From: Arthrobacter beigongshangensis
GTDB lineage: Bacteria > Bacillota > Bacilli > Bacillales_A > Planococcaceae
Length of the DNA stretch: 64,000 bases
Assembly: GCF_016820585.1 (NCBI RefSeq)
Contig: NZ_JADHDX010000004.1
Coordinates: 186,001 to 250,000 of the forward strand
Reading direction: 5' to 3'
Positions within the stretch are counted from its first letter, which is position 1; each line of letters starts with the position of its first letter. The notes under the pieces are model-generated. The model worked only from the letters and a program-made list of their open reading frames with translations. It was not told where the DNA came from and searched no databases. The translations under genes were made by a program, and so were the position numbers. Below are positions 1 through 64,000 of this stretch, piece after piece.

Positions 1-132
1 ATCTGCGTGGCTGCCGTTAGGGAATTTTTTGATCCATAATGTACTTTCTTCCAATAAAGAGGCTACTGCCTTCGTCCCAAAATCCATGGATAATTCAGTT
101 AATAAATCTTGCTGTTTTGTTTGGCTAGACAT
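1..132 (-). CDS. Ribonucleotide reductase large subunit, N-terminal fragment (paralogue of nrdE at 13161)
   Basis: An open frame starts at ATG 132-130 on the minus strand and runs off the window edge after 44 codons. A Shine-Dalgarno-like purine run (minus GGAAGGAG) precedes it. The fragment aligns without gaps to the N-terminus of the nrdE product at 13161: both share LLxEL, then FG five positions on, then W-x-x-K-[FY]-P-x-G-S, about 12 identities in 39 residues. It also sits behind an almost identical cobalamin riboswitch and similar terminator. I infer a second class I ribonucleotide reductase alpha subunit repressed by B12. The fragment is too short to show catalytic cysteines, so the family call rests on this local alignment plus context. 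Confidence 0.6.
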   Translation of the reverse strand, partial: MSSQTKQQDLLTELSMDFGTKAVASLLEESTLWIKKFPNGSHAD

Positions 133-184
133 TTTTTGTCTCCTTCCATGATTGTTGTTCAGAATCAAGCTGAATTCGCTCTTC

Positions 185-228
185 AAAACAAAAAAGCAAT
201 AGTTCTACCTTTTCGGTAGAGCTATTGC
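185..228 (-). terminator. Riboswitch-controlled intrinsic terminator
   Basis: On the minus strand a 14-bp stem (196-209 with 215-228, five-base loop, one G-U pair) is followed by a run of Ts at 190-195. It lies between the cobalamin riboswitch and the ribonucleotide reductase fragment. It resembles the terminator after the second riboswitch (13086-13122), sharing AGCTCTACC in the stem. It is the likely expression platform: B12 bound, transcription stops. Confidence 0.75.
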
Positions 229-289
229 TCATGGATCATTCGTTGGAAACAGAAGAGGGCCGTCCACATCATTTAAGATAGTCGCAGAA

Positions 290-520
290 CGACAGATTGA
301 TGGCGGGAACCTGCTCGCTTCCACCTCTCAACCCCCGAAGAAAGTGTCGCTTGACGATGGAGGGCAGGTCTTCTGGCTTGCGCTTCATTCTTCCGGCCAG
401 CCTTCCCATGGATATTTCCACAGTGGCTTCTTTGGCGGTCGTCAGCGCTAACAGTTGCGGGGACAGCTCCGGATTTTCCGGATTCCCTTTTAAACCGATA
501 TCGGTACCCATTCATCGTTC
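290..520 (-). promoter_or_regulatory. Cobalamin (B12) riboswitch 1
   Basis: Read on the minus strand, the leader contains the B12 box GCCACTG (427-421), the preceding CTGTCCCCGCAACTG-type segment, and GGGAA followed by the paired 3' elements characteristic of the AdoCbl riboswitch family. A 33-nt stretch in its 3' part is identical to riboswitch 2 (12830-13030), which points to recent duplication or conversion. It controls the ribonucleotide reductase paralogue at 132-1, with a terminator in between. Exact aptamer limits are approximate. Confidence 0.88.
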
Positions 521-526
521 AATAAC

Positions 527-555
527 TATATAGTGTGTACAATTTGCTAACTTAA
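527..555 (-). promoter_or_regulatory. Promoter of riboswitch 1 transcript
   Basis: On the minus strand, TTAAGT (555-550) and TATATA (532-527) are separated by 17 bp, immediately upstream of the riboswitch. The -10 lies inside the 10-bp palindrome ACTATATAGT (525-534), which resembles a shortened NrdR box. The -35 matches the consensus only in part. Confidence 0.5.
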
Positions 556-605
556 CACTACCATGTAGCCGGCAAAACGTAAAGGAGGAAGGGGCAATTT
601 TGCAA

Positions 606-638
606 GGCGGTCATAAGGTGGCTCATGCCGGTCATAAC
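606..638. repeat. Two units of a 21-bp-period repeat
   Basis: GGCGGTCATAAG at 606-617 and GCCGGTCATAAC at 627-638 start exactly 21 bp apart. They are variants of the GGCGGTGATAAA unit repeated at 8273-8368 and, at 20-bp spacing, at 48108-48139. The repeat lies in the gap between the opuC terminator and the riboswitch 1 promoter and does not belong to a credible gene. Confidence 0.55.
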
Positions 639-652
639 GCCCGTACCGCTGT

Positions 653-685
653 GAAAAAACCGCACCCCTTCAACAAGAGGTGCGG
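653..685 (-). terminator. Terminator of the opuC operon
   Basis: On the minus strand the stem CCGCACC (679-685 paired with 660-666, plus inner pairs) is followed by six Ts (659-654). It lies just after the stop codon of the solute-binding protein gene at 698. Confidence 0.8.
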
Positions 686-697
686 CTCCGCATTTCG

Positions 698-1585
698 TCA
701 TTCTTCAATTAACCCTGACTCGATCAAAAATTCCTGTGCCACTTTTTCAACCATCATGCCTTCATTATCAACTTTAGCGTTCATTTTCTGCATCGCTTCT
801 TCGTCGATCATGCCTGCTAGCTGCTTGAGTACCTCTTCAATTTCAGGGTACTCTTTAAGTGTTTCTTTTCGTACAAGCGGCAGTGCATGGTAGGGCGGGA
901 AGTAGGATTTATCGTCCTCCAATACGCGCAAGTCGTAATCCTGTAACTGACCGTCTGTTGTGTAGGAGTTGATGACGTCGACTTCTTTGGCGCCGATGGA
1001 ACGGTACATAATACCATGGTCCATTCCTTTGACGTCTTTAAATTTCAAGCCATATTCATTCTGAAAGCCGGGCAAGCCGTCTGGTCGGTCAATAAATTCA
1101 AAGACAGCACCGAGTATGAAGTCTTCGGAAACTTTGGCGAAGTCGCTGAACGTCTTGACGCCAAGTTCTTCGGCTTTTGATTCATCTAACGCTAATGTGT
1201 ACGTATTATTGAAGCCAAATGTGTCGAAGGCGATAATGCCATCTTCATTGACAAGTCGTTTCGTAGTCGCGAGTGTCTCCTCGGCCGTGCCAGGATCTTC
1301 ATGGTAATAGTTGACGACAATTGTCCCGGTATAATCGGGTATGACATCGATGAGACCATTCAACATAGCATTCCAGACGACGTTCGAGCCGCCGAGATTT
1401 TCTTTGTAAACGACTTCAATATCTGTTTTATGTTCAATTAATTGCCCCATAACATGGGACAAAATAATGCTTTCTGTATTGTTTCGAGAGCCTAGTGTTA
1501 GTGAATCTTTTTCGATGAAAATACAGCCTGACAGCATGCTGGCTACAAGTAGTGTCAGCATCAATACGATGAATTTATTTTTCAT
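698..1585 (-). CDS. opuCC: Glycine betaine/carnitine/choline ABC transporter substrate-binding lipoprotein
   Basis: Lipid-anchored receptor that binds quaternary ammonium osmoprotectants outside the membrane and hands them to the permease. The 295-residue product starts with a lipoprotein signal peptide ending in lipobox LSGC, with Cys21 as the anchor. The rest fits the OpuCC/OsmF binding-protein family (LTLGSRNNTES near the N-terminus, a PDYTGT segment). I chose ATG 1585, 2 bp past the permease stop and preceded by GGAAGGA, over an in-frame ATG 30 bp further up that would add nine residues before the signal peptide. It is the last gene of a three-gene operon closed by the terminator at 653-685. 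The exact substrate range cannot be read from sequence. Confidence 0.85.
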   Translation of the reverse strand: MKNKFIVLMLTLLVASMLSGCIFIEKDSLTLGSRNNTESIILSHVMGQLIEHKTDIEVVYKENLGGSNVVWNAMLNGLIDVIPDYTGTIVVNYYHEDPGTAEETLATTKRLVNEDGIIAFDTFGFNNTYTLALDESKAEELGVKTFSDFAKVSEDFILGAVFEFIDRPDGLPGFQNEYGLKFKDVKGMDHGIMYRSIGAKEVDVINSYTTDGQLQDYDLRVLEDDKSYFPPYHALPLVRKETLKEYPEIEEVLKQLAGMIDEEAMQKMNAKVDNEGMMVEKVAQEFLIESGLIEE

Positions 1586-1587
1586 AC

Positions 1588-2241
1588 TTACTTCAATCCT
1601 TCCGGCGTTGTCCATTTTTCAATTGCACCGAAGAGGGTTTCAAGTACAATCGCAAGAAGTGCAGCTGGAATTGCGCCAAGTAAAATCAAACCATCAATGC
1701 CACGTGTAATACCTAGGAAAATGAAATCTCCAAGTCCACCTGCGCCAATAAATGCTGCCAGTGTTGCTGTCCCGACGTTAATGACCGCGGCAGTTCGAAT
1801 ACCAGCCATAATGACAGGAAGGGCTAATGGCAGTTCCACTTTAAATAGAATTTGCATACTTGTCATGCCCATTCCTTTCGCCGCTTCAGTCGTCGCTTTG
1901 TCGACGTCTTTAATACCGGCGTACGTGTTGCGAATTATTGGCAACAAGGAGTACAGAAATAGTGCCGCGATTGCCGTTTTCACACCAATCCCAAAAATCG
2001 GGATCATGAAACCGAGCAAGGCAAGACTTGGAATCGTCTGCATGACACCAGCACCGCCAAGTACGACTGTTGTGAGTTTTGGAACACGAGTAATCAAAAT
2101 ACCGAGCGTAATCCCAAGAGCGATGGCAATGAGCATCGAGAAAAATACAAGTTGAATATGGACGGAAGTTGCTTCAAGCACTTCTTTCCATCTCATTTGT
2201 GATTGTTGAGCGAGTTGTTCCCAAATTGTTAAGTTATTCAT
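1588..2241 (-). CDS. opuCB: Glycine betaine/carnitine/choline ABC transporter permease
   Basis: Integral membrane component of the OpuC-type importer, 217 residues with about five to six hydrophobic helices and the EAA-type loop (EAAKGMGMTSMQILFKVELP) that docks on the ATPase. The start is ATG 2241, which overlaps the opuCA stop as ATGA and has the strong site GGAGG upstream; an in-frame ATG eight codons further up lacks such a site. Overlap implies translational coupling. B. subtilis OpuC has two permeases (CB and CD); only one is present here, so it presumably forms a homodimer, as in some related systems. Confidence 0.85.
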   Translation of the reverse strand: MNNLTIWEQLAQQSQMRWKEVLEATSVHIQLVFFSMLIAIALGITLGILITRVPKLTTVVLGGAGVMQTIPSLALLGFMIPIFGIGVKTAIAALFLYSLLPIIRNTYAGIKDVDKATTEAAKGMGMTSMQILFKVELPLALPVIMAGIRTAAVINVGTATLAAFIGAGGLGDFIFLGITRGIDGLILLGAIPAALLAIVLETLFGAIEKWTTPEGLK

Positions 2242-3368
2242 TGGCTTTCCTCCGTTTCTGTCCACTGGCTGGACATAGCGGATAGCAGTGAACCTCGTGT
2301 CACGACACCTAATATTTTTTGATGTTTATCAACGATTGGAATAATACCTAAAGGTGCGTTATCCATCATAATAATAGCGTCTTTAGCGGTAGCTTCCTCG
2401 TGTAAGAACGGCTCCCGTGACCCCATAATTTCATCAATCGCTTGAATAGTATCTAGTTTTTTAATCAAATCATACGCGGAAACAATTCCGAGTAATTTAT
2501 TGTCATCATCGACCACAATAAGGCTTGTAATTTTGCGCTGCCGGATAAGAGAAAGTGCTTTTTCCGGAGAGCGTTGAGGAAGAGAGGTAACGACCGATTC
2601 CGACATAATTTCGGTAACTGGCATGAGTTCAGGATTTTGGGTAATTCGATGTTTCCCAATGAACTCCTCTACAAAGCCGTGGGCTGGTTCATGTAGTAAT
2701 TTCTCTGGAGTGTCCAACTGTAGAAGCTTACCGTCTTTCATAATAGCAATACGATCGCCCATTTTTAACGCTTCGTCCATATCATGTGTCACGAAAACAA
2801 ATGTCTTATTCAACTTTTTGTGCAATGCACTTACTTCTGCTTGCAGTTGATCGCGTGTTAGTGGATCTAATGCGCTGAATGGTTCGTCCATTAAGATGAT
2901 GTCGGGATTGCCTGCAAGAGCTCTTGCGATGCCAACACGTTGCTGTTGACCACCTGAAAGCTCCTTTGGGTAGCGTGTGGCAAATATGTCTGGATCAAGA
3001 CCGACTAAATCGAGAAGCTCGTTGACACGGGCTTTGACTTCCTTAGGATTCCAGCCTTTTAGTTGGGGAACAATCGCGATGTTTTTTTCGATGGTATAGT
3101 GGGGGAAAAGACCAATTTGTTGAATGACATAGCCTATGTTTCTACGTAATTCTGACGGATTATAGGAATTGATATCTTTGCCGTTGATAGAAATCGTTCC
3201 ACTTGTATGTGGTTCCATCTTGTTAATCATTTTCATCGTTGTCGATTTACCCGAACCACTTGGTCCAATCAACACGAGAAATTCACCTTGCTGAATATCA
3301 AAGCTGACAGATTTTACAGCTTGGAATCCATCACCATACACTTTGCTTACGTTTTCAAATTTTAGCAT
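2238..3368 (-). CDS. opuCA: Glycine betaine/carnitine/choline ABC transporter ATP-binding protein with CBS domains
   Basis: ATPase that drives osmoprotectant import. The 376-residue protein has an N-terminal ABC domain: Walker A GPSGSGKST near residue 35, signature LSGGQQQR near 140, Walker B IILMDEPFSALDP near 160. A C-terminal tandem CBS domain occupies roughly residues 250-370 and in this family senses ionic strength or c-di-AMP. The start is preceded by GGAGG at good spacing. It is the first gene of the operon with opuCB and opuCC. The upstream region (3369-3600) is AT-rich and must hold the promoter. Confidence 0.9.
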   Translation of the reverse strand: MLKFENVSKVYGDGFQAVKSVSFDIQQGEFLVLIGPSGSGKSTTMKMINKMEPHTSGTISINGKDINSYNPSELRRNIGYVIQQIGLFPHYTIEKNIAIVPQLKGWNPKEVKARVNELLDLVGLDPDIFATRYPKELSGGQQQRVGIARALAGNPDIILMDEPFSALDPLTRDQLQAEVSALHKKLNKTFVFVTHDMDEALKMGDRIAIMKDGKLLQLDTPEKLLHEPAHGFVEEFIGKHRITQNPELMPVTEIMSESVVTSLPQRSPEKALSLIRQRKITSLIVVDDDNKLLGIVSAYDLIKKLDTIQAIDEIMGSREPFLHEEATAKDAIIMMDNAPLGIIPIVDKHQKILGVVTRGSLLSAMSSQWTETEESQ

Positions 3369-3615
3369 ACGTACCTCCTGTAGTTTTTAAAAGAAGAAAA
3401 ATATTTTTAAAAGTAGATGAAAAAATAATTTCTACTCAATAAAAAAGAAGCTCTATTTAGCTCCAATACTTGCTGGAACAATGCCTCGTATATACAGTAT
3501 ATCATAAATCGTTAAATTTTGCACTATTTACACTTGTTTCTATTATACGCTCTATTTATTGCTCGGTCGCAACAATTTCAATTAGAATGGACGAAGGGAA
3601 GGAAGTGTATCGTAA
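3369..3615. other. Divergent intergenic region between opuC operon and bceR
   Basis: AT-rich region of about 245 bp without a gene. On the minus strand it contains a short stem rich in AGCTC followed by Ts (about 3440-3465) and TATACT-like -10 candidates around 3495-3510 inside a partly palindromic GTATATACAGTATATC. I could not fix a convincing -35 on either strand. The bceR Shine-Dalgarno site (GGAAGGGAAGGAAG) lies at its right end. Confidence 0.4.
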
Positions 3616-4299
3616 ATGGATATGACGATTTTCATTGTTGAGGATGATGTCGCGATTTTTAATTCATTGAAAGAACGGCTTGGACAATGGTCACTTCATG
3701 TAACAGGACCAGATGATTTTCATGATGTTATGGGGGCTTTTGTTCAAGAGAAGCCGCATTTGGTGATGATGGATATTCAGTTGCCTGCCTACGATGGTTT
3801 TCATTGGTGCCGTGAAATTCGTGCAGTGTCGAAAGTGCCCATCATTTTTTTATCATCCCGTGATCATCCAATGGATATGGTCATGGCGATGAATATGGGA
3901 GCGGATGATTATATTCAGAAGCCGTTTCATACAGATGTGTTGCTGGCGAAAGTTCAAGCGATTTTACGACGTACCTATGCCTATGGGGAAGAGACGTCAG
4001 ATGTACTGGAATGGAATGGTGCAATCATTGATATGAAGCGTGGTATTATTCGAAAAGATGGGACGGAAGTGGAATTGACGAAAAACGAGTTTTTTATCTT
4101 GGCAGTACTCGTCCAATCGACGGATGAGATTGTATCGCGTGACGATTTGATTCGCAAACTGTGGGATGATGAACGGTTCGTCAATGACAATACGCTGACT
4201 GTCAACGTGACTCGATTGCGTCAAAAGCTTACAGAGCTTGAGCTTGGCGAAGCAATCGTTACGAAAAAAGGGCTCGGCTATATGGCGGTCACAGTTTAG
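3616..4299 (+). CDS. bceR: BceR-type OmpR-family response regulator
   Basis: Transcription factor of a Bce-type antimicrobial-peptide sensing module. The 227-residue protein has a receiver domain with acidic pocket EDD near residue 9, phospho-acceptor Asp53 (MMDIQLP) and the conserved Lys in QKPF near residue 102. The C-terminal winged-helix DNA-binding domain covers about 130-225 (LTKNEFFIL, then a TVNVTRLRQKL recognition region). A kinase gene follows after 18 bp and the exporter genes after that, the standard bceRSAB order. The likely target is the operator at 5413-5426. An in-frame ATG two codons later is an alternative start. Confidence 0.88.
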   Translation: MDMTIFIVEDDVAIFNSLKERLGQWSLHVTGPDDFHDVMGAFVQEKPHLVMMDIQLPAYDGFHWCREIRAVSKVPIIFLSSRDHPMDMVMAMNMGADDYIQKPFHTDVLLAKVQAILRRTYAYGEETSDVLEWNGAIIDMKRGIIRKDGTEVELTKNEFFILAVLVQSTDEIVSRDDLIRKLWDDERFVNDNTLTVNVTRLRQKLTELELGEAIVTKKGLGYMAVTV

Positions 4300-4317
4300 A
4301 AAGGGGCAACTATCCAC

Positions 4318-5355
4318 ATGTTCAGAAGTTATTTAAAAGATATGGCTAGCTGGATTAGTTTTTTCTTGTTGTCACTTGGCTTTGCAGATATGATAATTTG
4401 GCTTGATCAGGGAATCGACACGAAATTTTCGTCTGTGTTGTATGTGAATATTTTACTGATTATAGCCCTTATTCTATTTGTTTATTGGCGGTATAGAAAA
4501 GAAATGACGTTTACAAAAGAGTTAGTCACGTTCACAGGTGGTTCTACGATTGATTGGCATGAAGCATTGCCAGAAAGCCCTTTTAAGCGTGATGAAATAA
4601 CGAAGGAAGTGTTGCAAGTAGCGGCGTTATCCTTTTCAGAGAAATTGGCTACTATTAAACAGGCAAATGTTATTGAAAGTGATTATACCGCTGCCTGGAT
4701 ACATGAAGTGAAAGCGCCGCTTACCGCGATGAAACTACTAATTGACGCTCATCGAACAGATCCGGCTATTCGCAAACTGGAAGCGGAATGGCTACGCGTC
4801 TATCTGTTGATTGATCAACAATTGTATATATCTCGCCTGCCGACCCTCGAATCGGATTATCTTGTAGAAGCTACTGCTATTCAACGATTGGCCGCTGCGG
4901 AAGTACGGGAATTGGCTACATGGTGTATGGAGAAAAATATTGCTGTTGAATTTGAAGGGGAAGACGCGAGGGTAGTAACCGATGTTAAATGGAGTCGATT
5001 CATTATCCGTCAAATCTTGACGAATGCAGTAAAATATAGCAGTGCGGGCAGTACGATTTGCATCTTAACTAGTATCAAGTCAAATGGTAACGTTGCACTG
5101 ACCATAAAAGATGAAGGTCCAGGCATAAAATCGCACGATCTTCCCCGCATTTTCGATAAGGGATTTACTGGGGGGGCGGGACGACTTCAAAATGCCGCAA
5201 CAGGACTCGGACTTTATCTAGCAAAAACAGTGGCGGATAAGCTTGGCATCACTTTGGCTGCAGAGTCAATTGTGAATCAGGGTACGACGATAACGATGAT
5301 ATTTCCGACTGAAAATGAATTTGATAGTATACAAACGCCGAGTAAGAATGGCTAA
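4318..5355 (+). CDS. bceS: BceS-type intramembrane-sensing histidine kinase
   Basis: Membrane kinase of 345 residues. Two transmembrane helices (about residues 12-28 and 38-56) are separated by a very short loop, so there is no extracellular sensor. Kinases of this class read the flux state of the partner ABC exporter. The dimerisation box has phospho-accepting His129 ([11 protein letters not shown]), followed by N box (ILTNAVKYS), G1 (DEGPGI) and G2 ([10 protein letters not shown]) motifs of the ATPase domain. It is co-transcribed with bceR; a terminator at 5362-5394 separates the pair from bceAB. Confidence 0.88.
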
Positions 5356-5361
5356 AAAATC

Positions 5362-5394
5362 CGTAAAAGTGATAGCTGCTTTTACGTTTTTTTT
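5362..5394 (+). terminator. Terminator after bceRS
   Basis: Perfect 8-bp stem CGTAAAAG (5362-5369) / CTTTTACG (5379-5386) followed by eight Ts. It separates the regulator genes from the separately controlled bceAB pair. Confidence 0.85.
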
Positions 5395-5412
5395 GCGTGA
5401 AAAGCCGAACAT

Positions 5413-5426
5413 GACAACAATGTCAC
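5413..5426 (+). promoter_or_regulatory. BceR-type operator upstream of bceAB
   Basis: Inverted repeat TGACA-acaa-TGTCA, matching the known BceR-like consensus TNACA-N4-TGTAA in layout. It lies upstream of a candidate promoter with TTGTCA (5442-5447) and TAGTTT (5465-5470) 17 bp apart. I infer that phosphorylated BceR binds here to induce bceAB. Confidence 0.75.
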
Positions 5427-5515
5427 ATTACCTCACAAGTTTGTCATGCAAATCGCACGACTGTAGTTTCAAACCGAGGTACGATAAGGACATGAAAAAT
5501 AGGGAGGCATACAGG

Positions 5516-6292
5516 ATGGACCAACATAAAACCGTTTTACATGCACAAAACGTGCGGAAATCATATGGTGCGCGAGGCAATGTTCAACAAGTATTAAAAG
5601 GAATCAATCTCCGTGTCGTTGAAGGAGAATTCGTCGGCATTATGGGATCATCTGGGGCAGGAAAGACAACATTACTCAATGTGCTTGCGACAATTGACCG
5701 TGCGACGGAAGGAGCAATCCTCATTGGGGGTTCTGATATTTCCAAGATGAAGGACGCAGAGCTATCCGCATTCCGGCGTGACAAGCTCGGATTCATATTC
5801 CAAGATTATAATTTACTCGATACATTGACAGTGAAGGAAAATATATTATTGCCCGTTTCACTAGGGAAAATGAAGAAAAGGGTGGCAGAGGCGGAGTTCA
5901 ACAGTATTGCCGATATTCTGGGCATTAAGGATCTCGCCAACAAATACCCACATGAGATTTCAGGAGGGCAAAAGCAACGAACATCTGCGGCGCGTGCCCT
6001 TATTAATAAACCATCGATGGTATTTGCAGATGAGCCAACTGGAGCGCTAGATTCTAAATCGGCATCATCATTGCTCGGCACGATGGAGGATGTCAATAAG
6101 AAGCGTGGTGTCACAATTATGATGGTGACACATGATCCGGTGGCATCAAGCTATTGTAGTCGGGTTGTCTTTTTAAAGGACGGCAATATCTACTCGGAGC
6201 TGTATCGTGGCGATAAAACACGACAAGCTTTCTTCCAGGACATCTTGAACGTTCAAGGCGTTCTCGGGGGTGACAGCGTTGACACTATTTGA
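5516..6292 (+). CDS. bceA: Antimicrobial-peptide exporter ATP-binding protein (BceA type)
   Basis: Cytoplasmic ATPase that pairs with the BceB permease to free cell-wall precursors from peptides such as bacitracin. The 258-residue protein has Walker [11 protein letters not shown]-loop FQDYNLL, signature ISGGQKQR and Walker [12 protein letters not shown] in the expected order. ATG 5516 follows AGGGAGG at 5501-5507; the frame stays open 201 bp further upstream into the operator and the bceS terminator, so the longer version is not credible. It overlaps the start of bceB. B. subtilis BceA is of the same size. Confidence 0.9.
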
Positions 6293-8255
6293 CCTTGTAA
6301 TTCGTAGTATGCGGAAAAATATTAAGCATTATTATTTGTACTTTTTCGCGCTTATTTTAAGTGTGGTGTTGTACTTTGTCTTTGCGACGCTACAATACGA
6401 TGAGGCAGTTAGTGCTGGCTCAGGTGCCAAGATGGACACGGCATTTTTGGCAGCAGGTATACTTCTGTTATTCATCGCGGGTATTTTCGTTGTGTATGCA
6501 AATGCCATCTTTTTGAAAAGGCGAAGCCGGGAAATTGGTTTGTATCAATTGATTGGCTTGTCGAAAAGCAAGGTTTCCCGTCTGTTAATTACTGAAAACG
6601 TATTATTGAGTACAGGAGCGCTCATTATTGGAATTGGTGTAGGCCTGCTCGTGTCGCGCTTGTTTTTACTTTTACTAGTAAAACTTATAGGGTACAAGGA
6701 GTTCATTACAGTATCATTTTCATTCATGGCAGTTATTCAAACAATGGTCGTATTCGTGGCGATTATTGCGCTGACATCTATACAAATGCTGTTGACTGTT
6801 CATCGAAGCACGCTCCTCAGTTTATTCAATGCTGATAAAAAAGGAGAGCATCCGAAAAAGCCGAAAGCACTTATTTCGGCTGTACTAGCTCTGCTCGGGA
6901 TAGGGCTTATTGTTTTCGGATATTGGTTGTCAGGCCGCATGTTGGTATCGGGGATTTCAATGCTATTGTTCAATATGTTAGCGGTGCTTGCATCAACCAT
7001 TTTGGGAACATATCTTGTGTTCCGTGTCACAATTAGTTGGTTGTTTTATCAAATTCGAGTGCGTAAGCAAGGACATCTAGGACTGAGTAACAGTTTGTCG
7101 ATTGCGCCGCTCATGCATCGTATGAAAGGCAATGCTAACTCGTTGACAATTATTTCGGTGTTGTCTGCGATGACGCTTGCTATGTTGGCAGGCTCGTATT
7201 CACTCTATTACTCTACAGAGAAAGAAGCGCGTTATATAATGCCATTCGATTTCATGTTTGAGGATGAAACATCCAAATGGTTTTCAGCTGATGATTTATC
7301 GGTCGAGGATTTCGAAGCAGGTTTACAAGAAAGTGGGATTGAGTATACAACTGAAACAATTGAATTACTTGGAGTGGAAGGGACTTATGAAAAAGATGTT
7401 TTTCCTGCATTTCTTGACAGAAGTGAAGCAATTTATAATACCTATATTGTAAATGCTGAGCAATTACAACAAGCGGGCCTTCAAGTCGAAACACCACAAG
7501 ATGGATCCGTCATTTTTCATAGTGCATCCATGGGGGCTCTGGCAAAAGATATAAAGATGCCATTCGAGATGTATATTACTAGTGGTGAAAAAGGAAAAGT
7601 ACTTACCGCTGTGAAATATGGCGAAGGAGATGTTATGAACGCAAGTTGGGGACCTCAACTAGTAGTGAGTAATGCTGACTTTGAACAGTATAAAAAAACG
7701 ATGGTTCCAGAAAGTATAAAAGAGATGGATCCAAGCAATATTGTGAAAAATGTTCGGGTGTTCAATATCACTGACAAAGATCAACTCGCTATTGCCTCAG
7801 ATATCCGCAACCAAAATAGGGAGGATGGTACTTGGGCGTATGGTGTAGATTATTACACGATGTATGAAAGGTCAATACAGGGCAATGGCTTGCTCATCTT
7901 CATCGCAGGCTTCCTTGGACTTGTCTTCCTAATCTCGACAGGTAGCATTCTGTATTTCAAGCAAATGACAGAAGCAGAGCAGGAGAAACAAGGCTATGCA
8001 ACTTTGCGTCAGCTAGGTTTCACAGTGCAGGACATTATGCGCGGCATTATCCGTAAGCAAGTATTTGTCTTTGGCGTGCCGTTGCTCATAGGTTTGCTAC
8101 ATTCGATATTTGCCATTAAAGCCGCGTCATTTATGTTTATGTCTGATATCACTGTGCCGGCTTCGATTGCGATGGGCTTGTACGGATTGATTTATTTAGT
8201 GTTTGCTTTCTTGACGGTCGGCTACTATAGGAAGACTGTAAAAGCTGCCCTTTAG
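6279..8255 (+). CDS. bceB: Antimicrobial-peptide exporter permease (BceB type, FtsX-like)
   Basis: Membrane protein of 658 residues with the BceB layout: four N-terminal helices in two FtsX-like pairs, further helices up to about residue 310, a large extracellular domain (roughly 320-540) that contacts lipid-cycle targets, and a final FtsX-like block. I place the start at TTG 6279, eight bases after GGGGG, because the N-terminus then matches BceB in length (about 14 residues before the YYLYFFAL helix). GTG 6270, three codons upstream, is the alternative. It overlaps bceA. It serves both resistance and signalling to BceS. Confidence 0.88.
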
Positions 8256-8272
8256 GAGGGGAAATTGCCCAT

Positions 8273-8368
8273 GGCGGTGATAAAGTGTCTTAAGACGGTG
8301 ATAAACCTCTCGATGGCGGTGATAAAGTGTCGCGAGGCGGTGATAAATACATCCGTGCCGGCAATAAG
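8273..8368. repeat. Tandem 21-bp repeat, five units
   Basis: GGCGGTGATAAA or close variants start at 8273, 8294, 8315, 8336 and 8357, each exactly 21 bp apart (two DNA helical turns), with 9-bp variable spacers. A looser variant follows at 8375. The array starts 18 bp after bceB and ends just before the bidirectional terminator. The reading frame through it is periodic only because 21 is divisible by three; it runs into argS antisense and is not a plausible gene. Confidence 0.8.
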
Positions 8369-8383
8369 CTCGTTAGCAATAAT

Positions 8384-8418
8384 AAAACACCGGAGTCCAA
8401 TGTGGATTCCGGTGTTTT
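8384..8418. terminator. Bidirectional terminator between bceB and argS
   Basis: Perfect 11-bp stem AAAACACCGGA (8384-8394) / TCCGGTGTTTT (8408-8418) with A and T runs at either end. It can serve bceAB on the plus strand and argS on the minus strand. Confidence 0.85.
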
Positions 8419-8421
8419 CGA

Positions 8422-10086
8422 TTACATTTCCTCAGGTGCTTGCATGCCTAAAAGCTTCAGTGCTTCTTTCAAAACAATTGCCACACTTGAGACAAGCGAA
8501 ATTCGATACGATCTGTGCGCCTCATCCGACAGTACGTGTACATTCCCATAAAATGAGTTGAAAGCTTGTGCAAGGTCAATCGCATATTTCGCGATGATAG
8601 AAGGGTTCAATTCATTTGCGGCACGTTGGACACTATACGGGAACTGTTCAAGCACTTTGATGATTTCCCATTCGAAATCATTTACTTCATCGACTGTAAA
8701 CAAAGTTGCTTCTCCAGCTTTCTTTAACATAGCACTGGCACGCGCATATGCATATTGGATGTAAGGACCCGTTTCGCCTTCTGTTTGCAGCATGCTTGCT
8801 AGGTTGAATTCGATGTCGTGTTTTCTGTGCTGCTTCAAGTCGCTAAAAATAATTGCGCCGACGCCAACCGCTTTGGCAACTTCCGCTTTATGTAACACAT
8901 TTGGATTTTTCGCTTCGATCGTGGACTGGGCAAGTGCAATCGCATCATTCAAAACCTCTTCTAGCAAAACAATTTTTCCTTTACGAGTCGACATCTTTGT
9001 GCCGTCCTTCAAAATGAGTCCAAAAGGTATGTGCTCGATTGTATCAGCCCAGTCGTAGCCCAGTTTGCTAAGCACCTGCTTCACTTGTGCGAAGTGCAGA
9101 CTTTGTTCATTGCCAACGACATAAAGTGATTTCACAAAATTATACGTTATTTTTCTATCAATAGCGGCGCTTAAATCGCGAGTCGCATACAATGTTGCTC
9201 CGTCTGATTTTTTTATCAAACAAGGTGGCATGCCTTCCTCTAGCTCTACGACTAATGCACCGTCCGATTCTATTAACAATTTCTTGGCATTCAACTCGTC
9301 GACAATTGGCTCCATCTTATCGTTGTAATAGGCTTCGCCGTTATACGAATCGAATGTAACCCCAAGCAAATCATAAATGCGTTGAAATTCCTTCAATGAT
9401 TCTGATTTGAACCAATCCCATAGTGCAAGCGCCTCCGCATCCCCGTCTTCTAGGGCTTTGAAAGCAGCTCTGCCTTCAACATTCAGCGAATTATCTAGCT
9501 CGGCTTCTTCATGGAAACGAATATATAATTTCAATAATGTTTCGATGGGGGCATTTTGAACTTCTTGTTCGCTGCCCCATTTACGATATGCTGTTAGCAA
9601 CTTGCCGAACTGTGTTCCCCAATCGCCAATGTAATTAATCTTGACAGTTTTGAAACCATTCTTTTCGAGCAATAAAGCAATCGAGTTCCCAATGACGGTG
9701 GAGCGGAGATGCCCCATGGAGAACGGTTTGGCAATATTAGGGGAAGACAGATCAATCGTGACTACTCCGCCATTGCCATCATTATTCGAACCGTAGGCCG
9801 TTGATTGAGTGTGGATTGTTTTTAGTAATGAGTCCGTAATGACAGAACGATTAACAAAAATATTCACATATCCACCAGCAGCTTGTGCTTTTGAAATGAG
9901 TGGATGATGAATTGCCTTTGCTAGTTCCTCGGCGATGGCCACGGGTGGTTTTCTAAGCTCCTTGGCAAGCGAAAAACAAGGTAAAGCTAAATCACCTAAA
10001 TTGGTATGGATAGGTCGTTCAAGCATACTTTCGTTTAATAGAATCGGACTAAATTTTTGTAGCACTTGCAAAATATCTTTTTTCAT
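8422..10086 (-). CDS. argS: Arginyl-tRNA synthetase
   Basis: Class I aminoacyl-tRNA synthetase that charges tRNA-Arg in the cytoplasm. The 554-residue protein has the N-terminal additional domain, the HIGH-like signature in the form FSMGHLRST, the KMSTRKG motif (KMSKS equivalent) near residue 355, and a C-terminal DALR anticodon-binding domain ending with LKLLGMQAPEEM. I chose ATG 10086 with GAGGAG upstream; the frame is open 87 bp further into the T-box terminator, which cannot be coding. Expression is under the T-box at 10105-10344. The length matches Bacillus ArgS. Confidence 0.97.
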   Translation of the reverse strand: MKKDILQVLQKFSPILLNESMLERPIHTNLGDLALPCFSLAKELRKPPVAIAEELAKAIHHPLISKAQAAGGYVNIFVNRSVITDSLLKTIHTQSTAYGSNNDGNGGVVTIDLSSPNIAKPFSMGHLRSTVIGNSIALLLEKNGFKTVKINYIGDWGTQFGKLLTAYRKWGSEQEVQNAPIETLLKLYIRFHEEAELDNSLNVEGRAAFKALEDGDAEALALWDWFKSESLKEFQRIYDLLGVTFDSYNGEAYYNDKMEPIVDELNAKKLLIESDGALVVELEEGMPPCLIKKSDGATLYATRDLSAAIDRKITYNFVKSLYVVGNEQSLHFAQVKQVLSKLGYDWADTIEHIPFGLILKDGTKMSTRKGKIVLLEEVLNDAIALAQSTIEAKNPNVLHKAEVAKAVGVGAIIFSDLKQHRKHDIEFNLASMLQTEGETGPYIQYAYARASAMLKKAGEATLFTVDEVNDFEWEIIKVLEQFPYSVQRAANELNPSIIAKYAIDLAQAFNSFYGNVHVLSDEAHRSYRISLVSSVAIVLKEALKLLGMQAPEEM

Positions 10087-10104
10087 CGCCAACACTCCTC
10101 GCAT

Positions 10105-10344
10105 ATTTATTTCAATAAAAAAAGCCCCCGTCTCAAATTTAATGAGACGAAAGCTGTGCTTCCGCGGTACCACTCAGATTGCCCGTATAAGGCCGCTTCT
10201 TCATAACGGCGAGACACCGGCTTTCCCTACTACATTCAGAAAAGCATCTTCGAAGTGCGTTTCACAAGTATTCTTTACCAGGCTTCCACCGACCCCGATT
10301 CGCTGAAAAAGAAATAATTGCTACTCTCTTCGTCAATGATATTG
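10105..10344 (-). promoter_or_regulatory. T-box leader of argS (arginine)
   Basis: On the minus strand the conserved T-box core (GAGTGGTACCGCGGAAGC, complement of about 10160-10180) is followed by a terminator stem GTCTCATTAAATTTGAGAC and a T run at about 10115-10150. Upstream lie the stem I elements, including GGTGGAAGCCTGG. The probable specifier codon is CGC in GAAACGCACT near 10258, an arginine codon, as expected for argS. Uncharged tRNA-Arg would stabilise the antiterminator. Confidence 0.92.
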
Positions 10345-10350
10345 TATGTG

Positions 10351-10379
10351 AATATAGCAAAACGACGTGTAAGTGTCAA
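10351..10379 (-). promoter_or_regulatory. Sigma-A promoter of argS
   Basis: Perfect -35 TTGACA (10379-10374) and -10 TATATT (10356-10351) with 17-bp spacing on the minus strand. The predicted start at about 10344 gives a T-box leader of roughly 260 nt. Confidence 0.9.
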
Positions 10380-10443
10380 TGAGTTACCTAAAGTGATTAT
10401 GCGTGAATGATAAACACATGACAACAATCGGTAATAATCTTTT

Positions 10444-10941
10444 TTATTCACGATGAAGCGGTGGTGGAATAATCCATCCTTTTTCTTTATTTAATCGCAA
10501 CAGCTTTAGGCCGAACAGTGCTCGTTCAACATGATATTTTCCGAACATCGTTGCAATATCCTCTCTGAGGCATTGAGCCATTACTTGGCTGCAGGATACA
10601 AGCCCTTGCCCGACATTTATGGACACAGCGGCACTAATTTCAGGATCTGAAAACCTCGCACCAGCGGGAATTTCTTCAGCGTTCGCCTTGGGACGTCCGG
10701 GTAAAGAAGGGGGTGGAGCGATGCCATTATCTTTTAAAACCTGTTCGATTTCCTTACATTCGGCTTTCATCATTTTGATGGATCCTTCAAGGAGCTTGAT
10801 TAGTTCTTCATCACCTGCGTGATTAACAAACGCCTCATACCCACTGATTAATCCATTGTTTGCCCCAATAAATGCCCATATGCCTATTATTTCTCCGTAA
10901 TGCATCGGTTCATCTTGAGGATTACCATTCATAATGCCCAA
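10444..10941 (-). CDS. DUF3231 family protein
   Basis: Protein of about 165 residues that looks like the DUF3231 family common in Bacillales: an N-terminal helical part with a YGEIIGIWAFIGANNG segment, a proline-rich linker (PPPSLPGRP) near the middle, and a second helical half. DUF3231 proteins are thought to be ferritin-like helical bundles linked to spores or stress, but no precise function is known. I place the start at TTG 10941 because GAGGAG lies eight bases upstream; GTG 10950 has no room for a ribosome site and ATG 10932 is too far from it. It stands alone on the minus strand. Confidence 0.65.
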   Translation of the reverse strand: MGIMNGNPQDEPMHYGEIIGIWAFIGANNGLISGYEAFVNHAGDEELIKLLEGSIKMMKAECKEIEQVLKDNGIAPPPSLPGRPKANAEEIPAGARFSDPEISAAVSINVGQGLVSCSQVMAQCLREDIATMFGKYHVERALFGLKLLRLNKEKGWIIPPPLHRE

Positions 10942-11040
10942 TAAAAACACTCCTCTTACTGATATTTTTTGGTTCTAACGTGTACGATGTGTAACTTTTA
11001 GTTATCTATACGGTAACTATGTGAAAAGATACAAATTCAA

Positions 11041-11070
11041 TTGTATGAGTTATTGTTTTTGTGATATAAA
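11041..11070 (+). promoter_or_regulatory. Candidate promoter for the MBL-fold hydrolase gene
   Basis: TTGTAT (11041-11046) and TATAAA (11065-11070) are 18 bp apart in the AT-rich 260-bp intergenic region. It would give a leader of about 130 nt before the TTG start at 11209. I saw no riboswitch in that leader. Confidence 0.4.
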
Positions 11071-11208
11071 ATTGCGCCACTTTGGATTAAGAAGTAAATA
11101 AGCTATTGACCTCATTTTTTTCGTGGTAATTCAATCTTTAGCAAGTGGTATAAAAAGTAGGTCTCGTAATAAGCTAATGAGGATCTAGGTCATGAAGGAG
11201 GAAGAATT

Positions 11209-12066
11209 TTGGATAACAATTTATCTTACGGAGAGGATTATAAATTCATCCCTGCAACATCAGTAGAAAGTGGAAACGGGACGGAGGTTCTTCCGGATTT
11301 ATACAGCTATACCGTACAAATCGTGAACATTGTATTAGTCGGGCATCCAGGTGAAAGGGAATTTGTTTTAATTGATACGGGTATGCCTTATTCAGCTGAT
11401 AAAATCATCTCTATTACTGAAAAACGTTTTGGCGCTAATAGTCGTCCAGCTGCCATTATTTTAACTCATGGGCATTTTGATCATGTAGGTTCAATTATTG
11501 AATTAGTGAAACACTGGGACGTACCCGTATATGCCCATGAACTAGAACTTCCTTTTCTGACTGGCGAGAAGAGTTATCCCAAACCCGATTCCAGCGTGGA
11601 AGGGGGGATGATTTCCAAAATGTCGCCCATTTTTCCGATTGAGGCGATTCAACTAGGAAATCATGTACATCCTCTTTCTAAAGATGGAACTGTCCCCTAT
11701 CTACCAGAATTTCGATGGATTCATACACCCGGACATTCTCCCGGACATGTCTCACTGTTCAGGGAAAAGGATAAGGCCCTTATTGTGGGTGACGCTTTTG
11801 TAACGGTTAAGCAAGAATACCTTTATAAGGTATTAACTCAAGAACAGGAAATTAGTGGACCTCCGCGTTATTTAACGACCGATTGGGAAGCTTCTCGGGA
11901 ATCCGTGGAGAAATTAGAAGCATTGAAACCTGCTGTTGCAATAACGGGGCATGGGTTACCGATGGCTGGTGACCTGTTAAGAGACAGTTTGCAAAGGCTT
12001 GTGCAAGAGTTTGACCGCATCGCTGTCCCTGATTACGGAAAATACGTTGATAAAAGTGCTGAATGA
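11209..12066 (+). CDS. MBL-fold metallo-hydrolase
   Basis: Metallo-beta-lactamase-fold hydrolase of 285 residues, probably cytoplasmic. It carries the metal-binding motif HGHFDH near residue 86, a second ligand histidine in HTPGHSPGHVS near 175, an Asp in VGDAF near 200, and a late His in TGHGLPMAG near 248. This pattern is typical of dinuclear zinc or iron enzymes of the glyoxalase II-like group, whose substrates are very diverse. The start is TTG 11209 after AAGGAGG. It has no clear operon partner, so the substrate cannot be inferred. Confidence 0.8.
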   Translation: MDNNLSYGEDYKFIPATSVESGNGTEVLPDLYSYTVQIVNIVLVGHPGEREFVLIDTGMPYSADKIISITEKRFGANSRPAAIILTHGHFDHVGSIIELVKHWDVPVYAHELELPFLTGEKSYPKPDSSVEGGMISKMSPIFPIEAIQLGNHVHPLSKDGTVPYLPEFRWIHTPGHSPGHVSLFREKDKALIVGDAFVTVKQEYLYKVLTQEQEISGPPRYLTTDWEASRESVEKLEALKPAVAITGHGLPMAGDLLRDSLQRLVQEFDRIAVPDYGKYVDKSAE

Positions 12067-12215
12067 CTGGCTGGATCGTGACGTTCCCTTAGGCATTCAA
12101 TGATGGTGTAAGTTGGTAATGAAGAAATGAGGATATATTTCTAGGTGTAGGAAATCCTATTGCTTGTAGGTGGATTGATAAGATTCGCTTAACTATGAAA
12201 AGGGAGTGCTTTTAC

Positions 12216-12404
12216 ATGAGGGAAGACAGAAATCCGGACCGACAAAATCGATTGGATCAACAGGACCGTCGAGATAGGGAAACCCGAGATCGAGATCGGG
12301 AAATCGATAGCGTCGAATTCGGAAACGACTTTTTTAATGACCTTCCAGATCGTACTGAGACTCGGGATAGGAACCCCGAAAAAAACAACGAACGTAAAAA
12401 ATAA
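12216..12404 (+). CDS. Small Arg/Asp-rich hypothetical protein
   Basis: A 62-residue, extremely charged protein rich in R, D, N and E, including runs such as DRRDRETRDRDRE, with no hydrophobic segment. The start ATG 12216 has GGGAG nine bases upstream; an in-frame ATG seven codons earlier has no ribosome site of its own. A good terminator follows at 12411. I do not recognise the family. Its composition suggests an intrinsically disordered, possibly nucleic-acid- or protein-binding product. It is monocistronic. Confidence 0.6.
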   Translation: MREDRNPDRQNRLDQQDRRDRETRDRDREIDSVEFGNDFFNDLPDRTETRDRNPEKNNERKK

Positions 12405-12410
12405 TTAAAC

Positions 12411-12453
12411 AAAACCTGTGCCGCAAAATGTAGTAGCTTGCGGTACAGGTTTT
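12411..12453 (+). terminator. Terminator after the small charged-protein gene
   Basis: Stem AAAACCTGTGCCGCAA (12411-12426) / TTGCGGTACAGGTTTT (12438-12453), one G-U/A-C irregularity, ending in Ts. Symmetric, so it may act both ways. Confidence 0.8.
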
Positions 12454-12804
12454 CTAAGGATTAATAGAACCGGGAAACTTGTCGCATTCTATCGTGAGGC
12501 GGATAGAAGTATATCTCCATGATGCAACACCAGAAGCTGCACTGAAGCAACGCTGGTGTTTTATAGTGTAGAAAAATGAAATAAAAAATCTAGCTAATCT
12601 AAACAATATGAAGATAATTTTTTAGATTTTTGCAATTTTGTTTATAACTTTAAAGATGTCTAGAACAATGCCGATGAAGACGGTTGTGAGAATGTGGAAA
12701 AGTTAACTGTGGATATGTGGATAAGCACCTGTTTAGTGAGTGAGGGAACTTTCTGCCTATTTACGTGTGAACCACAACATGTTAGGGTATAGAAAGAAAA
12801 CGAG
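12454..12804. other. Intergenic region upstream of the nrd operon
   Basis: About 350 bp without a credible gene. It includes a hairpin AACACCAG / CTGGTGTT at about 12527-12561 that lacks a T run, then an AT-rich stretch (12590-12660). I saw no convincing promoter other than the -10-like TATATA within the NrdR-like box that follows. Confidence 0.4.
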
Positions 12805-12820
12805 GCACTATATATAGTAT
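12805..12820 (+). promoter_or_regulatory. NrdR-like box overlapping the nrd promoter
   Basis: A perfect 12-bp palindrome ACTATATATAGT (12807-12818), the core of the NrdR repressor box (ACACWATATMTWGTGT), directly upstream of riboswitch 2 and covering a TATATA -10 element. NrdR normally uses two boxes; the second half expected about 31 bp upstream is weak (around 12774-12789). The -35 is also poor. Confidence 0.6.
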
Positions 12821-12829
12821 GGAGCGATG

Positions 12830-13030
12830 AAAAGGTACCGACATCGGTTTGAAAGGGAATCCGTAATTATGGAGCTGTCCCCGCAACTGTAAACGCTGAC
12901 GACCGCCGTATAAGCCACTGTGGAGAATTCTATGGGAAGGTAAGGTAGGAAGAACGAAGCGTGAGCCAGTAGACCTGCCCTTCATCGCCAAGCGACACTT
13001 TCTTCGGGGGTTGAGAGGTGGAAACGAATA
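12830..13030 (+). promoter_or_regulatory. Cobalamin (B12) riboswitch 2
   Basis: Contains the B12 box GCCACTG (12914-12920), the conserved CTGTCCCCGCAACTG segment before it, and the 3' helices ending in GGGGGTTGAGAGGTGGAAAC. The 3' half is nearly identical to riboswitch 1. It precedes the nrdE-flavodoxin-nrdF operon with a terminator in between (13086-13122). B12-riboswitch repression of a class I ribonucleotide reductase is known from Streptomyces coelicolor nrdABS. Confidence 0.9.
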
Positions 13031-13085
13031 GGTTACGTCTGTTTTTTTGACAATGCTATTCTGTTTTCAACAACAAACCCATGAG

Positions 13086-13122
13086 CGACAGCTCTACCGA
13101 TTTGGTGGAGCTGTCGATTTTT
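13086..13122 (+). terminator. Riboswitch-controlled terminator before nrdE
   Basis: Stem CGACAGCTCTACC (13086-13098) / GGTGGAGCTGTCG (13104-13116), five-base loop, followed by ATTTTTG. Its place between the riboswitch and nrdE marks it as the expression platform. Confidence 0.85.
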
Positions 13123-13160
13123 GAATAAAAATAACAATACATACATAAAAGGAGCTGGTC

Positions 13161-15386
13161 ATGATGACAATTAAAATGGCAAAAACCAACACTGATCGAC
13201 TATTGGATGAATTACAAAGTGAATTTGGAGTAGCGCAAATCGAAGCACTTATTGTTGCGGGTGAACGCTGGCAACAGAAATATCCTGAGGGATCTGAGTC
13301 CGAATGGGCGAAGGCAATGACGTTAGAATCATTGAGTAATTTGGATGAGGCAGCGACCTATTGGACATTTGTTGCAGCGCGTATCCACCTTCATGATGTG
13401 TACGCTCGTCAGGAGCAGCTGCGTGGTGCGAAAGTCTATACAGACTTCGCTAGTAATGTTGTCAGTCTTGTTAAGCAAGGACTTTACACGCCTGTACTAA
13501 CAGAAAAATATTCTCAAAAAGATCTTGAACATCTGGGTCATTTGATTGAACCAGAGCGGGACAAGCTATTCACATATATCGGATTAAAAACACTAATGGA
13601 CCGCTATGTTGCGGTTGATTACAATAACCAATCAGTTGAACTTCCACAGGAGCGTTGGCTAATCATTGCAATGACGCTGATGCAGGATGAGACTGAAAAT
13701 CGTCTGGATAAAGTGGCGGAATCATACTGGGCAATGAGTAACTTATACATGACAGTGGCAACACCAACATTGTCGAACGCTGGGAAACCGCATGGTCAGC
13801 TATCGAGCTGCTTTATCGACACAGTCGACGATTCTTTGCAAGGTATTTACGACAGTAATACCGATGTTGCGAACTTGTCGAAATATGGTGGCGGTATTGG
13901 CGTTTACATGGGGAAAGTACGAAGCCGCGGTGCCTCTATTCGAGGATTCAAGGGGGCGTCGAGTGGTGTCCTCCCGTGGATCAAGCAGCTAAATAATACG
14001 GCAGTAAGTGTTGATCAGCTTGGTCAACGTCAAGGTGCTATTGCTGTTTATCTTGATGTTTGGCATAAAGATATTTTCACATTCCTTGATTTGAAATTAA
14101 ATAATGGAGACGACCGTCTGCGTGCGCACGATATTTTTACAGGTGTTTGCCTGCCGGATGTTTATATGGAACAAGTCGAAGCACGTGGTGATTGGAATTT
14201 ATTTGATCCGCATGAAGTGCGTACAATTATGGGCTACTCTCTTGAGGACTTTTATGATGAAACAAAAGGGACAGGTTCTTTCCGAGAGAAGTACGAGGAA
14301 TGTGTCAACCATCCAACGCTAAGCAGAGAAACCGTTCCTGCTATCGATCTGATGAAACGCATTATGCGTAGCCAGCTCGAAACAGGCGTGCCGTTCATGT
14401 TCTACCGCGATGAAGTCAATCGTGCCAATGCAAACAAGCATGAAGGAATGATTTATTCTTCAAACTTGTGTTCAGAAATCATGCAAAACATGAGCGCAAC
14501 GAAATTTGAATCGGTCACATTAGAAGATGATGTCGTCGTGACACGTTCTAAGCCTGGTGATTTCGTCGTGTGTAACTTATCATCTATCAACCTAGGAAAA
14601 GCTGTTCCGGCAAGCGTTTTGGAAAGACTTATCGCAATCCAAGTGCGGATGCTCGATAATGTGATTGACTTGAATAAAATTCCTGTCGTTCAAGCACAGC
14701 GGACAAATTCTCGTTATCGTGGAATCGGTCTCGGAACATTCGGCTGGCATCATTTGCTGGCACTACAAAACATTCAATGGGAATCTGACGAAGCGGTGGA
14801 TTACGCCGATAAACTATATGAAAAAATCGCTTTTCTAACAATCAAAGCTTCTGCGGAACTGGCAAAGGAAAAAGGGGCTTATCCTTTATTTGAAGGCTCT
14901 GATTGGCAATCCGGATTTTATTTCGAAAACAAGGGCTATGATTCGAAGGAATGGCGTGAACTGCGTATCGATGTGGCAACGAATGGTGTGCGTAACGGCT
15001 ATTTAATGGCAGTTGCACCGAATAGCTCGACGTCTGTTATTGCAGGGTCAACGGCGTCCATCGATCCAATCTTTAAGCCGTTCTATCATGAAGAAAAGAA
15101 AGACTATAAATTGCCTGTCGTCGCGCCTGATCTTAATCACAATACCTATGACGTCTATCGCCGCTCAGCCTATATTGTCGATCAACGTTGGTCGATTAAA
15201 CAAAATGCAGCAAGACAGCGCCATATTGACCAATCGATTTCATTCAACCTGTATGTACCGAACTCGATTCGTGCTTCAGTGCTTCTCGACCTTCACGTGC
15301 AAGCATGGAAGTCTGGTATGAAAACAACATACTACACGCGGTCAACCGCGACAGATATCGAAGAGTGCGAATGGTGTCATTCCTAA
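13161..15386 (+). CDS. nrdE: Class I ribonucleoside-diphosphate reductase, alpha (large) subunit
   Basis: Catalytic subunit that reduces ribonucleotides to deoxyribonucleotides. The 741-residue protein lacks an ATP-cone at its N-terminus. It retains the active-site cysteines in LSSCF (about residue 215), NLCSEIM (about 436) and VVCNL (about 472), the radical-transfer tyrosines in TTYYTRS near 725, and a C-terminal redox pair CEWC. ATG 13161 follows AAGGAG. It overlaps the flavodoxin gene by 16 bp and forms an operon with nrdF. Control is by B12 riboswitch and probably NrdR. It could equally be named nrdA; the flavodoxin neighbour favours an Ib-like naming. Confidence 0.9.
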   Translation: MMTIKMAKTNTDRLLDELQSEFGVAQIEALIVAGERWQQKYPEGSESEWAKAMTLESLSNLDEAATYWTFVAARIHLHDVYARQEQLRGAKVYTDFASNVVSLVKQGLYTPVLTEKYSQKDLEHLGHLIEPERDKLFTYIGLKTLMDRYVAVDYNNQSVELPQERWLIIAMTLMQDETENRLDKVAESYWAMSNLYMTVATPTLSNAGKPHGQLSSCFIDTVDDSLQGIYDSNTDVANLSKYGGGIGVYMGKVRSRGASIRGFKGASSGVLPWIKQLNNTAVSVDQLGQRQGAIAVYLDVWHKDIFTFLDLKLNNGDDRLRAHDIFTGVCLPDVYMEQVEARGDWNLFDPHEVRTIMGYSLEDFYDETKGTGSFREKYEECVNHPTLSRETVPAIDLMKRIMRSQLETGVPFMFYRDEVNRANANKHEGMIYSSNLCSEIMQNMSATKFESVTLEDDVVVTRSKPGDFVVCNLSSINLGKAVPASVLERLIAIQVRMLDNVIDLNKIPVVQAQRTNSRYRGIGLGTFGWHHLLALQNIQWESDEAVDYADKLYEKIAFLTIKASAELAKEKGAYPLFEGSDWQSGFYFENKGYDSKEWRELRIDVATNGVRNGYLMAVAPNSSTSVIAGSTASIDPIFKPFYHEEKKDYKLPVVAPDLNHNTYDVYRRSAYIVDQRWSIKQNAARQRHIDQSISFNLYVPNSIRASVLLDLHVQAWKSGMKTTYYTRSTATDIEECEWCHS

Positions 15387-15811
15387 TTGCCTACGCTTCT
15401 TGGAGTGGGAATACGCAAGAAGTTGCTGACATGATTGAGGAAATATTGGTCAAGGAAAATGTCGACGTAACGACGTATCGAATTGGTGGGGGCATTATGC
15501 CGAATCCCCGTCATTTCGATGCGATGATTATCGGCTCATTTACGTGGGACCAAGGTGCAACGCCTGATGAAGTAAAGGATTTCGTTGCTGACGTTGGTTA
15601 TAAACCGGACAATGTCTATGTTTTTGGAACGGGGGACACCCAATTCGGCGGCGATGCACTATTTTGCCACGCCGCTGTGAAATTGGCCCGGTTTTATGCA
15701 TCGACTTATGAGCCATTAAAAATTGAACAAAGCCCACGTGGCGTACAACATTCAACTGTTATCGAATGGTCGAAAGGGGTCATCAAGCATTGGAAAAACT
15801 TACACGAGTAA
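15371..15811 (+). CDS. Flavodoxin, NrdI-like partner of the ribonucleotide reductase
   Basis: A 146-residue flavodoxin-fold protein with the FMN phosphate loop ASWSGNTQEVA near residue 8 and later flavin-contacting segments (GSFTWDQGATPDE, GTGDTQFGGDALF). It sits between nrdE and nrdF, overlapping both, so it is surely co-translated with them. In class Ib and Ie enzymes NrdI activates the metal centre of the small subunit; this protein looks more like a canonical short-chain flavodoxin than textbook NrdI. ATG 15371 is inside the nrdE 3' end; only a weak GAAGAG precedes it, in keeping with coupling. Confidence 0.78.
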   Translation: MVSFLIAYASWSGNTQEVADMIEEILVKENVDVTTYRIGGGIMPNPRHFDAMIIGSFTWDQGATPDEVKDFVADVGYKPDNVYVFGTGDTQFGGDALFCHAAVKLARFYASTYEPLKIEQSPRGVQHSTVIEWSKGVIKHWKNLHE

Positions 15812-16827
15812 AGGTACTAGAACCTGCAAACCCAAATAAATCAACAGCTATTTTTGGTGGCAAAGCGAGTGGGATTCTTAACTGGAATGACCTCGCACAT
15901 CCACATTTCTATACATTGCGACAACGAATTCGGTCACTATTTTGGACGGCCAATGAAGTCGATATGACACAGGACGTTAAGCAATTTTCGTCGCTGACAA
16001 AGCCGGAACAGGATGCATTCCTTAAAATTATTGGATTGCTGGCAACGCTTGATGGTCCACAAACAGATATCGCAGCAAAAATTGCCCAGTACACGACAGA
16101 TCCCTCTGTTAAATCGCTGATGGCCACCATTGCGGATCAGGAGAGTGAGCATAATCATAGCTATGCCTATGTATTATCCTCCGTAACGACGCTCGACAAA
16201 CAGCTAGCATCGTTTGAAATGGGACGCACAGATGAAGTGCTTATGCGTCGTAACGAGCGGATTGTTGATGTTTATAATGAATTTGCAGAAACGCCAACGA
16301 TTGAATCAGCTTTAAAAGCGATGGTTTATACAACGTTACTGGAAGGTTTATTCTTCTATAGCGGCTTCGCCTTCTTCTACAACTTAGCGCGCAATCAGAA
16401 AATGGTCGGCACATCGACTATGATTTCGTATATTAACCGTGATGAATTGCAGCATGGTAAGGCGATTAGTGATGTTTTCCGTGCGGCACTTGCGGAGAAT
16501 CCAGAACTGAATACAGATGCATTCACTGAATGGATTTACGACCAATTCAAGCACTCTGTCGAACAGGAAGTTGCATGGAGCCGTTATGTGTTAGCTGATA
16601 TTGACGGCATCGACCTAGTTGAAATGGAAGGCTATGTGAAATACCGTGCCAATAAAATGCTGCGCATGCTTGGACTCAGCGAAATTTACCCGGAATTCAC
16701 CGATAATCCAATGAAATGGATCCGTGCCTACGTCGACAGCTTCGATGAAACGAAAACAGACTTCTTTGAGCAAACTTCAAGACAGTATGTGAAAACTAGT
16801 GATTTGAATGGTTTTGATGATCTATAA
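15790..16827 (+). CDS. nrdF: Class I ribonucleoside-diphosphate reductase, beta (small) subunit
   Basis: Radical-generating subunit, 345 residues. All metal ligands of the dinuclear centre can be placed: Asp in LLATLDGPQ, Glu and His in ESEHNHSY (ExxH), Glu in LLEGLFFYSGF, and Glu/His in RDELQHG. The radical Tyr is also present, seven residues after the first helix Glu (HSY). So it is not the VPK/QSK metal-free variant nor a Tyr-less form. I prefer TTG 15790 with AAAGGGG upstream over ATG 15766, which lacks a site. It overlaps the flavodoxin gene. A strong terminator follows at 16831. Confidence 0.88.
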   Translation: MEKLTRVKVLEPANPNKSTAIFGGKASGILNWNDLAHPHFYTLRQRIRSLFWTANEVDMTQDVKQFSSLTKPEQDAFLKIIGLLATLDGPQTDIAAKIAQYTTDPSVKSLMATIADQESEHNHSYAYVLSSVTTLDKQLASFEMGRTDEVLMRRNERIVDVYNEFAETPTIESALKAMVYTTLLEGLFFYSGFAFFYNLARNQKMVGTSTMISYINRDELQHGKAISDVFRAALAENPELNTDAFTEWIYDQFKHSVEQEVAWSRYVLADIDGIDLVEMEGYVKYRANKMLRMLGLSEIYPEFTDNPMKWIRAYVDSFDETKTDFFEQTSRQYVKTSDLNGFDDL

Positions 16828-16830
16828 TTC

Positions 16831-16866
16831 AAAAAGCGTACACGCTACTAATCGTGTACGCTTTTT
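16831..16866 (+). terminator. Terminator after the nrd operon
   Basis: Perfect 14-bp stem AAAAAGCGTACACG (16831-16844) / CGTGTACGCTTTTT (16853-16866). Confidence 0.9.
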
Positions 16867-16898
16867 CATTTGTGAAAAATTCATGACAATAGCTGAAA

Positions 16899-16914
16899 TG
16901 TGATATATATCACA
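16899..16914 (+). promoter_or_regulatory. Fnr-binding site (class II position) upstream of scdA
   Basis: TGTGATATATATCACA is a perfect TGTGA-N6-TCACA palindrome, the Fnr/CRP-family consensus. A -10 TATGAT at 16936-16941 places a start near 16948, so the box is centred at about -41.5, the class II activator position. It suggests anaerobic activation of scdA by Fnr. Confidence 0.85.
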
Positions 16915-16997
16915 TTCCCTTATATTCGCGTCCATTATGATAGAGGTAGTAAAAAAAGTAAGTGTAGTACGTATTGAGAAACGTCGTTATGGATATC

Positions 16998-17011
16998 TAG
17001 GGGAATCCCTA
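16998..17011 (+). promoter_or_regulatory. NreC-type box upstream of scdA
   Basis: TAGGG-gaat-CCCTA, a perfect match to the staphylococcal NreC consensus TAGGG-N4-CCCTA. It lies 24 bp before a -10 TATACT (17036-17041), which would be a second scdA promoter. The distance from box centre to -10 is the same as at the narG site. Confidence 0.75.
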
Positions 17012-17092
17012 GTAGGAACAATGGCAGTAGGAACGTATACTTATTGGTGAGAATGCTTCTCACTAAAAATTGATTAGGGGAGGAACACGATT

Positions 17093-17791
17093 ATGAGTCA
17101 ACTAACGCTTGAAACACAAGTTTGCGATATCGTCACAGCACTTCCACAAAGTGCGGATCTATTTAGGAGTCTTCGTATCGATTTTTGCTGCGGAGGAAAA
17201 ATTCCGTTGAAAGATGCAGCGGAAGACCGTAATTTAAATCCGGAAGAAGTATTGGTAAGTATTCAAAAAATAGAAGAAAAAAGAGAGCAGGTTGGAAGCG
17301 CACACCCGACTTCATTCGGCAATCGCACGCTTGTCTCTTACATTCAAGAAAATTACCATGCAGGTCTTCGTGAAGAATTGCCACAGCTTGCACCGTATAT
17401 TACGAAAGTCGTTAAGGTTCATGGAGAAAAGCATCCACATCTAGTGCGCATCCAAGAAATTTTCAAAGAATTACGTGCAGAGCTTTTAGAGCATACAGCT
17501 GACGAAGACAAAAATGTATTCCCTGTCATTCTAGAATTTTTAGAAAATCCGACACCAGAACTAAAAGAACAAGTTAAACCACATGTGATGGAATTAGAAG
17601 CAGAGCACGAGCATGCCGGTGAATTATTATTTGAAATTCGTGATCTCACAAATAACTACACTCCGCCAGCAGAAGCTTGTGGTACTTACCGTGTTGTCTA
17701 CGCTCGTCTTGCGCAGCTTGAAAAAGACACATTTGAACATGTCCACCTTGAAAATAACGTTCTATTCGATCGAGTACGTGCTGCAATCTAA
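17093..17791 (+). CDS. scdA: Iron-sulfur cluster repair di-iron protein (ScdA/YtfE/Ric)
   Basis: Cytoplasmic di-iron protein that repairs Fe-S clusters damaged by nitric oxide and oxidants. The 232-residue protein has the ScdA_N region with FCCGG near residue 30 (RIDFCCGGK) and a hemerythrin-like four-helix bundle whose ligands lie in ENYHAGLREELP, KVHGEKHP, HTADEDKNVFP, ELEAEHEHAG and FEHVHLENNVLF. RBS AGGGGAGG precedes ATG 17093. Its position next to narGHJI, and the Fnr and NreC-type boxes upstream, fit a role against NO formed during nitrate respiration. A terminator follows at 17804. Confidence 0.93.
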   Translation: MSQLTLETQVCDIVTALPQSADLFRSLRIDFCCGGKIPLKDAAEDRNLNPEEVLVSIQKIEEKREQVGSAHPTSFGNRTLVSYIQENYHAGLREELPQLAPYITKVVKVHGEKHPHLVRIQEIFKELRAELLEHTADEDKNVFPVILEFLENPTPELKEQVKPHVMELEAEHEHAGELLFEIRDLTNNYTPPAEACGTYRVVYARLAQLEKDTFEHVHLENNVLFDRVRAAI

Positions 17792-17803
17792 TAAGTAATA
17801 TTC

Positions 17804-17832
17804 AAAAAAGCTGCCCTCGGGTAGCTTTTTTT
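17804..17832. terminator. Terminator after scdA
   Basis: AAAAAAGCTGCCC / GGGTAGCTTTTTT with a two-base loop and T run. One mismatch-like position in the stem. It separates scdA from the nar operon. Confidence 0.8.
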
Positions 17833-17876
17833 GTCTAGCTCTGGGCACCCGTGCATCTAAACGGGCGCCCTCCGCA
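17833..17876. repeat. Dispersed GC-rich palindromic intergenic element
   Basis: GTCTAGCTC followed by an imperfect inverted repeat (GGGCACCCGTGC against the downstream ACGGGCGCCC). Read in reverse it ends in GAGCTAGAC and resembles the 41-bp element at 30676-30716. Such short REP-like sequences are scattered in Bacillales intergenic regions; I recognise the style but cannot count copies from one window. Confidence 0.4.
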
Positions 17877-17914
17877 TTTCTTTATTGTCGAATGAGGGAA
17901 CTCCATATGTGATA

Positions 17915-17928
17915 TAGGACTTTCCCTA
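17915..17928 (+). promoter_or_regulatory. NreC-type box upstream of narG
   Basis: TAGGA-cttt-CCCTA, nine of ten consensus positions of TAGGG-N4-CCCTA. A -10 TAGAAT at 17953-17958 lies 31.5 bp from the box centre, exactly the spacing seen at scdA. A more degenerate copy, GAGGG-aact-CCATA (17894-17907), lies just upstream, and half an Fnr site (TGTGA at 17908-17912) between them. Confidence 0.7.
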
Positions 17929-18032
17929 ATAGGAAGGTATTGGATTAATCTATAGAATTAGGGGTATATGAATGAACGTAATGATGTAATCCCTCATTGG
18001 TTCATTATTCTGAAAAGGAGTGAGTTTTCTCG

Positions 18033-21000
18033 ATGAAGAAAAAAAGTGTACTGAAAAGTGGACTACGATACTTCAAACCCATTGAACGCTACTCAGGGAA
18101 TTGGTCAATTCTAGAAGAGAAAAGCCGAGATTGGGAGAATATGTACCGTCAACGTTGGTCGCATGACAAGGTAGTACGTACAACACATGGTGTCAACTGT
18201 ACCGGATCATGTAGTTGGAAAGTGTTTGTGAAAAACGGCATTATTACTTGGGAAAACCAACAGATTGATTACCCTTCTTGTGGTCCTGATATGCCTGAAT
18301 TTGAGCCTCGTGGATGCCCGCGTGGTGCTTCGTTTTCTTGGTATGAATATAGTCCACTTCGCGTGAAGTACCCTTATATTCGAGGGAAACTATGGCGGAT
18401 GTGGAGTCAAGCATTGACTGAAATGAAGGACCCTGTGAAAGCATGGGCAAGCATTGTGGAAGATCCCGAAAAAGCGAATGAATACAAAAAAGCCCGTGGA
18501 AAAGGTGGACATGTCCGTGTCAATTGGCGCGATGCTACGATGCTTATTTCCGCACAACTCATTTATACAATCCGAAAATATGGTCCAGACCGCATCGCCG
18601 GGTTTACACCGATTCCGGCAATGTCGATGGTTAGTTATGCGTCAGGTGCACGTTTCATCTCCCTTTTGGGTGGGGAAATGCTTAGTTTTTATGACTGGTA
18701 TGCAGATTTACCGCCAGCTTCTCCACAAATTTGGGGTGAGCAGACAGACGTTCCTGAATCGAGTGACTGGTTTAATGCAGGATATATTATTATGTGGGGA
18801 TCTAACGTACCACTGACACGAACACCAGATGCACACTTCATGACGGAAGTTCGTTACAAAGGTACAAAGGTTGTATCTGTTGCACCGGATTATGCAGAAA
18901 GTGTGACACATGCTGATGATTGGATTGCTGCAAATCCTGGTACGGACGCAGCCGTTGCACAAGCGATGACGCATGTTATTTTAGATGAATTCTATGAGCA
19001 ACGGAAAGAGCCAATGTTCCTCAATTATGCGAAGCAATATACGGATATGCCGTTCTTAATTATGCTGGATGAGCATGAAGGGTCATACAAAGCGGGTCGT
19101 TTCTTAAGGGCTAGTGACCTTGGTAGCGCTTCAGAACACGCAGAATGGAAACCGGTTATTTTCGATGAAACAACGGACGAAATCATCGTTCCGAACGGTA
19201 CAATGGGGCAGCGTTGGGAAGAGGATGCTAAATGGAATCTAATTCTTGATAACGCAGATGGGACGCGCGTTGAACCTGCATTATCTGTTGCAGATCATGG
19301 TGCAGAGTGGACAGAAATGGTCTTCCCTTACTTTGACAATATTGCGAATGGGACATTTAAGCGTCCGATTCCTACGAAAAAAGTAACATTTGCAGATGGG
19401 ACAGAAAGACTTGTCGCAACTGTTTACGATTTAATGCTGAGTCAATATGGCGTGCGTCGTATCGGCAGTGATTTAGAAGCGACTGGCTATGACGATGTTG
19501 ACTCCATTTATACACCAGCTTGGCAACAAAAAATCACTAACGTTAAACCGGAGCTTGTGACACAAATTGCACGTGAATTTGCACAGAACTCCCTCGATAC
19601 GGGTGGTCGTTCCATGATTATTATGGGGGCCGGTATTAATCACTGGTTTAATAGTGACACGATTTATAGATCAATCTTAAATCTAGTAACACTGACAGCT
19701 TCCCAAGGTGTCAATGGCGGCGGCTGGGCACATTATGTTGGTCAGGAAAAATGTCGTCCGATTGAAGGGTGGAGCACGATTGCCTTTGCGAGAGACTGGC
19801 AAGCGCCACCACGTCTACAAAATGCAACGTCATTCTTCTACTATGCAACGAATCAGTGGAAGTACGAGGAAGCTGGAGCAGAAGTGCTAATGTCACCAAC
19901 TGCTGGAAAAGCGCGTTATGAGCATCCAGCTGACTATAATGTCTTGGCTGCAAGACTAGGTTGGCTACCATCCTATCCGCAGTTTAATAAGAATAGTTTA
20001 CTATTTGCTGAAGAAGCAGCGGCATTAGGGAAAACGACAACACAAGAAATTGTCGGCCACACACTTGAACAATTAAAGTCGGGCGACTTGCAATTCGCTG
20101 TAGAAGACCCTGACGCACCGGAAAACTTCCCACGCTCACTATTCATTTGGCGTTCTAACTTAGTTTCTAGTTCTGCAAAAGGACAGGAATACTTCATGAA
20201 ACACCTTTTCGGAGCATCTGATGGTTTGCTAGCTTCTCCAAATGATGAGGTAAAACCAGAAGAAATGGTATGGCGTGATGAAGTGGAAGGGAAGCTTGAT
20301 TTACTTGTTGCACTGGATTTCCGTATGACAGCAACTCCGATGTATGCAGATATCGTTCTTCCAGCAGCAACTTGGTATGAGAAAGTGGATCTTTCATCAA
20401 CGGATATGCACCCCTTTGTGCATCCATTTAACCCGGCAGTAGACCCACTATGGGAATCACGTTCGGACTGGGATATTTATCGCTCGATTGCGCAGACGTT
20501 CTCGGAAATGGCGAAAGTTCATCTGCCAGGCGTTTACAAGGATCTTGTCACGACTCCACTGGCTCATGATTCTATTCAGGAAATTGCTCAGCCTTATGGC
20601 GAAGTGAAAGACTGGAGAAAAGGCGAAGTCGAAGCGATTCCAGGGAAAACAATGCCTGGTATGACAATTGTCGAGCGTGATTATACGAAAGTTTACGATA
20701 AATACGTCACTCTCGGTCCTTTATTATCAACAGGAAAAGTCGGTGCGCATGGCGTTAGCTTCTCTGTTGCAGAAGAATACGAAATGATGAAAGGCATCAA
20801 CGGCACTTATTTTGATGAAACCATCAAAAATGGATTGCCGAAATTGCATACAGCGAAACATGCTGCTGAAGCAATGCTGACATTATCATCTGCAACAAAT
20901 GGTCGAGTATCGCAAAAGGCATATGAAGCAGCAGAACAAGATTCAGGCGTTGAGTTGAAAGATATTTCGGCAGACAGAGCTGCGGAACGTTTTACGTTTG

Positions 21001-21719
21001 CTAGTATTACCGCACAGCCTCGTGAAGTTATTCCGACACCCGTGTTTAGTGGATCTAATAAGATGGGACGTCGATATTCACCATTTACAACGAATATCGA
21101 GCGACTGGTGCCATTCAGAACACTGACAGGAAGACAGCATTTCTATATTGATCACGAGCTATTCCTTGATTTCGGAGAAGCATTGCCGGTCTATAAACCA
21201 ACATTACCACCAATGGTATTTGGACCACGTGATAAGCAAATTATCGGCGGACAGGATTCTCTTGTACTAAGATATTTGACACCGCATGGTAAGTGGAATA
21301 TTCACTCGACCTATCAAGATAACCAGCATATGCTAACGCTATTCCGTGGGGGTCCTACAGTATGGATTTCCAACGAGGATGCGGAAGAGCATGATATTGA
21401 CGATAACCAGTGGTTGGAGGTTTACAATCGAAACGGTGTTGTAACGGCACGGGCAGTTGTCAGTCATAGAATGCCAAAAGGTACGATGTTCATGTATCAC
21501 GCACAAGACAAGCATATTCAAGTACCTGGCTCTGAAATTACGGAAGAACGCGGCGGTAGTCATAATGCGCCTACACGTATTCATATGAAACCAACACAAA
21601 TGGTCGGTGGTTACGCGCAGTTAAGTTATGGATTTAACTATTATGGACCAATCGGAAATCAGCGGGATGTCTACGTCGCAGTCCGCAAGATGAAGGAGGT
21701 AAACTGGCTTGAAGATTAA
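18033..21719 (+). CDS. narG: Respiratory nitrate reductase, alpha subunit
   Basis: Catalytic molybdenum subunit of the membrane-bound quinol:nitrate oxidoreductase, facing the cytoplasm. The 1228-residue length equals B. subtilis NarG. The N-terminus has the unusual FS0 cluster motif HGVNCTGSCSW and then YPSCGPDMPEFEPRGCPRG, in the region that holds the molybdenum-ligating Asp in this family. Long conserved segments follow, including the molybdopterin guanine dinucleotide binding parts. ATG 18033 has AAAGGAGTG upstream. It overlaps narH. The NreC-type box at 17915 should drive the operon. The cofactor is supplied by the mo cluster at 29130-35312. Confidence 0.98.
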   Translation: MKKKSVLKSGLRYFKPIERYSGNWSILEEKSRDWENMYRQRWSHDKVVRTTHGVNCTGSCSWKVFVKNGIITWENQQIDYPSCGPDMPEFEPRGCPRGASFSWYEYSPLRVKYPYIRGKLWRMWSQALTEMKDPVKAWASIVEDPEKANEYKKARGKGGHVRVNWRDATMLISAQLIYTIRKYGPDRIAGFTPIPAMSMVSYASGARFISLLGGEMLSFYDWYADLPPASPQIWGEQTDVPESSDWFNAGYIIMWGSNVPLTRTPDAHFMTEVRYKGTKVVSVAPDYAESVTHADDWIAANPGTDAAVAQAMTHVILDEFYEQRKEPMFLNYAKQYTDMPFLIMLDEHEGSYKAGRFLRASDLGSASEHAEWKPVIFDETTDEIIVPNGTMGQRWEEDAKWNLILDNADGTRVEPALSVADHGAEWTEMVFPYFDNIANGTFKRPIPTKKVTFADGTERLVATVYDLMLSQYGVRRIGSDLEATGYDDVDSIYTPAWQQKITNVKPELVTQIAREFAQNSLDTGGRSMIIMGAGINHWFNSDTIYRSILNLVTLTASQGVNGGGWAHYVGQEKCRPIEGWSTIAFARDWQAPPRLQNATSFFYYATNQWKYEEAGAEVLMSPTAGKARYEHPADYNVLAARLGWLPSYPQFNKNSLLFAEEAAALGKTTTQEIVGHTLEQLKSGDLQFAVEDPDAPENFPRSLFIWRSNLVSSSAKGQEYFMKHLFGASDGLLASPNDEVKPEEMVWRDEVEGKLDLLVALDFRMTATPMYADIVLPAATWYEKVDLSSTDMHPFVHPFNPAVDPLWESRSDWDIYRSIAQTFSEMAKVHLPGVYKDLVTTPLAHDSIQEIAQPYGEVKDWRKGEVEAIPGKTMPGMTIVERDYTKVYDKYVTLGPLLSTGKVGAHGVSFSVAEEYEMMKGINGTYFDETIKNGLPKLHTAKHAAEAMLTLSSATNGRVSQKAYEAAEQDSGVELKDISADRAAERFTFASITAQPREVIPTPVFSGSNKMGRRYSPFTTNIERLVPFRTLTGRQHFYIDHELFLDFGEALPVYKPTLPPMVFGPRDKQIIGGQDSLVLRYLTPHGKWNIHSTYQDNQHMLTLFRGGPTVWISNEDAEEHDIDDNQWLEVYNRNGVVTARAVVSHRMPKGTMFMYHAQDKHIQVPGSEITEERGGSHNAPTRIHMKPTQMVGGYAQLSYGFNYYGPIGNQRDVYVAVRKMKEVNWLED

Positions 21720-23316
21720 AGCACAAGTTGCAATGGTTATGAATCTTGACAAATGTATTGGCTGTCATACGTGTAGTGTCACATGTAAAACTACTTGGAC
21801 GAACCGTGAAGGTGCCGAGTATATGTGGTTTAACAACGTAGAAACAAAGCCGGGAATTGGCTATCCAAAACGTTGGGAAGACCAAGAGCTTTATAAAGGC
21901 GGCTGGAAACTGAACAATGGAAAATTGGAATTGAAGTCGGGTTCTAAACTATCGAAAATTGCATTAGGTAAAATTTTCTATAATCCAGACATGCCGGAAA
22001 TGAAGGATTATTACGAGCCATGGACTTATGACTATGAAAAATTAACGATGGCAGGTGATAGTAAGCATACACCTGTTGCACGTGCAAAATCAGTTGTTTC
22101 AGGGGAATATATGGACCTGGAATGGGGACCGAACTGGGAAGATCAGTTAGCAGGGGCACATATTACTGGACCGACAGATCCGAATATCCAAAAGATTGAA
22201 GAGGATATAAAATTCAACTTTGAACAGGCATTCATGATGTACTTGCCACGTCTTTGCGAGCACTGTTTAAATCCAAGCTGTGTGGCATCTTGTCCTTCTG
22301 GCGCAATCTATAAGCGTGATGAGGATGGGATTGTCCTTGTTGACCAAGACGCATGTCGCGGATGGCGTTATTGTATGACGGGTTGCCCGTACAAGAAGGT
22401 GTACTTCAACTGGAAAACAAATAAAGCAGAGAAATGTACATTCTGCTTCCCACGTATTGAATCTGGTCTACCAACGGTTTGTTCTGAAACATGTACGGGT
22501 CGTATTCGTTATTTGGGTGTTCTTCTTTATGACGCTGACCGTGTACTAGAAGCAGCTTCGACACCGGATGAAAAAGATTTGTACAAAGCACAATGTGATT
22601 TGTTCTTAGACCCAAATGATCCAGCGGTTATAGAGCAAGCACGAAAAGATGGCATATCGGAAGAGTGGATTGAGGCTGCACAAAACTCGCCCGTTTATAA
22701 ACTAGCAATCGAGTATAAGCTGGCATTCCCACTTCATCCAGAATACAGAACGCTACCGATGGTTTGGTATGTGCCACCACTTAGCCCAATCATGAACTAT
22801 TTTGAAGGGAAAGATTCTATCAAAAATCCTGATATGATTTTCCCAGCAATTGATGAAATGCGTATACCGATTCAATACCTAGCGAATATGTTGACAGCTG
22901 GAGATGCCGAAACTGTGAAGCAAGGCTTGCAAAGAATGGCTATGATGCGTTCTTATATGCGTGCCATGTCTTCTGGGAAAGAATTTGATGAGTCGCGTCT
23001 AGAGCGGGTTGGACTTACGGCCCAACAAACAAAGCAGATGTATCGTTTGCTTGCGATTGCAAAATATGAGGATCGCTTTGTCATTCCGACTGCTCATAAA
23101 GAAGGTCATATGAATATGTATCGTTCTCAAGGATCTGCTGGTTATACAGATATGGCAGGAGATTACGCAATGGATCCATCATCATCACCAAGTCAATTTA
23201 GCTACACGGGTATGGGCGAAAATGGCGATTGTGATGGTTGTAGTCCAGCAGTACCAACGAAAACAGGTAAGGAAATTTATGAAGAGAACTTCTACGGGGG
23301 GATCTGGCGTGATTGA
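21709..23316 (+). CDS. narH: Respiratory nitrate reductase, beta (iron-sulfur) subunit
   Basis: Electron-transfer subunit with four Fe-S clusters linking NarI haem to NarG. The 535-residue protein shows the ferredoxin-type clusters CIGCHTCSVTCKTTW (residue 17 on), CEHCLNPSCVASCPSG, CRGWRYCMTGCPYKK (with the W that marks the 3Fe-4S site) and CTFCFPRIESG. TTG 21709 overlaps the narG 3' end, and AAGGAGG precedes it. The C-terminus is about 45 residues longer than usual, with a DCDGCSPAVP segment. Confidence 0.97.
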   Translation: MKIKAQVAMVMNLDKCIGCHTCSVTCKTTWTNREGAEYMWFNNVETKPGIGYPKRWEDQELYKGGWKLNNGKLELKSGSKLSKIALGKIFYNPDMPEMKDYYEPWTYDYEKLTMAGDSKHTPVARAKSVVSGEYMDLEWGPNWEDQLAGAHITGPTDPNIQKIEEDIKFNFEQAFMMYLPRLCEHCLNPSCVASCPSGAIYKRDEDGIVLVDQDACRGWRYCMTGCPYKKVYFNWKTNKAEKCTFCFPRIESGLPTVCSETCTGRIRYLGVLLYDADRVLEAASTPDEKDLYKAQCDLFLDPNDPAVIEQARKDGISEEWIEAAQNSPVYKLAIEYKLAFPLHPEYRTLPMVWYVPPLSPIMNYFEGKDSIKNPDMIFPAIDEMRIPIQYLANMLTAGDAETVKQGLQRMAMMRSYMRAMSSGKEFDESRLERVGLTAQQTKQMYRLLAIAKYEDRFVIPTAHKEGHMNMYRSQGSAGYTDMAGDYAMDPSSSPSQFSYTGMGENGDCDGCSPAVPTKTGKEIYEENFYGGIWRD

Positions 23317-23878
23317 TCTGAAGAAATTGTACGAAGTAAAGCAAACTTTTGGTTTCTTTGCAGATCAGTTGTCTTATCCTGAAAAGCTTACATTTCATCC
23401 GTCGGTATTGGAGGAGTCATTTGACTCTTCCGACCCGGCTTATGCTGATATTAAAGTATTTTGGGATTTGATGCATGATTATAGTCTTGATGAAATTCAG
23501 GAGATGTATACGTATACGTTTGACTTTCAAACAGAAACAACATTATTCATGACCTATGTGAAGTATGCAGATGCTAAAGAACGTGGTCAGATGTTGGCGA
23601 AGCTGAAAGTATTGTATGAAATGTTTGGTTTGAATATGCCAGATGGAGAACTATCTGATTTTTTACCGCTCATGTGTGAGTTCATTTATGCAGCTGAGTG
23701 GTTAGGTGATCCAAGAGCACAACAAAGTTTTTCGATGCTTCTAGCGGTTATGGAGGATGGATCGTACAATTTGATGAAAGCACTTGAGAAGCATAATAGC
23801 CCTTACTTCCATTTGATTAAGGGGATGAGGGAAACATTTAAGTCTTGTATCCGTCAGGAGGAACCAGCCAATGACTAA
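23309..23878 (+). CDS. narJ: Nitrate reductase assembly chaperone
   Basis: Dedicated cytoplasmic chaperone for NarG cofactor insertion and membrane docking; not part of the final enzyme. The 189-residue all-helical protein fits the NarJ/TorD family (FGFFADQLSYP near the start, YTFDFQTETTLFMTYVKYAD, LGDPRA). I use GTG 23309, behind GGGGGG and overlapping the narH stop; the frame is open 87 bp upstream but that is narH. It overlaps narI by 8 bp. Confidence 0.93.
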   Translation: MIDLKKLYEVKQTFGFFADQLSYPEKLTFHPSVLEESFDSSDPAYADIKVFWDLMHDYSLDEIQEMYTYTFDFQTETTLFMTYVKYADAKERGQMLAKLKVLYEMFGLNMPDGELSDFLPLMCEFIYAAEWLGDPRAQQSFSMLLAVMEDGSYNLMKALEKHNSPYFHLIKGMRETFKSCIRQEEPAND

Positions 23879-24551
23879 TCAGTTTTTATGGGTCATTTTC
23901 CCTTATGTTTGTATAGTGACATTTATTGTGGGACATATATTTAGATATCGTAACGACAAATTTGGTTGGACGGCAAAATCTAGTGAATTTATCGAGAAAA
24001 AGCAATTAATGATTGGAAGTGTGTTATTCCATATAGGAATCATTCCCGTTATTGCCGGTCATGTTGTAGGACTTGGTATCCCTAAGGAATGGACTCGTGC
24101 ACTTGGTGTGAGTGACCATTTGTACCATATGGGAGCTGTTTGGGTTGGAGGATTCTTTGGATTTGTCACGCTTGCAGGTATGCTTATTTTGACGGCTAGA
24201 CGTTTTATGCTGAAAAATGTTCGTAAGTTGTCGTCTGCTTCTGATTTAATCGTCAATACATTACTATTACTGATTGTATTTTTAGGGATTTACAGTGTGG
24301 TTGCAACAACTGCTGCACAGCCTGATTTTGATTATCGTGATTCGATTTCGGTGTGGTTCCGTTCGTTGCTTATTTTACGTCCTGAGGCAAATTTGATGTC
24401 AGTTGTTCCAGTCGCTTTTCAGTTACATGTATTATCTGGATTTCTTATTTTTGCAATGTGGCCTTTTACAAGGCTTGTTCACGTTTGGAGTGTTCCGTTG
24501 AATTATGTTGGAAGAAGCTATATCCTATATAGAAAGAATAAAGTGAATTGA
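23871..24551 (+). CDS. narI: Respiratory nitrate reductase, gamma (cytochrome b) subunit
   Basis: Membrane anchor of 226 residues with five hydrophobic helices that carries two b haems and oxidises menaquinol. Histidines at the ends of helices (FHIGIIPVIAGHVVG and FQLHVLSGFLIFAMWPFTRLVHVW regions) match the haem ligands of NarI. ATG overlaps the narJ stop and GGAGG lies upstream. A terminator at 24559 ends the operon. Confidence 0.96.
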   Translation: MTNQFLWVIFPYVCIVTFIVGHIFRYRNDKFGWTAKSSEFIEKKQLMIGSVLFHIGIIPVIAGHVVGLGIPKEWTRALGVSDHLYHMGAVWVGGFFGFVTLAGMLILTARRFMLKNVRKLSSASDLIVNTLLLLIVFLGIYSVVATTAAQPDFDYRDSISVWFRSLLILRPEANLMSVVPVAFQLHVLSGFLIFAMWPFTRLVHVWSVPLNYVGRSYILYRKNKVN

Positions 24552-24558
24552 TGGAGAG

Positions 24559-24583
24559 AAAAGGCCGCAACAGCCTTTTTTTT
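24559..24583 (+). terminator. Terminator after narGHJI
   Basis: Short stem AAAAGGC (24559-24565) / GCCTTTT (24573-24579) and a run of eight Ts. It is modest, so some read-through into nreABC is likely. Confidence 0.7.
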
Positions 24584-24603
24584 CTATGTAGGGAGTATAG
24601 ATT

Positions 24604-25068
24604 ATGGACGAATTAAATGGTTTTAAATACCAAGAAGAAATCGAATGTTTAAGAGCCCAATTTGGTTTCGATTTTGTTGGAGTGGCGCTTGTACAATCAG
24701 CTGAACGCCATTTTGAACTAAAATGGAAGTTTGTAACGGGCAATCAAAGTGAGCGTTATCGAAGGATAGTTTTGCAAACCGGAAAAGGTGTTGCCGGACA
24801 TGTTTTCAAGACGGGTAAGCCGTTTCTGGTGGAGGATGTGGAAGAAACGCTCGAGGAGAGAAACTTGTACAATTATCCAATTGTCGTTTCGGAAGGATTA
24901 AAGAGTTTCGGTGCAATTCCTTTATATAAATATAATTGGGTTAAAGGTGTATTACTCGTCGGATATCGTGACGGGAAGAAATTATCATCACAAGAATTTG
25001 AGAATTTTAAAGAAGTAATCGGTTCGAATTTTGGTCCGTTTTACAACAGGGAGAAGGTGAAGGATTGA
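24604..25068 (+). CDS. nreA: NreA, GAF-domain nitrate receptor
   Basis: A single GAF domain of 154 residues. In Staphylococcus carnosus NreA binds nitrate and, when empty, inhibits the NreB kinase. Visible features are GVAGHVFKTGKPFLVEDV and a terminal NFGPFYNR. The gene starts the nreABC cluster directly behind narGHJI as in staphylococci, and it overlaps nreB. The name rests on length, domain and this gene order. Confidence 0.85.
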   Translation: MDELNGFKYQEEIECLRAQFGFDFVGVALVQSAERHFELKWKFVTGNQSERYRRIVLQTGKGVAGHVFKTGKPFLVEDVEETLEERNLYNYPIVVSEGLKSFGAIPLYKYNWVKGVLLVGYRDGKKLSSQEFENFKEVIGSNFGPFYNREKVKD

Positions 25069-26120
25069 TACGCCTAGCAGATTTTCAGTTATCTGATTTG
25101 TTACTGAAGATGTATAACAATTCAGCTGAACCTATCTTCTTTTTTGATCGTTATCGAAAGGTGATTTCGATGAATAGCGCTGCCGAGCTTATTCTAGATC
25201 CTGAAGTACTTGACCGTATAGCGGTGGGGGATAATGAGGCCATTTGTTTGTCTTGTAAAGGGTATACAAGTGAGCAGGAGCTGCAAACATGCTTGGCGTG
25301 TTATATCAAAAACCCGCAACAGGATTTAAGCTCTTTCCAGGTATACTTGGATACGAAAGGCAAAGGAGTTACTCCGTATACGGGTAGCTACCAGACCATT
25401 GATGAAGAAAATGGTATCCGTGTTTTCATGCTTCGCGATTTGACCAAGCAATATAAAACGCAGGAATCACTAAACCAAAAAATGATGATGAAAAATATTA
25501 TAAAAGCACAGGAAGATGAACGGAAAAGGATTTCTCGGGAGCTTCATGATAGTGTGGCACAGGAAATGCTGAGCTCGTTGGTTGAATTACGTGTGTTGAA
25601 ATATATGAATATCGATACAGAGGTAATGAAGAAAGTTCAACAGACAGAAGGCTCACTGATGAGACTATTAGATGATATTCGTCACCTTTCCGTTGAATTA
25701 CGCCCTGCGACCTTAGATGATTTGGGGCTTGAGGCAGCGTTTAGAACACATTTTAAATGGATTGAAAAAAATTATGGGTTAGTTGTCCACTTTACTTCTG
25801 AGCTTCAGTCAAAAAGATATGGCGGGGAAATTGAAACGGTTGTGTATCGAATTTGCCAAGAGGCTGTGTTTAACGCGTTGAAATACGCAAATACAGATGA
25901 AATTACCGTTCGTCTATTTGAGAAGGGTGGCTACTTGAAATTGCATGTTGTTGATGAAGGGCAAGGTTTTGATTTGAATGCCAATGATCCGAGGGGTACT
26001 GGACTAGGTTTGTATGGCATGCGGGAAAGAGCTGCGCTAGTTGGAGGGGATATTATCATCCTTTCTGAATTAGGGAAAGGCACTATTGTTCGACTAGAAA
26101 TACCATTAACAAAGGAGTGA
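25065..26120 (+). CDS. nreB: NreB, oxygen-sensing Fe-S histidine kinase
   Basis: Cytoplasmic kinase of 351 residues. An N-terminal PAS domain holds four cysteines at 61, 64, 76 and 79 (CLSC and CLAC). The spacing CX2C-X11-CX2C equals that of the oxygen-labile 4Fe-4S cluster of staphylococcal NreB. The HisKA_3 dimerisation box has His161 ([11 protein letters not shown]), and the ATPase domain ends with [13 protein letters not shown]. No transmembrane segment is seen. TTG 25065 overlaps the nreA stop with GGAGAAGG upstream. Oxygen would destroy the cluster and stop phosphorylation of NreC. Confidence 0.92.
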
Positions 26121-26127
26121 TCGACGA

Positions 26128-26775
26128 TTGAAAATCATAATTGCAGATGATCACGCAGTCGTTCGTAGTGGGTTTATGCACATTTTAAACTTTCAAAACG
26201 ATATGGAAGTCGTGGCAACTGCCGCAGATGGCTTGGAGGCATATAATTTAGTCGCCAAGCATCGTCCTGATCTGCTACTGATGGATTTAAGTATGCCTCC
26301 CGGGGAAAGCGGTCTCATTGCAACGGGGAAAATTAAAGAGGATTTTCCGGAAACTAAAATTCTTATTTTAACGATGTATGACGATGAGGAATATTTATTT
26401 CACGTCTTGAAAAATGGGGCATCAGGTTATGTCTTGAAAAACTCTCCAGACGAAGAATTATTCGATGCAATTCGTATTGTCCATGAAGGGGGGACGTACA
26501 TCCACCCAACAATGGCGACGTCACTCGTCCGAGAGTTCGTCAAAAAAGATGGAGATGGCATAGAAACAGACCCATACAAAATTCTGTCTAAGCGTGAAAT
26601 CGAAGTTTTACCACTTGTAGCAAAAGGGTATGGCAATAAAGAAATTGCAGAAAAACTATATATATCGGTTAAAACAGTGGAAGCACATAAATCTAAAATT
26701 ATGGAAAAGCTTCAGCTGAAAAGTCGTCCTGAACTCGTTGAATATGCATTGAAGAAAAAGTTTCTAAACTTTTAA
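26128..26775 (+). CDS. nreC: NreC, NarL/LuxR-family response regulator
   Basis: Response regulator of 215 residues: receiver domain with ADDH at residues 6-9, phospho-acceptor Asp53 (LMDLSMP) and Lys in VLKNS near 105, then a LuxR-type helix-turn-helix ([20 protein letters not shown] to [14 protein letters not shown]) at about 150-205. TTG 26128 has AAAGGAG upstream. It should bind the TAGGG-N4-CCCTA sites found before scdA, narG and narK. Confidence 0.92.
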
Positions 26776-26793
26776 AGGTGAGGTGCGGAATCG

Positions 26794-27321
26794 GTGGCGA
26801 AAGAGAAGAAGTTCAAGTTTGATTTACCTGCATTGCGTGTACTAGAAAATGAGCATAATTATTTGTTGCATGTAATGGAAGGATGGCATTTAATCGTCCT
26901 TGCTTTTGAACGCGATATGTACACGCTTGAAGAAGGGCATGAGGCATTACAGACTCTTCGAAAGCTAATAATCGAGTTTATTGACCCATTGAAAAATCAT
27001 ACGGAGAAAGAGGAGGAATTCCTTTTTCCCTTACTAGCTAAGTACGTAGGTACTGAACAAGGACCTGTTAATGCAACTGAAGAAGAACATGAAGAAATCG
27101 ATGCGTATATTGGTCATTTCCTGCATCATACTCGGGGAGATTTAACTAGCCTGACGATGCAAAATATGAAGGATGTCGTTCGGGATGCGGGGGAAGCGTT
27201 CGAGGTGATTACAGTCCATTTCGTGAAGGAAGAGTCGATTCTGTTCCCAATGGTTAACAATATTTTACGAATTGAAGAGCAGGATAAGCTTTACGAGCAG
27301 CTTTATACGTCTATTCTGTGA
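26794..27321 (+). CDS. Hemerythrin-domain protein
   Basis: A 175-residue four-helix protein with the hemerythrin ligand pattern: ENEHNYL near residue 19, HTEKEEEFLFP near 69, EEEHEEI near 95 and HFVKEESILFP near 145. Such proteins bind a di-iron centre and O2 or NO. It follows nreC by 18 bp and probably shares its transcript, next to narK and the NO-repair gene scdA, so a role in O2/NO handling during nitrate respiration is inferred. The start is GTG 26794 behind AGGTGAGG. Confidence 0.8.
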   Translation: MAKEKKFKFDLPALRVLENEHNYLLHVMEGWHLIVLAFERDMYTLEEGHEALQTLRKLIIEFIDPLKNHTEKEEEFLFPLLAKYVGTEQGPVNATEEEHEEIDAYIGHFLHHTRGDLTSLTMQNMKDVVRDAGEAFEVITVHFVKEESILFPMVNNILRIEEQDKLYEQLYTSIL

Positions 27322-27335
27322 CAAAGGTTAGTGGT

Positions 27336-27349
27336 TAGGGATTTCCCTA
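27336..27349 (+). promoter_or_regulatory. NreC-type box upstream of narK
   Basis: TAGGG-attt-CCCTA, a perfect consensus match. A good -10 TACAAT lies at 27395-27400, 52.5 bp from the box centre. This is exactly 21 bp (two helical turns) further than at scdA and narG, so the helical face is kept. Confidence 0.75.
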
Positions 27350-27443
27350 GCGCTTTAGAGGGAGAACCCGATAGTTTTTAAGAATTGCAGTCGTTACAAT
27401 CGAGTTATAGCATTAGCAATTAATTAGGATTGGACTGATTGGG

Positions 27444-28958
27444 ATGATTAGAAAAGCACAGTTGCCGTTGCAGACGGCGAACTTAGTAGTCGGTTTCATG
27501 GTATGGGTACTCATATCTTCACTGCTGCCATTCATTACAGAAGATATTGCAATTCCAGCGGAAAAACTTGCTATTGTAACGGCTGTGCCAGTCGTGTTAG
27601 GGTCTATTCTTAGAATTCCGTTAGGCTACTATGCGAATGTATTTGGTGCCAGAGTAATCTTTTTAGTAAGTTTCATATTATTGCTATTTCCAGTGTTCTA
27701 TATAAGTGAAGCGTCAACGTTTACAGATTTAATTATTGGTGGAACATTACTGGGAATTGGTGGAGCTGTGTTTTCCGTAGGGGTTACATCATTACCGAAG
27801 TATTACCCGAAAGAGAAGCATGGTCTCGTCAACGGAATTTATGGAATGGGGAATGTGGGGACAGCGGTATCCACATTCGCAGCACCTGTCATTGCCACAC
27901 AAGTCGGTTGGTCGATGACTGTTAAATTTTATCTGATTATACTATTGGTTTTTGCGGCATTAAACTTCATATTTGGTGATCGTAAAGAAGTGAAAGTGAA
28001 AACACCTATTGTAGAGCAAATTAAAGGTGTCTATAAAAATGAGAAGCTGTGGTTCTTCTCGTTATTCTATTTCATCACGTTTGGTTCATTCGTTGCCTTT
28101 ACGATATTCTTGCCAAACTTTTTGGTCACTTTTTTCGAGTTAGATAAAGTGGATGCAGGGATGCGGACAGCTGGATTTATTGTGGTGGCGACATTCCTTC
28201 GCCCGGTTGGCGGATGGCTTGCAGATAAATTCCAACCATTGTTTCTGTTAATGGGTGTTTTTTCCGTTTTAACATTTGCATCATTTTTACTTGCATTTTC
28301 ACCGTCGATTCTGTTGTATACAATTGCAAGTATGTTGATTGCGACTTCAGCTGGAATTGGGAACGGGGTTATTTTTAAACTTGTGCCTTTCTATTTCAAC
28401 AAGCAGGCAGGTATTGTCAACGGAATTGTATCTATGATGGGTGGTTTAGGTGGATTTTTCCCGCCATTATTATTATCTGCCATCTTTACATTGACAGGAT
28501 CCTATTCGATTGGTTTCATGGCATTTTCTCAAGTGGCGCTTGCAAGTTTAGTGCTTGTCGTTTGGCTCTATTATATGGACCGCGTCTCGAGTGCTACGGA
28601 AGTGTTTAATTCGACTGGACAAGGAATTCTCGTAACGAATCCTGCGGGTACCATTGAGTTAGTGAATCCGGCTTTTACAAAGCTCACAGGCTATACTCCA
28701 GAAGAAGTAGTTGGAAGAAACCCGAATATACTTAGCTCTGGCAGACAATCCTCAGAGTTCTACACGACGATGTGGAGTCAGATTGGGCAAGAGGGCTCTT
28801 GGCAAGGAAAGGTTTGGAATAAGAAGAAAAATGGAGAAGAATATTTAGAGTTTCTGTCCATCAATGCGGTGACAGATGACTCTGGAGAACCAATCCGATA
28901 CGTTGGGACGTTCAGCGATATAACGCCTCCAGGCGAAGAGGGCAGCCGGTCAAATTGA
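27444..28958 (+). CDS. narK: Nitrate/nitrite MFS transporter (NarK type) with C-terminal PAS domain
   Basis: Membrane protein of 504 residues. Residues 1 to about 380 form a twelve-helix major-facilitator transporter of the NarK/NarT type, with nitrate-signature glycine-rich segments (GIGGAVFSVGVTSLPKYYP near 110, GIVNGIVSMMGGLGGFFPP near 330). Residues about 391-494 are a complete PAS domain with PAC motif (NPAFTKLTGYTPEEVVGRNP; KKNGEEYLEFLSINAV; YVGTFSDIT). NarK proteins normally end after the last helix (about 390 residues), so this is a fusion. The single reading frame has no break. Its last codons lie inside the hairpin at 28938. It is preceded by an NreC-type box. Confidence 0.9.
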   Translation: MIRKAQLPLQTANLVVGFMVWVLISSLLPFITEDIAIPAEKLAIVTAVPVVLGSILRIPLGYYANVFGARVIFLVSFILLLFPVFYISEASTFTDLIIGGTLLGIGGAVFSVGVTSLPKYYPKEKHGLVNGIYGMGNVGTAVSTFAAPVIATQVGWSMTVKFYLIILLVFAALNFIFGDRKEVKVKTPIVEQIKGVYKNEKLWFFSLFYFITFGSFVAFTIFLPNFLVTFFELDKVDAGMRTAGFIVVATFLRPVGGWLADKFQPLFLLMGVFSVLTFASFLLAFSPSILLYTIASMLIATSAGIGNGVIFKLVPFYFNKQAGIVNGIVSMMGGLGGFFPPLLLSAIFTLTGSYSIGFMAFSQVALASLVLVVWLYYMDRVSSATEVFNSTGQGILVTNPAGTIELVNPAFTKLTGYTPEEVVGRNPNILSSGRQSSEFYTTMWSQIGQEGSWQGKVWNKKKNGEEYLEFLSINAVTDDSGEPIRYVGTFSDITPPGEEGSRSN

Positions 28959-28980
28959 CCGGAAGCCCTCGCTTCATTTT
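28938..28980 (+). terminator. Terminator overlapping the narK stop codon
   Basis: Stem GAGGGC / GCCCTC enclosing CCGGTCAA-A-TTGACCGG. The narK stop codon lies inside the inner stem, so ribosomes would reach into the hairpin. The following tract (GCTTCATTTTA) is only moderately T-rich. Confidence 0.6.
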
Positions 28981-29108
28981 ATCTTCAATCGGTGGGTCGC
29001 CCACCGATTGAAGATAAAGCCTCCGGCGGATGTCACAGATTTTGAAGGGAGTTAATTGCGCAAGCGCAATTCAAAATCTGGACGCAATCACGCCAAGGCG
29101 TAATTGAT
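28981..29108. repeat. Dispersed intergenic repeat element with three hairpins
   Basis: Three successive inverted repeats: ATCTTCAATCGGTGGG / complement at 28981-29015 (perfect 16-bp stem, loop TCG); CAGATTTTGAA at 29036-29046 with TTCAAAATCTG at 29070-29080 around a GCGCAAGCGC core; and CAATCACGCC-AA-GGCGTAATTG at 29085-29106. The part from GCCTCCGGCGGATGTCAC onward resembles a repeat I associate with Bacillales intergenic regions. It is non-coding and lies between narK and moeB. Confidence 0.6.
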
Positions 29109-29129
29109 AATGAGTAGAGGGTGATCTAT

Positions 29130-30149
29130 TTGGAAAACCGTTATTCAAGACAAGTACTGTTTAAACCAGTAGGACAGCTTGGACAGGATAAGTTAAGTGC
29201 ATCCCATGTTGTCATCATTGGCTGTGGCGCATTAGGGTCGGCTATTTCAGAGACACTTGTGCGAGCGGGTGTTGGTAAATTGACGATTGCAGATCGAGAT
29301 TATGTCGAAGCAACAAATTTACAAAGGCAACAACTATTTGTCGAACAAGATGCACGTAAGGGTGTACCGAAAGTGGTGGCAGCTGAAAGACGGTTGAAAG
29401 ACATTCGGCAAGACGTTGACATCGTAACAGTGCTCGACCACATTGACGGACCACTTATAGAAGACATCACAAAAGATGCTGATTTGATTATGGATGCGAC
29501 GGATAATTTTGAAACGCGTCTTCTGATGAATGATATCGCATGGAAAATAGGTATTCCCTGGGTGTACGGGGCATGTGTAGGTAGTTCAGGTACGGTTTTT
29601 CCCTTCATTCCAGGGAAGACTGCTTGCTTCCGCTGCCTACTTCCGGTATTACCGTCTGTCAATGAAACATGTGATACGGCAGGGATTATCGCACCAGCAG
29701 TGCAAATTGCTGCCGCACATCAAAGTGCAGAAGCGTTAAAATGGCTGACGGGGAATGAAGAGGCAATGCGAACGAAAGTCTATCATTTTGATGTTTGGAA
29801 CAATACGCATGTCGAAGCAGGGATTTCCCGTATGCGTAGCGAAGTATGTGAAACATGTGGCAAGACGCCAACATACCCAACGCTACATCGCGCAGACGGA
29901 ACTGGATATGCAGTTTTATGTGGTAGGGATACTGTGCAGATTATCCCGGATAGTGCACGTCCTTTGACGATAACAGATGGAGAAAATGTCGCCAAGCGTT
30001 TAGGTACACCTTATAAAGTAACCCCTTTTTTTATAGAATTTCATGCGAGTGGTTATCGCTGTATTTTATTTGGCAATGGAAGGTTATTAATTCACGGATT
30101 AAAGGATATGAAGGTTGGACGCAAACTGTACCACCAATTTTTTGGATGA
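29130..30149 (+). CDS. moeB: MoeB/ThiF-type adenylyltransferase (molybdopterin synthase activation)
   Basis: E1-like enzyme that adenylates the C-terminal glycine of MoaD (and possibly ThiS) for sulfur transfer. The 339-residue protein has the nucleotide loop GCGALG at 31-36, conserved Arg residues in LQRQ, an acidic ATDNFETR segment, and two CxxC zinc pairs (CFRC and CETC). A C-terminal extension of about 90 residues follows. TTG 29130 gives the usual start ENRYSRQ with GAGGG eight bases upstream; GTG 29121 is the alternative. In the molybdenum cluster, MoaD is the likely substrate. Confidence 0.88.
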   Translation: MENRYSRQVLFKPVGQLGQDKLSASHVVIIGCGALGSAISETLVRAGVGKLTIADRDYVEATNLQRQQLFVEQDARKGVPKVVAAERRLKDIRQDVDIVTVLDHIDGPLIEDITKDADLIMDATDNFETRLLMNDIAWKIGIPWVYGACVGSSGTVFPFIPGKTACFRCLLPVLPSVNETCDTAGIIAPAVQIAAAHQSAEALKWLTGNEEAMRTKVYHFDVWNNTHVEAGISRMRSEVCETCGKTPTYPTLHRADGTGYAVLCGRDTVQIIPDSARPLTITDGENVAKRLGTPYKVTPFFIEFHASGYRCILFGNGRLLIHGLKDMKVGRKLYHQFFG

Positions 30150-30164
30150 AGTGGGGGAAGTCTT

Positions 30165-30674
30165 TTGTCGACTGTACATAATGAAGAAAAGCAGTTGGTT
30201 TGCTGTGTGTTGACGATTAGTGACACACGGAATATTGCGAATGACCGAAGTGGTTGGACAATCCGGACTAAGCTTGAAATAGCTGGTCATAAAATTTTTG
30301 AAACATGGATATGCCAGGATGATAAAATGGAAATTGAGTCGATAGTAGAGGAATGGCTGAGAAATCCCAATGTGAATGCCATTATTACAACAGGCGGAAC
30401 GGGCATTGGTTTCCGTGATGTTACGGTTGAAACGCTCACACCTTATTTTACAAAAACACTCGATGGTTTTGGTGAATTGTTCCGTTATTTGAGCTATACA
30501 GAGGATGTTGGATCGAAAGCACTGCTAAGTAGGGCAATTGCTGGGACTGTGAAAGAAAAAGTGGTATTTGCACTTCCGGGTTCAGAAAAGGCAGTGAATT
30601 TAGCGATGGATAAGCTGGTTGTGCTTGAGCTACCTCATATTATTCACGAGCTGACGAAGCATCTAGACGACTAA
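30165..30674 (+). CDS. moaB: Molybdenum cofactor biosynthesis protein MoaB
   Basis: MoaB/Mog-fold protein of 169 residues; in this family the reaction is adenylation of molybdopterin. It shows the conserved TTGGTGIGFRDVT motif (residues 76-88) and the PGSEKAV segment. TTG 30165 follows GGGGGAAG. It is 15 bp downstream of moeB and converges on moaC. The stop codon region is duplicated 54 bp later (see repeat 30663-30729). Confidence 0.93.
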   Translation: MSTVHNEEKQLVCCVLTISDTRNIANDRSGWTIRTKLEIAGHKIFETWICQDDKMEIESIVEEWLRNPNVNAIITTGGTGIGFRDVTVETLTPYFTKTLDGFGELFRYLSYTEDVGSKALLSRAIAGTVKEKVVFALPGSEKAVNLAMDKLVVLELPHIIHELTKHLDD

Positions 30675-30729
30675 CAAAAGCGCAAGCGCCTGTTCAGCCC
30701 TGACAAGCGCTGGAGTCTAGACGACTAAA
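30663..30729. repeat. 13-bp direct repeats flanking a 41-bp REP-like element
   Basis: TCTAGACGACTAA occurs at 30663-30675, covering the end of moaB, and again at 30717-30729. The 41 bp between contain GCGCAAGCGC and further short palindromes (AGCGC ... GCGCT). The layout looks like a short element that brought in or copied a 13-bp flank. Confidence 0.5.
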
Positions 30730-30751
30730 AAAAGGATGCTTTACGCATCCT
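30727..30751. terminator. Terminator between moaB and moaC
   Basis: AGGATGC-TTTAC-GCATCCT with seven As on the left, which are Ts for moaC on the minus strand. It mainly serves moaC. Confidence 0.8.
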
Positions 30752-31242
30752 CATAACTGTCGATGATAATCGCCATTTTTGCCGCCTGTTTTTTGAACTA
30801 ACATGGTCGGGCCGATGATCATCTCTTTACCGGCAGCTTTACACATGTCGTAAATGGTGAGTGCAGCGGCAGAAGCAGCAGTAAGTGCCTCCATCTCTAC
30901 ACCTGTTATACCCTTTGTTTTGGCTTCAGCTTGGATGTGGACTTCATAATGTGCGATTATCTCATCGATGTTCCATTCAAATCGAATGTCGACGCCTGTT
31001 AAGGGAATCGGATGGCACATCGGAATAATCGCAGATGTGTTTTTTGCCGCCATGATTGCGGCTACTTGGGCAACTGCAAAGACATCACCTTTCTTATTTG
31101 TCCCTTCCGTAATTTGAGAATGGATGGTTTTATTGACGATAATCGAGGAAGCTGCAATAGCTGTTCTAATCGTTTCGGTTTTATCGGAAACGTCAACCAT
31201 CTTTGCGCGTCCTTGTTCGTTAAAATGTGTGAGTTCAGACAA
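30751..31242 (-). CDS. moaC: Cyclic pyranopterin monophosphate synthase accessory protein MoaC
   Basis: Together with MoaA converts GTP to cyclic pyranopterin monophosphate. The 163-residue protein carries the family motifs [22 protein letters not shown] near 78 and [20 protein letters not shown] near 118. TTG 31242 gives the standard N-terminus [16 protein letters not shown] with AAAGGA nine bases upstream; ATG 31251, three codons earlier, abuts that site and is less likely. It is transcribed towards moaB and away from moeA. Confidence 0.95.
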
Positions 31243-31302
31243 TGGATTCATTCCTTTCGAACAATATACTGTTAGTATACCAGAAGAATGTGAGGGATTA
31301 GC

Positions 31303-32559
31303 ATGGTAGAAATGAGAAAACCAATTCCGGTAGCAGAGGCAGTTCGGCTTGTGATGGAGCATATACATATACTTGGAACGGAAATGGTTCCGCTTGAACA
31401 TACATATGGTAGAATTCTTGCCCAACCAATTATCGCGCGGCATGATGTCCCGTCTTTTAATCGATCGCCGTATGATGGCTTTGCAGTTCGTGCACAAGAT
31501 ACAGCTGGCGCATCGGGTGATAATCGGGTTGCATTCGATGTCATTGGTGAAATCGGAGCTGGCTATGTGGCAGAGCGAGCAATCGGCGAAAGGGAAGCCT
31601 ACCGAATTATGACGGGCGCACCGATTCCCGACAATGCGGATGCGGTAGTAATGTTAGAGCAAACTGTTGAGCAAGCAGACGGCTTTACATTACGAAAGGC
31701 ATTCACTTCTGGTGAAAATATTTCCTTTAAAGGCGAAGATGCAAAAGAAGGCGAGCCGTTAATAGAGGCGGGAACGGTCATTCATCCGGGGACAATTGCA
31801 CTTCTCGCGACGTTCGGTTATGCACATGTGGAAGTGGCTAAGCGCCCTACTGTTGGGATTTTATCGACAGGGACAGAGCTGTTAGGAGTAGATGAGCAGC
31901 TGGTGCCAGGAAAAATACGTAACTCAAACGGTCCAATGATCGCGGCACAGCTGGATCGCATGGGCATTCGCTATCAGTCCTATGGAATGCAGGTGGATGA
32001 TTTGGATGCATGCACGGCAATTGTTGAACAAGCGCTCACTGAAACGGATATCCTCATTACAACGGGTGGTGTTTCGGTCGGTGATTATGATTATTTACCT
32101 GCGATTTATGAGCGTTTAGGTGCTAAGGTTTTATTCAACAAGGTGGCGATGCGGCCAGGTAGTGTGACGACGGTCGCTGTGCTTGGGAATCGGCTATTGT
32201 TTGGTTTGTCGGGCAATCCCTCAGCTTGTTTTACGGGGTTTGAATTGTTCGCTCGACCGGCAATTATAGGGATGATGGGCGGAACGGCGCCGTATATGCC
32301 GCGCATGACAGCGAAGCTTGGTGAGGATTACTTAAAACCAAATCCGTTCACGCGCTTTGTTCGTGCAATTTGGGATATGACGCCCGAAGGAATTGTTGCA
32401 GTGCCTGCCGGTTTTAATAAATCAAATGCGGTGTCTTCTATCGCACGAGGGAATTGTCTAATTGTCTTACCTGGTGGGACGCGCGGTTTTACAGCAGGTA
32501 TGCAGGTTGATGTTTTGTTACTTGGAGCCGAACAAGGCGTTGGTGAATGGACGTTATGA
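31303..32559 (+). CDS. moeA: Molybdopterin molybdenumtransferase MoeA
   Basis: Inserts molybdate into adenylated molybdopterin. The 418-residue protein has the MoeA N-terminal region ([31 protein letters not shown]), the MoCF fold with [14 protein letters not shown] near 250, and a C-terminal beta domain. ATG 31303 follows GAGGG. It begins a run of tightly packed mo genes: moeA, mobB, moaE, moaD, mobA, moaA. Confidence 0.96.
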
Positions 32560-33065
32560 AGACGCTTCATATTGTGGGCTTTAAAAACAGTGGCAAGACG
32601 ACACTCGTTGCGAGATGGGTTCGTTTATTGAAAGAAAAGGGACTATCAGTTGCGGTATTGAAGCATCATGGTCATGGCGGACAACCTGCCATGCCGGATG
32701 CTTCGACGGATACGATGCAATTTTTCGACAGTGGAGCAGATATTGCGGTCGTTGCAGGCGGCGGTGCGGTTCAATTGCTGGTCAATGAAGAGCCGGAGTT
32801 CGCGGAGCTGAAAGAGACGGTGGCAATGAGGCGGCCGACTATTTTACTTGTAGAAGGGTATAAGGAACAACAAGGGGATAAAGTGGTTTTGTTAAGGAAT
32901 GCGGAAGATTGGGAGTCCTTGCAGAACTTGTCGGGCATTCAGCTGGTTATCGGTTGTCCAGAAATTGTGGCGAGCAGTAGACGTATCGCATCAAGGACGG
33001 ATGTCGAGCAACTGGATCACTGGTTCCTTGAGTGGATGGAGGAGGTTGACAATGAAACCGTTTGA
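32556..33065 (+). CDS. mobB: Molybdopterin-guanine dinucleotide biosynthesis adapter MobB
   Basis: GTP-binding P-loop protein of 169 residues that assists MobA. Walker A GFKNSGKTT lies at residues 8-16, and the His-containing KHHGHGG segment follows. ATG 32556 overlaps the moeA stop as ATGA, a coupling arrangement; ATG 32547 three codons upstream is possible. It overlaps moaE by 14 bp. Confidence 0.92.
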   Translation: MKTLHIVGFKNSGKTTLVARWVRLLKEKGLSVAVLKHHGHGGQPAMPDASTDTMQFFDSGADIAVVAGGGAVQLLVNEEPEFAELKETVAMRRPTILLVEGYKEQQGDKVVLLRNAEDWESLQNLSGIQLVIGCPEIVASSRRIASRTDVEQLDHWFLEWMEEVDNETV

Positions 33066-33498
33066 AATTGTGGAAACACCGATTGATACACAGAAATATT
33101 CGGATTATGTTCTCCATGCGGGTGCAGGCGCTGTAACAGTTTTTACGGGGCATGTGCGGGAATGGACACACGGAGTTCGTACATTATATTTGGCATATGA
33201 GGCGTACGTTCCGATGGCGGAAAAGAAATTAGCGCAAATTGGTGCTGAAATGGAGGCTAAATGGCCAGGGGTGAAAGTAGCGATAGCGCACCGAATTGGT
33301 GAGATGCATATTTCTGATATCGCTGTACTCATCGCCGTATCGTCACCACATCGAAAAGCAGCCTATGAGGCGAATGAATATGCCATCGAACGCATTAAGG
33401 AAGTCGTGCCCATTTGGAAGAAAGAGATTTGGGAAGACGGCGAAGAGTGGATTGGTGGACAGAAAAAGTATCCTGAAAAGGGGAGTGTAGAACAGTGA
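33052..33498 (+). CDS. moaE: Molybdopterin synthase catalytic subunit MoaE
   Basis: Large subunit of molybdopterin synthase, which adds the dithiolene sulfurs carried by MoaD. The 148-residue protein has FTGHVREWTHG, LAYEAYVPMAEKKL, HRIGEMHISD and the catalytic-lysine region PIWKKEIWEDGEEW. ATG 33052 is preceded by GGAGGAGG; the open frame upstream lies inside mobB. It overlaps moaD as GTGA. Confidence 0.95.
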   Translation: MKPFEIVETPIDTQKYSDYVLHAGAGAVTVFTGHVREWTHGVRTLYLAYEAYVPMAEKKLAQIGAEMEAKWPGVKVAIAHRIGEMHISDIAVLIAVSSPHRKAAYEANEYAIERIKEVVPIWKKEIWEDGEEWIGGQKKYPEKGSVEQ

Positions 33499-33728
33499 TC
33501 AAAGTAAATTATTTTGCCAGACTACGCGAATTAACGGGCAAGGCAGAAGAAACAATTGAACAACAATCCATGACAGTGACAGAATTGTTGGATTGGGCAG
33601 AAGCTACTTATCCGGGTTTTGGCAAAGATACGATGCATGTTGCGGTCAATGAAGAGTATGCTTTGAAGGAAGATGTAATCCGATCGGGTGATATTTGCGC
33701 CTTTATTCCCCCGGTAAGTGGAGGATGA
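33495..33728 (+). CDS. moaD: Molybdopterin synthase sulfur carrier subunit MoaD
   Basis: Ubiquitin-like sulfur carrier of 77 residues ending in the required Gly-Gly (PPVSGG), which becomes a thiocarboxylate after activation by MoeB. GTG 33495 overlaps the moaE stop. Short but unmistakable by length, terminus and position between moaE and mobA. Confidence 0.94.
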   Translation: MIKVNYFARLRELTGKAEETIEQQSMTVTELLDWAEATYPGFGKDTMHVAVNEEYALKEDVIRSGDICAFIPPVSGG

Positions 33729-34297
33729 TGAGGACAGTCGGCATCGTACTTGCAGGTGGGGAGTCAAGACGATTCGGTTCTCCAAAAGCATTTGCGAAGC
33801 TAGGTCAGCGATATTTTTACGAGATTGCGATAGATGCTTTGAAAGTGTGCTGTGATGAAGTGATAATCGTGACTCGCCCAGAGCTTGTCGACAACTATCC
33901 TGTCGAGGTAGGGGTCATTACTGATGTAGCTGAATTTGCAGGACTCGGTCCGCTTGCAGGGATCCTGTCTGCGATGGAATCTGTGGAAGCGGACCGCTAT
34001 ATCGTGTTGCCTTGCGATATGCCATATGTCGATGAAGCGGTAATCGGGAAGTTATTGGTGCAACACGAACAAGCTGTAACGGCGGTTGTCGTAGATGGGC
34101 GGCAACATCCGCTAGTGTCTATTTGGGATCGTAGTGTGAAAGGCAATCTCCGAGAAGCATTGGATAATGGACAATTACGTGTCATGCCTGTTCTTAAAAG
34201 CAGCGGAGTTAGGTGGATAGATGGCAGTTTGTTGACGGACGATGAAAAGCGGGTGTTTACAAATATGAATACACCTGAGGTATTGGAAAGGGGCTGA
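33728..34297 (+). CDS. mobA: Molybdenum cofactor guanylyltransferase MobA
   Basis: Transfers GMP to molybdopterin, making the bis-MGD form used by NarG. The 189-residue protein opens with the nucleotide-binding LAGGESRRFGSPKA, and has LPCDMPYVDE near 94 with the metal-binding Asp. ATG 33728 overlaps the moaD stop; ATG 33725 directly upstream is equally possible. GGAGG at 33720-33724 is unusually close to both. Confidence 0.93.
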   Translation: MRTVGIVLAGGESRRFGSPKAFAKLGQRYFYEIAIDALKVCCDEVIIVTRPELVDNYPVEVGVITDVAEFAGLGPLAGILSAMESVEADRYIVLPCDMPYVDEAVIGKLLVQHEQAVTAVVVDGRQHPLVSIWDRSVKGNLREALDNGQLRVMPVLKSSGVRWIDGSLLTDDEKRVFTNMNTPEVLERG

Positions 34298-34301
34298 GTA
34301 G

Positions 34302-35312
34302 ATGGAAGCAATCGTAGATAAGCTGGGACGACCGATTCGAGATCTACGGATATCGGTAACAGACCGCTGTAACTTCAGATGTTCCTATTGCATGCCGAAG
34401 GAAATATTCGGTGATGATTATGTATTTTTACCGAAAAAAGAATTGCTGTCGTTTGAAGAAATTGAACGATTTTCACGTTTGTTTGCCTCATTGGGCGTCA
34501 AAAAGCTTCGTTTAACAGGAGGCGAACCGTTAATGCGCCGTGATCTTCCTGAATTGATTGCGAAGCTGATGGGGATTGAAGGCATTGAAGATATCGGTTT
34601 GACGACGAATGGCGTCCTACTCAAGCAATACGCACAGCGGCTTTATGACGCAGGCCTTCGTCGTTTAAATATGAGCCTTGACGCATTAGACCCAGAGATT
34701 TTCGGCAAATTAAACGGGCGGGGCATTAAACCGGAGCTCATTCTTTCCAATATCGATTATGCACAAAAAATTGGCTTTGAAATTAAAGTCAATATGGTCG
34801 TTCAAAAAGGCGTCAATGAGGGTGAAATTCTACCGATGGCGGCCTACTTTAAAGAGCGAGCCATTACGCTGCGCTTCATCGAGTTTATGGATGTTGGCAA
34901 TGACAATGGCTGGAGCTTTGAAAAGGTGGTTACGAAAAAAGAGATTTACGAGATGCTGAAAGCTGAATATGAAATGGAATCTGCTGATCAGGATTATTAC
35001 GGGGAAGTTGCGAAACGCTATCGGTATACGGAAAACGGTGCACAGGTTGGCTTCATCACATCTGTTTCGGAATCATTCTGTTCGACTTGCACACGGGCGA
35101 GGTTGTCATCGGATGGTAAATTGTATACGTGTTTGTTTGCTTCAGATGGATTCGATCTGCGGGAATTGATTCGCAGCGGATTGTCGGATGCGGAGTTGCT
35201 TGACTCGATTTCGGGTGTTTGGCAACGCCGCGCGGATCGCTATTCGGATGAACGGACGGAGCAGACGGCGAAAAATCGTAAGAAGATTGGTATGAGTTAT
35301 ATTGGTGGGTGA
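34302..35312 (+). CDS. moaA: GTP 3',8-cyclase MoaA (radical SAM)
   Basis: First enzyme of molybdenum cofactor synthesis. The 336-residue protein has the radical-SAM cluster cysteines C23, C27 and C30 in CNFRCSYC, the LTGGEPL motif near 70, and a C-terminal second cluster with [20 protein letters not shown]. The C-terminal end is ...GMSYIGG, the Gly-Gly tail needed for activity. ATG 34302 follows AAAGGGG. A bidirectional terminator closes the cluster. Confidence 0.97.
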
Positions 35313-35331
35313 GGCGCTACCGGAGTAAAAT

Positions 35332-35379
35332 AAAAAGGCATTATTCACTCGGGTTATAGAGTGGGTAATGCCTTTTTTA
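35332..35379. terminator. Bidirectional terminator between moaA and tctA
   Basis: AAAAAGGCATTA / TAATGCCTTTTTT stem with an inner CACTC/GAGTG pairing. It serves convergent moaA and tctA. Confidence 0.88.
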
Positions 35380-35389
35380 TATTTAACTA

Positions 35390-36916
35390 TTAACCTTCCT
35401 CTTCCACAATAACCGCACGACCTCTTAGTTTTAGCAACAACGGAATAAGTAACCATGCTGCTGCAGCGATAAGAAACACTAGTGATAGCGGCTGCGTGAA
35501 GAAGATACTGAATTCACCGTTTGAGATCGTAAGGGCGCGGCGCATGTTGTTTTCAATCATCGGGCCTAACACGAGCGCTAAAACGAGTGGAGCGACAGGA
35601 TAATCATTTTTGGATAATAAATAACCGGCTACACCACATCCGAGTAGTAAATACAAATCGAAAATGGTGTATTGCACGGCGTATACGCCAAAAAATGAAA
35701 TAGCAACAATGATCGGTAATAGGTATTTCTTTGGTGTTTGAATGACTTTCGCAAACACACGGACGAGTGGCATATTGAGTACTAACAGCATCAAGTTACC
35801 GATAAACATACTGGCAATCAGTCCCCATGCGACCTCAGGGTGCTCGTCAAAGAGAAGGGGACCTGGCTGGATGTTGTACATAATCAGTGCGCCCATCAGG
35901 ATTGCCGTTGTACCGGAACCCGGAATCCCTAATGTGAGCAAAGGAATCATAGCGCCACCAGAAGCTGCGTTATTGGCTGATTCGGGGCCAGCTACACCTG
36001 CGATGTTACCTTTCCCGAAGCTTTCGGGGTTTTTACTGAATTTTTTTTCTGTCATGTAAGAGAAGAAAGAAGCAAGTGTTGCGCCTGCACCTGGAAGAAC
36101 TCCGATGAAAAATCCGAGTAGGGAGCCCCGCACGATTGGGACAGCGCTGTCCTTCATATCTTGTTTTGTGGGCATAATTCGATTGATTTTTGCGATGGCA
36201 CCGTCCTCGCTATCCCGTTCTAAAACAGTTTTGAACACTTCACCAAGTGCAAACAAACCAACAGCAATCGTTAAAAATTCTAGTCCAGAGAAAAGAATCG
36301 GTTGATTGTATGTAAAGCGGGCAATTCCTGAAACGGCATCAATGCCGATTGTGCCAAGGATAAGTCCGAAAACAGTCATGATTAAAGCCTTCGTCATAGA
36401 CTTACCAGCAAGTCCACTAACTGCGGCTAAACCTAATAGCATTAGAGAGAAGTATTGAGCAGGACCGAAATTTACGGCAACTTTGGACAGCGGCTGTGCT
36501 AGCAGGACGAGGCCGATGAGTGCAATGATTCCGGCGCAAAATGAGCCGATTGCCGAGATGGCTAACGCCGCACCGGCACGTCCTTGTCTCGCCATCTGAT
36601 AGCCGTCAAGTGTTGTGACGACGGATGATGACTCACCGGGTGTGTTTAACAATATAGACGTGGTGGAGCCTCCATACATGGCGCCGTAATAGACGCCGGC
36701 TAGTAAAATAATAGAGCTAGCTGCTGCTGCGCTTGTCGGCATACCAGAAGTGATTGTTGCGGTAACTGGGATGAGAAGGGCAACCCCGCTCATTGGTCCA
36801 ATGCCAGGCAGGACACCGACAGCTGTTCCGATGATGACGCCGACTAAGGCAAATAATAGATTTTGCCATTGAAAAGCAATTGCAAATCCATCCGCTAAAA
36901 ATTGTAATGTACTCAT
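35390..36916 (-). CDS. tctA: Tripartite tricarboxylate transporter, large membrane subunit TctA
   Basis: Membrane subunit of 508 residues with about ten to twelve hydrophobic helices. It carries the TctA signatures GVLPGIGPMSGVALLIP near residue 33 and GVLPGAGATLASFFSY near 277, an internal repeat typical of the family. RBS AAAGGAGG precedes ATG 36916. It is the last gene of tctCBA. Known members carry citrate and related tri- or dicarboxylates with sodium or protons; the substrate here is unknown. Confidence 0.95.
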   Translation of the reverse strand: MSTLQFLADGFAIAFQWQNLLFALVGVIIGTAVGVLPGIGPMSGVALLIPVTATITSGMPTSAAAASSIILLAGVYYGAMYGGSTTSILLNTPGESSSVVTTLDGYQMARQGRAGAALAISAIGSFCAGIIALIGLVLLAQPLSKVAVNFGPAQYFSLMLLGLAAVSGLAGKSMTKALIMTVFGLILGTIGIDAVSGIARFTYNQPILFSGLEFLTIAVGLFALGEVFKTVLERDSEDGAIAKINRIMPTKQDMKDSAVPIVRGSLLGFFIGVLPGAGATLASFFSYMTEKKFSKNPESFGKGNIAGVAGPESANNAASGGAMIPLLTLGIPGSGTTAILMGALIMYNIQPGPLLFDEHPEVAWGLIASMFIGNLMLLVLNMPLVRVFAKVIQTPKKYLLPIIVAISFFGVYAVQYTIFDLYLLLGCGVAGYLLSKNDYPVAPLVLALVLGPMIENNMRRALTISNGEFSIFFTQPLSLVFLIAAAAWLLIPLLLKLRGRAVIVEEEG

Positions 36917-36938
36917 AGCTTAAGTTCCTCCTTTCTCC

Positions 36939-37388
36939 TTAAAATGAAGGGAATCCGGGCAGTGATCCGCCGAGAAGTTCCGAAAATAAATAATAGATAC
37001 CAACTGAAAATGCGAATGCAATCAGGATGGACCGCAGTATTCGACCACGTTCCATCGTTTGAAAGGCGATGAGTAAGAAGCCGAATGTTGAAATGACATA
37101 GCCAAGCTTTTCAAGTGTAAATGCGTACAAAATAGCACCAATAAGAATAATGGCAAATTTTTTATATTGAAATTTCTCTTTCGTTGCCGATGCAGATTTG
37201 TACTTGAACGTTTCGTACAGTAAACGTAAGCTCAAAATGAGTAGAATGGCACCAAGCCACATTGGAAATATTTTTGGCCCTACGGCTGATCCGTATGCGC
37301 TATCAGGGATTTTTTGACTTTCCAAGACAACGACAAGACCAACTAATAAAAAGGCAATGCTGGCATATCGATCGAATGTTTTACTCAT
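36939..37388 (-). CDS. tctB: Tripartite tricarboxylate transporter, small membrane subunit TctB
   Basis: Small membrane subunit of 149 residues with four predicted helices (starting ASIAFLLVGLVVVL). ATG 37388 has AGGAGG nine bases upstream; GTG 37400 would sit on that site. It lies 22 bp before tctA. A hairpin at 37411-37435 separates it from tctC. Confidence 0.88.
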   Translation of the reverse strand: MSKTFDRYASIAFLLVGLVVVLESQKIPDSAYGSAVGPKIFPMWLGAILLILSLRLLYETFKYKSASATKEKFQYKKFAIILIGAILYAFTLEKLGYVISTFGFLLIAFQTMERGRILRSILIAFAFSVGIYYLFSELLGGSLPGFPSF

Positions 37389-37404
37389 AGTCTTTTCCAC
37401 CTCC

Positions 37405-37435
37405 TAAAAGAAAAGGCGGCCGTTATAGCCGCCTA
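37405..37435 (-). terminator. Attenuating hairpin between tctC and tctB
   Basis: AGGCGGC / GCCGCCT stem with TTTTCTTTT behind it on the minus strand. Such a partial terminator or stability stem after a binding-protein gene usually raises its expression over the membrane subunits. Confidence 0.6.
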
Positions 37436-37444
37436 TACTAGCAG

Positions 37445-38485
37445 TTATTTTTGCATGCCAAGCGCTGTTAACAATTCCACGATGACTTTATCTTGGTCTT
37501 CTAAGTAAGAAGTGAAATCGGCAGAATCACGATATTCATACTCCCAACCATTTTTCTCTAATTCGGCAGCCCACTCATCTGTCATGACCATCTTTTTAAG
37601 ATTGTCGTTCCAGTAATTAAATGCAGCTTCGGACATGTCTTTCGGGCCGAATAAGCCACGCCAAATTGTGAACTCTGCGTCAATCCCTTCTTCTTGGAAG
37701 GTAGGGACATCTGCTAATTCGCCTTCTAGCCTTTCAAGTGAACTAACAGCCAAAACTCGGACATCGCCAGATTTTACATAGGATCCAATTGCAGAAGCAT
37801 CGGTTGCGATAACATCCGCATTACCACCGAGTAACGCTGCAATGGCTTCACCACCACCATCATAAGAGACATACTTGACAGTCTTTGGATCAATGCCATA
37901 TTTGAATGCAGGAAGTACGCCGACAAGATGGTCCATAGAACCTGGAGCGGATCCACCAGCCAATGTGACAGCTGTTGCGTCAGCCTTAATCGCTTCCAAC
38001 ACATCCTTTAATGTATTGAATTCCGAATCGGCTTTGACAACAATCGCTCCATAATCACGTGTTAACTGTGCCAAAGGTGTTGTATCTTTATAGCCATAAG
38101 GGCTGTTTCCTTCCGCCTTATTATGATTGATTAGGATAGGTGGAGATTTAACAAGTAGGACATGATCATTTTTTGCTTCCTTCGTAGCGTATTCCGCCAT
38201 GTAGACAGCGCCACCACCGCCAGGTTTGTTTTCAACGGTAATAGACTTTTCGACTAGCTTTGTTTCGCCCATTGTTTTCGCAATTGCTCGAGCAGTTAAG
38301 TCCCATCCACCGCCAGCCCCTGAAGGTGCAACAATTGTGATGTTATTCTTTGGGTAATCAGGAGCCTTGGCAGCAGTAGCGGTACCCTCATTTTCACTAC
38401 TACTACCGCCGCTTGAAGTACATGCTGCAAGACTTAATGCCAATAAACTTGTTAGTGCAACTGTCGTAAACTTTTTCCATTTCAT
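37445..38485 (-). CDS. tctC: Tripartite tricarboxylate transporter substrate-binding lipoprotein TctC
   Basis: Extracellular receptor of 346 residues. The signal peptide ends with a lipobox LAAC (Cys22), followed by a Ser/Gly-rich linker. The mature part has the Bug/TctC fold features: NNITIVAPSGAGGGWD near 47, PGGGGAVYM near 88, and APGSMDH near 180. ATG 38485 follows GGGGGAG. First gene of the transporter operon, next to a CitAB-type two-component system that probably senses the same carboxylate. Confidence 0.94.
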   Translation of the reverse strand: MKWKKFTTVALTSLLALSLAACTSSGGSSSENEGTATAAKAPDYPKNNITIVAPSGAGGGWDLTARAIAKTMGETKLVEKSITVENKPGGGGAVYMAEYATKEAKNDHVLLVKSPPILINHNKAEGNSPYGYKDTTPLAQLTRDYGAIVVKADSEFNTLKDVLEAIKADATAVTLAGGSAPGSMDHLVGVLPAFKYGIDPKTVKYVSYDGGGEAIAALLGGNADVIATDASAIGSYVKSGDVRVLAVSSLERLEGELADVPTFQEEGIDAEFTIWRGLFGPKDMSEAAFNYWNDNLKKMVMTDEWAAELEKNGWEYEYRDSADFTSYLEDQDKVIVELLTALGMQK

Positions 38486-38503
38486 TTTCTACTCCCCCTT
38501 AAA

Positions 38504-38546
38504 ATAAAAATTGATGACAGCGCTTTCAAGCGCCTGTCATCAATTT
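38504..38546 (-). terminator. Strong hairpin between the response regulator gene and tctC
   Basis: AAATTGATGACAG / CTGTCATCAATTT (38508-38520 with 38534-38546) plus inner CGCTT/AAGCG, followed by TTTTATTTT on the minus strand. It is a strong terminator 20 bp before tctC, so tctC needs its own promoter nearby or antitermination. One candidate is TTGAAT and TAAATT, 16 bp apart, around 38545-38575. Confidence 0.75.
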
Positions 38547-38623
38547 ATCAGAAGATTGGTTGAATTCAATGTTTATGGTAATAAGTTTGATAATGGGAGT
38601 AAACGTCATTTTGTTCATACTGT

Positions 38624-39316
38624 TTACCGTTTTTTTATAAAGTACCTTCTTTCAGGACGTCCAACTGATCCATATAACAGTTCCGTAAATGCCCGTTTCT
38701 CGGAGACGAGGTATTCGAGGTAACGTCTTGCCGTTGAGCGACTCACACCGATTTCCACTCCAAGTGCTTCAGCAGTAATTCCGCCTTCGATTTTTTCGAT
38801 ATGTTGAACCACTTTTTCTTTTGTTATCGGATCGATGCCTTTTGGTGGAACGGGATCTATGTCTTGTTCGGTTGTGTTTGTTTGATTCCAAAGAAGCTTG
38901 ATAGAGTCCTCCTGCATGGTGCCTTCGCCAGCAAGTGTCTCCCTTTTGTTTTTATAAGAAAGCAGACTTTCTTGGAAACGGTCAAATGTTAATGGCTTCA
39001 AAATATAATCGATAACACCTCGGCGGTAGGCTCTTTTGACAATTTCAATTTCTGCCGCTGCTGTTATGAAAATAATATCGGTTTCTGGACTATTTTCATG
39101 AATGAACGTCATCAGTTCGATGCCAAGCGTGTCAGGTAAATAAACATCTAATAACACAAGGTCTGGCTGTAAGGCTGAAACCCAATCCTTTGCCTCTTCC
39201 CCGGTGTATGCTGAACCAATAACTGTGAAGCCTTCAATTTTTTCGATGAATCGTCGATGAATGTCCGCGACACGTTTGTCATCTTCAATAATTAAAATCT
39301 CTATCGGAACGGTCAT
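38624..39316 (-). CDS. CitB/DcuR-family response regulator
   Basis: Response regulator of 230 residues. The receiver has IEDD at about 10, phospho-acceptor Asp in LLDVYLPD near 56 and Lys in ILKPLT near 106. The C-terminal helix-turn-helix region (ITAEALGVEIGVSRSTARRY) is of the CitB type. It overlaps the kinase gene by 32 bp and precedes tctCBA, so it probably activates the transporter (compare CitT/DctR of B. subtilis). Confidence 0.9.
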   Translation of the reverse strand: MTVPIEILIIEDDKRVADIHRRFIEKIEGFTVIGSAYTGEEAKDWVSALQPDLVLLDVYLPDTLGIELMTFIHENSPETDIIFITAAAEIEIVKRAYRRGVIDYILKPLTFDRFQESLLSYKNKRETLAGEGTMQEDSIKLLWNQTNTTEQDIDPVPPKGIDPITKEKVVQHIEKIEGGITAEALGVEIGVSRSTARRYLEYLVSEKRAFTELLYGSVGRPERRYFIKKR

Positions 39317-40910
39317 GCAAAACTCCCCCTTTTGGAATAGAAATGATAAATAGCGCGCCGCCTAAGTCGCCTTTTTCTAGCGTGATGGAGCCCCCGAGAT
39401 CTTTCACGTTATCAGCAACTTTTATCAATCCATATCCACGATCTGCCTCTTTTTTTGTAGAAACTCTTTCTTTGAAGAATGCCTCAAGCATATGTGAGGC
39501 GATACCTTGTCCAGAATCCTCTATTTCCATCAATATCTCTTCTCCATTATCGATAATCAGAATACGGACTGTTCTTTTGTCCTTAGGATAGGAATCGACT
39601 GCTTCAAAAGCGTTAGTGACTAAATTACCAATGATGGAAACGAAATGATTTTTTTCTAAATGTGATGGTAATTTAGCAAGAAAGCTGTCTTCATCCAGAA
39701 TAAATCGAACTTTTAACTCTTTTGCTCGATTGAAAAAACCGATGACAATCCCACCGAGAAACGGATCCTGCAAGCGATTGGTCACGAACTGAATGAGGGA
39801 TTGATGCTCGGCAGTTTCATGATGGATAAGACTCAAAGCCTCGTCATAGGAGTTCAGTTGAATAAGGCCGGAAATGGTATATAAAAAGTTATTGTATTCA
39901 TGTGTCTGTGCCCGTAATGCTTCCGAATAGCGTTTTACTTGTGATAACTCCATCGCAAGGCGATCAATATCTGATTGCAGTCGGAAAGTAGAAACCGCTC
40001 CAACGATTTGTTTGCCAACCCGAATAGGGATTCGGTTGACAATGACCTTCTTACCGCGAATTTCCATCGGTCGATCAAGATGCTGCTCCCCGGTTTCAAG
40101 TACAATTGGCAAAAGAGAATTCGGCAGTACTTCCTGAATGGTTACACCAATCAGGTCAACCTGATCAGGTAAAGATAACGTATCATATGCCGCAACATTC
40201 ACAGTCGTAATGATTCCCTTTGCATCTACCATGATAATTCCTTCACGAACCGATTCAATGAGTGCGTTGCGTTCGGTGAATAAATTAGCAATTTCTGCAG
40301 GCTCAAGATTGAATAATTCTTTTTTTATATTACGAGCCAGGATGCTTGAACAAATAACGCCGATAAAAATAGCAATAAGAACAATATAGGAAATGTTATC
40401 AACATACTGAAAGAAAATTGTAGAATTATTTTCTTTCAAAAATCCAACTGAAATGATGCCGATAATATCACCATTGTTATCGAAGACGGGTGCTTTACCG
40501 CGCAAGGCAGCTCCAAGTGTTCCTGTCGCTTCTGAAATATAGGATTCGCCGAGAACAAGGGCTCGTTCATTGTCATCGCCAACCATCTTTTTTCCAATCC
40601 GTTCAACAACGGGATGCGCATAACGGATGCCTTCAGTATTACCTATGACAATATATTCGGCCCCTGTTTTTAGACGGATTGCCTCAGCGATAGGCTGCAA
40701 TGCATCCGATGGGTTTTCTTGTCCAAACCCCGCACGGATATCTGGACGATCTGCAGTTGTTTTCGCAATGCTTAGCGCTCGTTGTCCAATTTGTTGTTCA
40801 ATGCCCTGTGACATCGTGAAGTAGAATGAAATCCCGATGACAATGGCTAGTAAAGAAACGAAAATAGCGCCATATAAAAAGATGCGCATTTGTAATGAAA
40901 TAGATTTAAT
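39285..40910 (-). CDS. CitA/DcuS-family carboxylate sensor histidine kinase
   Basis: Membrane kinase of about 540 residues: N-terminal helix, extracytoplasmic sCache/PAS sensor (about 40-170), second helix near 180, cytoplasmic PAS (about 215-310), His box QTHEYNNFLYTISGL and ATPase domain with GYGLIKVAD. Substrate is probably a tricarboxylate. ATG 40889 starts inside the first helix region and has no ribosome site; seven codons upstream ATT 40910 has GAGG 11 bases before it and would give the usual IKSISLQ anchor. No ATG, GTG or TTG lies between. I therefore use ATT, with ATG 40889 as the conservative choice. Confidence 0.82.
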   Translation of the reverse strand: MKSISLQMRIFLYGAIFVSLLAIVIGISFYFTMSQGIEQQIGQRALSIAKTTADRPDIRAGFGQENPSDALQPIAEAIRLKTGAEYIVIGNTEGIRYAHPVVERIGKKMVGDDNERALVLGESYISEATGTLGAALRGKAPVFDNNGDIIGIISVGFLKENNSTIFFQYVDNISYIVLIAIFIGVICSSILARNIKKELFNLEPAEIANLFTERNALIESVREGIIMVDAKGIITTVNVAAYDTLSLPDQVDLIGVTIQEVLPNSLLPIVLETGEQHLDRPMEIRGKKVIVNRIPIRVGKQIVGAVSTFRLQSDIDRLAMELSQVKRYSEALRAQTHEYNNFLYTISGLIQLNSYDEALSLIHHETAEHQSLIQFVTNRLQDPFLGGIVIGFFNRAKELKVRFILDEDSFLAKLPSHLEKNHFVSIIGNLVTNAFEAVDSYPKDKRTVRILIIDNGEEILMEIEDSGQGIASHMLEAFFKERVSTKKEADRGYGLIKVADNVKDLGGSITLEKGDLGGALFIISIPKGGVLHDRSDRDFNY

Positions 40911-41027
40911 GACGAGAATCGCCTCACTATCTGCATAGATATGATGTACAGTGCCAATGGATGCGCCATGAAGATAAATCTCTTTATATGTTACACTATT
41001 ATAAATAGTTAAAATAGGGGGATATTC

Positions 41028-41990
41028 ATGAAACTAAGAATCTTTGTGACAAGAAAGCTAGATGATAGCGTGATAGCACCACTTCGAGAGAAGTTCGATG
41101 TGCGGATGTGGGAGTCGGAAAGTGAATCGGTACCGCGCGATATTTTATTGAAAGAAGCTGCAGAAGCGGATGCGCTTTGGACGGTTTTGGCAGATAGCGT
41201 CGATCGCGAATTGTTTGAAATAGCGCCGAAGTTGAAAGTTGTGTCTAATTTAGCGGTTGGCTATAACAATATTGATCTTGAGGTAGCGAAGGAACGTGGT
41301 GTTATTGTGACTAATACGCCAGGCGTGTTGACGGAAACGACAGCGGATCTTACTTTTGGACTGCTCCTTGCGACTGCGCGTCGTCTGATGGAGGCAGAAA
41401 ATGATATTCGGACGGGCAATTGGACGTCATGGTCCCCAATGGGCTACACAGGCATGGATGTCGGAGGTGCGACGCTTGGTATTATTGGTATGGGACGGAT
41501 TGGAGAGGCGGTAGCACGTCGGGCAAAAGGATTTGATATGCGCGTTTTGTATCATAATCGCAGTCGAAAAATGGATGCGGAAGTCGAGCATGGTTTTGAA
41601 TATGTCGAATTGGATACACTGCTGAAGTCCGTGGATTACGTCGTGATTCTTGCGCCGTATACACCGGAAACGGCGGGATTGATTGGTGCAAGGGAACTTG
41701 GGATGATGAAAAAGACTGCGGTTGTTATTAATGTTGCGCGTGGAGGAATTGTCGATGAGACGGCGCTCTATGAAGCATTGAAAAACGGAGACATTTGGGC
41801 GGCAGGTCTCGATGTATTTGCCACGGAACCGGTGCCGCAAGATAATCCGTTGCTGACACTACCCAATGTGACGGTATTGCCGCATATCGGAAGTGCAAGC
41901 ATTAAAACGCGAATTGAAATGATGAACTTGAATGCACAAGCGATTATGGATGTGTTAGAAGGAAGAGAGCCTGCGAATCGGGTAGTGTGA
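41028..41990 (+). CDS. D-2-hydroxyacid dehydrogenase (glyoxylate/hydroxypyruvate reductase type)
   Basis: NAD(P)H-dependent oxidoreductase of 320 residues. The Rossmann loop GMGRIGEAVARR lies near 153, and the catalytic triad is visible as Arg in NVARGGIVDE, Glu in DVFATEPVP and His in LPHIGSAS. Length and sequence fit D-glycerate dehydrogenase or glyoxylate reductase (GyaR/GhrB-like). GGGGGA precedes ATG 41028. It is transcribed away from the kinase and probably together with the VOC gene 21 bp downstream. Confidence 0.88.
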   Translation: MKLRIFVTRKLDDSVIAPLREKFDVRMWESESESVPRDILLKEAAEADALWTVLADSVDRELFEIAPKLKVVSNLAVGYNNIDLEVAKERGVIVTNTPGVLTETTADLTFGLLLATARRLMEAENDIRTGNWTSWSPMGYTGMDVGGATLGIIGMGRIGEAVARRAKGFDMRVLYHNRSRKMDAEVEHGFEYVELDTLLKSVDYVVILAPYTPETAGLIGARELGMMKKTAVVINVARGGIVDETALYEALKNGDIWAAGLDVFATEPVPQDNPLLTLPNVTVLPHIGSASIKTRIEMMNLNAQAIMDVLEGREPANRVV

Positions 41991-42011
41991 AGTGAAAATT
42001 AGGAGGAGTGA

Positions 42012-42428
42012 ATGATGAAAGGTTCGGCAATCCCGTATTTAACGTTTTATGGACAAGGTAAAGAAGCAGCTGATTTCTATGCAAAGGTATTTGGGTTGGA
42101 GAACCTTGGGATGCAAAAGTACGGCGATGCCGATTTCCCGTCACCACCAGAAGCGGCGGATTATTTGCTACATTGCCACCTGCAAAAAGACGATTTTCAA
42201 ATCATGCTTGCAGATTCTGTCGATAAACAGCCAGACAACATCAGACATGGTCTGTCACTTACCGTTCAATGTGACGGAGAAGAAGAGGCACAGCGTTTAT
42301 ACGATGGTTTACGTGAAGAGGGTGAAGTGCTTATGGAACTGCAAGATATGTTTTGGGGAGCAAAGTTCGGAAAAGTGAGGGATAAGTTTGGCTTTGTTTG
42401 GGATTTGAATTATGAGAAGGAAAGGTAA
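42012..42428 (+). CDS. VOC-family (PhnB-like) protein
   Basis: A 138-residue vicinal-oxygen-chelate-fold protein (PYLTFYGQGKEAADFYAKVF at the start, QDMFWGAKFGKVRDKFGF at the end), the pattern of PhnB/YjdN-like proteins. These are small metal-binding or glyoxalase-like proteins of mostly unknown substrate. RBS TTAGGAGGAG precedes ATGATG; either ATG may be used. Confidence 0.85.
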   Translation: MMKGSAIPYLTFYGQGKEAADFYAKVFGLENLGMQKYGDADFPSPPEAADYLLHCHLQKDDFQIMLADSVDKQPDNIRHGLSLTVQCDGEEEAQRLYDGLREEGEVLMELQDMFWGAKFGKVRDKFGFVWDLNYEKER

Positions 42429-42445
42429 GTCATTGAGGTAAGAAA

Positions 42446-42653
42446 GGGCTGTCTAATAAGTATTAAGGAACTCGTTTTACAGGGGTTATGATAATTATGA
42501 TTGTAGTGGAAGCGTTGTGAGCAATAAGGCAGATGCTTTTGCTGTCCGATTGGTTGAAGCCAAGCCCGCATCCGCCACCGGAGCGTAAATCAATATTTCT
42601 ATAATTGAAAAGGGACTGCCGGCTTGTTAATTTGACTTTTCGGACAGCCCCTT
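42446..42653. mobile_element. Possible MITE or decayed IS remnant
   Basis: The 250-bp gene-free stretch is bounded by GGGCTGTCTAATAAGT on the left and ACTTTTCGGACAGCCC on the right, inverted repeats of the kind found at ends of IS1182-like elements. The interior (for example CCGCCACCGGAGCGTAAATCA) has no open frame. The right part also forms a hairpin (see terminator at 42606), so the IR pairing could be coincidental. Confidence 0.35.
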
Positions 42654-42655
42654 CT
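42606..42655 (-). terminator. Probable terminator of gltS
   Basis: On the minus strand AAGGGGCTGTCCG pairs with CGGCAGTCCCTT, two wobbles, and is followed by TTCAATTAT. It lies 26 bp after the gltS stop. Confidence 0.5.
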
Positions 42656-42680
42656 TTGATGGAGCTAGTTGTTTTGTTTA

Positions 42681-43871
42681 TCAGTTAAATATATTAATGG
42701 TTGTAATAATAATCGGCATTGCGAAGACGTCAATTAGGAAAGCGCCGACGATTGGGACGATAAGAAATGCTTTTCGTGAAGGGCCAAATCGTTCAGTGAC
42801 AGCTGCCATATTGGCCATAGCATTTGGAGTGGCACCCAAACCGTGTCCAGTGAAACCGGCAACCATGATGGCTGCGTCGTAGTCTTTCCCGAGTAGACGG
42901 AACAGGACAAAAATGCTGAATAGAACAATGAAAACAACTTGGATGAACACAATAACAAGTAATGGAAGGGCTAAGCCAGCAACTTCCCAAAGCTTAATAC
43001 TCATCAATGCCATTGACAGGAAAATACCTAAAGACACATCACCGATTAGGCTAATGCCTTTCATGTCGATAAGATTAGGATTCATCCGATCGACAATATT
43101 TCTGACGAGGACAGCAACGAACATAGCGCCCACGTAACCGGGAAGAACGAATCCTGTTGCAGTTGAAAAGAGTTCACCTAAATACGTTCCGACGGCCATA
43201 CAGAATGTGATGAGTAGGATTTGCATGAAGAAGGAATCGGTTTGAATTGCTTTTTTCTTTTCCTCAAAATGTCCTCCAACCCCATCGTCTTTTTCTGTTG
43301 GCTTCAGATTGTGTTTCGTAATAAGGTATTTGACAGTAGGACCTCCGACAAGACCGCCGGCTACAAGACCGAACGTGGCAGCTGCAACTCCGATAGAAAG
43401 TGCGGAATTGATGCCGAGGTCTTCAAGCGTCTGTCCGAAGGCAGTTGCAGCTCCGTGACCCCCTTCCATCGATACAGCTCCTCCCATCATTCCGATTAGC
43501 GGATGTAAATCGAATAAATAAGCCATGGAAACACCAATTGCGTTTTGCGCAAGTGCTAGGAATCCGCAGGCAAGCCAGTAAATGACAAGGAGTTTGCCTC
43601 CCAGTTTAATGAGTTTAAAGCTTGCTCCTAAACCGATTGTTGTAAAGAATGTTAGCATAAATAAGCTTTGTAGTGATGTATCAAGTGTAATTTCGAGCCA
43701 TCCAAGTGACTTGAAAAGGGTCGCGAATAATGCAAATAATAAACCTCCGACGACAGGAGCAGGAATACAAAATTTCTGTAAAATCCCGACCTTTTTAACT
43801 AAGATCATTCCTAGAGCAAGTAGCGCGACGGAAAGAAAGATTGTTGTGACTTGATTAAGTTCGAGCGTCAT
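42681..43871 (-). CDS. gltS: Sodium/glutamate symporter GltS
   Basis: Membrane carrier of 396 residues with the two-fold inverted topology of GltS, each half with a glycine-rich reentrant motif (GGAVSMEGGHGAATAFG near 130 and VAGFTGHGLGATPNAMA near 345). It imports glutamate with sodium. ATG 43871 lies inside the 3' end of hutG, with GGAGGG upstream. Pairing with hutG, which produces glutamate, suggests a joint role in glutamate or histidine use. Confidence 0.94.
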   Translation of the reverse strand: MTLELNQVTTIFLSVALLALGMILVKKVGILQKFCIPAPVVGGLLFALFATLFKSLGWLEITLDTSLQSLFMLTFFTTIGLGASFKLIKLGGKLLVIYWLACGFLALAQNAIGVSMAYLFDLHPLIGMMGGAVSMEGGHGAATAFGQTLEDLGINSALSIGVAAATFGLVAGGLVGGPTVKYLITKHNLKPTEKDDGVGGHFEEKKKAIQTDSFFMQILLITFCMAVGTYLGELFSTATGFVLPGYVGAMFVAVLVRNIVDRMNPNLIDMKGISLIGDVSLGIFLSMALMSIKLWEVAGLALPLLVIVFIQVVFIVLFSIFVLFRLLGKDYDAAIMVAGFTGHGLGATPNAMANMAAVTERFGPSRKAFLIVPIVGAFLIDVFAMPIIITTINIFN

Positions 43872-44829
43872 GAATGTTCCCTCCTAAAAATGTTGTAATG
43901 GCTTCATTTACCAAATAAGCGCCGAGTTTGACGGTGCGGTTGTTTTCATCTAAAACTGGATTTACTTCGGATATATCAAACGATAGTGTTTTTTCATGTG
44001 ACGTGACGGTTCGAATGATTGAACGGACGACGGAAGGATCTAAGCCGAATGGCGAAGGGGCGCTAACACCTGGCGCGAAGGCAGCGTTTAGAACGTCTGT
44101 GCATAATGTGAGAAAGATTACATCGTGTTGGCCGATAAACTTTTCAAGAGCTATCGTCAGTTTGTCCATATTGCCGATAGACATATTCTCTTCATACTCA
44201 TAGGTAACGCCGAGCACATCGGCACGATCAAACAGTTCTTGTGTATTGCCATACCGCTGAATTCCTGCAACGAAATAACTGCAATTGGTATCTTGTTCAA
44301 GAATCTGCTTGAACATTGTACCGGATGAAGGCTGTTCGTCGTAAGGGCGCAGGTCGAAATGTGCATCAATGTTGATGATTCCGAGAGAAGCCGCTTTGCC
44401 TATATGTTTTCGGACACCAAGATAGTGTCCGAAAGCGGTTTCATGTCCGCCGCCAAGAATAATCGGTGTCATTTTATTGTGTAAGATGTTAGCAACAGTA
44501 TCACCTAATTGCTGTTGAGCATTTTCAAGTTCATCGCTTTGGCATTCGACATTGCCTATATCGATAATTTTTTGCCCCGCTGTCATTTTCCAAGGTAGTT
44601 TCGCAAGTTCGCTTCGTAATGCGTCAGGAGCCTGCGCTGCACCAAGTCGTCCATTGTTGCGACGGACGCCTTCTTCGCATTCAAAGCCGACGATAGCACA
44701 AGTATTAGGGGAAATCGGTGCTTCATGTATCTCCGCTAATTTCACAACTTGGTGATAACGAAAACTTGCTCTATTTTCAAGATGATCCGTACGTCCAACC
44801 CATACGGCAGAATTAATTTTTTTTATCAA
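43855..44829 (-). CDS. hutG: Formimidoylglutamase HutG
   Basis: Ureohydrolase-fold manganese enzyme that splits N-formimidoyl-glutamate to glutamate and formamide, the last step of histidine degradation. Metal ligands are visible in GGGHETAFGH, NIDAHFDLR and SFDISEVNP, with the HutG-specific GVRRNNGR and LCTDVLNAAFAPGVSAP. I place the start at TTG 44829 with AAAGGA upstream (product 324 residues). ATG 44838 abuts the site, and an ATG 45 bp upstream lacks one. No hutH/U/I genes lie in the window. Confidence 0.88.
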   Translation of the reverse strand: MIKKINSAVWVGRTDHLENRASFRYHQVVKLAEIHEAPISPNTCAIVGFECEEGVRRNNGRLGAAQAPDALRSELAKLPWKMTAGQKIIDIGNVECQSDELENAQQQLGDTVANILHNKMTPIILGGGHETAFGHYLGVRKHIGKAASLGIINIDAHFDLRPYDEQPSSGTMFKQILEQDTNCSYFVAGIQRYGNTQELFDRADVLGVTYEYEENMSIGNMDKLTIALEKFIGQHDVIFLTLCTDVLNAAFAPGVSAPSPFGLDPSVVRSIIRTVTSHEKTLSFDISEVNPVLDENNRTVKLGAYLVNEAITTFLGGNIHDART

Positions 44830-44899
44830 TTTCCTCATCCTTTCCAAACTTTCAGAAAAAGTAATATTCGTCAATTATATATGGCTTGATTTATAAACT

Positions 44900-44914
44900 C
44901 TAATATATAATTAG
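44900..44914. promoter_or_regulatory. Candidate LysR operator
   Basis: Inverted repeat CTAAT-atata-ATTAG in the 130-bp divergent region between hutG and the lysR-type gene, with the T-N11-A look of LysR-family sites. AT-rich promoter elements overlap it. Confidence 0.45.
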
Positions 44915-44959
44915 TATAAATGAATAGCCTGTGGTTATAAATGTTGCGGAGGGATAACT

Positions 44960-45841
44960 TTGGAACTAAAAAAACTGAATTACTTCGTTACAATTGTTGA
45001 TCAAATGAGTTTTTCAAAAGCAGCAGAGAAACTTCATATTTCTCAACCATCATTGAGTAAGATGATGAAAAATATGGAGAGTGAATTAGGATTTCAGCTG
45101 ATTGAACGGAATACAAGGAATATTAAATTGACTGAAGCGGGAGAAATTTTATACAACAGGGCGCTCCATCTTTTATTAGAAATGGAGATTGTGAACAAAG
45201 AAATGCAGGAAGTGAAGCTTGTTGGTAAAGGGGAAATTCGACTAGGGATGATCGAGTCAGTGAAGCATTGGATTCCAAAAGTGCTTTCTCGGTACAATAA
45301 AAAATTTCCTGAAGTCAATATTACATTAACAGAAATATTGAGTGGCAACGATGTGAAAACGTCGTTGAGAAGGTATGAAACACATGCAATCATTACGAAT
45401 CAGCTTGTTAAAGAAAGCGATATTGAAACCATTCCTTTGTATAATGAAAAGCTCGTTTTGGTACTTCACGAGAGTCATCCGTTAGTAGAAAGTGAAGTCA
45501 TATCCCTAAACATGCTGGAGAAGGAGCCGTTTATTATTAGTACGAAGGGGTTTCAAACTAGAGAAGATATTTTTCAGGCGTTTGATTTAGAAGGAGCTAC
45601 ACCAACCATTAAATATGAAATTGAACGGTTTGAAACGGTCTTAAGCCTCGTGCGTGAAAACTTGGGAATAGCGATTATCCCAGAAAATTACTTGCAAGGG
45701 CCTCGTGATTATACAATTAGGAGTAGAACAATCACTTCATCCGCGCTAGAGAGGACTGTGTACTTAACATTTATGAAAAATCGTTATATATCACCGTCTA
45801 TCCAAGCTTTTATAACAGAGACAAAGGGGTTTTTCAGTTGA
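44960..45841 (+). CDS. LysR-family transcriptional regulator
   Basis: Regulator of 293 residues: N-terminal winged helix-turn-helix (FSKAAEKLHISQPSLSKMMK at about 18-37) and a periplasmic-binding-like effector domain from about 90. TTG 44960 follows GGAGGG. It is divergent from hutG-gltS and probably controls them; the effector is unknown. Confidence 0.9.
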   Translation: MELKKLNYFVTIVDQMSFSKAAEKLHISQPSLSKMMKNMESELGFQLIERNTRNIKLTEAGEILYNRALHLLLEMEIVNKEMQEVKLVGKGEIRLGMIESVKHWIPKVLSRYNKKFPEVNITLTEILSGNDVKTSLRRYETHAIITNQLVKESDIETIPLYNEKLVLVLHESHPLVESEVISLNMLEKEPFIISTKGFQTREDIFQAFDLEGATPTIKYEIERFETVLSLVRENLGIAIIPENYLQGPRDYTIRSRTITSSALERTVYLTFMKNRYISPSIQAFITETKGFFS

Positions 45842-45846
45842 AAAAT

Positions 45847-45876
45847 AAAAAAGACAGCCATGCAAACTGTCTTTTT
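45847..45876 (+). terminator. Terminator after the lysR-type gene
   Basis: AAAAAAGACAG / CTGTCTTTTT stem with a nine-base loop. Confidence 0.85.
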
Positions 45877-45890
45877 GGAAACTAAATCTC

Positions 45891-46013
45891 TAGTTGTTCG
45901 AAAATCAATTCTAAACGCCCAATGCATCCCAAAGCCAATAATAATCGCGAATGGTGTCAGGTATTTCGATAAATAATACGAGCAATTGAAAAAATGCCGA
46001 TGCTAGCTAGACC
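45891..46013 (-). pseudogene. Possible membrane-protein gene remnant
   Basis: In the 350-bp gap before the SEC-C gene, the minus strand reads as hydrophobic peptide (ASIGIFSIARIIYRNT, then a stop, then LLLALGCIGRLELIFEQLEI in the same frame). It has no start or ribosome site and is broken by a stop. It may be the degraded C-terminal end of a small membrane protein, or chance. The rest of the gap (46014-46228) shows no gene. Confidence 0.2.
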
Positions 46014-46228
46014 TATGTTTTATTTCAGCAAGTAATTCTTTTTAGATAACTTTGATGGAATTCAAATGATGATTTCAATCCTTTCGATACAAACACCTAA
46101 ATAGTAGCGCAAAATGGCAAGACTGTCACTCAAATGAGCGATGTATGAGACAACAGGGAGCCTCTTGTCTGCTATGATAGAGGTATAGATATAGCGATTA
46201 TATAAGTTAACATAGGGAGGGAAATAAC

Positions 46229-48055
46229 ATGATTGGAAGAAATGATCCGTGTTCTTGCGGAAGCGGGAAGAAATATAAGAAGTGCTGCGGCTCAAAAGGA
46301 ACAGACCTCGTTGAAATGCTTGTCAATGAAGAGCTAGATCGTGTGCTAAATGATTATTTTGCAGACTACCCAAAAGGTGACAATCGCAGTGAAATGATGC
46401 GTTTAATGCGCGAGTGGGTCATTCGTCTGAAAGATAGTTGGGAAGAAGAGCACATCGAAGAAGCGGCGAGTGAGTTTTATTTATTCATTCACAATAAAGA
46501 AGCTTGGCGTACATATGTAAGTGAGCAACTAAAGCAAGCGAAGCGTGAATCGGTGGCGGCAGTGTTGCAAGTATGGGATGAGCCGTTTATGTTGTTGGCG
46601 GAAATTACAGATGTCGAGCCGGACATGTTGAAGGTGCAGGAGCTATTCGGCGATAACACCTATCATGTGACGCGCAACGAAGGGATGCCGGCGGATGTCG
46701 GAACGTTGCTGTTTGGTACAGTGCTACGCGATCCGCGGAAAGTGGCGGATGCGATTGCACCAGTGTCGTCGATGATGTTTTTAGCGAAGTGGAGTAAGCA
46801 AACAAAGGCGTCGCTGATAGAACTAAGAGAAGCGGTAGCAGATAAGACGCAGGAGCAATTCATAGTGGACCATACGCTCGATATTTATGAGTTATTCATC
46901 AAACGAAGTATGGCATCGATGAATGAAATTGTGGAAGAGGTACTTGCGCCGACGCAATTAAGTGCATTACAAGCGATGGAAGCTGTGTTACGTGACTTGG
47001 AGCAGACGACGGAGTCACGCGAAATCATGCATAAATTAGCTGTTGCGTATTTCATGAATGAAAACAAGGATGTACCGGTAGAAGCAGATTTTCTTGCGGC
47101 GACGGTGAAGACAGGGATTTTAATTGGCATTGTCCATGGCACTGGCCTAGAAGATGAAGCTATTGTACAAAAGTATAGTGCTTCTTCTGAAGGAATGGCT
47201 GTCTATGTTAATGAACTTGAAGCGCTTTACGCAGAGATGATGAATAGCGGGGACGAGCCAATGGCAGCACAATTATACGACATTGGAACAGATCCGAAGC
47301 CAACAGAAAAAGCATTATGGGAAACGTCGATGACGACAGCGGGTGTTGTGCAACCTGAACGAAAACCGAGTGTCGCAGAAGGGCGTGCACAGCTGTTAGC
47401 GTATGAGGCTTATGCGGCAGAAACGGAAGAGGAGCGCCGGAAATTAGCAGCAAGTGCGTTAGAGATCGGGCCGAATAATCCAGATGCGTTATTACTGCAA
47501 GCGGAAGTGGAGCGAGATTCCGAAGTAGCAGCGGAGTTATACGAAAAAGCCATTCACTATGCGAGCAAGACATTTGAGCCAGGCGAGAATCCGTGGCAAA
47601 ATATCCCGAATCGTCCATTCATGCGTGCGGCATTTGCTTATGGCGCTCATTTGTTTAGTGAAGGGGATTATCATGAGGCAGCAGGCGTATTTTTGGATCT
47701 TATCAAGCTGAATTGGAACGATAATCAAGGCGCGAGATATGAAGCGGTAGCCTCGCTAATTCACGCGGGACGTTATAATGAAGCAGCAGAAATTATGGTG
47801 CGCTATGAAAAAGGATCTCAGCATGATGCAACTTATTTGTATTTGGATTGGAAGCTTGATTTGGAAGCATCGAAGGGTGAATCGGCGGAAGCGGATGGTA
47901 TGCTGAAGTTGGCGGCCAAAGCGAATAGTCATGTCATCAATCTACAAACGTTTAAGTCGAAAACGATTGCTTATCCAAGATACCAAGAGATTCATCCGGG
48001 CAGCGAGGCTGAAGCAAGGTATATTTGGTTGTTAGTGAATGGTTTGAATGTGTAA
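46229..48055 (+). CDS. SEC-C motif protein with TPR-like C-terminal region
   Basis: Protein of 608 residues. The first 25 contain a full SEC-C zinc motif (CSCGSGKKYKKCC), as at the SecA C-terminus. The remainder is soluble and helical; the C-terminal third (about 380-600) looks like tetratricopeptide-type helical repeats (ALEIGPNNPDALLLQAEVER, AGVFLDLIKLNWNDNQGARY, AASLIHAGRYNEAAEIMV-like units). ATG 46229 follows AGGGAGGG. No neighbour suggests a function; the motif may mediate ribosome, SecB-like or protein contacts. Confidence 0.8.
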   Translation: MIGRNDPCSCGSGKKYKKCCGSKGTDLVEMLVNEELDRVLNDYFADYPKGDNRSEMMRLMREWVIRLKDSWEEEHIEEAASEFYLFIHNKEAWRTYVSEQLKQAKRESVAAVLQVWDEPFMLLAEITDVEPDMLKVQELFGDNTYHVTRNEGMPADVGTLLFGTVLRDPRKVADAIAPVSSMMFLAKWSKQTKASLIELREAVADKTQEQFIVDHTLDIYELFIKRSMASMNEIVEEVLAPTQLSALQAMEAVLRDLEQTTESREIMHKLAVAYFMNENKDVPVEADFLAATVKTGILIGIVHGTGLEDEAIVQKYSASSEGMAVYVNELEALYAEMMNSGDEPMAAQLYDIGTDPKPTEKALWETSMTTAGVVQPERKPSVAEGRAQLLAYEAYAAETEEERRKLAASALEIGPNNPDALLLQAEVERDSEVAAELYEKAIHYASKTFEPGENPWQNIPNRPFMRAAFAYGAHLFSEGDYHEAAGVFLDLIKLNWNDNQGARYEAVASLIHAGRYNEAAEIMVRYEKGSQHDATYLYLDWKLDLEASKGESAEADGMLKLAAKANSHVINLQTFKSKTIAYPRYQEIHPGSEAEARYIWLLVNGLNV

Positions 48056-48062
48056 GTAAAAG

Positions 48063-48107
48063 CGTGTCATCAGTCGAAAAGTCGGCTGGTGGCATGTTTT
48101 TTTGTAA
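48063..48107 (+). terminator. Terminator after the SEC-C gene
   Basis: TGTCATCAG-tc / CTGGTGGCA imperfect stem followed by seven Ts. Confidence 0.7.
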
Positions 48108-48139
48108 GACGGTGATAACTATACACTGACGGTGATAAA
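48108..48139. repeat. Two units of the GACGGTGATAA repeat
   Basis: GACGGTGATAAC at 48108-48119 and GACGGTGATAAA at 48128-48139, 20 bp apart. The same unit as the 8273-8368 array, again between a terminator and a convergent gene. Confidence 0.6.
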
Positions 48140-48163
48140 CCACTAATTGAGTAAAATCGCATG

Positions 48164-48198
48164 AAAAAGGTGGCATTCTACTGAATAGAATGCCACCT
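48164..48198 (-). terminator. Terminator after the AIM24 gene
   Basis: AGGTGGCATTCTA / TAGAATGCCACCT perfect 13-bp stem with TTTTTC following on the minus strand. Confidence 0.85.
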
Positions 48199-48203
48199 GA
48201 ATT

Positions 48204-49004
48204 TTATTTTCCACCGAGTAAATTAAACAGCCCACCCGCGATACTGCCTTCATCGCGCGAGCCTCCGCCAGGTGTTTGTGGTGCAGCAGCAAACACGCGA
48301 CTAGCAAGTCTAGAGAATGGCAATGACTGAACCCAAACGGTTCCTGGTCCTTTTAGTGTAGCGAAAAAGAGTCCTTCACCGCCGAATAATGCTGTTTTTA
48401 CGCCTTTGACCATTTCGATATCGTAATTGACATCTTGCGTCATCGCAACGAGACAGCCTGTATCGACGCGCAATATTTCACCGGGATCGAGTTTGTACTC
48501 AATGATGGTCCCGCCAGCATGGACAAATGCCATGCCATCGCCTTCAAGTTTCTGCATGATGAAGCCCTCTCCACCGAAAAAGCCAGCACCGAGCTTACGC
48601 TGAAATTCAATGCCAATGGAAACGCCCTTTGCAGCAGCAAGGAAAGCATCTTTCTGACAGATAATTTTGCCGTTGTATTGGCTTAAATCCATCGGAATGA
48701 TCTTACCAGGGTAAGGTGATGCAAAATAGACATGCTTTTTCCCGACGCCATCGTTGGTGAATGTCGTCATGAATAAACTTTCTCCTGTTAACACCCGTTT
48801 TCCAGCACCCATTAATTTACCCATGAGTCCGCCGGCGCCAGATGATTTAGAACCATCGCCGAAAATCGTTTCCATCTTGATGCCGTCCTCCATCATCATG
48901 AGGGAGCCGGCTTCTGCTACAACTGTTTCCTGTGGATCGAGCTCGACTTCAACGAATTGCATGTCATCCCCATATAGCTTGTAATCAATTTCGTGATTGT
49001 TCAT
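48204..49004 (-). CDS. AIM24 / TIGR00266 family protein
   Basis: A 266-residue beta-rich protein of the AIM24 family ([20 protein letters not shown] near the start, [33 protein letters not shown]) with a Gly-rich tail. The function in bacteria is unknown; the yeast homologue affects mitochondrial inner-membrane architecture. RBS AGGAGG precedes ATG 49004. A divergent second AIM24 paralogue lies at 55888. Confidence 0.88.
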
Positions 49005-49070
49005 GGGACCTGATTCCTCCTAATCAATTTTTATTGATAAGTAACCATACGTTTGATAATCAAAAAAGTT

Positions 49071-49970
49071 TCAGCGGACCTCTTCTTTTTTTAACGTATC
49101 CACATAGCTCCATAAGTATGTAACGATTTCACGTACTTCCGATTCAAAGTGCGTATCGCTGAATGTCTCATGGAAAGAACGAGTGACGGTTTCTAAAATG
49201 AATACACGAGGTTGTGCTGAATGAATTTCATCCAATAAAAATTGTGTGTACTGAACATCACTTGGCTTGGAATCGTTTTTTAACTGTTCAAGAAATCGAG
49301 TCAATTGCATGATTAGTATAGTCTTTACATCTGGCTTTGTTTCATCAGCGGACTGTAAATTTTCGAACAAATTTTCCCCGAGTAATCTGTCATTTGTTGC
49401 CATCATATCACTAATAATGGCGTCAATGCGTCTTGTCGTAAATTGCGCAAGTTGTAGGATATCGATTTTCACTTTTGTACTAGCATTCCAAAAATGAATG
49501 AGGTGCTGCATCATGCCCATGAGGATCACGGCACAGTCGGGTGCATACGATTGTGCCCCTTCCCCGTAAACATCCACCAATCTTTCAGTCAACCAGGAAA
49601 TCTCCATGAAATGATGCCTGATGATGAAGGATTTCAAATCTTTGTCGCCCGAGTTGAAAACGGACTCGTAAATCGGTAGCAGATTGTGCTCGCGATTGAT
49701 ATGCATGCGAACGACAATTTGTTCAGCTAAAATATTTTTATCCCGAATGTCTTGGCCAATTAACAGTTCTCTTCTTTTAATCGTCGCTTCTTCGTGAGCG
49801 TATTCTAACATTGCCATGAGACATTCATTTTTTGATGTGAAATAATTATAAAAAGTTCCCTTGGAAATTTGAGATTCGTCTAAAATATCTTGTACAGATG
49901 TAGCAGTAAATCCTTTTTCTGCAAAAAGACGTCGAGCAACTAATAACACTTGGCGTTTACGATTATTCAT
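49071..49970 (-). CDS. TetR/AcrR-family transcriptional regulator
   Basis: Repressor of 299 residues. The N-terminal TetR helix-turn-helix is clear (ARRLFAEKGFTATSVQDI through KGTFYNYFTSKNE, residues 13-48); the long C-terminal ligand domain is larger than the usual 200-residue family size. It is divergent from an MFS exporter and the palindrome at 50003-50023 lies between them, so it most likely represses the exporter and itself. Confidence 0.93.
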   Translation of the reverse strand: MNNRKRQVLLVARRLFAEKGFTATSVQDILDESQISKGTFYNYFTSKNECLMAMLEYAHEEATIKRRELLIGQDIRDKNILAEQIVVRMHINREHNLLPIYESVFNSGDKDLKSFIIRHHFMEISWLTERLVDVYGEGAQSYAPDCAVILMGMMQHLIHFWNASTKVKIDILQLAQFTTRRIDAIISDMMATNDRLLGENLFENLQSADETKPDVKTILIMQLTRFLEQLKNDSKPSDVQYTQFLLDEIHSAQPRVFILETVTRSFHETFSDTHFESEVREIVTYLWSYVDTLKKEEVR

Positions 49971-50002
49971 AAAATCACCTTTTCTTTATGATTGACTGTC
50001 TA

Positions 50003-50023
50003 AACTATACTGTCAGTATAGTT
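50003..50023. promoter_or_regulatory. TetR-type operator
   Basis: Perfect palindrome with half-sites AACTATACTG and CAGTATAGTT around a central T. It lies 33 bp from the regulator start and holds TATACT/TATAGT -10-like sequences on both strands, so binding would block both divergent promoters. Confidence 0.8.
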
Positions 50024-50183
50024 ATATCGTAGCGTACAAAGGCGATTATATCAATGAAATAAAGTTTATTTAAATGAAAGCGATTACCAAGGTTGCTAAT
50101 TTTGGACTGACGGTATAAACTGTTCAACAGGGTGTACCAAGAGTACAAATTCTATACGTTAAGTAATAAATGGGGGAAGTTAG

Positions 50184-51692
50184 ATGGACATTAAAAAAAT
50201 GCACGACAAACCGCCTTATGGCATGATAGCGATTTTGTTTATAGGGGCATTCGTCGCTTTATTAAATAACACATTGTTGAACATTGCGTTGCCAACAATT
50301 ATGGTTGAGTTCGATGTCAAACCATCTGTCGTCCAATGGTTGACGACGGGGTATATGCTTATCAACGGAATCTTAATACCGGCAAGTGCGTTCTTCATTC
50401 AGAAATTTACGAATCGTAGCCTATTTTTAACGGCTATGATGTCGTTCACATTAGGAACACTACTTGCTATGCTTGCACCGTCATTTGGGGTGTTGGTGGT
50501 TGCACGAATGATTCAAGCTGCAGGATCGGCGATGATGATGCCGTTGCTTATGAACGTAATGCTGACGGCATTCCCAATTGAACGTCGAGGAACAGCAATG
50601 GGGATTTTTGGTCTGGTCATGATTACTGCACCGGCAATTGGACCGACATTGTCCGGTTGGATCATTGAACATTACACATGGCGTACGCTTTTCGGTATTG
50701 TTTTGCCGTTTGCTATCCTGACTCTCCTTTACGCATTCTTTAAATTACGTAATATTACACCAAATCGTGATGTGAAACTAGATGTCTTTTCACTTGTTTT
50801 GTCGAGTGTTGGTTTTGGTGGTCTCCTTTACGGATTCAGCTCAGCAGGGGATAAAGGATGGGATGCGCCGATAGTTTATGGAACAATTATTATTGGTACA
50901 ATCGCACTTGTAACCTTTATTGTGCGTCAGCTACGGATGGATGACCCAATGTTGGATTTCAAAATTTACAAACATCCGATGTTTGCTCTATCTTCCGCGA
51001 TTTCGATTGTTTTATCGATTGCGATGTTTTCAGGTATGATTCTGACTCCGCTTTATGTTCAGACGATACGTGGTATTTCACCATTCCACTCTGGTATTCT
51101 TATGCTTCCAGGCGCGGTTGTTATGGGGCTTATGTCACCGATTACGGGTCGCTTATTTGATAAATATGGACCGAAGATTTTAGCGGTTGTCGGTCTTGTC
51201 ATTACAACTGTTTCAACATACTATTTAAGTAAACTGGGTATGGAATCGGGTTATTACTATCTTATGATGATTTACACAGTCCGCATGTTCGGGATTTCTA
51301 TGGTTATGATGCCGATTATGACGAATGGATTGAATCAGCTACCTATGATTTCAAATCCACATGGAACAGCTATGAATAATACGTTACAGCAAGTGTCGGG
51401 CGCTATCGGATCCGCAATTTTGTTAACGATTATGACGAAGCGGATGGAGTCAACGGGAGCTGGACTATTTGCTGAAGCTCAAGCATCTGGAAATGCTCCA
51501 ACTACTGCCGAAGGGCTTGCGCTATTAAAAGAACAGATTGAAGCACAAGCAATGTTGGATGGCATTAACTTCTCGTTCTTTATATCAACAATCGTTGCAA
51601 TTATTGCCTTGGTTTTAACATTCTTTGTGAAACGGGTCACACCGCCGAAGAATGATATGTCATTAGATAAATCACATGAAAGTAAAGCGTAA
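50184..51692 (+). CDS. MFS multidrug exporter, DHA2 (EmrB/LmrB-like) family
   Basis: Membrane protein of 502 residues with fourteen predicted helices. It shows DHA2 signatures: LNIALPTIMVEFDV and VQWLTTGYML near the N-terminus and GPTLSGWIIEHYTWRTLF (motif C region) near 155. It probably expels drugs or lipophilic compounds by proton antiport. RBS GGGGGAAG precedes ATG 50184. Divergent from the TetR regulator. Confidence 0.92.
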   Translation: MDIKKMHDKPPYGMIAILFIGAFVALLNNTLLNIALPTIMVEFDVKPSVVQWLTTGYMLINGILIPASAFFIQKFTNRSLFLTAMMSFTLGTLLAMLAPSFGVLVVARMIQAAGSAMMMPLLMNVMLTAFPIERRGTAMGIFGLVMITAPAIGPTLSGWIIEHYTWRTLFGIVLPFAILTLLYAFFKLRNITPNRDVKLDVFSLVLSSVGFGGLLYGFSSAGDKGWDAPIVYGTIIIGTIALVTFIVRQLRMDDPMLDFKIYKHPMFALSSAISIVLSIAMFSGMILTPLYVQTIRGISPFHSGILMLPGAVVMGLMSPITGRLFDKYGPKILAVVGLVITTVSTYYLSKLGMESGYYYLMMIYTVRMFGISMVMMPIMTNGLNQLPMISNPHGTAMNNTLQQVSGAIGSAILLTIMTKRMESTGAGLFAEAQASGNAPTTAEGLALLKEQIEAQAMLDGINFSFFISTIVAIIALVLTFFVKRVTPPKNDMSLDKSHESKA

Positions 51693-51712
51693 GCAATAGA
51701 TAAGTGAGTGTG

Positions 51713-51750
51713 AACTCCGCATGGGTATTTTTAACCCGATGCGGAGTTTT
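51713..51750 (+). terminator. Terminator after the MFS exporter gene
   Basis: AACTCCGCATGGGT / CCCGATGCGGAGTT stem, loop ATTTTTAA, followed by TTATT. Confidence 0.88.
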
Positions 51751-51853
51751 ATTGTGCATAAAATAAAGGGATATCGTGGGATATGTCGAAGTGGTTAAGT
51801 GAGTTTGTAAGCGTTTTCAATTTAGATGCAGAGTAGAGAGGGGAAATGAAGTA

Positions 51854-53332
51854 ATGCGATTGAACAATTATATCGGTGGGGCATGGCAAGGCGTAGAGGG
51901 GGCGGATTATACGGCCGTTACCAACCCGGCAAATGGTGTAGAATTGGCACAAGTAAGGCTGTCGACGAAGGAAGATGTGGATCAGGCGGTGAAGGCAGCG
52001 AAAGAGGCACAGAAAAAATGGGCGCTTGTTCCGGCACCGAAGCGAGCAGATTATTTATATGAAATTGGGCGTTTAATGAAAGGCAAGAAAGAGCATCTAG
52101 CGCAGGTATTAACGAAAGAAATGGGCAAGGTCATCGAAGAGGCGCGAGGCGAAGTTCAAGAGGGCATCGATATGGCGCTTTATATGGCTGGCGAAGGACG
52201 TCGCTTGTTCGGAGAAACTGTGCCGTCCGAGCTACAGGATAAGTTCGCAATGAGCGTGCGTGCACCGATTGGAGTTGTCGGACTGATTACACCATGGAAT
52301 TTCCCAGTGGCCATTGCAACGTGGAAGTCATTCCCAGCAATCGTTGCAGGCAATACATTTGTTTGGAAGCCGGCGACAGAAACGCCGATGATGGCGTATG
52401 AAATGGCCCTTATTTTTGAACAAGCGGGGCTGCCTGCTGGCGTTGCGAATATTGTCTTCGGTGCAGGTTCGACAGTGGGGACTGCAATGATTGAACACCC
52501 TGATGTGCGTGTGATTTCATTCACGGGGTCAACGGAAACGGGACGTCATGTGGCTGAAACAGGTGGACGTCATTTGAAAAAGGTATCGCTTGAAATGGGT
52601 GGGAAAAATGCAGTAATCGTGATGGATGATGCGGATATCGATTTGGCAGTGGAAGGAATTTTATGGAGTGCATTTGGGACTGCGGGCCAGCGTTGTACGG
52701 CATGTAGCCGCGTCATTGTGCATAAAGATGTTAAGAAGGAACTAGAGGAAAAACTTGTGGCTGCGATGCAAGGCTTGTCGATTGGTGATGGACTAGACGA
52801 ATCGGTGAAGATTGGTCCGGTTATTAATCACAAGGCACTTGAGAAAATTCATAGTTATGTAGGCATTGGTCAACAAGAAGGTGCAAGGCTACTTGCGGGA
52901 GGCAATGTACTGATAGATGGAGTACTTGCTGCGGGGCATTATTATGAGCCAACATTATTTACGGATGTGAAATGGGATAGTCGATTAGCGCAGGAAGAGA
53001 TTTTTGGACCTGTCGTGTCGTTGATTGAGATTAGTAGTTTAGATGAAGCGATAGAAGTGAATAACAGCGTAAAATATGGACTTTCAAGCTCGATTTTTTC
53101 GCGGGATGTCAATCAGGTGTTTCGGGCACAGCGTGATTTAGATACGGGGATAGTCTACGTTAATGCAGGAACGACGGGGGCTGAAATCCATTTGCCTTTT
53201 GGCGGAACGAAAGGGACGGGAAATGGTCATCGGGATTCGGGCGTAGCTGCACTCGACGTTTTTACAGAGTGGAAGAGTATTTATGTAGACTTCAGTGGAA
53301 AGTTGCAACGGGCGCAGATTGACACGGAATAA
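51854..53332 (+). CDS. Aldehyde dehydrogenase, probable L-2-aminoadipate-6-semialdehyde dehydrogenase
   Basis: NAD(P)-dependent aldehyde dehydrogenase of 492 residues. Catalytic Cys281 is in GQRCTACSR and the general base Glu (about 246) in SLEMGGKN; the cofactor loop reads FTGSTETG. The C-terminal AEIHLPFGGTKGTGNGHRD resembles the ALDH7-like group. It lies 24 bp upstream of a lysine 6-dehydrogenase gene whose product would be its substrate, which supports the aminoadipate-semialdehyde assignment. ATG 51854 follows GAGGGG. Succinate-semialdehyde or other aldehydes cannot be excluded by motif alone. Confidence 0.85.
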   Translation: MRLNNYIGGAWQGVEGADYTAVTNPANGVELAQVRLSTKEDVDQAVKAAKEAQKKWALVPAPKRADYLYEIGRLMKGKKEHLAQVLTKEMGKVIEEARGEVQEGIDMALYMAGEGRRLFGETVPSELQDKFAMSVRAPIGVVGLITPWNFPVAIATWKSFPAIVAGNTFVWKPATETPMMAYEMALIFEQAGLPAGVANIVFGAGSTVGTAMIEHPDVRVISFTGSTETGRHVAETGGRHLKKVSLEMGGKNAVIVMDDADIDLAVEGILWSAFGTAGQRCTACSRVIVHKDVKKELEEKLVAAMQGLSIGDGLDESVKIGPVINHKALEKIHSYVGIGQQEGARLLAGGNVLIDGVLAAGHYYEPTLFTDVKWDSRLAQEEIFGPVVSLIEISSLDEAIEVNNSVKYGLSSSIFSRDVNQVFRAQRDLDTGIVYVNAGTTGAEIHLPFGGTKGTGNGHRDSGVAALDVFTEWKSIYVDFSGKLQRAQIDTE

Positions 53333-53356
53333 TATCCTAGGTAGGGAGATGGGTGC

Positions 53357-54523
53357 ATGAAAGTCGTTATACTTGGTGCGGGTTTGATGGGGAAAGAGGC
53401 GGCGCGTGATCTGGTGAAAAGTGATGAGGTGACGAAGGTCTATTTAGCAGACTTGAATGTCAGGACGGCAGAGGATTTTGCAGAAGAACTAATGTCCGAC
53501 AAGCTCGATATTCTTCTTTTGGATGCGACAAATGATGTGCAATTGCGTGACGTTATGGCACTTGGCGATGTCGTTATCAATGCACTGTTTTATACATTCA
53601 ATGAAAAAGTAGCGCGACTGGCAGTGGATATAGGTGTCCATTCCATTGATCTTGGCGGTCATATTGGTGGCGCAACGGACGCAGTACTAGGTCTTGCGGA
53701 GCAGGCGGCAGCGAAGGGTGTAACAATCATCCCCGATTTAGGGGTAGCGCCAGGAATGATCAATATTCTAACGGGTTATGGGGCTGAAAAGCTCGATAAA
53801 GTCGAGTCGATTAAATTATATGTGGGTGGCATTCCAGTGAAACCGGAGCCCCCTCTTAATTATAATGTTGTTTTTTCATTGGAGGGCGTGTTTGATCATT
53901 ATACGGATTCCTCTCATGTTATTCGTGGCGGTCAGCTGTTGGAGGTCCCTTCCTTGTCCGAAATTGAACCAATTTTTTTTGATAAATATGGTGAGCTGGA
54001 GGCGTTCCATACATCAGGCGGTACTTCGACATTAACGAAATCCTTCCCGGATGTGGAGACGCTCGAATATAAGACGATTCGTTATAAAGGACACGCAGAA
54101 AAGTTTCAGTTGCTTGTCGATCTTGGATTATTGGCGCGTGATAGTGAGGTTGTTATTGCGGGGCAAACGGTCAAAGTGCGTGATGTGATGCGAGAGCATT
54201 TGTCGCCACAGCTACGACTTGGCGATAAGTCGGATGCTGTGCTACTGCGAGTCGTTGTCAGTGGTCAGAAGGGGGGCTCCCCTGTGACGTATGAATACGA
54301 TTTAATTACGGAAAAAGATACGACTGTCAATGAAACCGCGATGGCACGTGCGACAGCAAATACGGTTTCAATCGTTGCACAGATGATTGGAAACGGTGTG
54401 ATTACAAAGCGTGGGGTTCATCCGCCAGAAAGTATTGTACCAGGTGCGTTATATATGGAAGAATTGAAAAAGCGTGGCGTAGTCATTGTAGAAAAAGTGG
54501 AAACGAATAATGTCTCTGCTTGA
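53357..54523 (+). CDS. Lysine 6-dehydrogenase (saccharopine dehydrogenase family)
   Basis: A 388-residue NAD-dependent enzyme. The N-terminal Rossmann motif [13 protein letters not shown] starts at residue 7; further conserved blocks are [40 protein letters not shown] and [14 protein letters not shown]. These resemble from memory the Geobacillus lysine 6-dehydrogenase almost along the full length, unlike yeast-type saccharopine dehydrogenase. The reaction would be oxidative deamination of the lysine epsilon-amino group to 2-aminoadipate semialdehyde. It sits between the aldehyde dehydrogenase and an acyl-CoA dehydrogenase in one operon. Confidence 0.85.
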
Positions 54524-54535
54524 GGGGGGAAAACA

Positions 54536-55726
54536 ATGGAGTTCGGATTCACAGAAGAACAGATCATGCTGAGGAAAACAGCCCGTCAGTTTGTAGATGA
54601 AGAAATTATGCCGCATATTCAGAGATGGGATGCGGAAGGTGGGTTTGACCCTGCCATTTGGAAAAAGCTTGCGGATCTTGGTTTCATGGGTGTTTGTGTA
54701 CCTGAACAATACGGTGGTAGTGGCATGGATTATAATTCGCTGGCCATTTTATGTGAGGAGTTAGAGCGTGGAGATACGGCGTTTCGGACTGCGGTATCCG
54801 TTCATATCGGGCTAAATTCGATGACGCTTATGCAGTGGGGGTCAGAAGCACAGAAACAGAAATACTTAATTCCACAGGCAAAGGGCGAGAAAATTGGCGC
54901 CTTTGGATTAACGGAACCGGGCGCAGGATCGGACGTTGCGGCGATGGCAACGACTGCTGTACGCGACGGAGATGAGTATGTGTTGAATGGTCAAAAAACA
55001 TGGATTTCTCTTTGTGATGTGGCCGATCATTTTCTTGTTTTTGCCTATACGGATAAAACGAAAAAACATCATGGCATTAGTGCATTCATTGTGGAGCGAA
55101 CGATGCCGGGCTTTTCATCAAAAGCGATTAAGGGCAAGTATGGCATTCGTGCGGGCAACACGGGCGAGCTGTTTTTTGAAGATATGCGTGTGCCGGCTGC
55201 GAATTTGTTAGGTGCAGAAGGGGAAGGCTTTAAAATTGCGATGGCGGCACTTGATAACGGTCGCTTCACGGTTGCTGCGGGTGCAGTCGGACTCATTATG
55301 GGCTGTCTTGAAGAAAGTGTGAAATACTGTCATGCACGCGAAACATTCGGTAAATCGATTGGTAGACATCAGCTTGTTCAGCAAATGATTGCTAACATGG
55401 AAGCTGGTTATCAAATGAGCCGTTTGCTTGTCTACAGGGCTGGCGACATGAAAAATAAAGGATTGCGCAATACGCGCGAGACGTCACTGGCCAAATGGCA
55501 GGCTTGTGACTTTGCTAATAAAGCAGCAGACGATGCCTTCCAAATTCACGGTGCTTACGGTTATTCTGATGACTATCCAGTTGCCAGGTTTTTGCGCAAT
55601 TCGAAAGCACCCGTTATTTACGAAGGAACGCGTGAGATTCATACGATTATGCAGGCGGAGTATGTGCTTGGGTATCGAGAGGATAAGAAGTTGAGTAATA
55701 TGTTGCCGGAATGGCCGTTTGAGTGA
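54536..55726 (+). CDS. Acyl-CoA dehydrogenase, glutaryl-CoA-dehydrogenase-like
   Basis: FAD enzyme of 396 residues. It has the ACAD signatures GAFGLTEPGAGSD near 122 and catalytic Glu363 in YEGTREIHTIM. Residue Arg84 in DTAFRTAVSV aligns with the carboxylate-binding Arg of glutaryl-CoA dehydrogenase (DSGYRSAMSV in the human enzyme), which suits a dicarboxylyl-CoA substrate. Placement 12 bp after lysine 6-dehydrogenase agrees: lysine catabolism through 2-oxoadipate ends in glutaryl-CoA. The specificity remains an inference. RBS GGGGGG before ATG 54536. Confidence 0.82.
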   Translation: MEFGFTEEQIMLRKTARQFVDEEIMPHIQRWDAEGGFDPAIWKKLADLGFMGVCVPEQYGGSGMDYNSLAILCEELERGDTAFRTAVSVHIGLNSMTLMQWGSEAQKQKYLIPQAKGEKIGAFGLTEPGAGSDVAAMATTAVRDGDEYVLNGQKTWISLCDVADHFLVFAYTDKTKKHHGISAFIVERTMPGFSSKAIKGKYGIRAGNTGELFFEDMRVPAANLLGAEGEGFKIAMAALDNGRFTVAAGAVGLIMGCLEESVKYCHARETFGKSIGRHQLVQQMIANMEAGYQMSRLLVYRAGDMKNKGLRNTRETSLAKWQACDFANKAADDAFQIHGAYGYSDDYPVARFLRNSKAPVIYEGTREIHTIMQAEYVLGYREDKKLSNMLPEWPFE

Positions 55727-55734
55727 GTATGATG

Positions 55735-55763
55735 CCCTGATGGATGCTTCTATCGGGGTTTTT
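55735..55763 (+). terminator. Terminator of the lysine-degradation operon
   Basis: CCCTGAT / ATCGGGG stem with TTTTTC after it. Confidence 0.75.
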
Positions 55764-55887
55764 CTTTGTGAAAGGATGTAACAAAGGTTCTGATTCACCA
55801 ATGGTTTTTAGAAACATCCAATTGAATCTTTCTTTACATGCCAACGTATGTATAGTCAGTATGATTTAACTGAAAGGGGAGAGTTAG

Positions 55888-56586
55888 ATGGGCAAGTATA
55901 CGATTAGTGAATTCATTAAACAGACAAAACAGGATGAGCAGGTGAGGGAGAATTTTGATCTTGAAACACCGCGTATTTTGGAGGTCAATTTAACGGACCT
56001 TGTGTGGGCTAAAACGGGCTCTATGATTTCCTATACAGGGCAAATTAAATTTGAGCGTGAGAAAATGCTGGAGCATGGCGTGGGGATGATGTTCAAAAAA
56101 GCCTTTACAGGTGAAGGCACTTCATTGATGAAGGCAACGGGAAATGGGCGTCTGTACTTGGCGGATCAGGGTAAAAAGATCACTATTTTTGACTTGAATA
56201 ATGAGTCAATTACAGTCAATGGAAATGACCTTCTGGCATTCGAACCAAGTATTGATTGGGATATTAAACTCATGCGTAAAGTAGCGGGAATGATGTCAGG
56301 TGGATTATTTAACGTGACGTTACAGGGCAAAGGGAAGGTTGCTATTACGACTCATTTTGAGCCATTAACATTACTTGTTCGTCCGGGAGAGTCTGTCATT
56401 ACTGATCCCAATGCAACAGTTGCTTGGTCAGGTCATTTGACACCGGAATTCCGCACAGATGTTAGTTTTCGGACATTCATTGGCCGAGGGAGTGGGGAAT
56501 CGATTCAAATGGAATTTAAAGGTGAAGGTTTCGTCATTATTCAACCGTTTGAAGAAGTGTATATGACTGGCAATAGTTCTTCCTAA
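55888..56586 (+). CDS. AIM24 family protein, second paralogue
   Basis: A 232-residue beta-rich protein of the AIM24 family (LVWAKTGSMISYTGQIKFER near 43, GLFNVTLQGKGKVAITTHFE near 145, and a C-terminal GFVIIQPFEEV). Distantly related to the product at 48204. ATG 55888 follows AAAGGGGAG. No functional link with the neighbouring metabolic genes is apparent. Confidence 0.85.
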   Translation: MGKYTISEFIKQTKQDEQVRENFDLETPRILEVNLTDLVWAKTGSMISYTGQIKFEREKMLEHGVGMMFKKAFTGEGTSLMKATGNGRLYLADQGKKITIFDLNNESITVNGNDLLAFEPSIDWDIKLMRKVAGMMSGGLFNVTLQGKGKVAITTHFEPLTLLVRPGESVITDPNATVAWSGHLTPEFRTDVSFRTFIGRGSGESIQMEFKGEGFVIIQPFEEVYMTGNSSS

Positions 56587-56707
56587 GAGGAGCAAGGGCG
56601 GCTTCAATGGAATCATTCTGGATGCCCTATACTTTTTAACATTAATCAATCAATTTGTGATAAACTATTCCATAAAACAATTTTCCACACACAAGGAGTG
56701 TTTTTCA

Positions 56708-57871
56708 TTGAAGATTGAACCATCGTTAAAAATGTCCATCTTTGAACCGGCTATTTTTGGTGATTTAAAAGCGGCTGCTGAAGCGAAAAAAGCGACTGGC
56801 GCTGAAGTGGTTGATTTAAGCTTGGGAAGTCCAGATCTTCCACCGGATGAAAAGGTGAGGCAGGCTTTATCCGAACAAAGCGCCTTGGCGACTACATATG
56901 GCTATACACTCAGCGGCACAAAACGTTTTAATGAGGCTGTGGCGAATTATTATCAACGGCGCTCAGGTGTTACACTCAACCCAGATACTGAAATCATTCA
57001 AACAATGGGGTCGCAAGAAGGACTTGTCCATTTACCTTTTGCTCTTTGTAATGAAGGAGATATCGTACTGACAACAAATCCAGCCTACGTCGCATACGAT
57101 GCAGGCATTAAACTCGCAGGTGCTGTTCCTTATTATATGCCGTTGCGTGCGGAAAACGGATTTTTACCTAATTTAGATGACATACCGGAAGACATTGCAC
57201 GAAAAGCGAAATTGCTCATTTTGAATTTGCCGGGCAATCCTGTTCCCGCTTTACCGGATGCAACGTTTTTTGATAAAGTCGTTGCATTTGCGAAGGAGTA
57301 TAATGTTCCTGTCCTCCATGACGCAGCTTATTCGGAATATTACTTTACAGGTGATTCTCCAAGTAGTTTCCTTTCGACACCGGGGGCAATGGAAGTCGGC
57401 ATGGAAATCAATTCTTTGTCAAAAAGCTTTAGCCTAGCGGGTGCTCGCATCGCTTATATTGTTGGGAATGCAGAGATGATTAGTATTATTAGGCAGCTGA
57501 AATCGAATTTGGATTACGGTATATTTGGACCGATTCAAGAAGCGGCGGCAACTGCGTTAGACCATGCAGAAGAAATTACAGATCGTTTGCGCAAGGAGTT
57601 TTCTCAGCGTCATAAGGTATTGATGAACGGGTTAGCCGAAATTGGCTGGTCCGTAACGCCTTCGAATGGGGGCATGTTCGTCTGGGCAAAATATCCGTTT
57701 GAGTTGGATGATAAAGAATTTGTTTTCAAAGCTATCGAACAATGTGGTGTTGTCATGGTTCCGGGAAGTATCTTTGGCACGGAAGGTGCTGGATTCGTGC
57801 GTTTAGCGCTTGTGCAAAAAGTTGAAGAACTGGAAAAAGCAGTTGCTCAATTGAGCACGCTAGATATGTAA
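56708..57871 (+). CDS. Class I/II PLP-dependent aminotransferase
   Basis: Fold-type I aminotransferase of 387 residues. The PLP-binding lysine is Lys239 in NSLSKSFSLAGARI; other motifs are LSLGSPDLPP near 36, YGYTLSGTKRF, and LNLPGNPVPA with the PLP-contacting Asn. TTG 56708 with AAGGAG upstream is the start; the open frame 51 bp further up has no site. It may act on 2-aminoadipate as the missing transaminase of the lysine pathway next door, but family members also act on aspartate, alanine, or diaminopimelate precursors, so this is tentative. Confidence 0.85.
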   Translation: MKIEPSLKMSIFEPAIFGDLKAAAEAKKATGAEVVDLSLGSPDLPPDEKVRQALSEQSALATTYGYTLSGTKRFNEAVANYYQRRSGVTLNPDTEIIQTMGSQEGLVHLPFALCNEGDIVLTTNPAYVAYDAGIKLAGAVPYYMPLRAENGFLPNLDDIPEDIARKAKLLILNLPGNPVPALPDATFFDKVVAFAKEYNVPVLHDAAYSEYYFTGDSPSSFLSTPGAMEVGMEINSLSKSFSLAGARIAYIVGNAEMISIIRQLKSNLDYGIFGPIQEAAATALDHAEEITDRLRKEFSQRHKVLMNGLAEIGWSVTPSNGGMFVWAKYPFELDDKEFVFKAIEQCGVVMVPGSIFGTEGAGFVRLALVQKVEELEKAVAQLSTLDM

Positions 57872-57883
57872 GTAATGAAGTGA

Positions 57884-57928
57884 AAAAAGGCAGAAAGGAT
57901 AGTCTTAACAGTCCTTTCTGCCCTTTTT
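57884..57928. terminator. Bidirectional terminator between aminotransferase and MerR genes
   Basis: GGCAGAAAGGA (57889-57899) / TCCTTTCTGCC (57912-57922) perfect stem with A and T runs outside. Confidence 0.88.
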
Positions 57929-57953
57929 ATTCGTCAATAGCAACAAATATCTG

Positions 57954-58652
57954 TCAGTCGAGTAACCCAGATAATTTGCACACGGTGTATAAGTGATGAA
58001 CACCCCGAAATTGATTGCTATTGAGCTGGTTCAAATAATGAAGGGAATCCTGTGCAACTTTTCTCGCATTTTCAACGTTATGATGATCTAATTCTATCAG
58101 TACTTCTTTAATGGTATCGAGAGAATAATCTGCTGAACGAAGTGTACGTATCATCAAAACTTTACGGACAAGGGAGCGGTTAAATTTTCGATAGCCGTTA
58201 TCTGAATCTCGTTCAGGCGACAGTAACCCCATCATCTCCCAGTGGCGAATAGCAGAGCTTGGAATATCTGTTTCGATGGATACTTCGCCGATTGTCATCC
58301 ACTTTCTTTTGCGGCTATTGTCCAACTCCTCAAGCTCTTCTGTCTCAAGAATTCGAATGGTTTTCTCAGCGGTCTTTTTGTCATAGTGAAGGGAAGATTG
58401 AGCTTCGTTTACGAGCCAAAGTGCATCGTCCACTTCCTTCACGAGAACCTTTTTCAATGCCTTTGAGGTTAATTCGAAGCCAAACCCGGGCGCCATAGCA
58501 CGAATACATTCGAAATACGCCAAATGTAGCTCTGTGTACATTCGATAACCATTCTGCGCGCGCTCAACGGGTGGGATGATTCCCCAACTTTCATAATGTC
58601 GTAATGCACTTGTACTAATATTGAGTTTTCTTGCGATTTCGATAGGCTTCAT
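57954..58652 (-). CDS. MerR-family regulator with two tandem DNA-binding domains
   Basis: A 232-residue protein with two complete MerR winged-helix domains. The first is residues 1 to about 70 (IEIARKLNISTSALRHYESW, then NGYRMYTELHL). The second is about 116-190 (MTIGEVSIETDIPSSAIRHW, then NGYRKFNRSLVRK). A helical stretch separates them, and no effector domain follows. Normal MerR proteins have one such domain and dimerise. It is divergent from an ABC exporter and is the obvious candidate to regulate it. Confidence 0.9.
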   Translation of the reverse strand: MKPIEIARKLNISTSALRHYESWGIIPPVERAQNGYRMYTELHLAYFECIRAMAPGFGFELTSKALKKVLVKEVDDALWLVNEAQSSLHYDKKTAEKTIRILETEELEELDNSRKRKWMTIGEVSIETDIPSSAIRHWEMMGLLSPERDSDNGYRKFNRSLVRKVLMIRTLRSADYSLDTIKEVLIELDHHNVENARKVAQDSLHYLNQLNSNQFRGVHHLYTVCKLSGLLD

Positions 58653-58856
58653 TTTGCAGGCTCCTTTGGATGAAAAGCTTGTAGAAAAAGCTTAAACTAC
58701 CATGACGGATTAATCCAATAAAATGGTGCTTTAATGAATTGAACCTTGCTGTTTGCATCTATGTTGTAAGATGGGGATATAGGTTGATTGGTGAAAGGGT
58801 TGTATTGTATACTTACCTCCCACTAAAAAAGAGTCAATAGACTGGAGTTGTACATA

Positions 58857-60590
58857 ATGGACAAGAAACAAGTCAGCTTAAAGCCGTTTTTCTCTCTTAT
58901 TTTATCCACAGGGATCCCGAAGCTTGCTCTAGCTGTCGGTTTAACAGCAGGTGTACTGACAACGTTAGCAGGTCTGGTCGTACCGTTGTTAACGAAAAAT
59001 CTAGTAGATGGTTTTTCGGTAGCATCACTAAGTGTACCGATTATGATTGCGATTGGGGTAGCATTTATTCTCCAGGCAGTGATAGACGGGGTATCTATTT
59101 ATTTACTCAGCTATGTAGGGCAAAAAGTAGTAGCTAGTTTGCGTGAAAAAATGTGGACGAAGCTCATTCGTTTGCCTGTTAGCCATTTCGATAAAGAATC
59201 GAGCGGTGAAACGGTGAGTCGTGTTGTCAATGACACGGGAATCGTTAAAGAATTAATTACGCAACATTTTCCGCAATTCATTACCGGTATCATCTCAATC
59301 ATTGGTGCAGTCATTATTTTACTCGTGATGGACTGGAAGATGACACTTATTATGTTAATTTCGGTGCCGATTACAGTTGCCATCATGGTTCCATTGGGCG
59401 CTAGAATGGCAAAAATCTCTCGCGGCTTGCAGGATGAAACAGCTGTATTTACAGGTCACATTCAACAAACACTTGGTGAAATTCGTTTAATGAAAGCTTC
59501 TAATGCGGAATTGAATGAAGAGGCGAGTGGCAAAGCCGGAATTCAAAAATTATTCAAATTTGGTTTGAAGGAAGCACGTATTTTTGCATTGATTGCTCCT
59601 TTTATGTATTTGGTTGTCATGGTCGTGATTGTCATGATTATCGGCTACGGGGGGATGCGTGTGGCAAGTGGCACGATGTCAACAGGTGAACTTGTTGCCT
59701 TCCTACTCTATCTATTCCAAATTATTTTCCCGATTACATCCTTTGCGATGTTCTTTACCCAGCTACAAAAAGCGAAAGGTGCAACAGAGCGTATTATCGA
59801 CATTTTAGAGCTGCCATTGGAAGAAGGGCAGGATGGTTTGGCGATGGATATTGCGGGCAAACCCGTTCAAGTTGTGGATGTATCATTTGCTTATGAGGAA
59901 GATGAGCCGGTTATCGGTAATGTGTCCTTCGAAGCACAGCCTGGCGAAATGATTGCTTTTGCTGGGCCGAGTGGCGGAGGGAAAACGACGATGTTCGGCT
60001 TGCTTGAGCGTTTCTATGAACCAACAGCTGGTGAAATCCGGATTGGCGATACACCTATCAAAGAATTGTCGATGGCATCATGGCGTAGTCAAATCGGTTA
60101 TGTTTCACAAGAAAGTGCCATGATGGCTGGGACGATTCGTGAAAACTTATGCTACGGTTTAGAGGACGGCGCAAGTATTTCGGATGAACGGCTGTGGGAA
60201 GTGACTGAAATGGCCTATGCTGATGAATTTATTAAGAGCTTTACGAAAGGTTTGGACACTGAAGTTGGCGAGCGTGGTGTAAAACTTTCGGGTGGGCAAA
60301 GGCAACGTATCGCTATTGCACGAGCTTTTTTACGGGACCCGAAAATATTAATGATGGACGAAGCAACCGCCAGTCTCGACAGCCAATCAGAGGGCGTTGT
60401 CCAAGATGCGCTGACACGCTTAATGGAAGGGCGCACTACATTTGTCATTGCCCATAGGCTATCAACAATTGTCGATGCGGATAAAATTATTTTCATCGAG
60501 AACGGGCAAGTGACAGGTAGTGGAACACATCAGGAATTGACACAATCACATGCGTTGTATCGCGAGTTTGCAGAGCAGCAATTGGCGTAG
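58857..60590 (+). CDS. ABC multidrug exporter (half-transporter, BmrA/LmrA-like)
   Basis: Half-transporter of 577 residues: six helices in residues 20-310 and a nucleotide-binding domain with Walker A GPSGGGKTT near 369, signature LSGGQRQR near 477 and Walker B ILMMDEATASLD near 497. It works as a homodimer exporting lipophilic drugs or lipids. ATG 58857 has GGAG nine bases upstream; TTG 58848 is less likely. The divergent tandem-MerR gene is the likely regulator. Confidence 0.92.
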   Translation: MDKKQVSLKPFFSLILSTGIPKLALAVGLTAGVLTTLAGLVVPLLTKNLVDGFSVASLSVPIMIAIGVAFILQAVIDGVSIYLLSYVGQKVVASLREKMWTKLIRLPVSHFDKESSGETVSRVVNDTGIVKELITQHFPQFITGIISIIGAVIILLVMDWKMTLIMLISVPITVAIMVPLGARMAKISRGLQDETAVFTGHIQQTLGEIRLMKASNAELNEEASGKAGIQKLFKFGLKEARIFALIAPFMYLVVMVVIVMIIGYGGMRVASGTMSTGELVAFLLYLFQIIFPITSFAMFFTQLQKAKGATERIIDILELPLEEGQDGLAMDIAGKPVQVVDVSFAYEEDEPVIGNVSFEAQPGEMIAFAGPSGGGKTTMFGLLERFYEPTAGEIRIGDTPIKELSMASWRSQIGYVSQESAMMAGTIRENLCYGLEDGASISDERLWEVTEMAYADEFIKSFTKGLDTEVGERGVKLSGGQRQRIAIARAFLRDPKILMMDEATASLDSQSEGVVQDALTRLMEGRTTFVIAHRLSTIVDADKIIFIENGQVTGSGTHQELTQSHALYREFAEQQLA

Positions 60591-60596
60591 GAATTG

Positions 60597-60637
60597 AAAA
60601 GAGTGCTGAATCATTACGATTCGGCACTCTTTTTTTG
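60597..60637. terminator. Bidirectional terminator between ABC exporter and uvrA-like genes
   Basis: AAAGAGTGC-TGAATC / GATTCG-GCACTCTTT stem with seven Ts. Confidence 0.88.
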
Positions 60638-60643
60638 ATTATA

Positions 60644-63106
60644 TCAAACCTGCAAATAAGCCCCTGTGAAGGAGTTTTCATTTGCTGCAATTTCTTCCGG
60701 TGTCCCTTCAGCAACAACCGTCCCGCCAGCTGCTCCACCCTCAGGCCCAATATCAATGACCCAATCGGAATCTAGGATAATATCACTGTTATGCTCGACG
60801 ACAATGACGGTATTGCCAGCATCGACGAGTTTATTTAATAGGACTAAAAGTTTTTTCACGTCAATTGGATGCAACCCGGTGGATGGCTCGTCCAATATGT
60901 AAAGCGTGTGCCCTGTCGCAGGCTTACTTAATTCACGAGCTAATTTCAGCCGTTGTCCTTCGCCACCAGATAGTGTTGTAACGGATTGTCCCCATTGCAA
61001 GTAGCCAAGCCCGACATCGGACAATAGCTCGATAATCGTTGCAATCTTTTTATTCTCTTGGAATAAAGGTAAGCTTTCCTCGATGCTTAAGTCAAGAATA
61101 CTCGAGATGGTATAGCCTTTGTACGTCACTTCTAACACTTCGTCTTTGAAGCGTTTACCATGACAAACAGGGCAGGGGACTTCTAGGTCGGGCAGGAAAT
61201 GCATATTGACTAGCACATGTCCGAGTCCCTCGCATGTTTCACAGCGTCCACCGGCCGTGTTGAAGGAGAAGTGTTTGGATGTTAATTTATTGTTCTTCGC
61301 TTGCGGTAACTTGGCAAATAAGTTGCGTAGCAGCGTAAAGACTTCGGTGTACGTTCCGATATTGGAGCGCTTCATGCGTCCCATTGGAGATTGTCCCACT
61401 GTAATCATTTTCGTAATGGCTTCAAATCCTGTAATGCTATCACAGCCTTCAATATGTTTTACATCTGCTTCACCAGAAGATAGTACGTCGAATAGCAGCG
61501 TAGATTTACCAGATCCCGACACACCTGTTACGGTAATAAAACACCCGAGTGGAAATGACACAGTAATATTTTTCAGATTATGTTTGTGAGCATTATGAAC
61601 GGTTAACTGTTGTCCCGTCCCTCTCCTACGATTTTTAATGATTGCTGAATCTTCACGTAAAAATGCGCCTGTTATAGAATCAGACTGCTCTTTTAATTCA
61701 TCTAGTAGACCTTGCCCGACAACTTGTCCACCTAATCGGCCCGCACCTGGCCCCATATCAATAACGTGGTCGGCCTCTTGCATAACGGCAACATCATGTT
61801 CAATCACGAGCACGGTATTATCTAAATCACGAAGTTGTTTCATTACTTTAATCAAACCTTGCGTATCTTTTGGATGTAAGCCTGTCGTAGGTTCGTCGAG
61901 AATATAGAGAACACCCGTCAGTCCGGAGCCAAGAATCGAAGCTAATCGTAGGCGTTGGGATTCACCGCCAGATAATGTAATCGCTTGTCGATCGAGTGAC
62001 AAATAGCCAAGACCCACGTCGATGATACGCTGCAATTTGATCGTTAAATCATGGAGGAAAGTTTCGACGAGTGGTCTACTATCAGCTGTCAGCTCGTGGT
62101 CCACCTTGTGAAGCCATGTCAGCATGTCTTCAAGGGCATACTGTGACACATCAGAAATGGAAACACCGGATACTAAAACTTGTCGGCTTACGGTTTTTAA
62201 TCGTTTACCAAGGCAATCGGGGCAAGTGTGCTCGTAGAAAAACTCGGCTTCTCCTGAATTACCCTCTTTCTCCTTATATCTTCTCCACATGCCCGTAATA
62301 ACGCCCTCGAATTTTCCTTTACTGACGCTTTTAGGTGGTTTGACATCTGGGAAGTGTGCAGCGAAGACGTCGCTTTCAGCTCCGTAATACAACAAATCAC
62401 GCTGGATGGCTGTGTACTCTTTTAAAGGAGTTTGAATGTCGTAGTTAAAGCCATAATGCTTAGCGGCAGCCTCTAGTATATTACCTTGGTACGTGTTGTA
62501 CGCCTCGAACCAAAATGTCACAGCGCCATCCATGATGCTAAGTTCTTCATTAAAGACCGCTTCCATGTTGATATCCGCAACCGTCCCCATACCATCGCAT
62601 GTCCCGCAAGCTCCTTCAGGTGTATTGAATGAAAAATGTGAGCGCATTAGTTTCAGTTGTCGATGTCCACAGCTTGGGCAATCGATAAACTGATCATAGC
62701 TTCCCTCATTCGTGATCACTTCGTTGGTTGGCGGAATGATGGCTAAACAGTGCTCACATGGACGCTCACCTATTTTTTCATAGACAAGTCGCAAAAAGGT
62801 ATACATATCAGTGACGGTTCCAACTGTTGAACGAGGATTGCGATTCGTGACGTGTTGTCCAATACTAATAGATGGGGAAAGTCCGATGATGGAATCTACG
62901 TTGGGTTTGCTGATGGCATCTGTCACTAAGCCGCTCGATTCCATGTATTGGCGCTGGCATTCCCGTTGTAAAATGTCCATTGCAAGTGTAGATTTACCCG
63001 AGCCTGACGGACCCGTTAATACTACAAATTGATGCTTCGGAATAGCTAGTGAGATATTTTTTAGGTTATGCTCGCGTGCGCCGTTAATAAGAATATGATT
63101 GTTCAA
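60644..63106 (-). CDS. UvrA-family ATPase (excinuclease UvrA paralogue)
   Basis: An 820-residue double ABC protein of the UvrA family: Walker A motifs GPSGSGKST (about 32) and GVSGSGKST (about 527), signatures LSGGESQRL (about 377) and LSGGEGQRL (about 714). Zinc-type cysteine pairs CEHC, CPSC, CGTC, CPDC, and in the second half CETC and CPVC are present. It is about 130 residues shorter than housekeeping UvrA and begins at once with the first ATPase domain, like the UvrA2/DrrC-type paralogues linked to tolerance of DNA-binding drugs. TTG 63106 has GGAGTG upstream; the 165 bp further open frame includes the promoter. Confidence 0.88.
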   Translation of the reverse strand: MNNHILINGAREHNLKNISLAIPKHQFVVLTGPSGSGKSTLAMDILQRECQRQYMESSGLVTDAISKPNVDSIIGLSPSISIGQHVTNRNPRSTVGTVTDMYTFLRLVYEKIGERPCEHCLAIIPPTNEVITNEGSYDQFIDCPSCGHRQLKLMRSHFSFNTPEGACGTCDGMGTVADINMEAVFNEELSIMDGAVTFWFEAYNTYQGNILEAAAKHYGFNYDIQTPLKEYTAIQRDLLYYGAESDVFAAHFPDVKPPKSVSKGKFEGVITGMWRRYKEKEGNSGEAEFFYEHTCPDCLGKRLKTVSRQVLVSGVSISDVSQYALEDMLTWLHKVDHELTADSRPLVETFLHDLTIKLQRIIDVGLGYLSLDRQAITLSGGESQRLRLASILGSGLTGVLYILDEPTTGLHPKDTQGLIKVMKQLRDLDNTVLVIEHDVAVMQEADHVIDMGPGAGRLGGQVVGQGLLDELKEQSDSITGAFLREDSAIIKNRRRGTGQQLTVHNAHKHNLKNITVSFPLGCFITVTGVSGSGKSTLLFDVLSSGEADVKHIEGCDSITGFEAITKMITVGQSPMGRMKRSNIGTYTEVFTLLRNLFAKLPQAKNNKLTSKHFSFNTAGGRCETCEGLGHVLVNMHFLPDLEVPCPVCHGKRFKDEVLEVTYKGYTISSILDLSIEESLPLFQENKKIATIIELLSDVGLGYLQWGQSVTTLSGGEGQRLKLARELSKPATGHTLYILDEPSTGLHPIDVKKLLVLLNKLVDAGNTVIVVEHNSDIILDSDWVIDIGPEGGAAGGTVVAEGTPEEIAANENSFTGAYLQV

Positions 63107-63250
63107 AATAAAAATCACTCCAATTCTTTTGATACCATTAGTATAATACATGAATGCAAATGATAAGGTTGTGCAAATGGTATACGACATTACTGCGTTC
63201 GTTGACGAAAAGTCCGTCAAGGGGCTTGAATGTTTTCTTGTAGGATATCT

Positions 63251-63296
63251 AGTGAAAAGTTGTTGCGACAATCATTTTGTGTTAAACTATTCTCAC
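63251..63296 (+). promoter_or_regulatory. Promoter for the leader ORF and ABC-F gene
   Basis: TTGTTG (about 63259-63264) and TAAACT (about 63282-63287) 17 bp apart, upstream of the leader ORF at 63320. Confidence 0.45.
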
Positions 63297-63319
63297 TAGT
63301 AGTGAAACGGAGGTGAGGA

Positions 63320-63457
63320 ATGATGTTAGATACTGTGTATGCACGTGAAAGCTTATTGGAATACTTAGCCACTTCATGTGCGATTACGCATGAAATTTCG
63401 CCTAACGGGATAAGTCTGTCCTTTTTAGCCAATTTCAGTAATCACACAGCTGTTTAG
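63320..63457 (+). CDS. Possible regulatory leader ORF (45 codons) before ABC-F gene
   Basis: A 45-codon frame starting ATGATG with an ideal ribosome site (GGAGGTGAGGA) and ending TAG 63455-63457. I recognise no protein family. It lies between a promoter and an intrinsic terminator, 130 bp ahead of an ABC-F gene. In resistance ABC-F genes (vmlR, vgaA, lmo0919, msrD) a translated leader and terminator sense ribosome-stalling drugs. The leader here is longer than most known ones, so it might instead be a small protein. Confidence 0.5.
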   Translation: MMLDTVYARESLLEYLATSCAITHEISPNGISLSFLANFSNHTAV

Positions 63458-63487
63458 CATTGATTCCTTACAAGAATTTTTAAGGGG

Positions 63488-63515
63488 AAAAGATCGCTTA
63501 CACAGGGTCTTTTTT
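63488..63515 (+). terminator. Intrinsic terminator in the ABC-F leader
   Basis: AAAAGATC (63488-63495) / GGTCTTTT (63506-63513), one G-U pair, ten-base loop, continuing as Ts. It lies between the leader ORF and the ABC-F start, the position expected for an attenuator. Confidence 0.7.
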
Positions 63516-63589
63516 GCGTTGTCTAGGTACCCTGCGCTTTTCGTAAGTTGCTTCCAGCTGTGACCATAGAACGAGGGGAAGCGGAAAAT

Positions 63590-64000
63590 ATGATCTGTAC
63601 AATTCAACAAATTAGCAAAATGCTTGGTGGCAATACGATATTTGAAAATCTTTCATTGGACATAAAAACAGGAGATAAGTTAGGTGTTGTCGGACGCAAT
63701 GGTAGTGGGAAAACAACATTATTTAAGCACATTGCAGGAGTGGAGCGTCCGGATAGCGGCGCACTACATTTTAAAAAAGGGACTAAAATTGGCTATTTAG
63801 CGCAAATCCCTTCATTTGATAAAGAAATTACTGGACACGACGTACTAAATAGCGCATTTGAAGAGTTAAAGGCTATGCAGGCGAAGATGGCGCAATTGGA
63901 AGTGGAGCTTGCCGATCCTCAGCAGGATGACATGGAAAAGTATCTTCAACTCTACGGAAATTTGCAGGAAGAGTTTGCCCGTCGTGACGGCTATACGATC
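63590..64000 (+). CDS. ABC-F family ATPase, N-terminal part
   Basis: The first 137 codons of a gene that continues past the window. The start ATG 63590 has AGGGGAAG upstream. Walker A GRNGSGKTT lies near residue 35; no transmembrane helix precedes it, and the segment GTKIGYLAQIPSFDKEITG and the following coiled region are typical of soluble ABC-F translation factors. These bind the ribosomal E site; some (VmlR, Vga, Lsa, Msr) protect from antibiotics. The upstream leader ORF and terminator favour a resistance-type member. The second ATPase domain is outside the window, so the subgroup cannot be set. Confidence 0.8.
   Translation, partial: MICTIQQISKMLGGNTIFENLSLDIKTGDKLGVVGRNGSGKTTLFKHIAGVERPDSGALHFKKGTKIGYLAQIPSFDKEITGHDVLNSAFEELKAMQAKMAQLEVELADPQQDDMEKYLQLYGNLQEEFARRDGYTI

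Follow-up and report, generated by a model that had tools for sequence, protein, structure and literature searches.

A NarK-type nitrate transporter of Bacilli fused to a PAS domain of the NifL/MmoS flavin class, a possible redox gate on nitrate uptake

We found that a gene lying beside narGHJI and nreABC in a Planococcaceae genome (Arthrobacter beigongshangensis, assembly GCF_016820585.1, contig NZ_JADHDX010000004.1) encodes a NarK-type MFS transporter and a C-terminal PAS domain as one real, intact product, and that this fusion is common in Bacilli and not peculiar to the source strain. Combining alignments, structure models and phylogeny, our preferred reading is that NarK-PAS is a nitrate transporter with its own flavin-PAS redox gate, coupled to the transporter through the helix of TM12, for which we estimate a probability of about 0.45. 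All coordinates refer to the window, that is, the whole stretch of 64,000 nucleotides that was analysed (positions 186,001 to 250,000 of the contig, forward strand).

RESULTS

One intact gene encodes transporter and PAS domain

The narK-PAS frame runs uninterrupted from ATG to TGA over 504 codons, and its product matches Pfam MFS_1 at residues 15-339 (E 4.4e-37) and PAS_9 at residues 393-494 (E 5.6e-18), which bears out the sequence-only reading of a single frame joining a NarK-type transporter to a C-terminal PAS domain. An AlphaFold2 model built on a 46-row alignment (mean pLDDT 88.7, pTM 0.76) places a helical bundle before a PAS fold, with helix 355-390 unbroken as TM12 continues into the PAS N-cap. 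Upon searching the PDB with the whole model by Foldseek, NarK/NarU structures took ranks 1-8 at 22-23% identity; entries 4u4w, 4jr9 and 4iu8, which we take to be the E. coli nitrate/nitrite exchangers NarK/NarU, have the same fold and both substrate-site arginines aligned with NarK-PAS, but no PAS domain. NarK-PAS also differs in staying below the cut-off of the NCBIfam NarK model TIGR00886, which it matches at residues 13-337 (E 2e-60) with 204.8 bits against a required 311.7. As three scanned relatives (217.0, 214.2 and 226.3 bits) and all 21 genomes of one further scan likewise missed this cut-off, it appears to have been set for other NarKs. R57 and R253 of NarK-PAS align with arginines of solved NarU, presumably the substrate-site pair numbered R89/R305 in E. 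coli NarK, and are kept in 155/155 rows, fused and PAS-less alike. Since both are kept, the protein should transport, and we regard it as a predicted nitrate (nitrate/nitrite) transporter.

Table 1. Features of the narK-PAS gene and its locus, in window coordinates.
Feature	Position	Strand	Remarks
narK-PAS gene	27444..28958	+	504 aa plus stop; intact in relatives
NarK-type MFS transporter part, residues 2-377	27447..28574	+	MFS_1; Foldseek match to 4u4w/4u4v (NarK)
Continuous predicted helix 355-390, TM12 into PAS N-cap	28506..28613	+	AlphaFold2; length-invariant joint
PAS domain, residues 387-494	28602..28925	+	PAS_9; closest solved chains 3ewk, 2gj3
W444	28773..28775	+	at the F-alpha Trp position of flavin PAS domains (NifL W87 by count)
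N459	28818..28820	+	aligned with NifL N102 by count
ScdA/RIC-like (iron-sulfur repair) gene	17093-17791		name by eye
narGHJI respiratory nitrate reductase	18033..24551	+	names inferred from sequence and order
nreA (GAF nitrate sensor)	24604..25068	+	NF038250 E 1.4e-42, 144.8 bits, below cut-off 175
nreB histidine kinase	25065..26120	+	CX2CX11CX2C present
nreC response regulator	26128..26775	+	name from context
Hemerythrin-domain protein	26794..27321	+	between nreC and narK-PAS
Predicted NreC-type box TAGGGATTTCCCTA	27336..27349	+	exact TAGGGN4CCCTA; 95-108 bases before narK-PAS start codon
Predicted NreC-type box	17915..17928	+	1 mismatch; upstream of narG
Predicted NreC-type box	16998..17011	+	exact; upstream of ScdA/RIC-like gene

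The PAS domain resembles the flavin-binding PAS of NifL and MmoS

By sequence, the solved chains nearest to the PAS domain were 3ewk (4e-21), which we take to be MmoS, and PAS1 of NifL (2gj3, 1e-15). When residues 380-504 were modelled on their own (mean pLDDT 91.6), 2gj3, the FAD-holding PAS1 of NifL, was the first Foldseek match (rmsd 1.2, TM 0.87/0.91), with mostly LOV flavoproteins among the further matches shown. W444 and N459 align with flavin-pocket positions of NifL. According to excerpts of one study (PMC10468136), NifL and MmoS are both counted as FAD redox sensors, the Trp of F-alpha is the primary FAD determinant, and the Asn is conserved in the NifL cluster (cluster 4), while excerpts of another (PMC12540587) describe for AxDGC2 and RmcA an enzyme activity set by the redox state of FAD, with both FAD and redox response lost in Asn mutants. 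Judged from alignment and model, the predicted fold of the PAS and its two marker residues match the NifL/MmoS flavin class, and it seems rather likely that the PAS of NarK-PAS binds flavin.

The pocket is not that of NifL throughout. Of the NifL pocket residues Ser39, Glu70, Tyr110 and His133 (excerpts of PMC12540587), the Tyr is kept as Y467 in 113/119 fused sequences, whereas S39 corresponds to L396 (Leu in 94/119), E70 to P427 (Pro in 118/119) and H133 to F490 (Phe in 118/119; numbering by alignment), and three of five NifL hydrogen-bond residues are replaced in NarK-PAS. The PAS2 domain of P. aeruginosa PA0285 has the same Trp and Asn, yet it bound no FAD in MST as reported in part of PMC10874727, so these markers are not sufficient for flavin. 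Among 15 other PAS relatives compared by eye, the Trp is present in 15/15 and the Asn in 14/15, indicating that the pair marks a PAS class and not a role in NarK. LOV photoreceptors carry their photoactive Cys in a GRNCRFLQ motif; a LOV photoreceptor was rejected, because the place of this Cys (Ala in the aligned C85A variant) is taken by P427, the near-invariant Pro.

Outside NarK, the most similar PAS sequences among those found sit on GGDEF-EAL, GGDEF and SpoIIE-type proteins, and the sensor was probably borrowed from a regulator of such a type. Those of the PAS-GGDEF-EAL architecture (DibA, AxDGC2, RmcA type) share as much as 53% identity in the PAS region but have c-di-GMP turnover as their output, whereas that of NarK-PAS would be transport; the PAS domains of NifL and MmoS, which have the fold, Trp and Asn in common with NarK-PAS, sit in kinase-like signalling proteins.

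The fusion is common in Bacilli

A search for fused architectures and their taxonomic range, as the sequence-only reading had proposed, found the fused gene at full length (starting at residue 1-6 and reaching at least 494) in at least 65 places in 64/398 Bacilli genomes with 11 family codes, a lower bound with three candidates scored per genome. In the source's own family, 29/121 genomes had a full fused match. The best 80 of 298 relatives, ranked with a preference for long matches and hence not giving a rate, all had one frame through residue 494 or beyond (frames of 496-570 codons), the nearest named relative among them being a Sporosarcina at 87% identity, which makes it probable that the source genome belongs to this genus. 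With one frame recurring in these relatives, the fusion is not a product of chance or misassembly. Four of 299 genomes of the phylum carried a full fused match, all of them Bacilli. Within 72,556 plasmids (230 records with a match), one record among the matches listed had the full fusion, from Niallia taxi, with 63% identity across residues 2-497, and no PAS fusion outside Bacillota was found among them. The restriction to Bacilli thus refers to the 398 Bacilli genomes, the 299 phylum genomes, the plasmids and the best 80 of 298 relatives.

To our knowledge, characterised NarK proteins have no PAS domain. The earlier statement that known NarK and NarT proteins lack one holds for these characterised proteins, but Bacilli commonly carry the fused form; nor is the arrangement peculiar to this strain, since it is widespread in the class and probably ancestral to its subfamily.

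Four plasmid records among the matches listed reached at least 80% query coverage, namely Niallia taxi and three others (H3-H5) whose alignments go no further than residue 453. The annotation of H4 and H5 gives MFS proteins of about 905 and 916 aa ahead of nitrate reductase alpha, and from size and gene order both look like double NarKs of the kind known as NarK1-NarK2 in Paracoccus; H3 carries no annotation. In one Bacilli genome (G248; L127, L136), two copies of the fused NarK-PAS gene lie 5.9 kb apart from start to start, and a PAS-less subfamily member is present as well. In another (G095), a truncated NarK-PAS piece (L159, about 3980-4696, minus strand; residues 265-503 in a 251-codon frame) lies ~6 kb downstream of the intact narK-PAS.

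The PAS domain is probably ancestral in the subfamily and is conserved

For a tree of the transporter part only, 155 rows were reduced to 142 by leaving out 13 whose transporter part was identical to another; two partial frames (L132_1, L133_1) and a fragment (L159_2) had been left out before alignment. In this tree, 118 fused and 11 PAS-less rows form one group (99, starred), and 13 distant PAS-less NarKs fall outside it. The presence or absence of the PAS requires 6 changes, at least 5 of them forced by starred branches; in a careful tree of 53 rows, chosen for spread and not at random, all 6 changes are forced by starred branches, with 6-6 across bootstrap trees. When the distant NarKs serve as outgroup, fused rows make up the first two branches and the PAS-less L136 comes third, under a root that is insecure given the long outgroup branch (2.52), while the number of changes is independent of the root. 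Because the first two branches are fused under this rooting, the simplest reading is that the PAS is probably ancestral in the subfamily, gained once and then lost about five times. PAS-less members fall into L134 (f3), L135 (f19), L136 (f27), L137-138 (f14) and L139-144, the f9 group. Rows of f9 show 50-58% identity and have the order nar-nreABC-narK with a PAS-less NarK in 6/6 loci examined, and this lineage looks like staphylococcal NarT, a line that would have lost its PAS. Three-frame scans of 1500 bases behind the PAS-less genes of 24 rows found no PAS remnants (best 2.2 bits).

A tree of the PAS alone (39 fused and 15 other rows, likewise chosen for spread and not at random), being short, neither supported nor rejected the NarK PAS as one clade (p-AU 0.363). 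A single origin of the PAS is argued for by the gap-free joint between TM12 and PAS: none of the 119 distinct fused sequences has an indel at 361-390 or 375-395, compared to 84/119 in the tail at 495-504. Positions 381, 383, 387 and 388 are hydrophobic in 90-100% of sequences. The fixed length of the joint further suggests a mechanical coupling of the PAS to TM12.

Ten residues are invariant in 119/119 fused sequences (W444, N459, Y440, W453, N408, F411, I404, I473, G455, T398). Mean pairwise identity across the 119 is 76% for the MFS part, 63% for the PAS, 56% for the linker and 12% for the tail, the PAS thus evolving faster than the transporter. Pairwise dN/dS for the PAS ranged over 0.03-0.13 in the 11/16 pairs that gave a value, three of which are unsure with dS >1.3. 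By these substitution measures, the PAS is under purifying selection and not retained by mere inertia.

DISCUSSION

A putative redox gate and its alternatives

That the PAS might sense redox state or a ligand and so gate transport had been suggested at the outset, and a gate still seems the best reading of the sequences and models, with its redox form put at somewhat under even odds. The PAS would hold FAD, and the oxidised flavin (in air) and reduced flavin (in anoxia) would give two PAS states, each passed on through the helix from TM12 to the N-cap so as to shift the transporter cycle. Nitrate would then be let in only while the electron-transport chain is in its reduced state; we guess that the reduced state is the open one, this being the likeliest polarity, and that the electrons would come from the quinone pool or the cytosol. 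With that polarity, the PAS would be what senses oxygen or redox state when nitrate uptake is inhibited in these bacteria. Transcription by NreABC or Fnr would form a slow layer of control and the PAS a fast, post-translational one, and the sensor would have been lost on the way to the NarT-like f9 proteins.

Excerpts of PMC3445494 describe nitrate uptake by respiratory NarK as inhibited by oxygen through the redox state, by a mechanism left unexplained there. In the same excerpts, NarK2 of M. tuberculosis is itself the control point, a redox-controlled protein of 12 helices without a known sensor, and redox control hence does not need a PAS. Also counting against the gate is that the PAS was lost about five times with the transporter kept each time (53-row tree). 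Considering 13 distant fused genomes besides our own, chosen for spread and not at random, NarG was missing at E 1e-100 in 5/13, which speaks against a purely respiratory role. In one of these (G349; L122, 7583-12790), a NasC-like reductase (886 bits versus a cut-off of 1100) adjoins narK-PAS, with an Fe-S protein, a Crp/Fnr-type regulator and, by eye, a Rieske-like protein also alongside. Owing to these two observations, NarK-PAS probably brings in nitrate for reduction in the cytoplasm generally, and not for Nar alone. We consider doubtful the more far-reaching proposal that NarK-PAS is the very sensor behind the redox/oxygen inhibition of nitrate uptake, in which a membrane-tethered flavin PAS would read the quinone pool or cytosol and lock the transporter via TM12, as an old device of Bacilli with staphylococcal NarT as its stripped-down descendants.

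Among the alternatives, an unlikely one that nonetheless survives best is that the PAS binds no cofactor and serves dimerisation or folding, pairing NarK subunits or stabilising the protein and sensing nothing. PAS domains typically form dimers, and the oligomer state of NifL PAS1 depends on its flanking helices (excerpts of PMC3466315); the losses of the PAS without loss of the transporter and the FAD-free PAS2 of PA0285 (PMC10874727, in part) point the same way. However, the invariance of W444, W453, N459, Y440, N408 and F411 in all 119 sequences goes, in our judgement, beyond what an interface needs, and W444 and N459 sit on flavin-pocket positions of NifL.

Rather improbable, in our estimate, is that the PAS gates transport in response to nitrate, nitrite, NO, a haem-bound gas or a metabolite instead of flavin redox. 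Many PAS domains hold ligands other than flavin, and the replacement of three of five NifL pocket residues, including the Pro at the place of Glu70, would fit such a ligand. The invariant Trp/Asn pair argues against it, as does the finding that nearly all closest solved structures, 3lyx set apart, are flavin proteins.

The PAS could also leave transport alone and, as in a transceptor, report the transport or redox state to a partner such as NreB/NreA, a function that the sequence-only reading had considered for NreB. While nreA, nreB and nreC lie upstream on the same strand in 68/78 named loci with a full upstream flank, an NreA match was missing at E 1e-5 in 7/13 of the distant fused genomes. 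Two genomes (G209, with L131/L145, and G228) have two nar clusters each: the NreA match adjoins the one whose NarK is distant and PAS-less, and narK-PAS is found at the other, with no NreA nearby. As NreA is missing from so many fused genomes and the six f9 loci keep nreABC with a PAS-less NarK, signalling to NreA/NreB is disfavoured as the general job of the PAS, and we deem the transceptor reading quite improbable. An accidental fusion, an error of sequencing or decaying readthrough can be dismissed as the origin of NarK-PAS, being refuted by the single frame in the best 80 of 298 relatives, the full-length gene in 64/398 Bacilli genomes and the low dN/dS of the PAS.

Relation to described systems

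Fusions of MFS transporters to regulatory domains at the C-terminus (CBS, cNBD, UspA, PAS) have been reviewed, with MFS-PAS named as a class in 2023 and Willson et al. 2019 cited on MFS fusions, although the excerpts of this review give no transporter family, cofactor or test for the PAS (PMC10710835). The NarK1-NarK2 of Paracoccus is also a fused NarK, but is joined to a second transporter and not to a sensor (PMC5217062, in part). Staphylococcal NarT, which is controlled by NreABC, lies within the narK-PAS subfamily if the f9 rows are taken as NarT, and unlike narK-PAS has neither a PAS nor a PAS remnant downstream. A narK of 1500 bp in B. azotoformans and a narK3 of 1503 bp in B. bataviensis, both of NarK2 type, are probably the fused form judging from their length, and the word PAS is absent from the excerpts of the paper that lists them (PMC3475470). 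The fusion is thus a common variant; as for a characterised one, no description of a NarK-PAS protein was found in the open-licence papers searched. Two kinds of candidate description were rejected: the one 'PAS domain' in the excerpts of PMC8139620 is a reference on NreB, and co-mentions of NarK and PAS in excerpts of anammox papers stem from the surname van de Pas-Schoonen. Both the transporter family and the type of add-on sensor are known; as far as we have seen, their combination has no published functional test.

Oxygen inhibition of nitrate uptake has been called general, with the sensor, for NarK2, stated to be unidentified (PMC3445494, in part), and a flavin PAS on the transporter would be a natural candidate for an oxygen/redox sensor of nitrate uptake in Bacilli. 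NarK-PAS makes oxygen control of nitrate uptake testable by cutting or mutating a single domain. Should the gate work, it would offer a natural redox-controlled MFS transporter that is useful for mechanism and engineering alike. Furthermore, the PAS-less NarT beside NreABC may poorly represent the control of nitrate uptake in many Bacilli.

Locus, predicted boxes and a downstream repeat

The gene order is ScdA/RIC-like gene, narGHJI, nreABC, hemerythrin-domain gene, narK-PAS and ThiF-family (MoeB-like) gene, followed by others resembling molybdenum-cofactor genes (several names by eye), which agrees with the sequence-only reading in placing nreABC (24604-26775) next to narK-PAS. No Pfam family matched the NarJ-like protein. 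The cysteines of NreB are spaced CX2CX11CX2C, as in the Fe-S motif of S. carnosus NreB, and a hemerythrin-domain match lies upstream of narK-PAS in 55/78 named loci.

An NreC-type box had been noted before narK-PAS, and it is exact with respect to TAGGGN4CCCTA, which we assume to be the NreC box form. With two mismatches allowed, 10 boxes were found versus 10.57 expected in the window, which is chance level, so that only exact or near-exact boxes at gene starts carry weight. The three predicted boxes of Table 1 head the ScdA/RIC-like, narGHJI and narK-PAS units, which suggests one regulon. Across fused loci (300 bases upstream, at most one mismatch, 20 shuffles; related rows are not independent), NreC-type boxes occurred in 18/71 loci with nreB (shuffled mean 0.55) and 2/20 without (0.0), the remaining 53/71 loci with nreB having none at this threshold, and Fnr-like boxes occurred in 5/20 loci without nreB (shuffled mean 0.1) and 7/71 with it (0.55).

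Downstream of narK-PAS, a perfect 20-pair hairpin (28977-29019, z -10.9) lies between the stop codon and a structured repeat of ~93 bases (29017-29109, plus strand) directly 3' of the gene. This repeat had no Rfam match and is possibly a REP/MITE-like element; it folds strongly on both strands (z -3.9 and -6.0) and has at least 39 further copies scattered through the genome at 86-97% identity (40 of 194 candidates scored).
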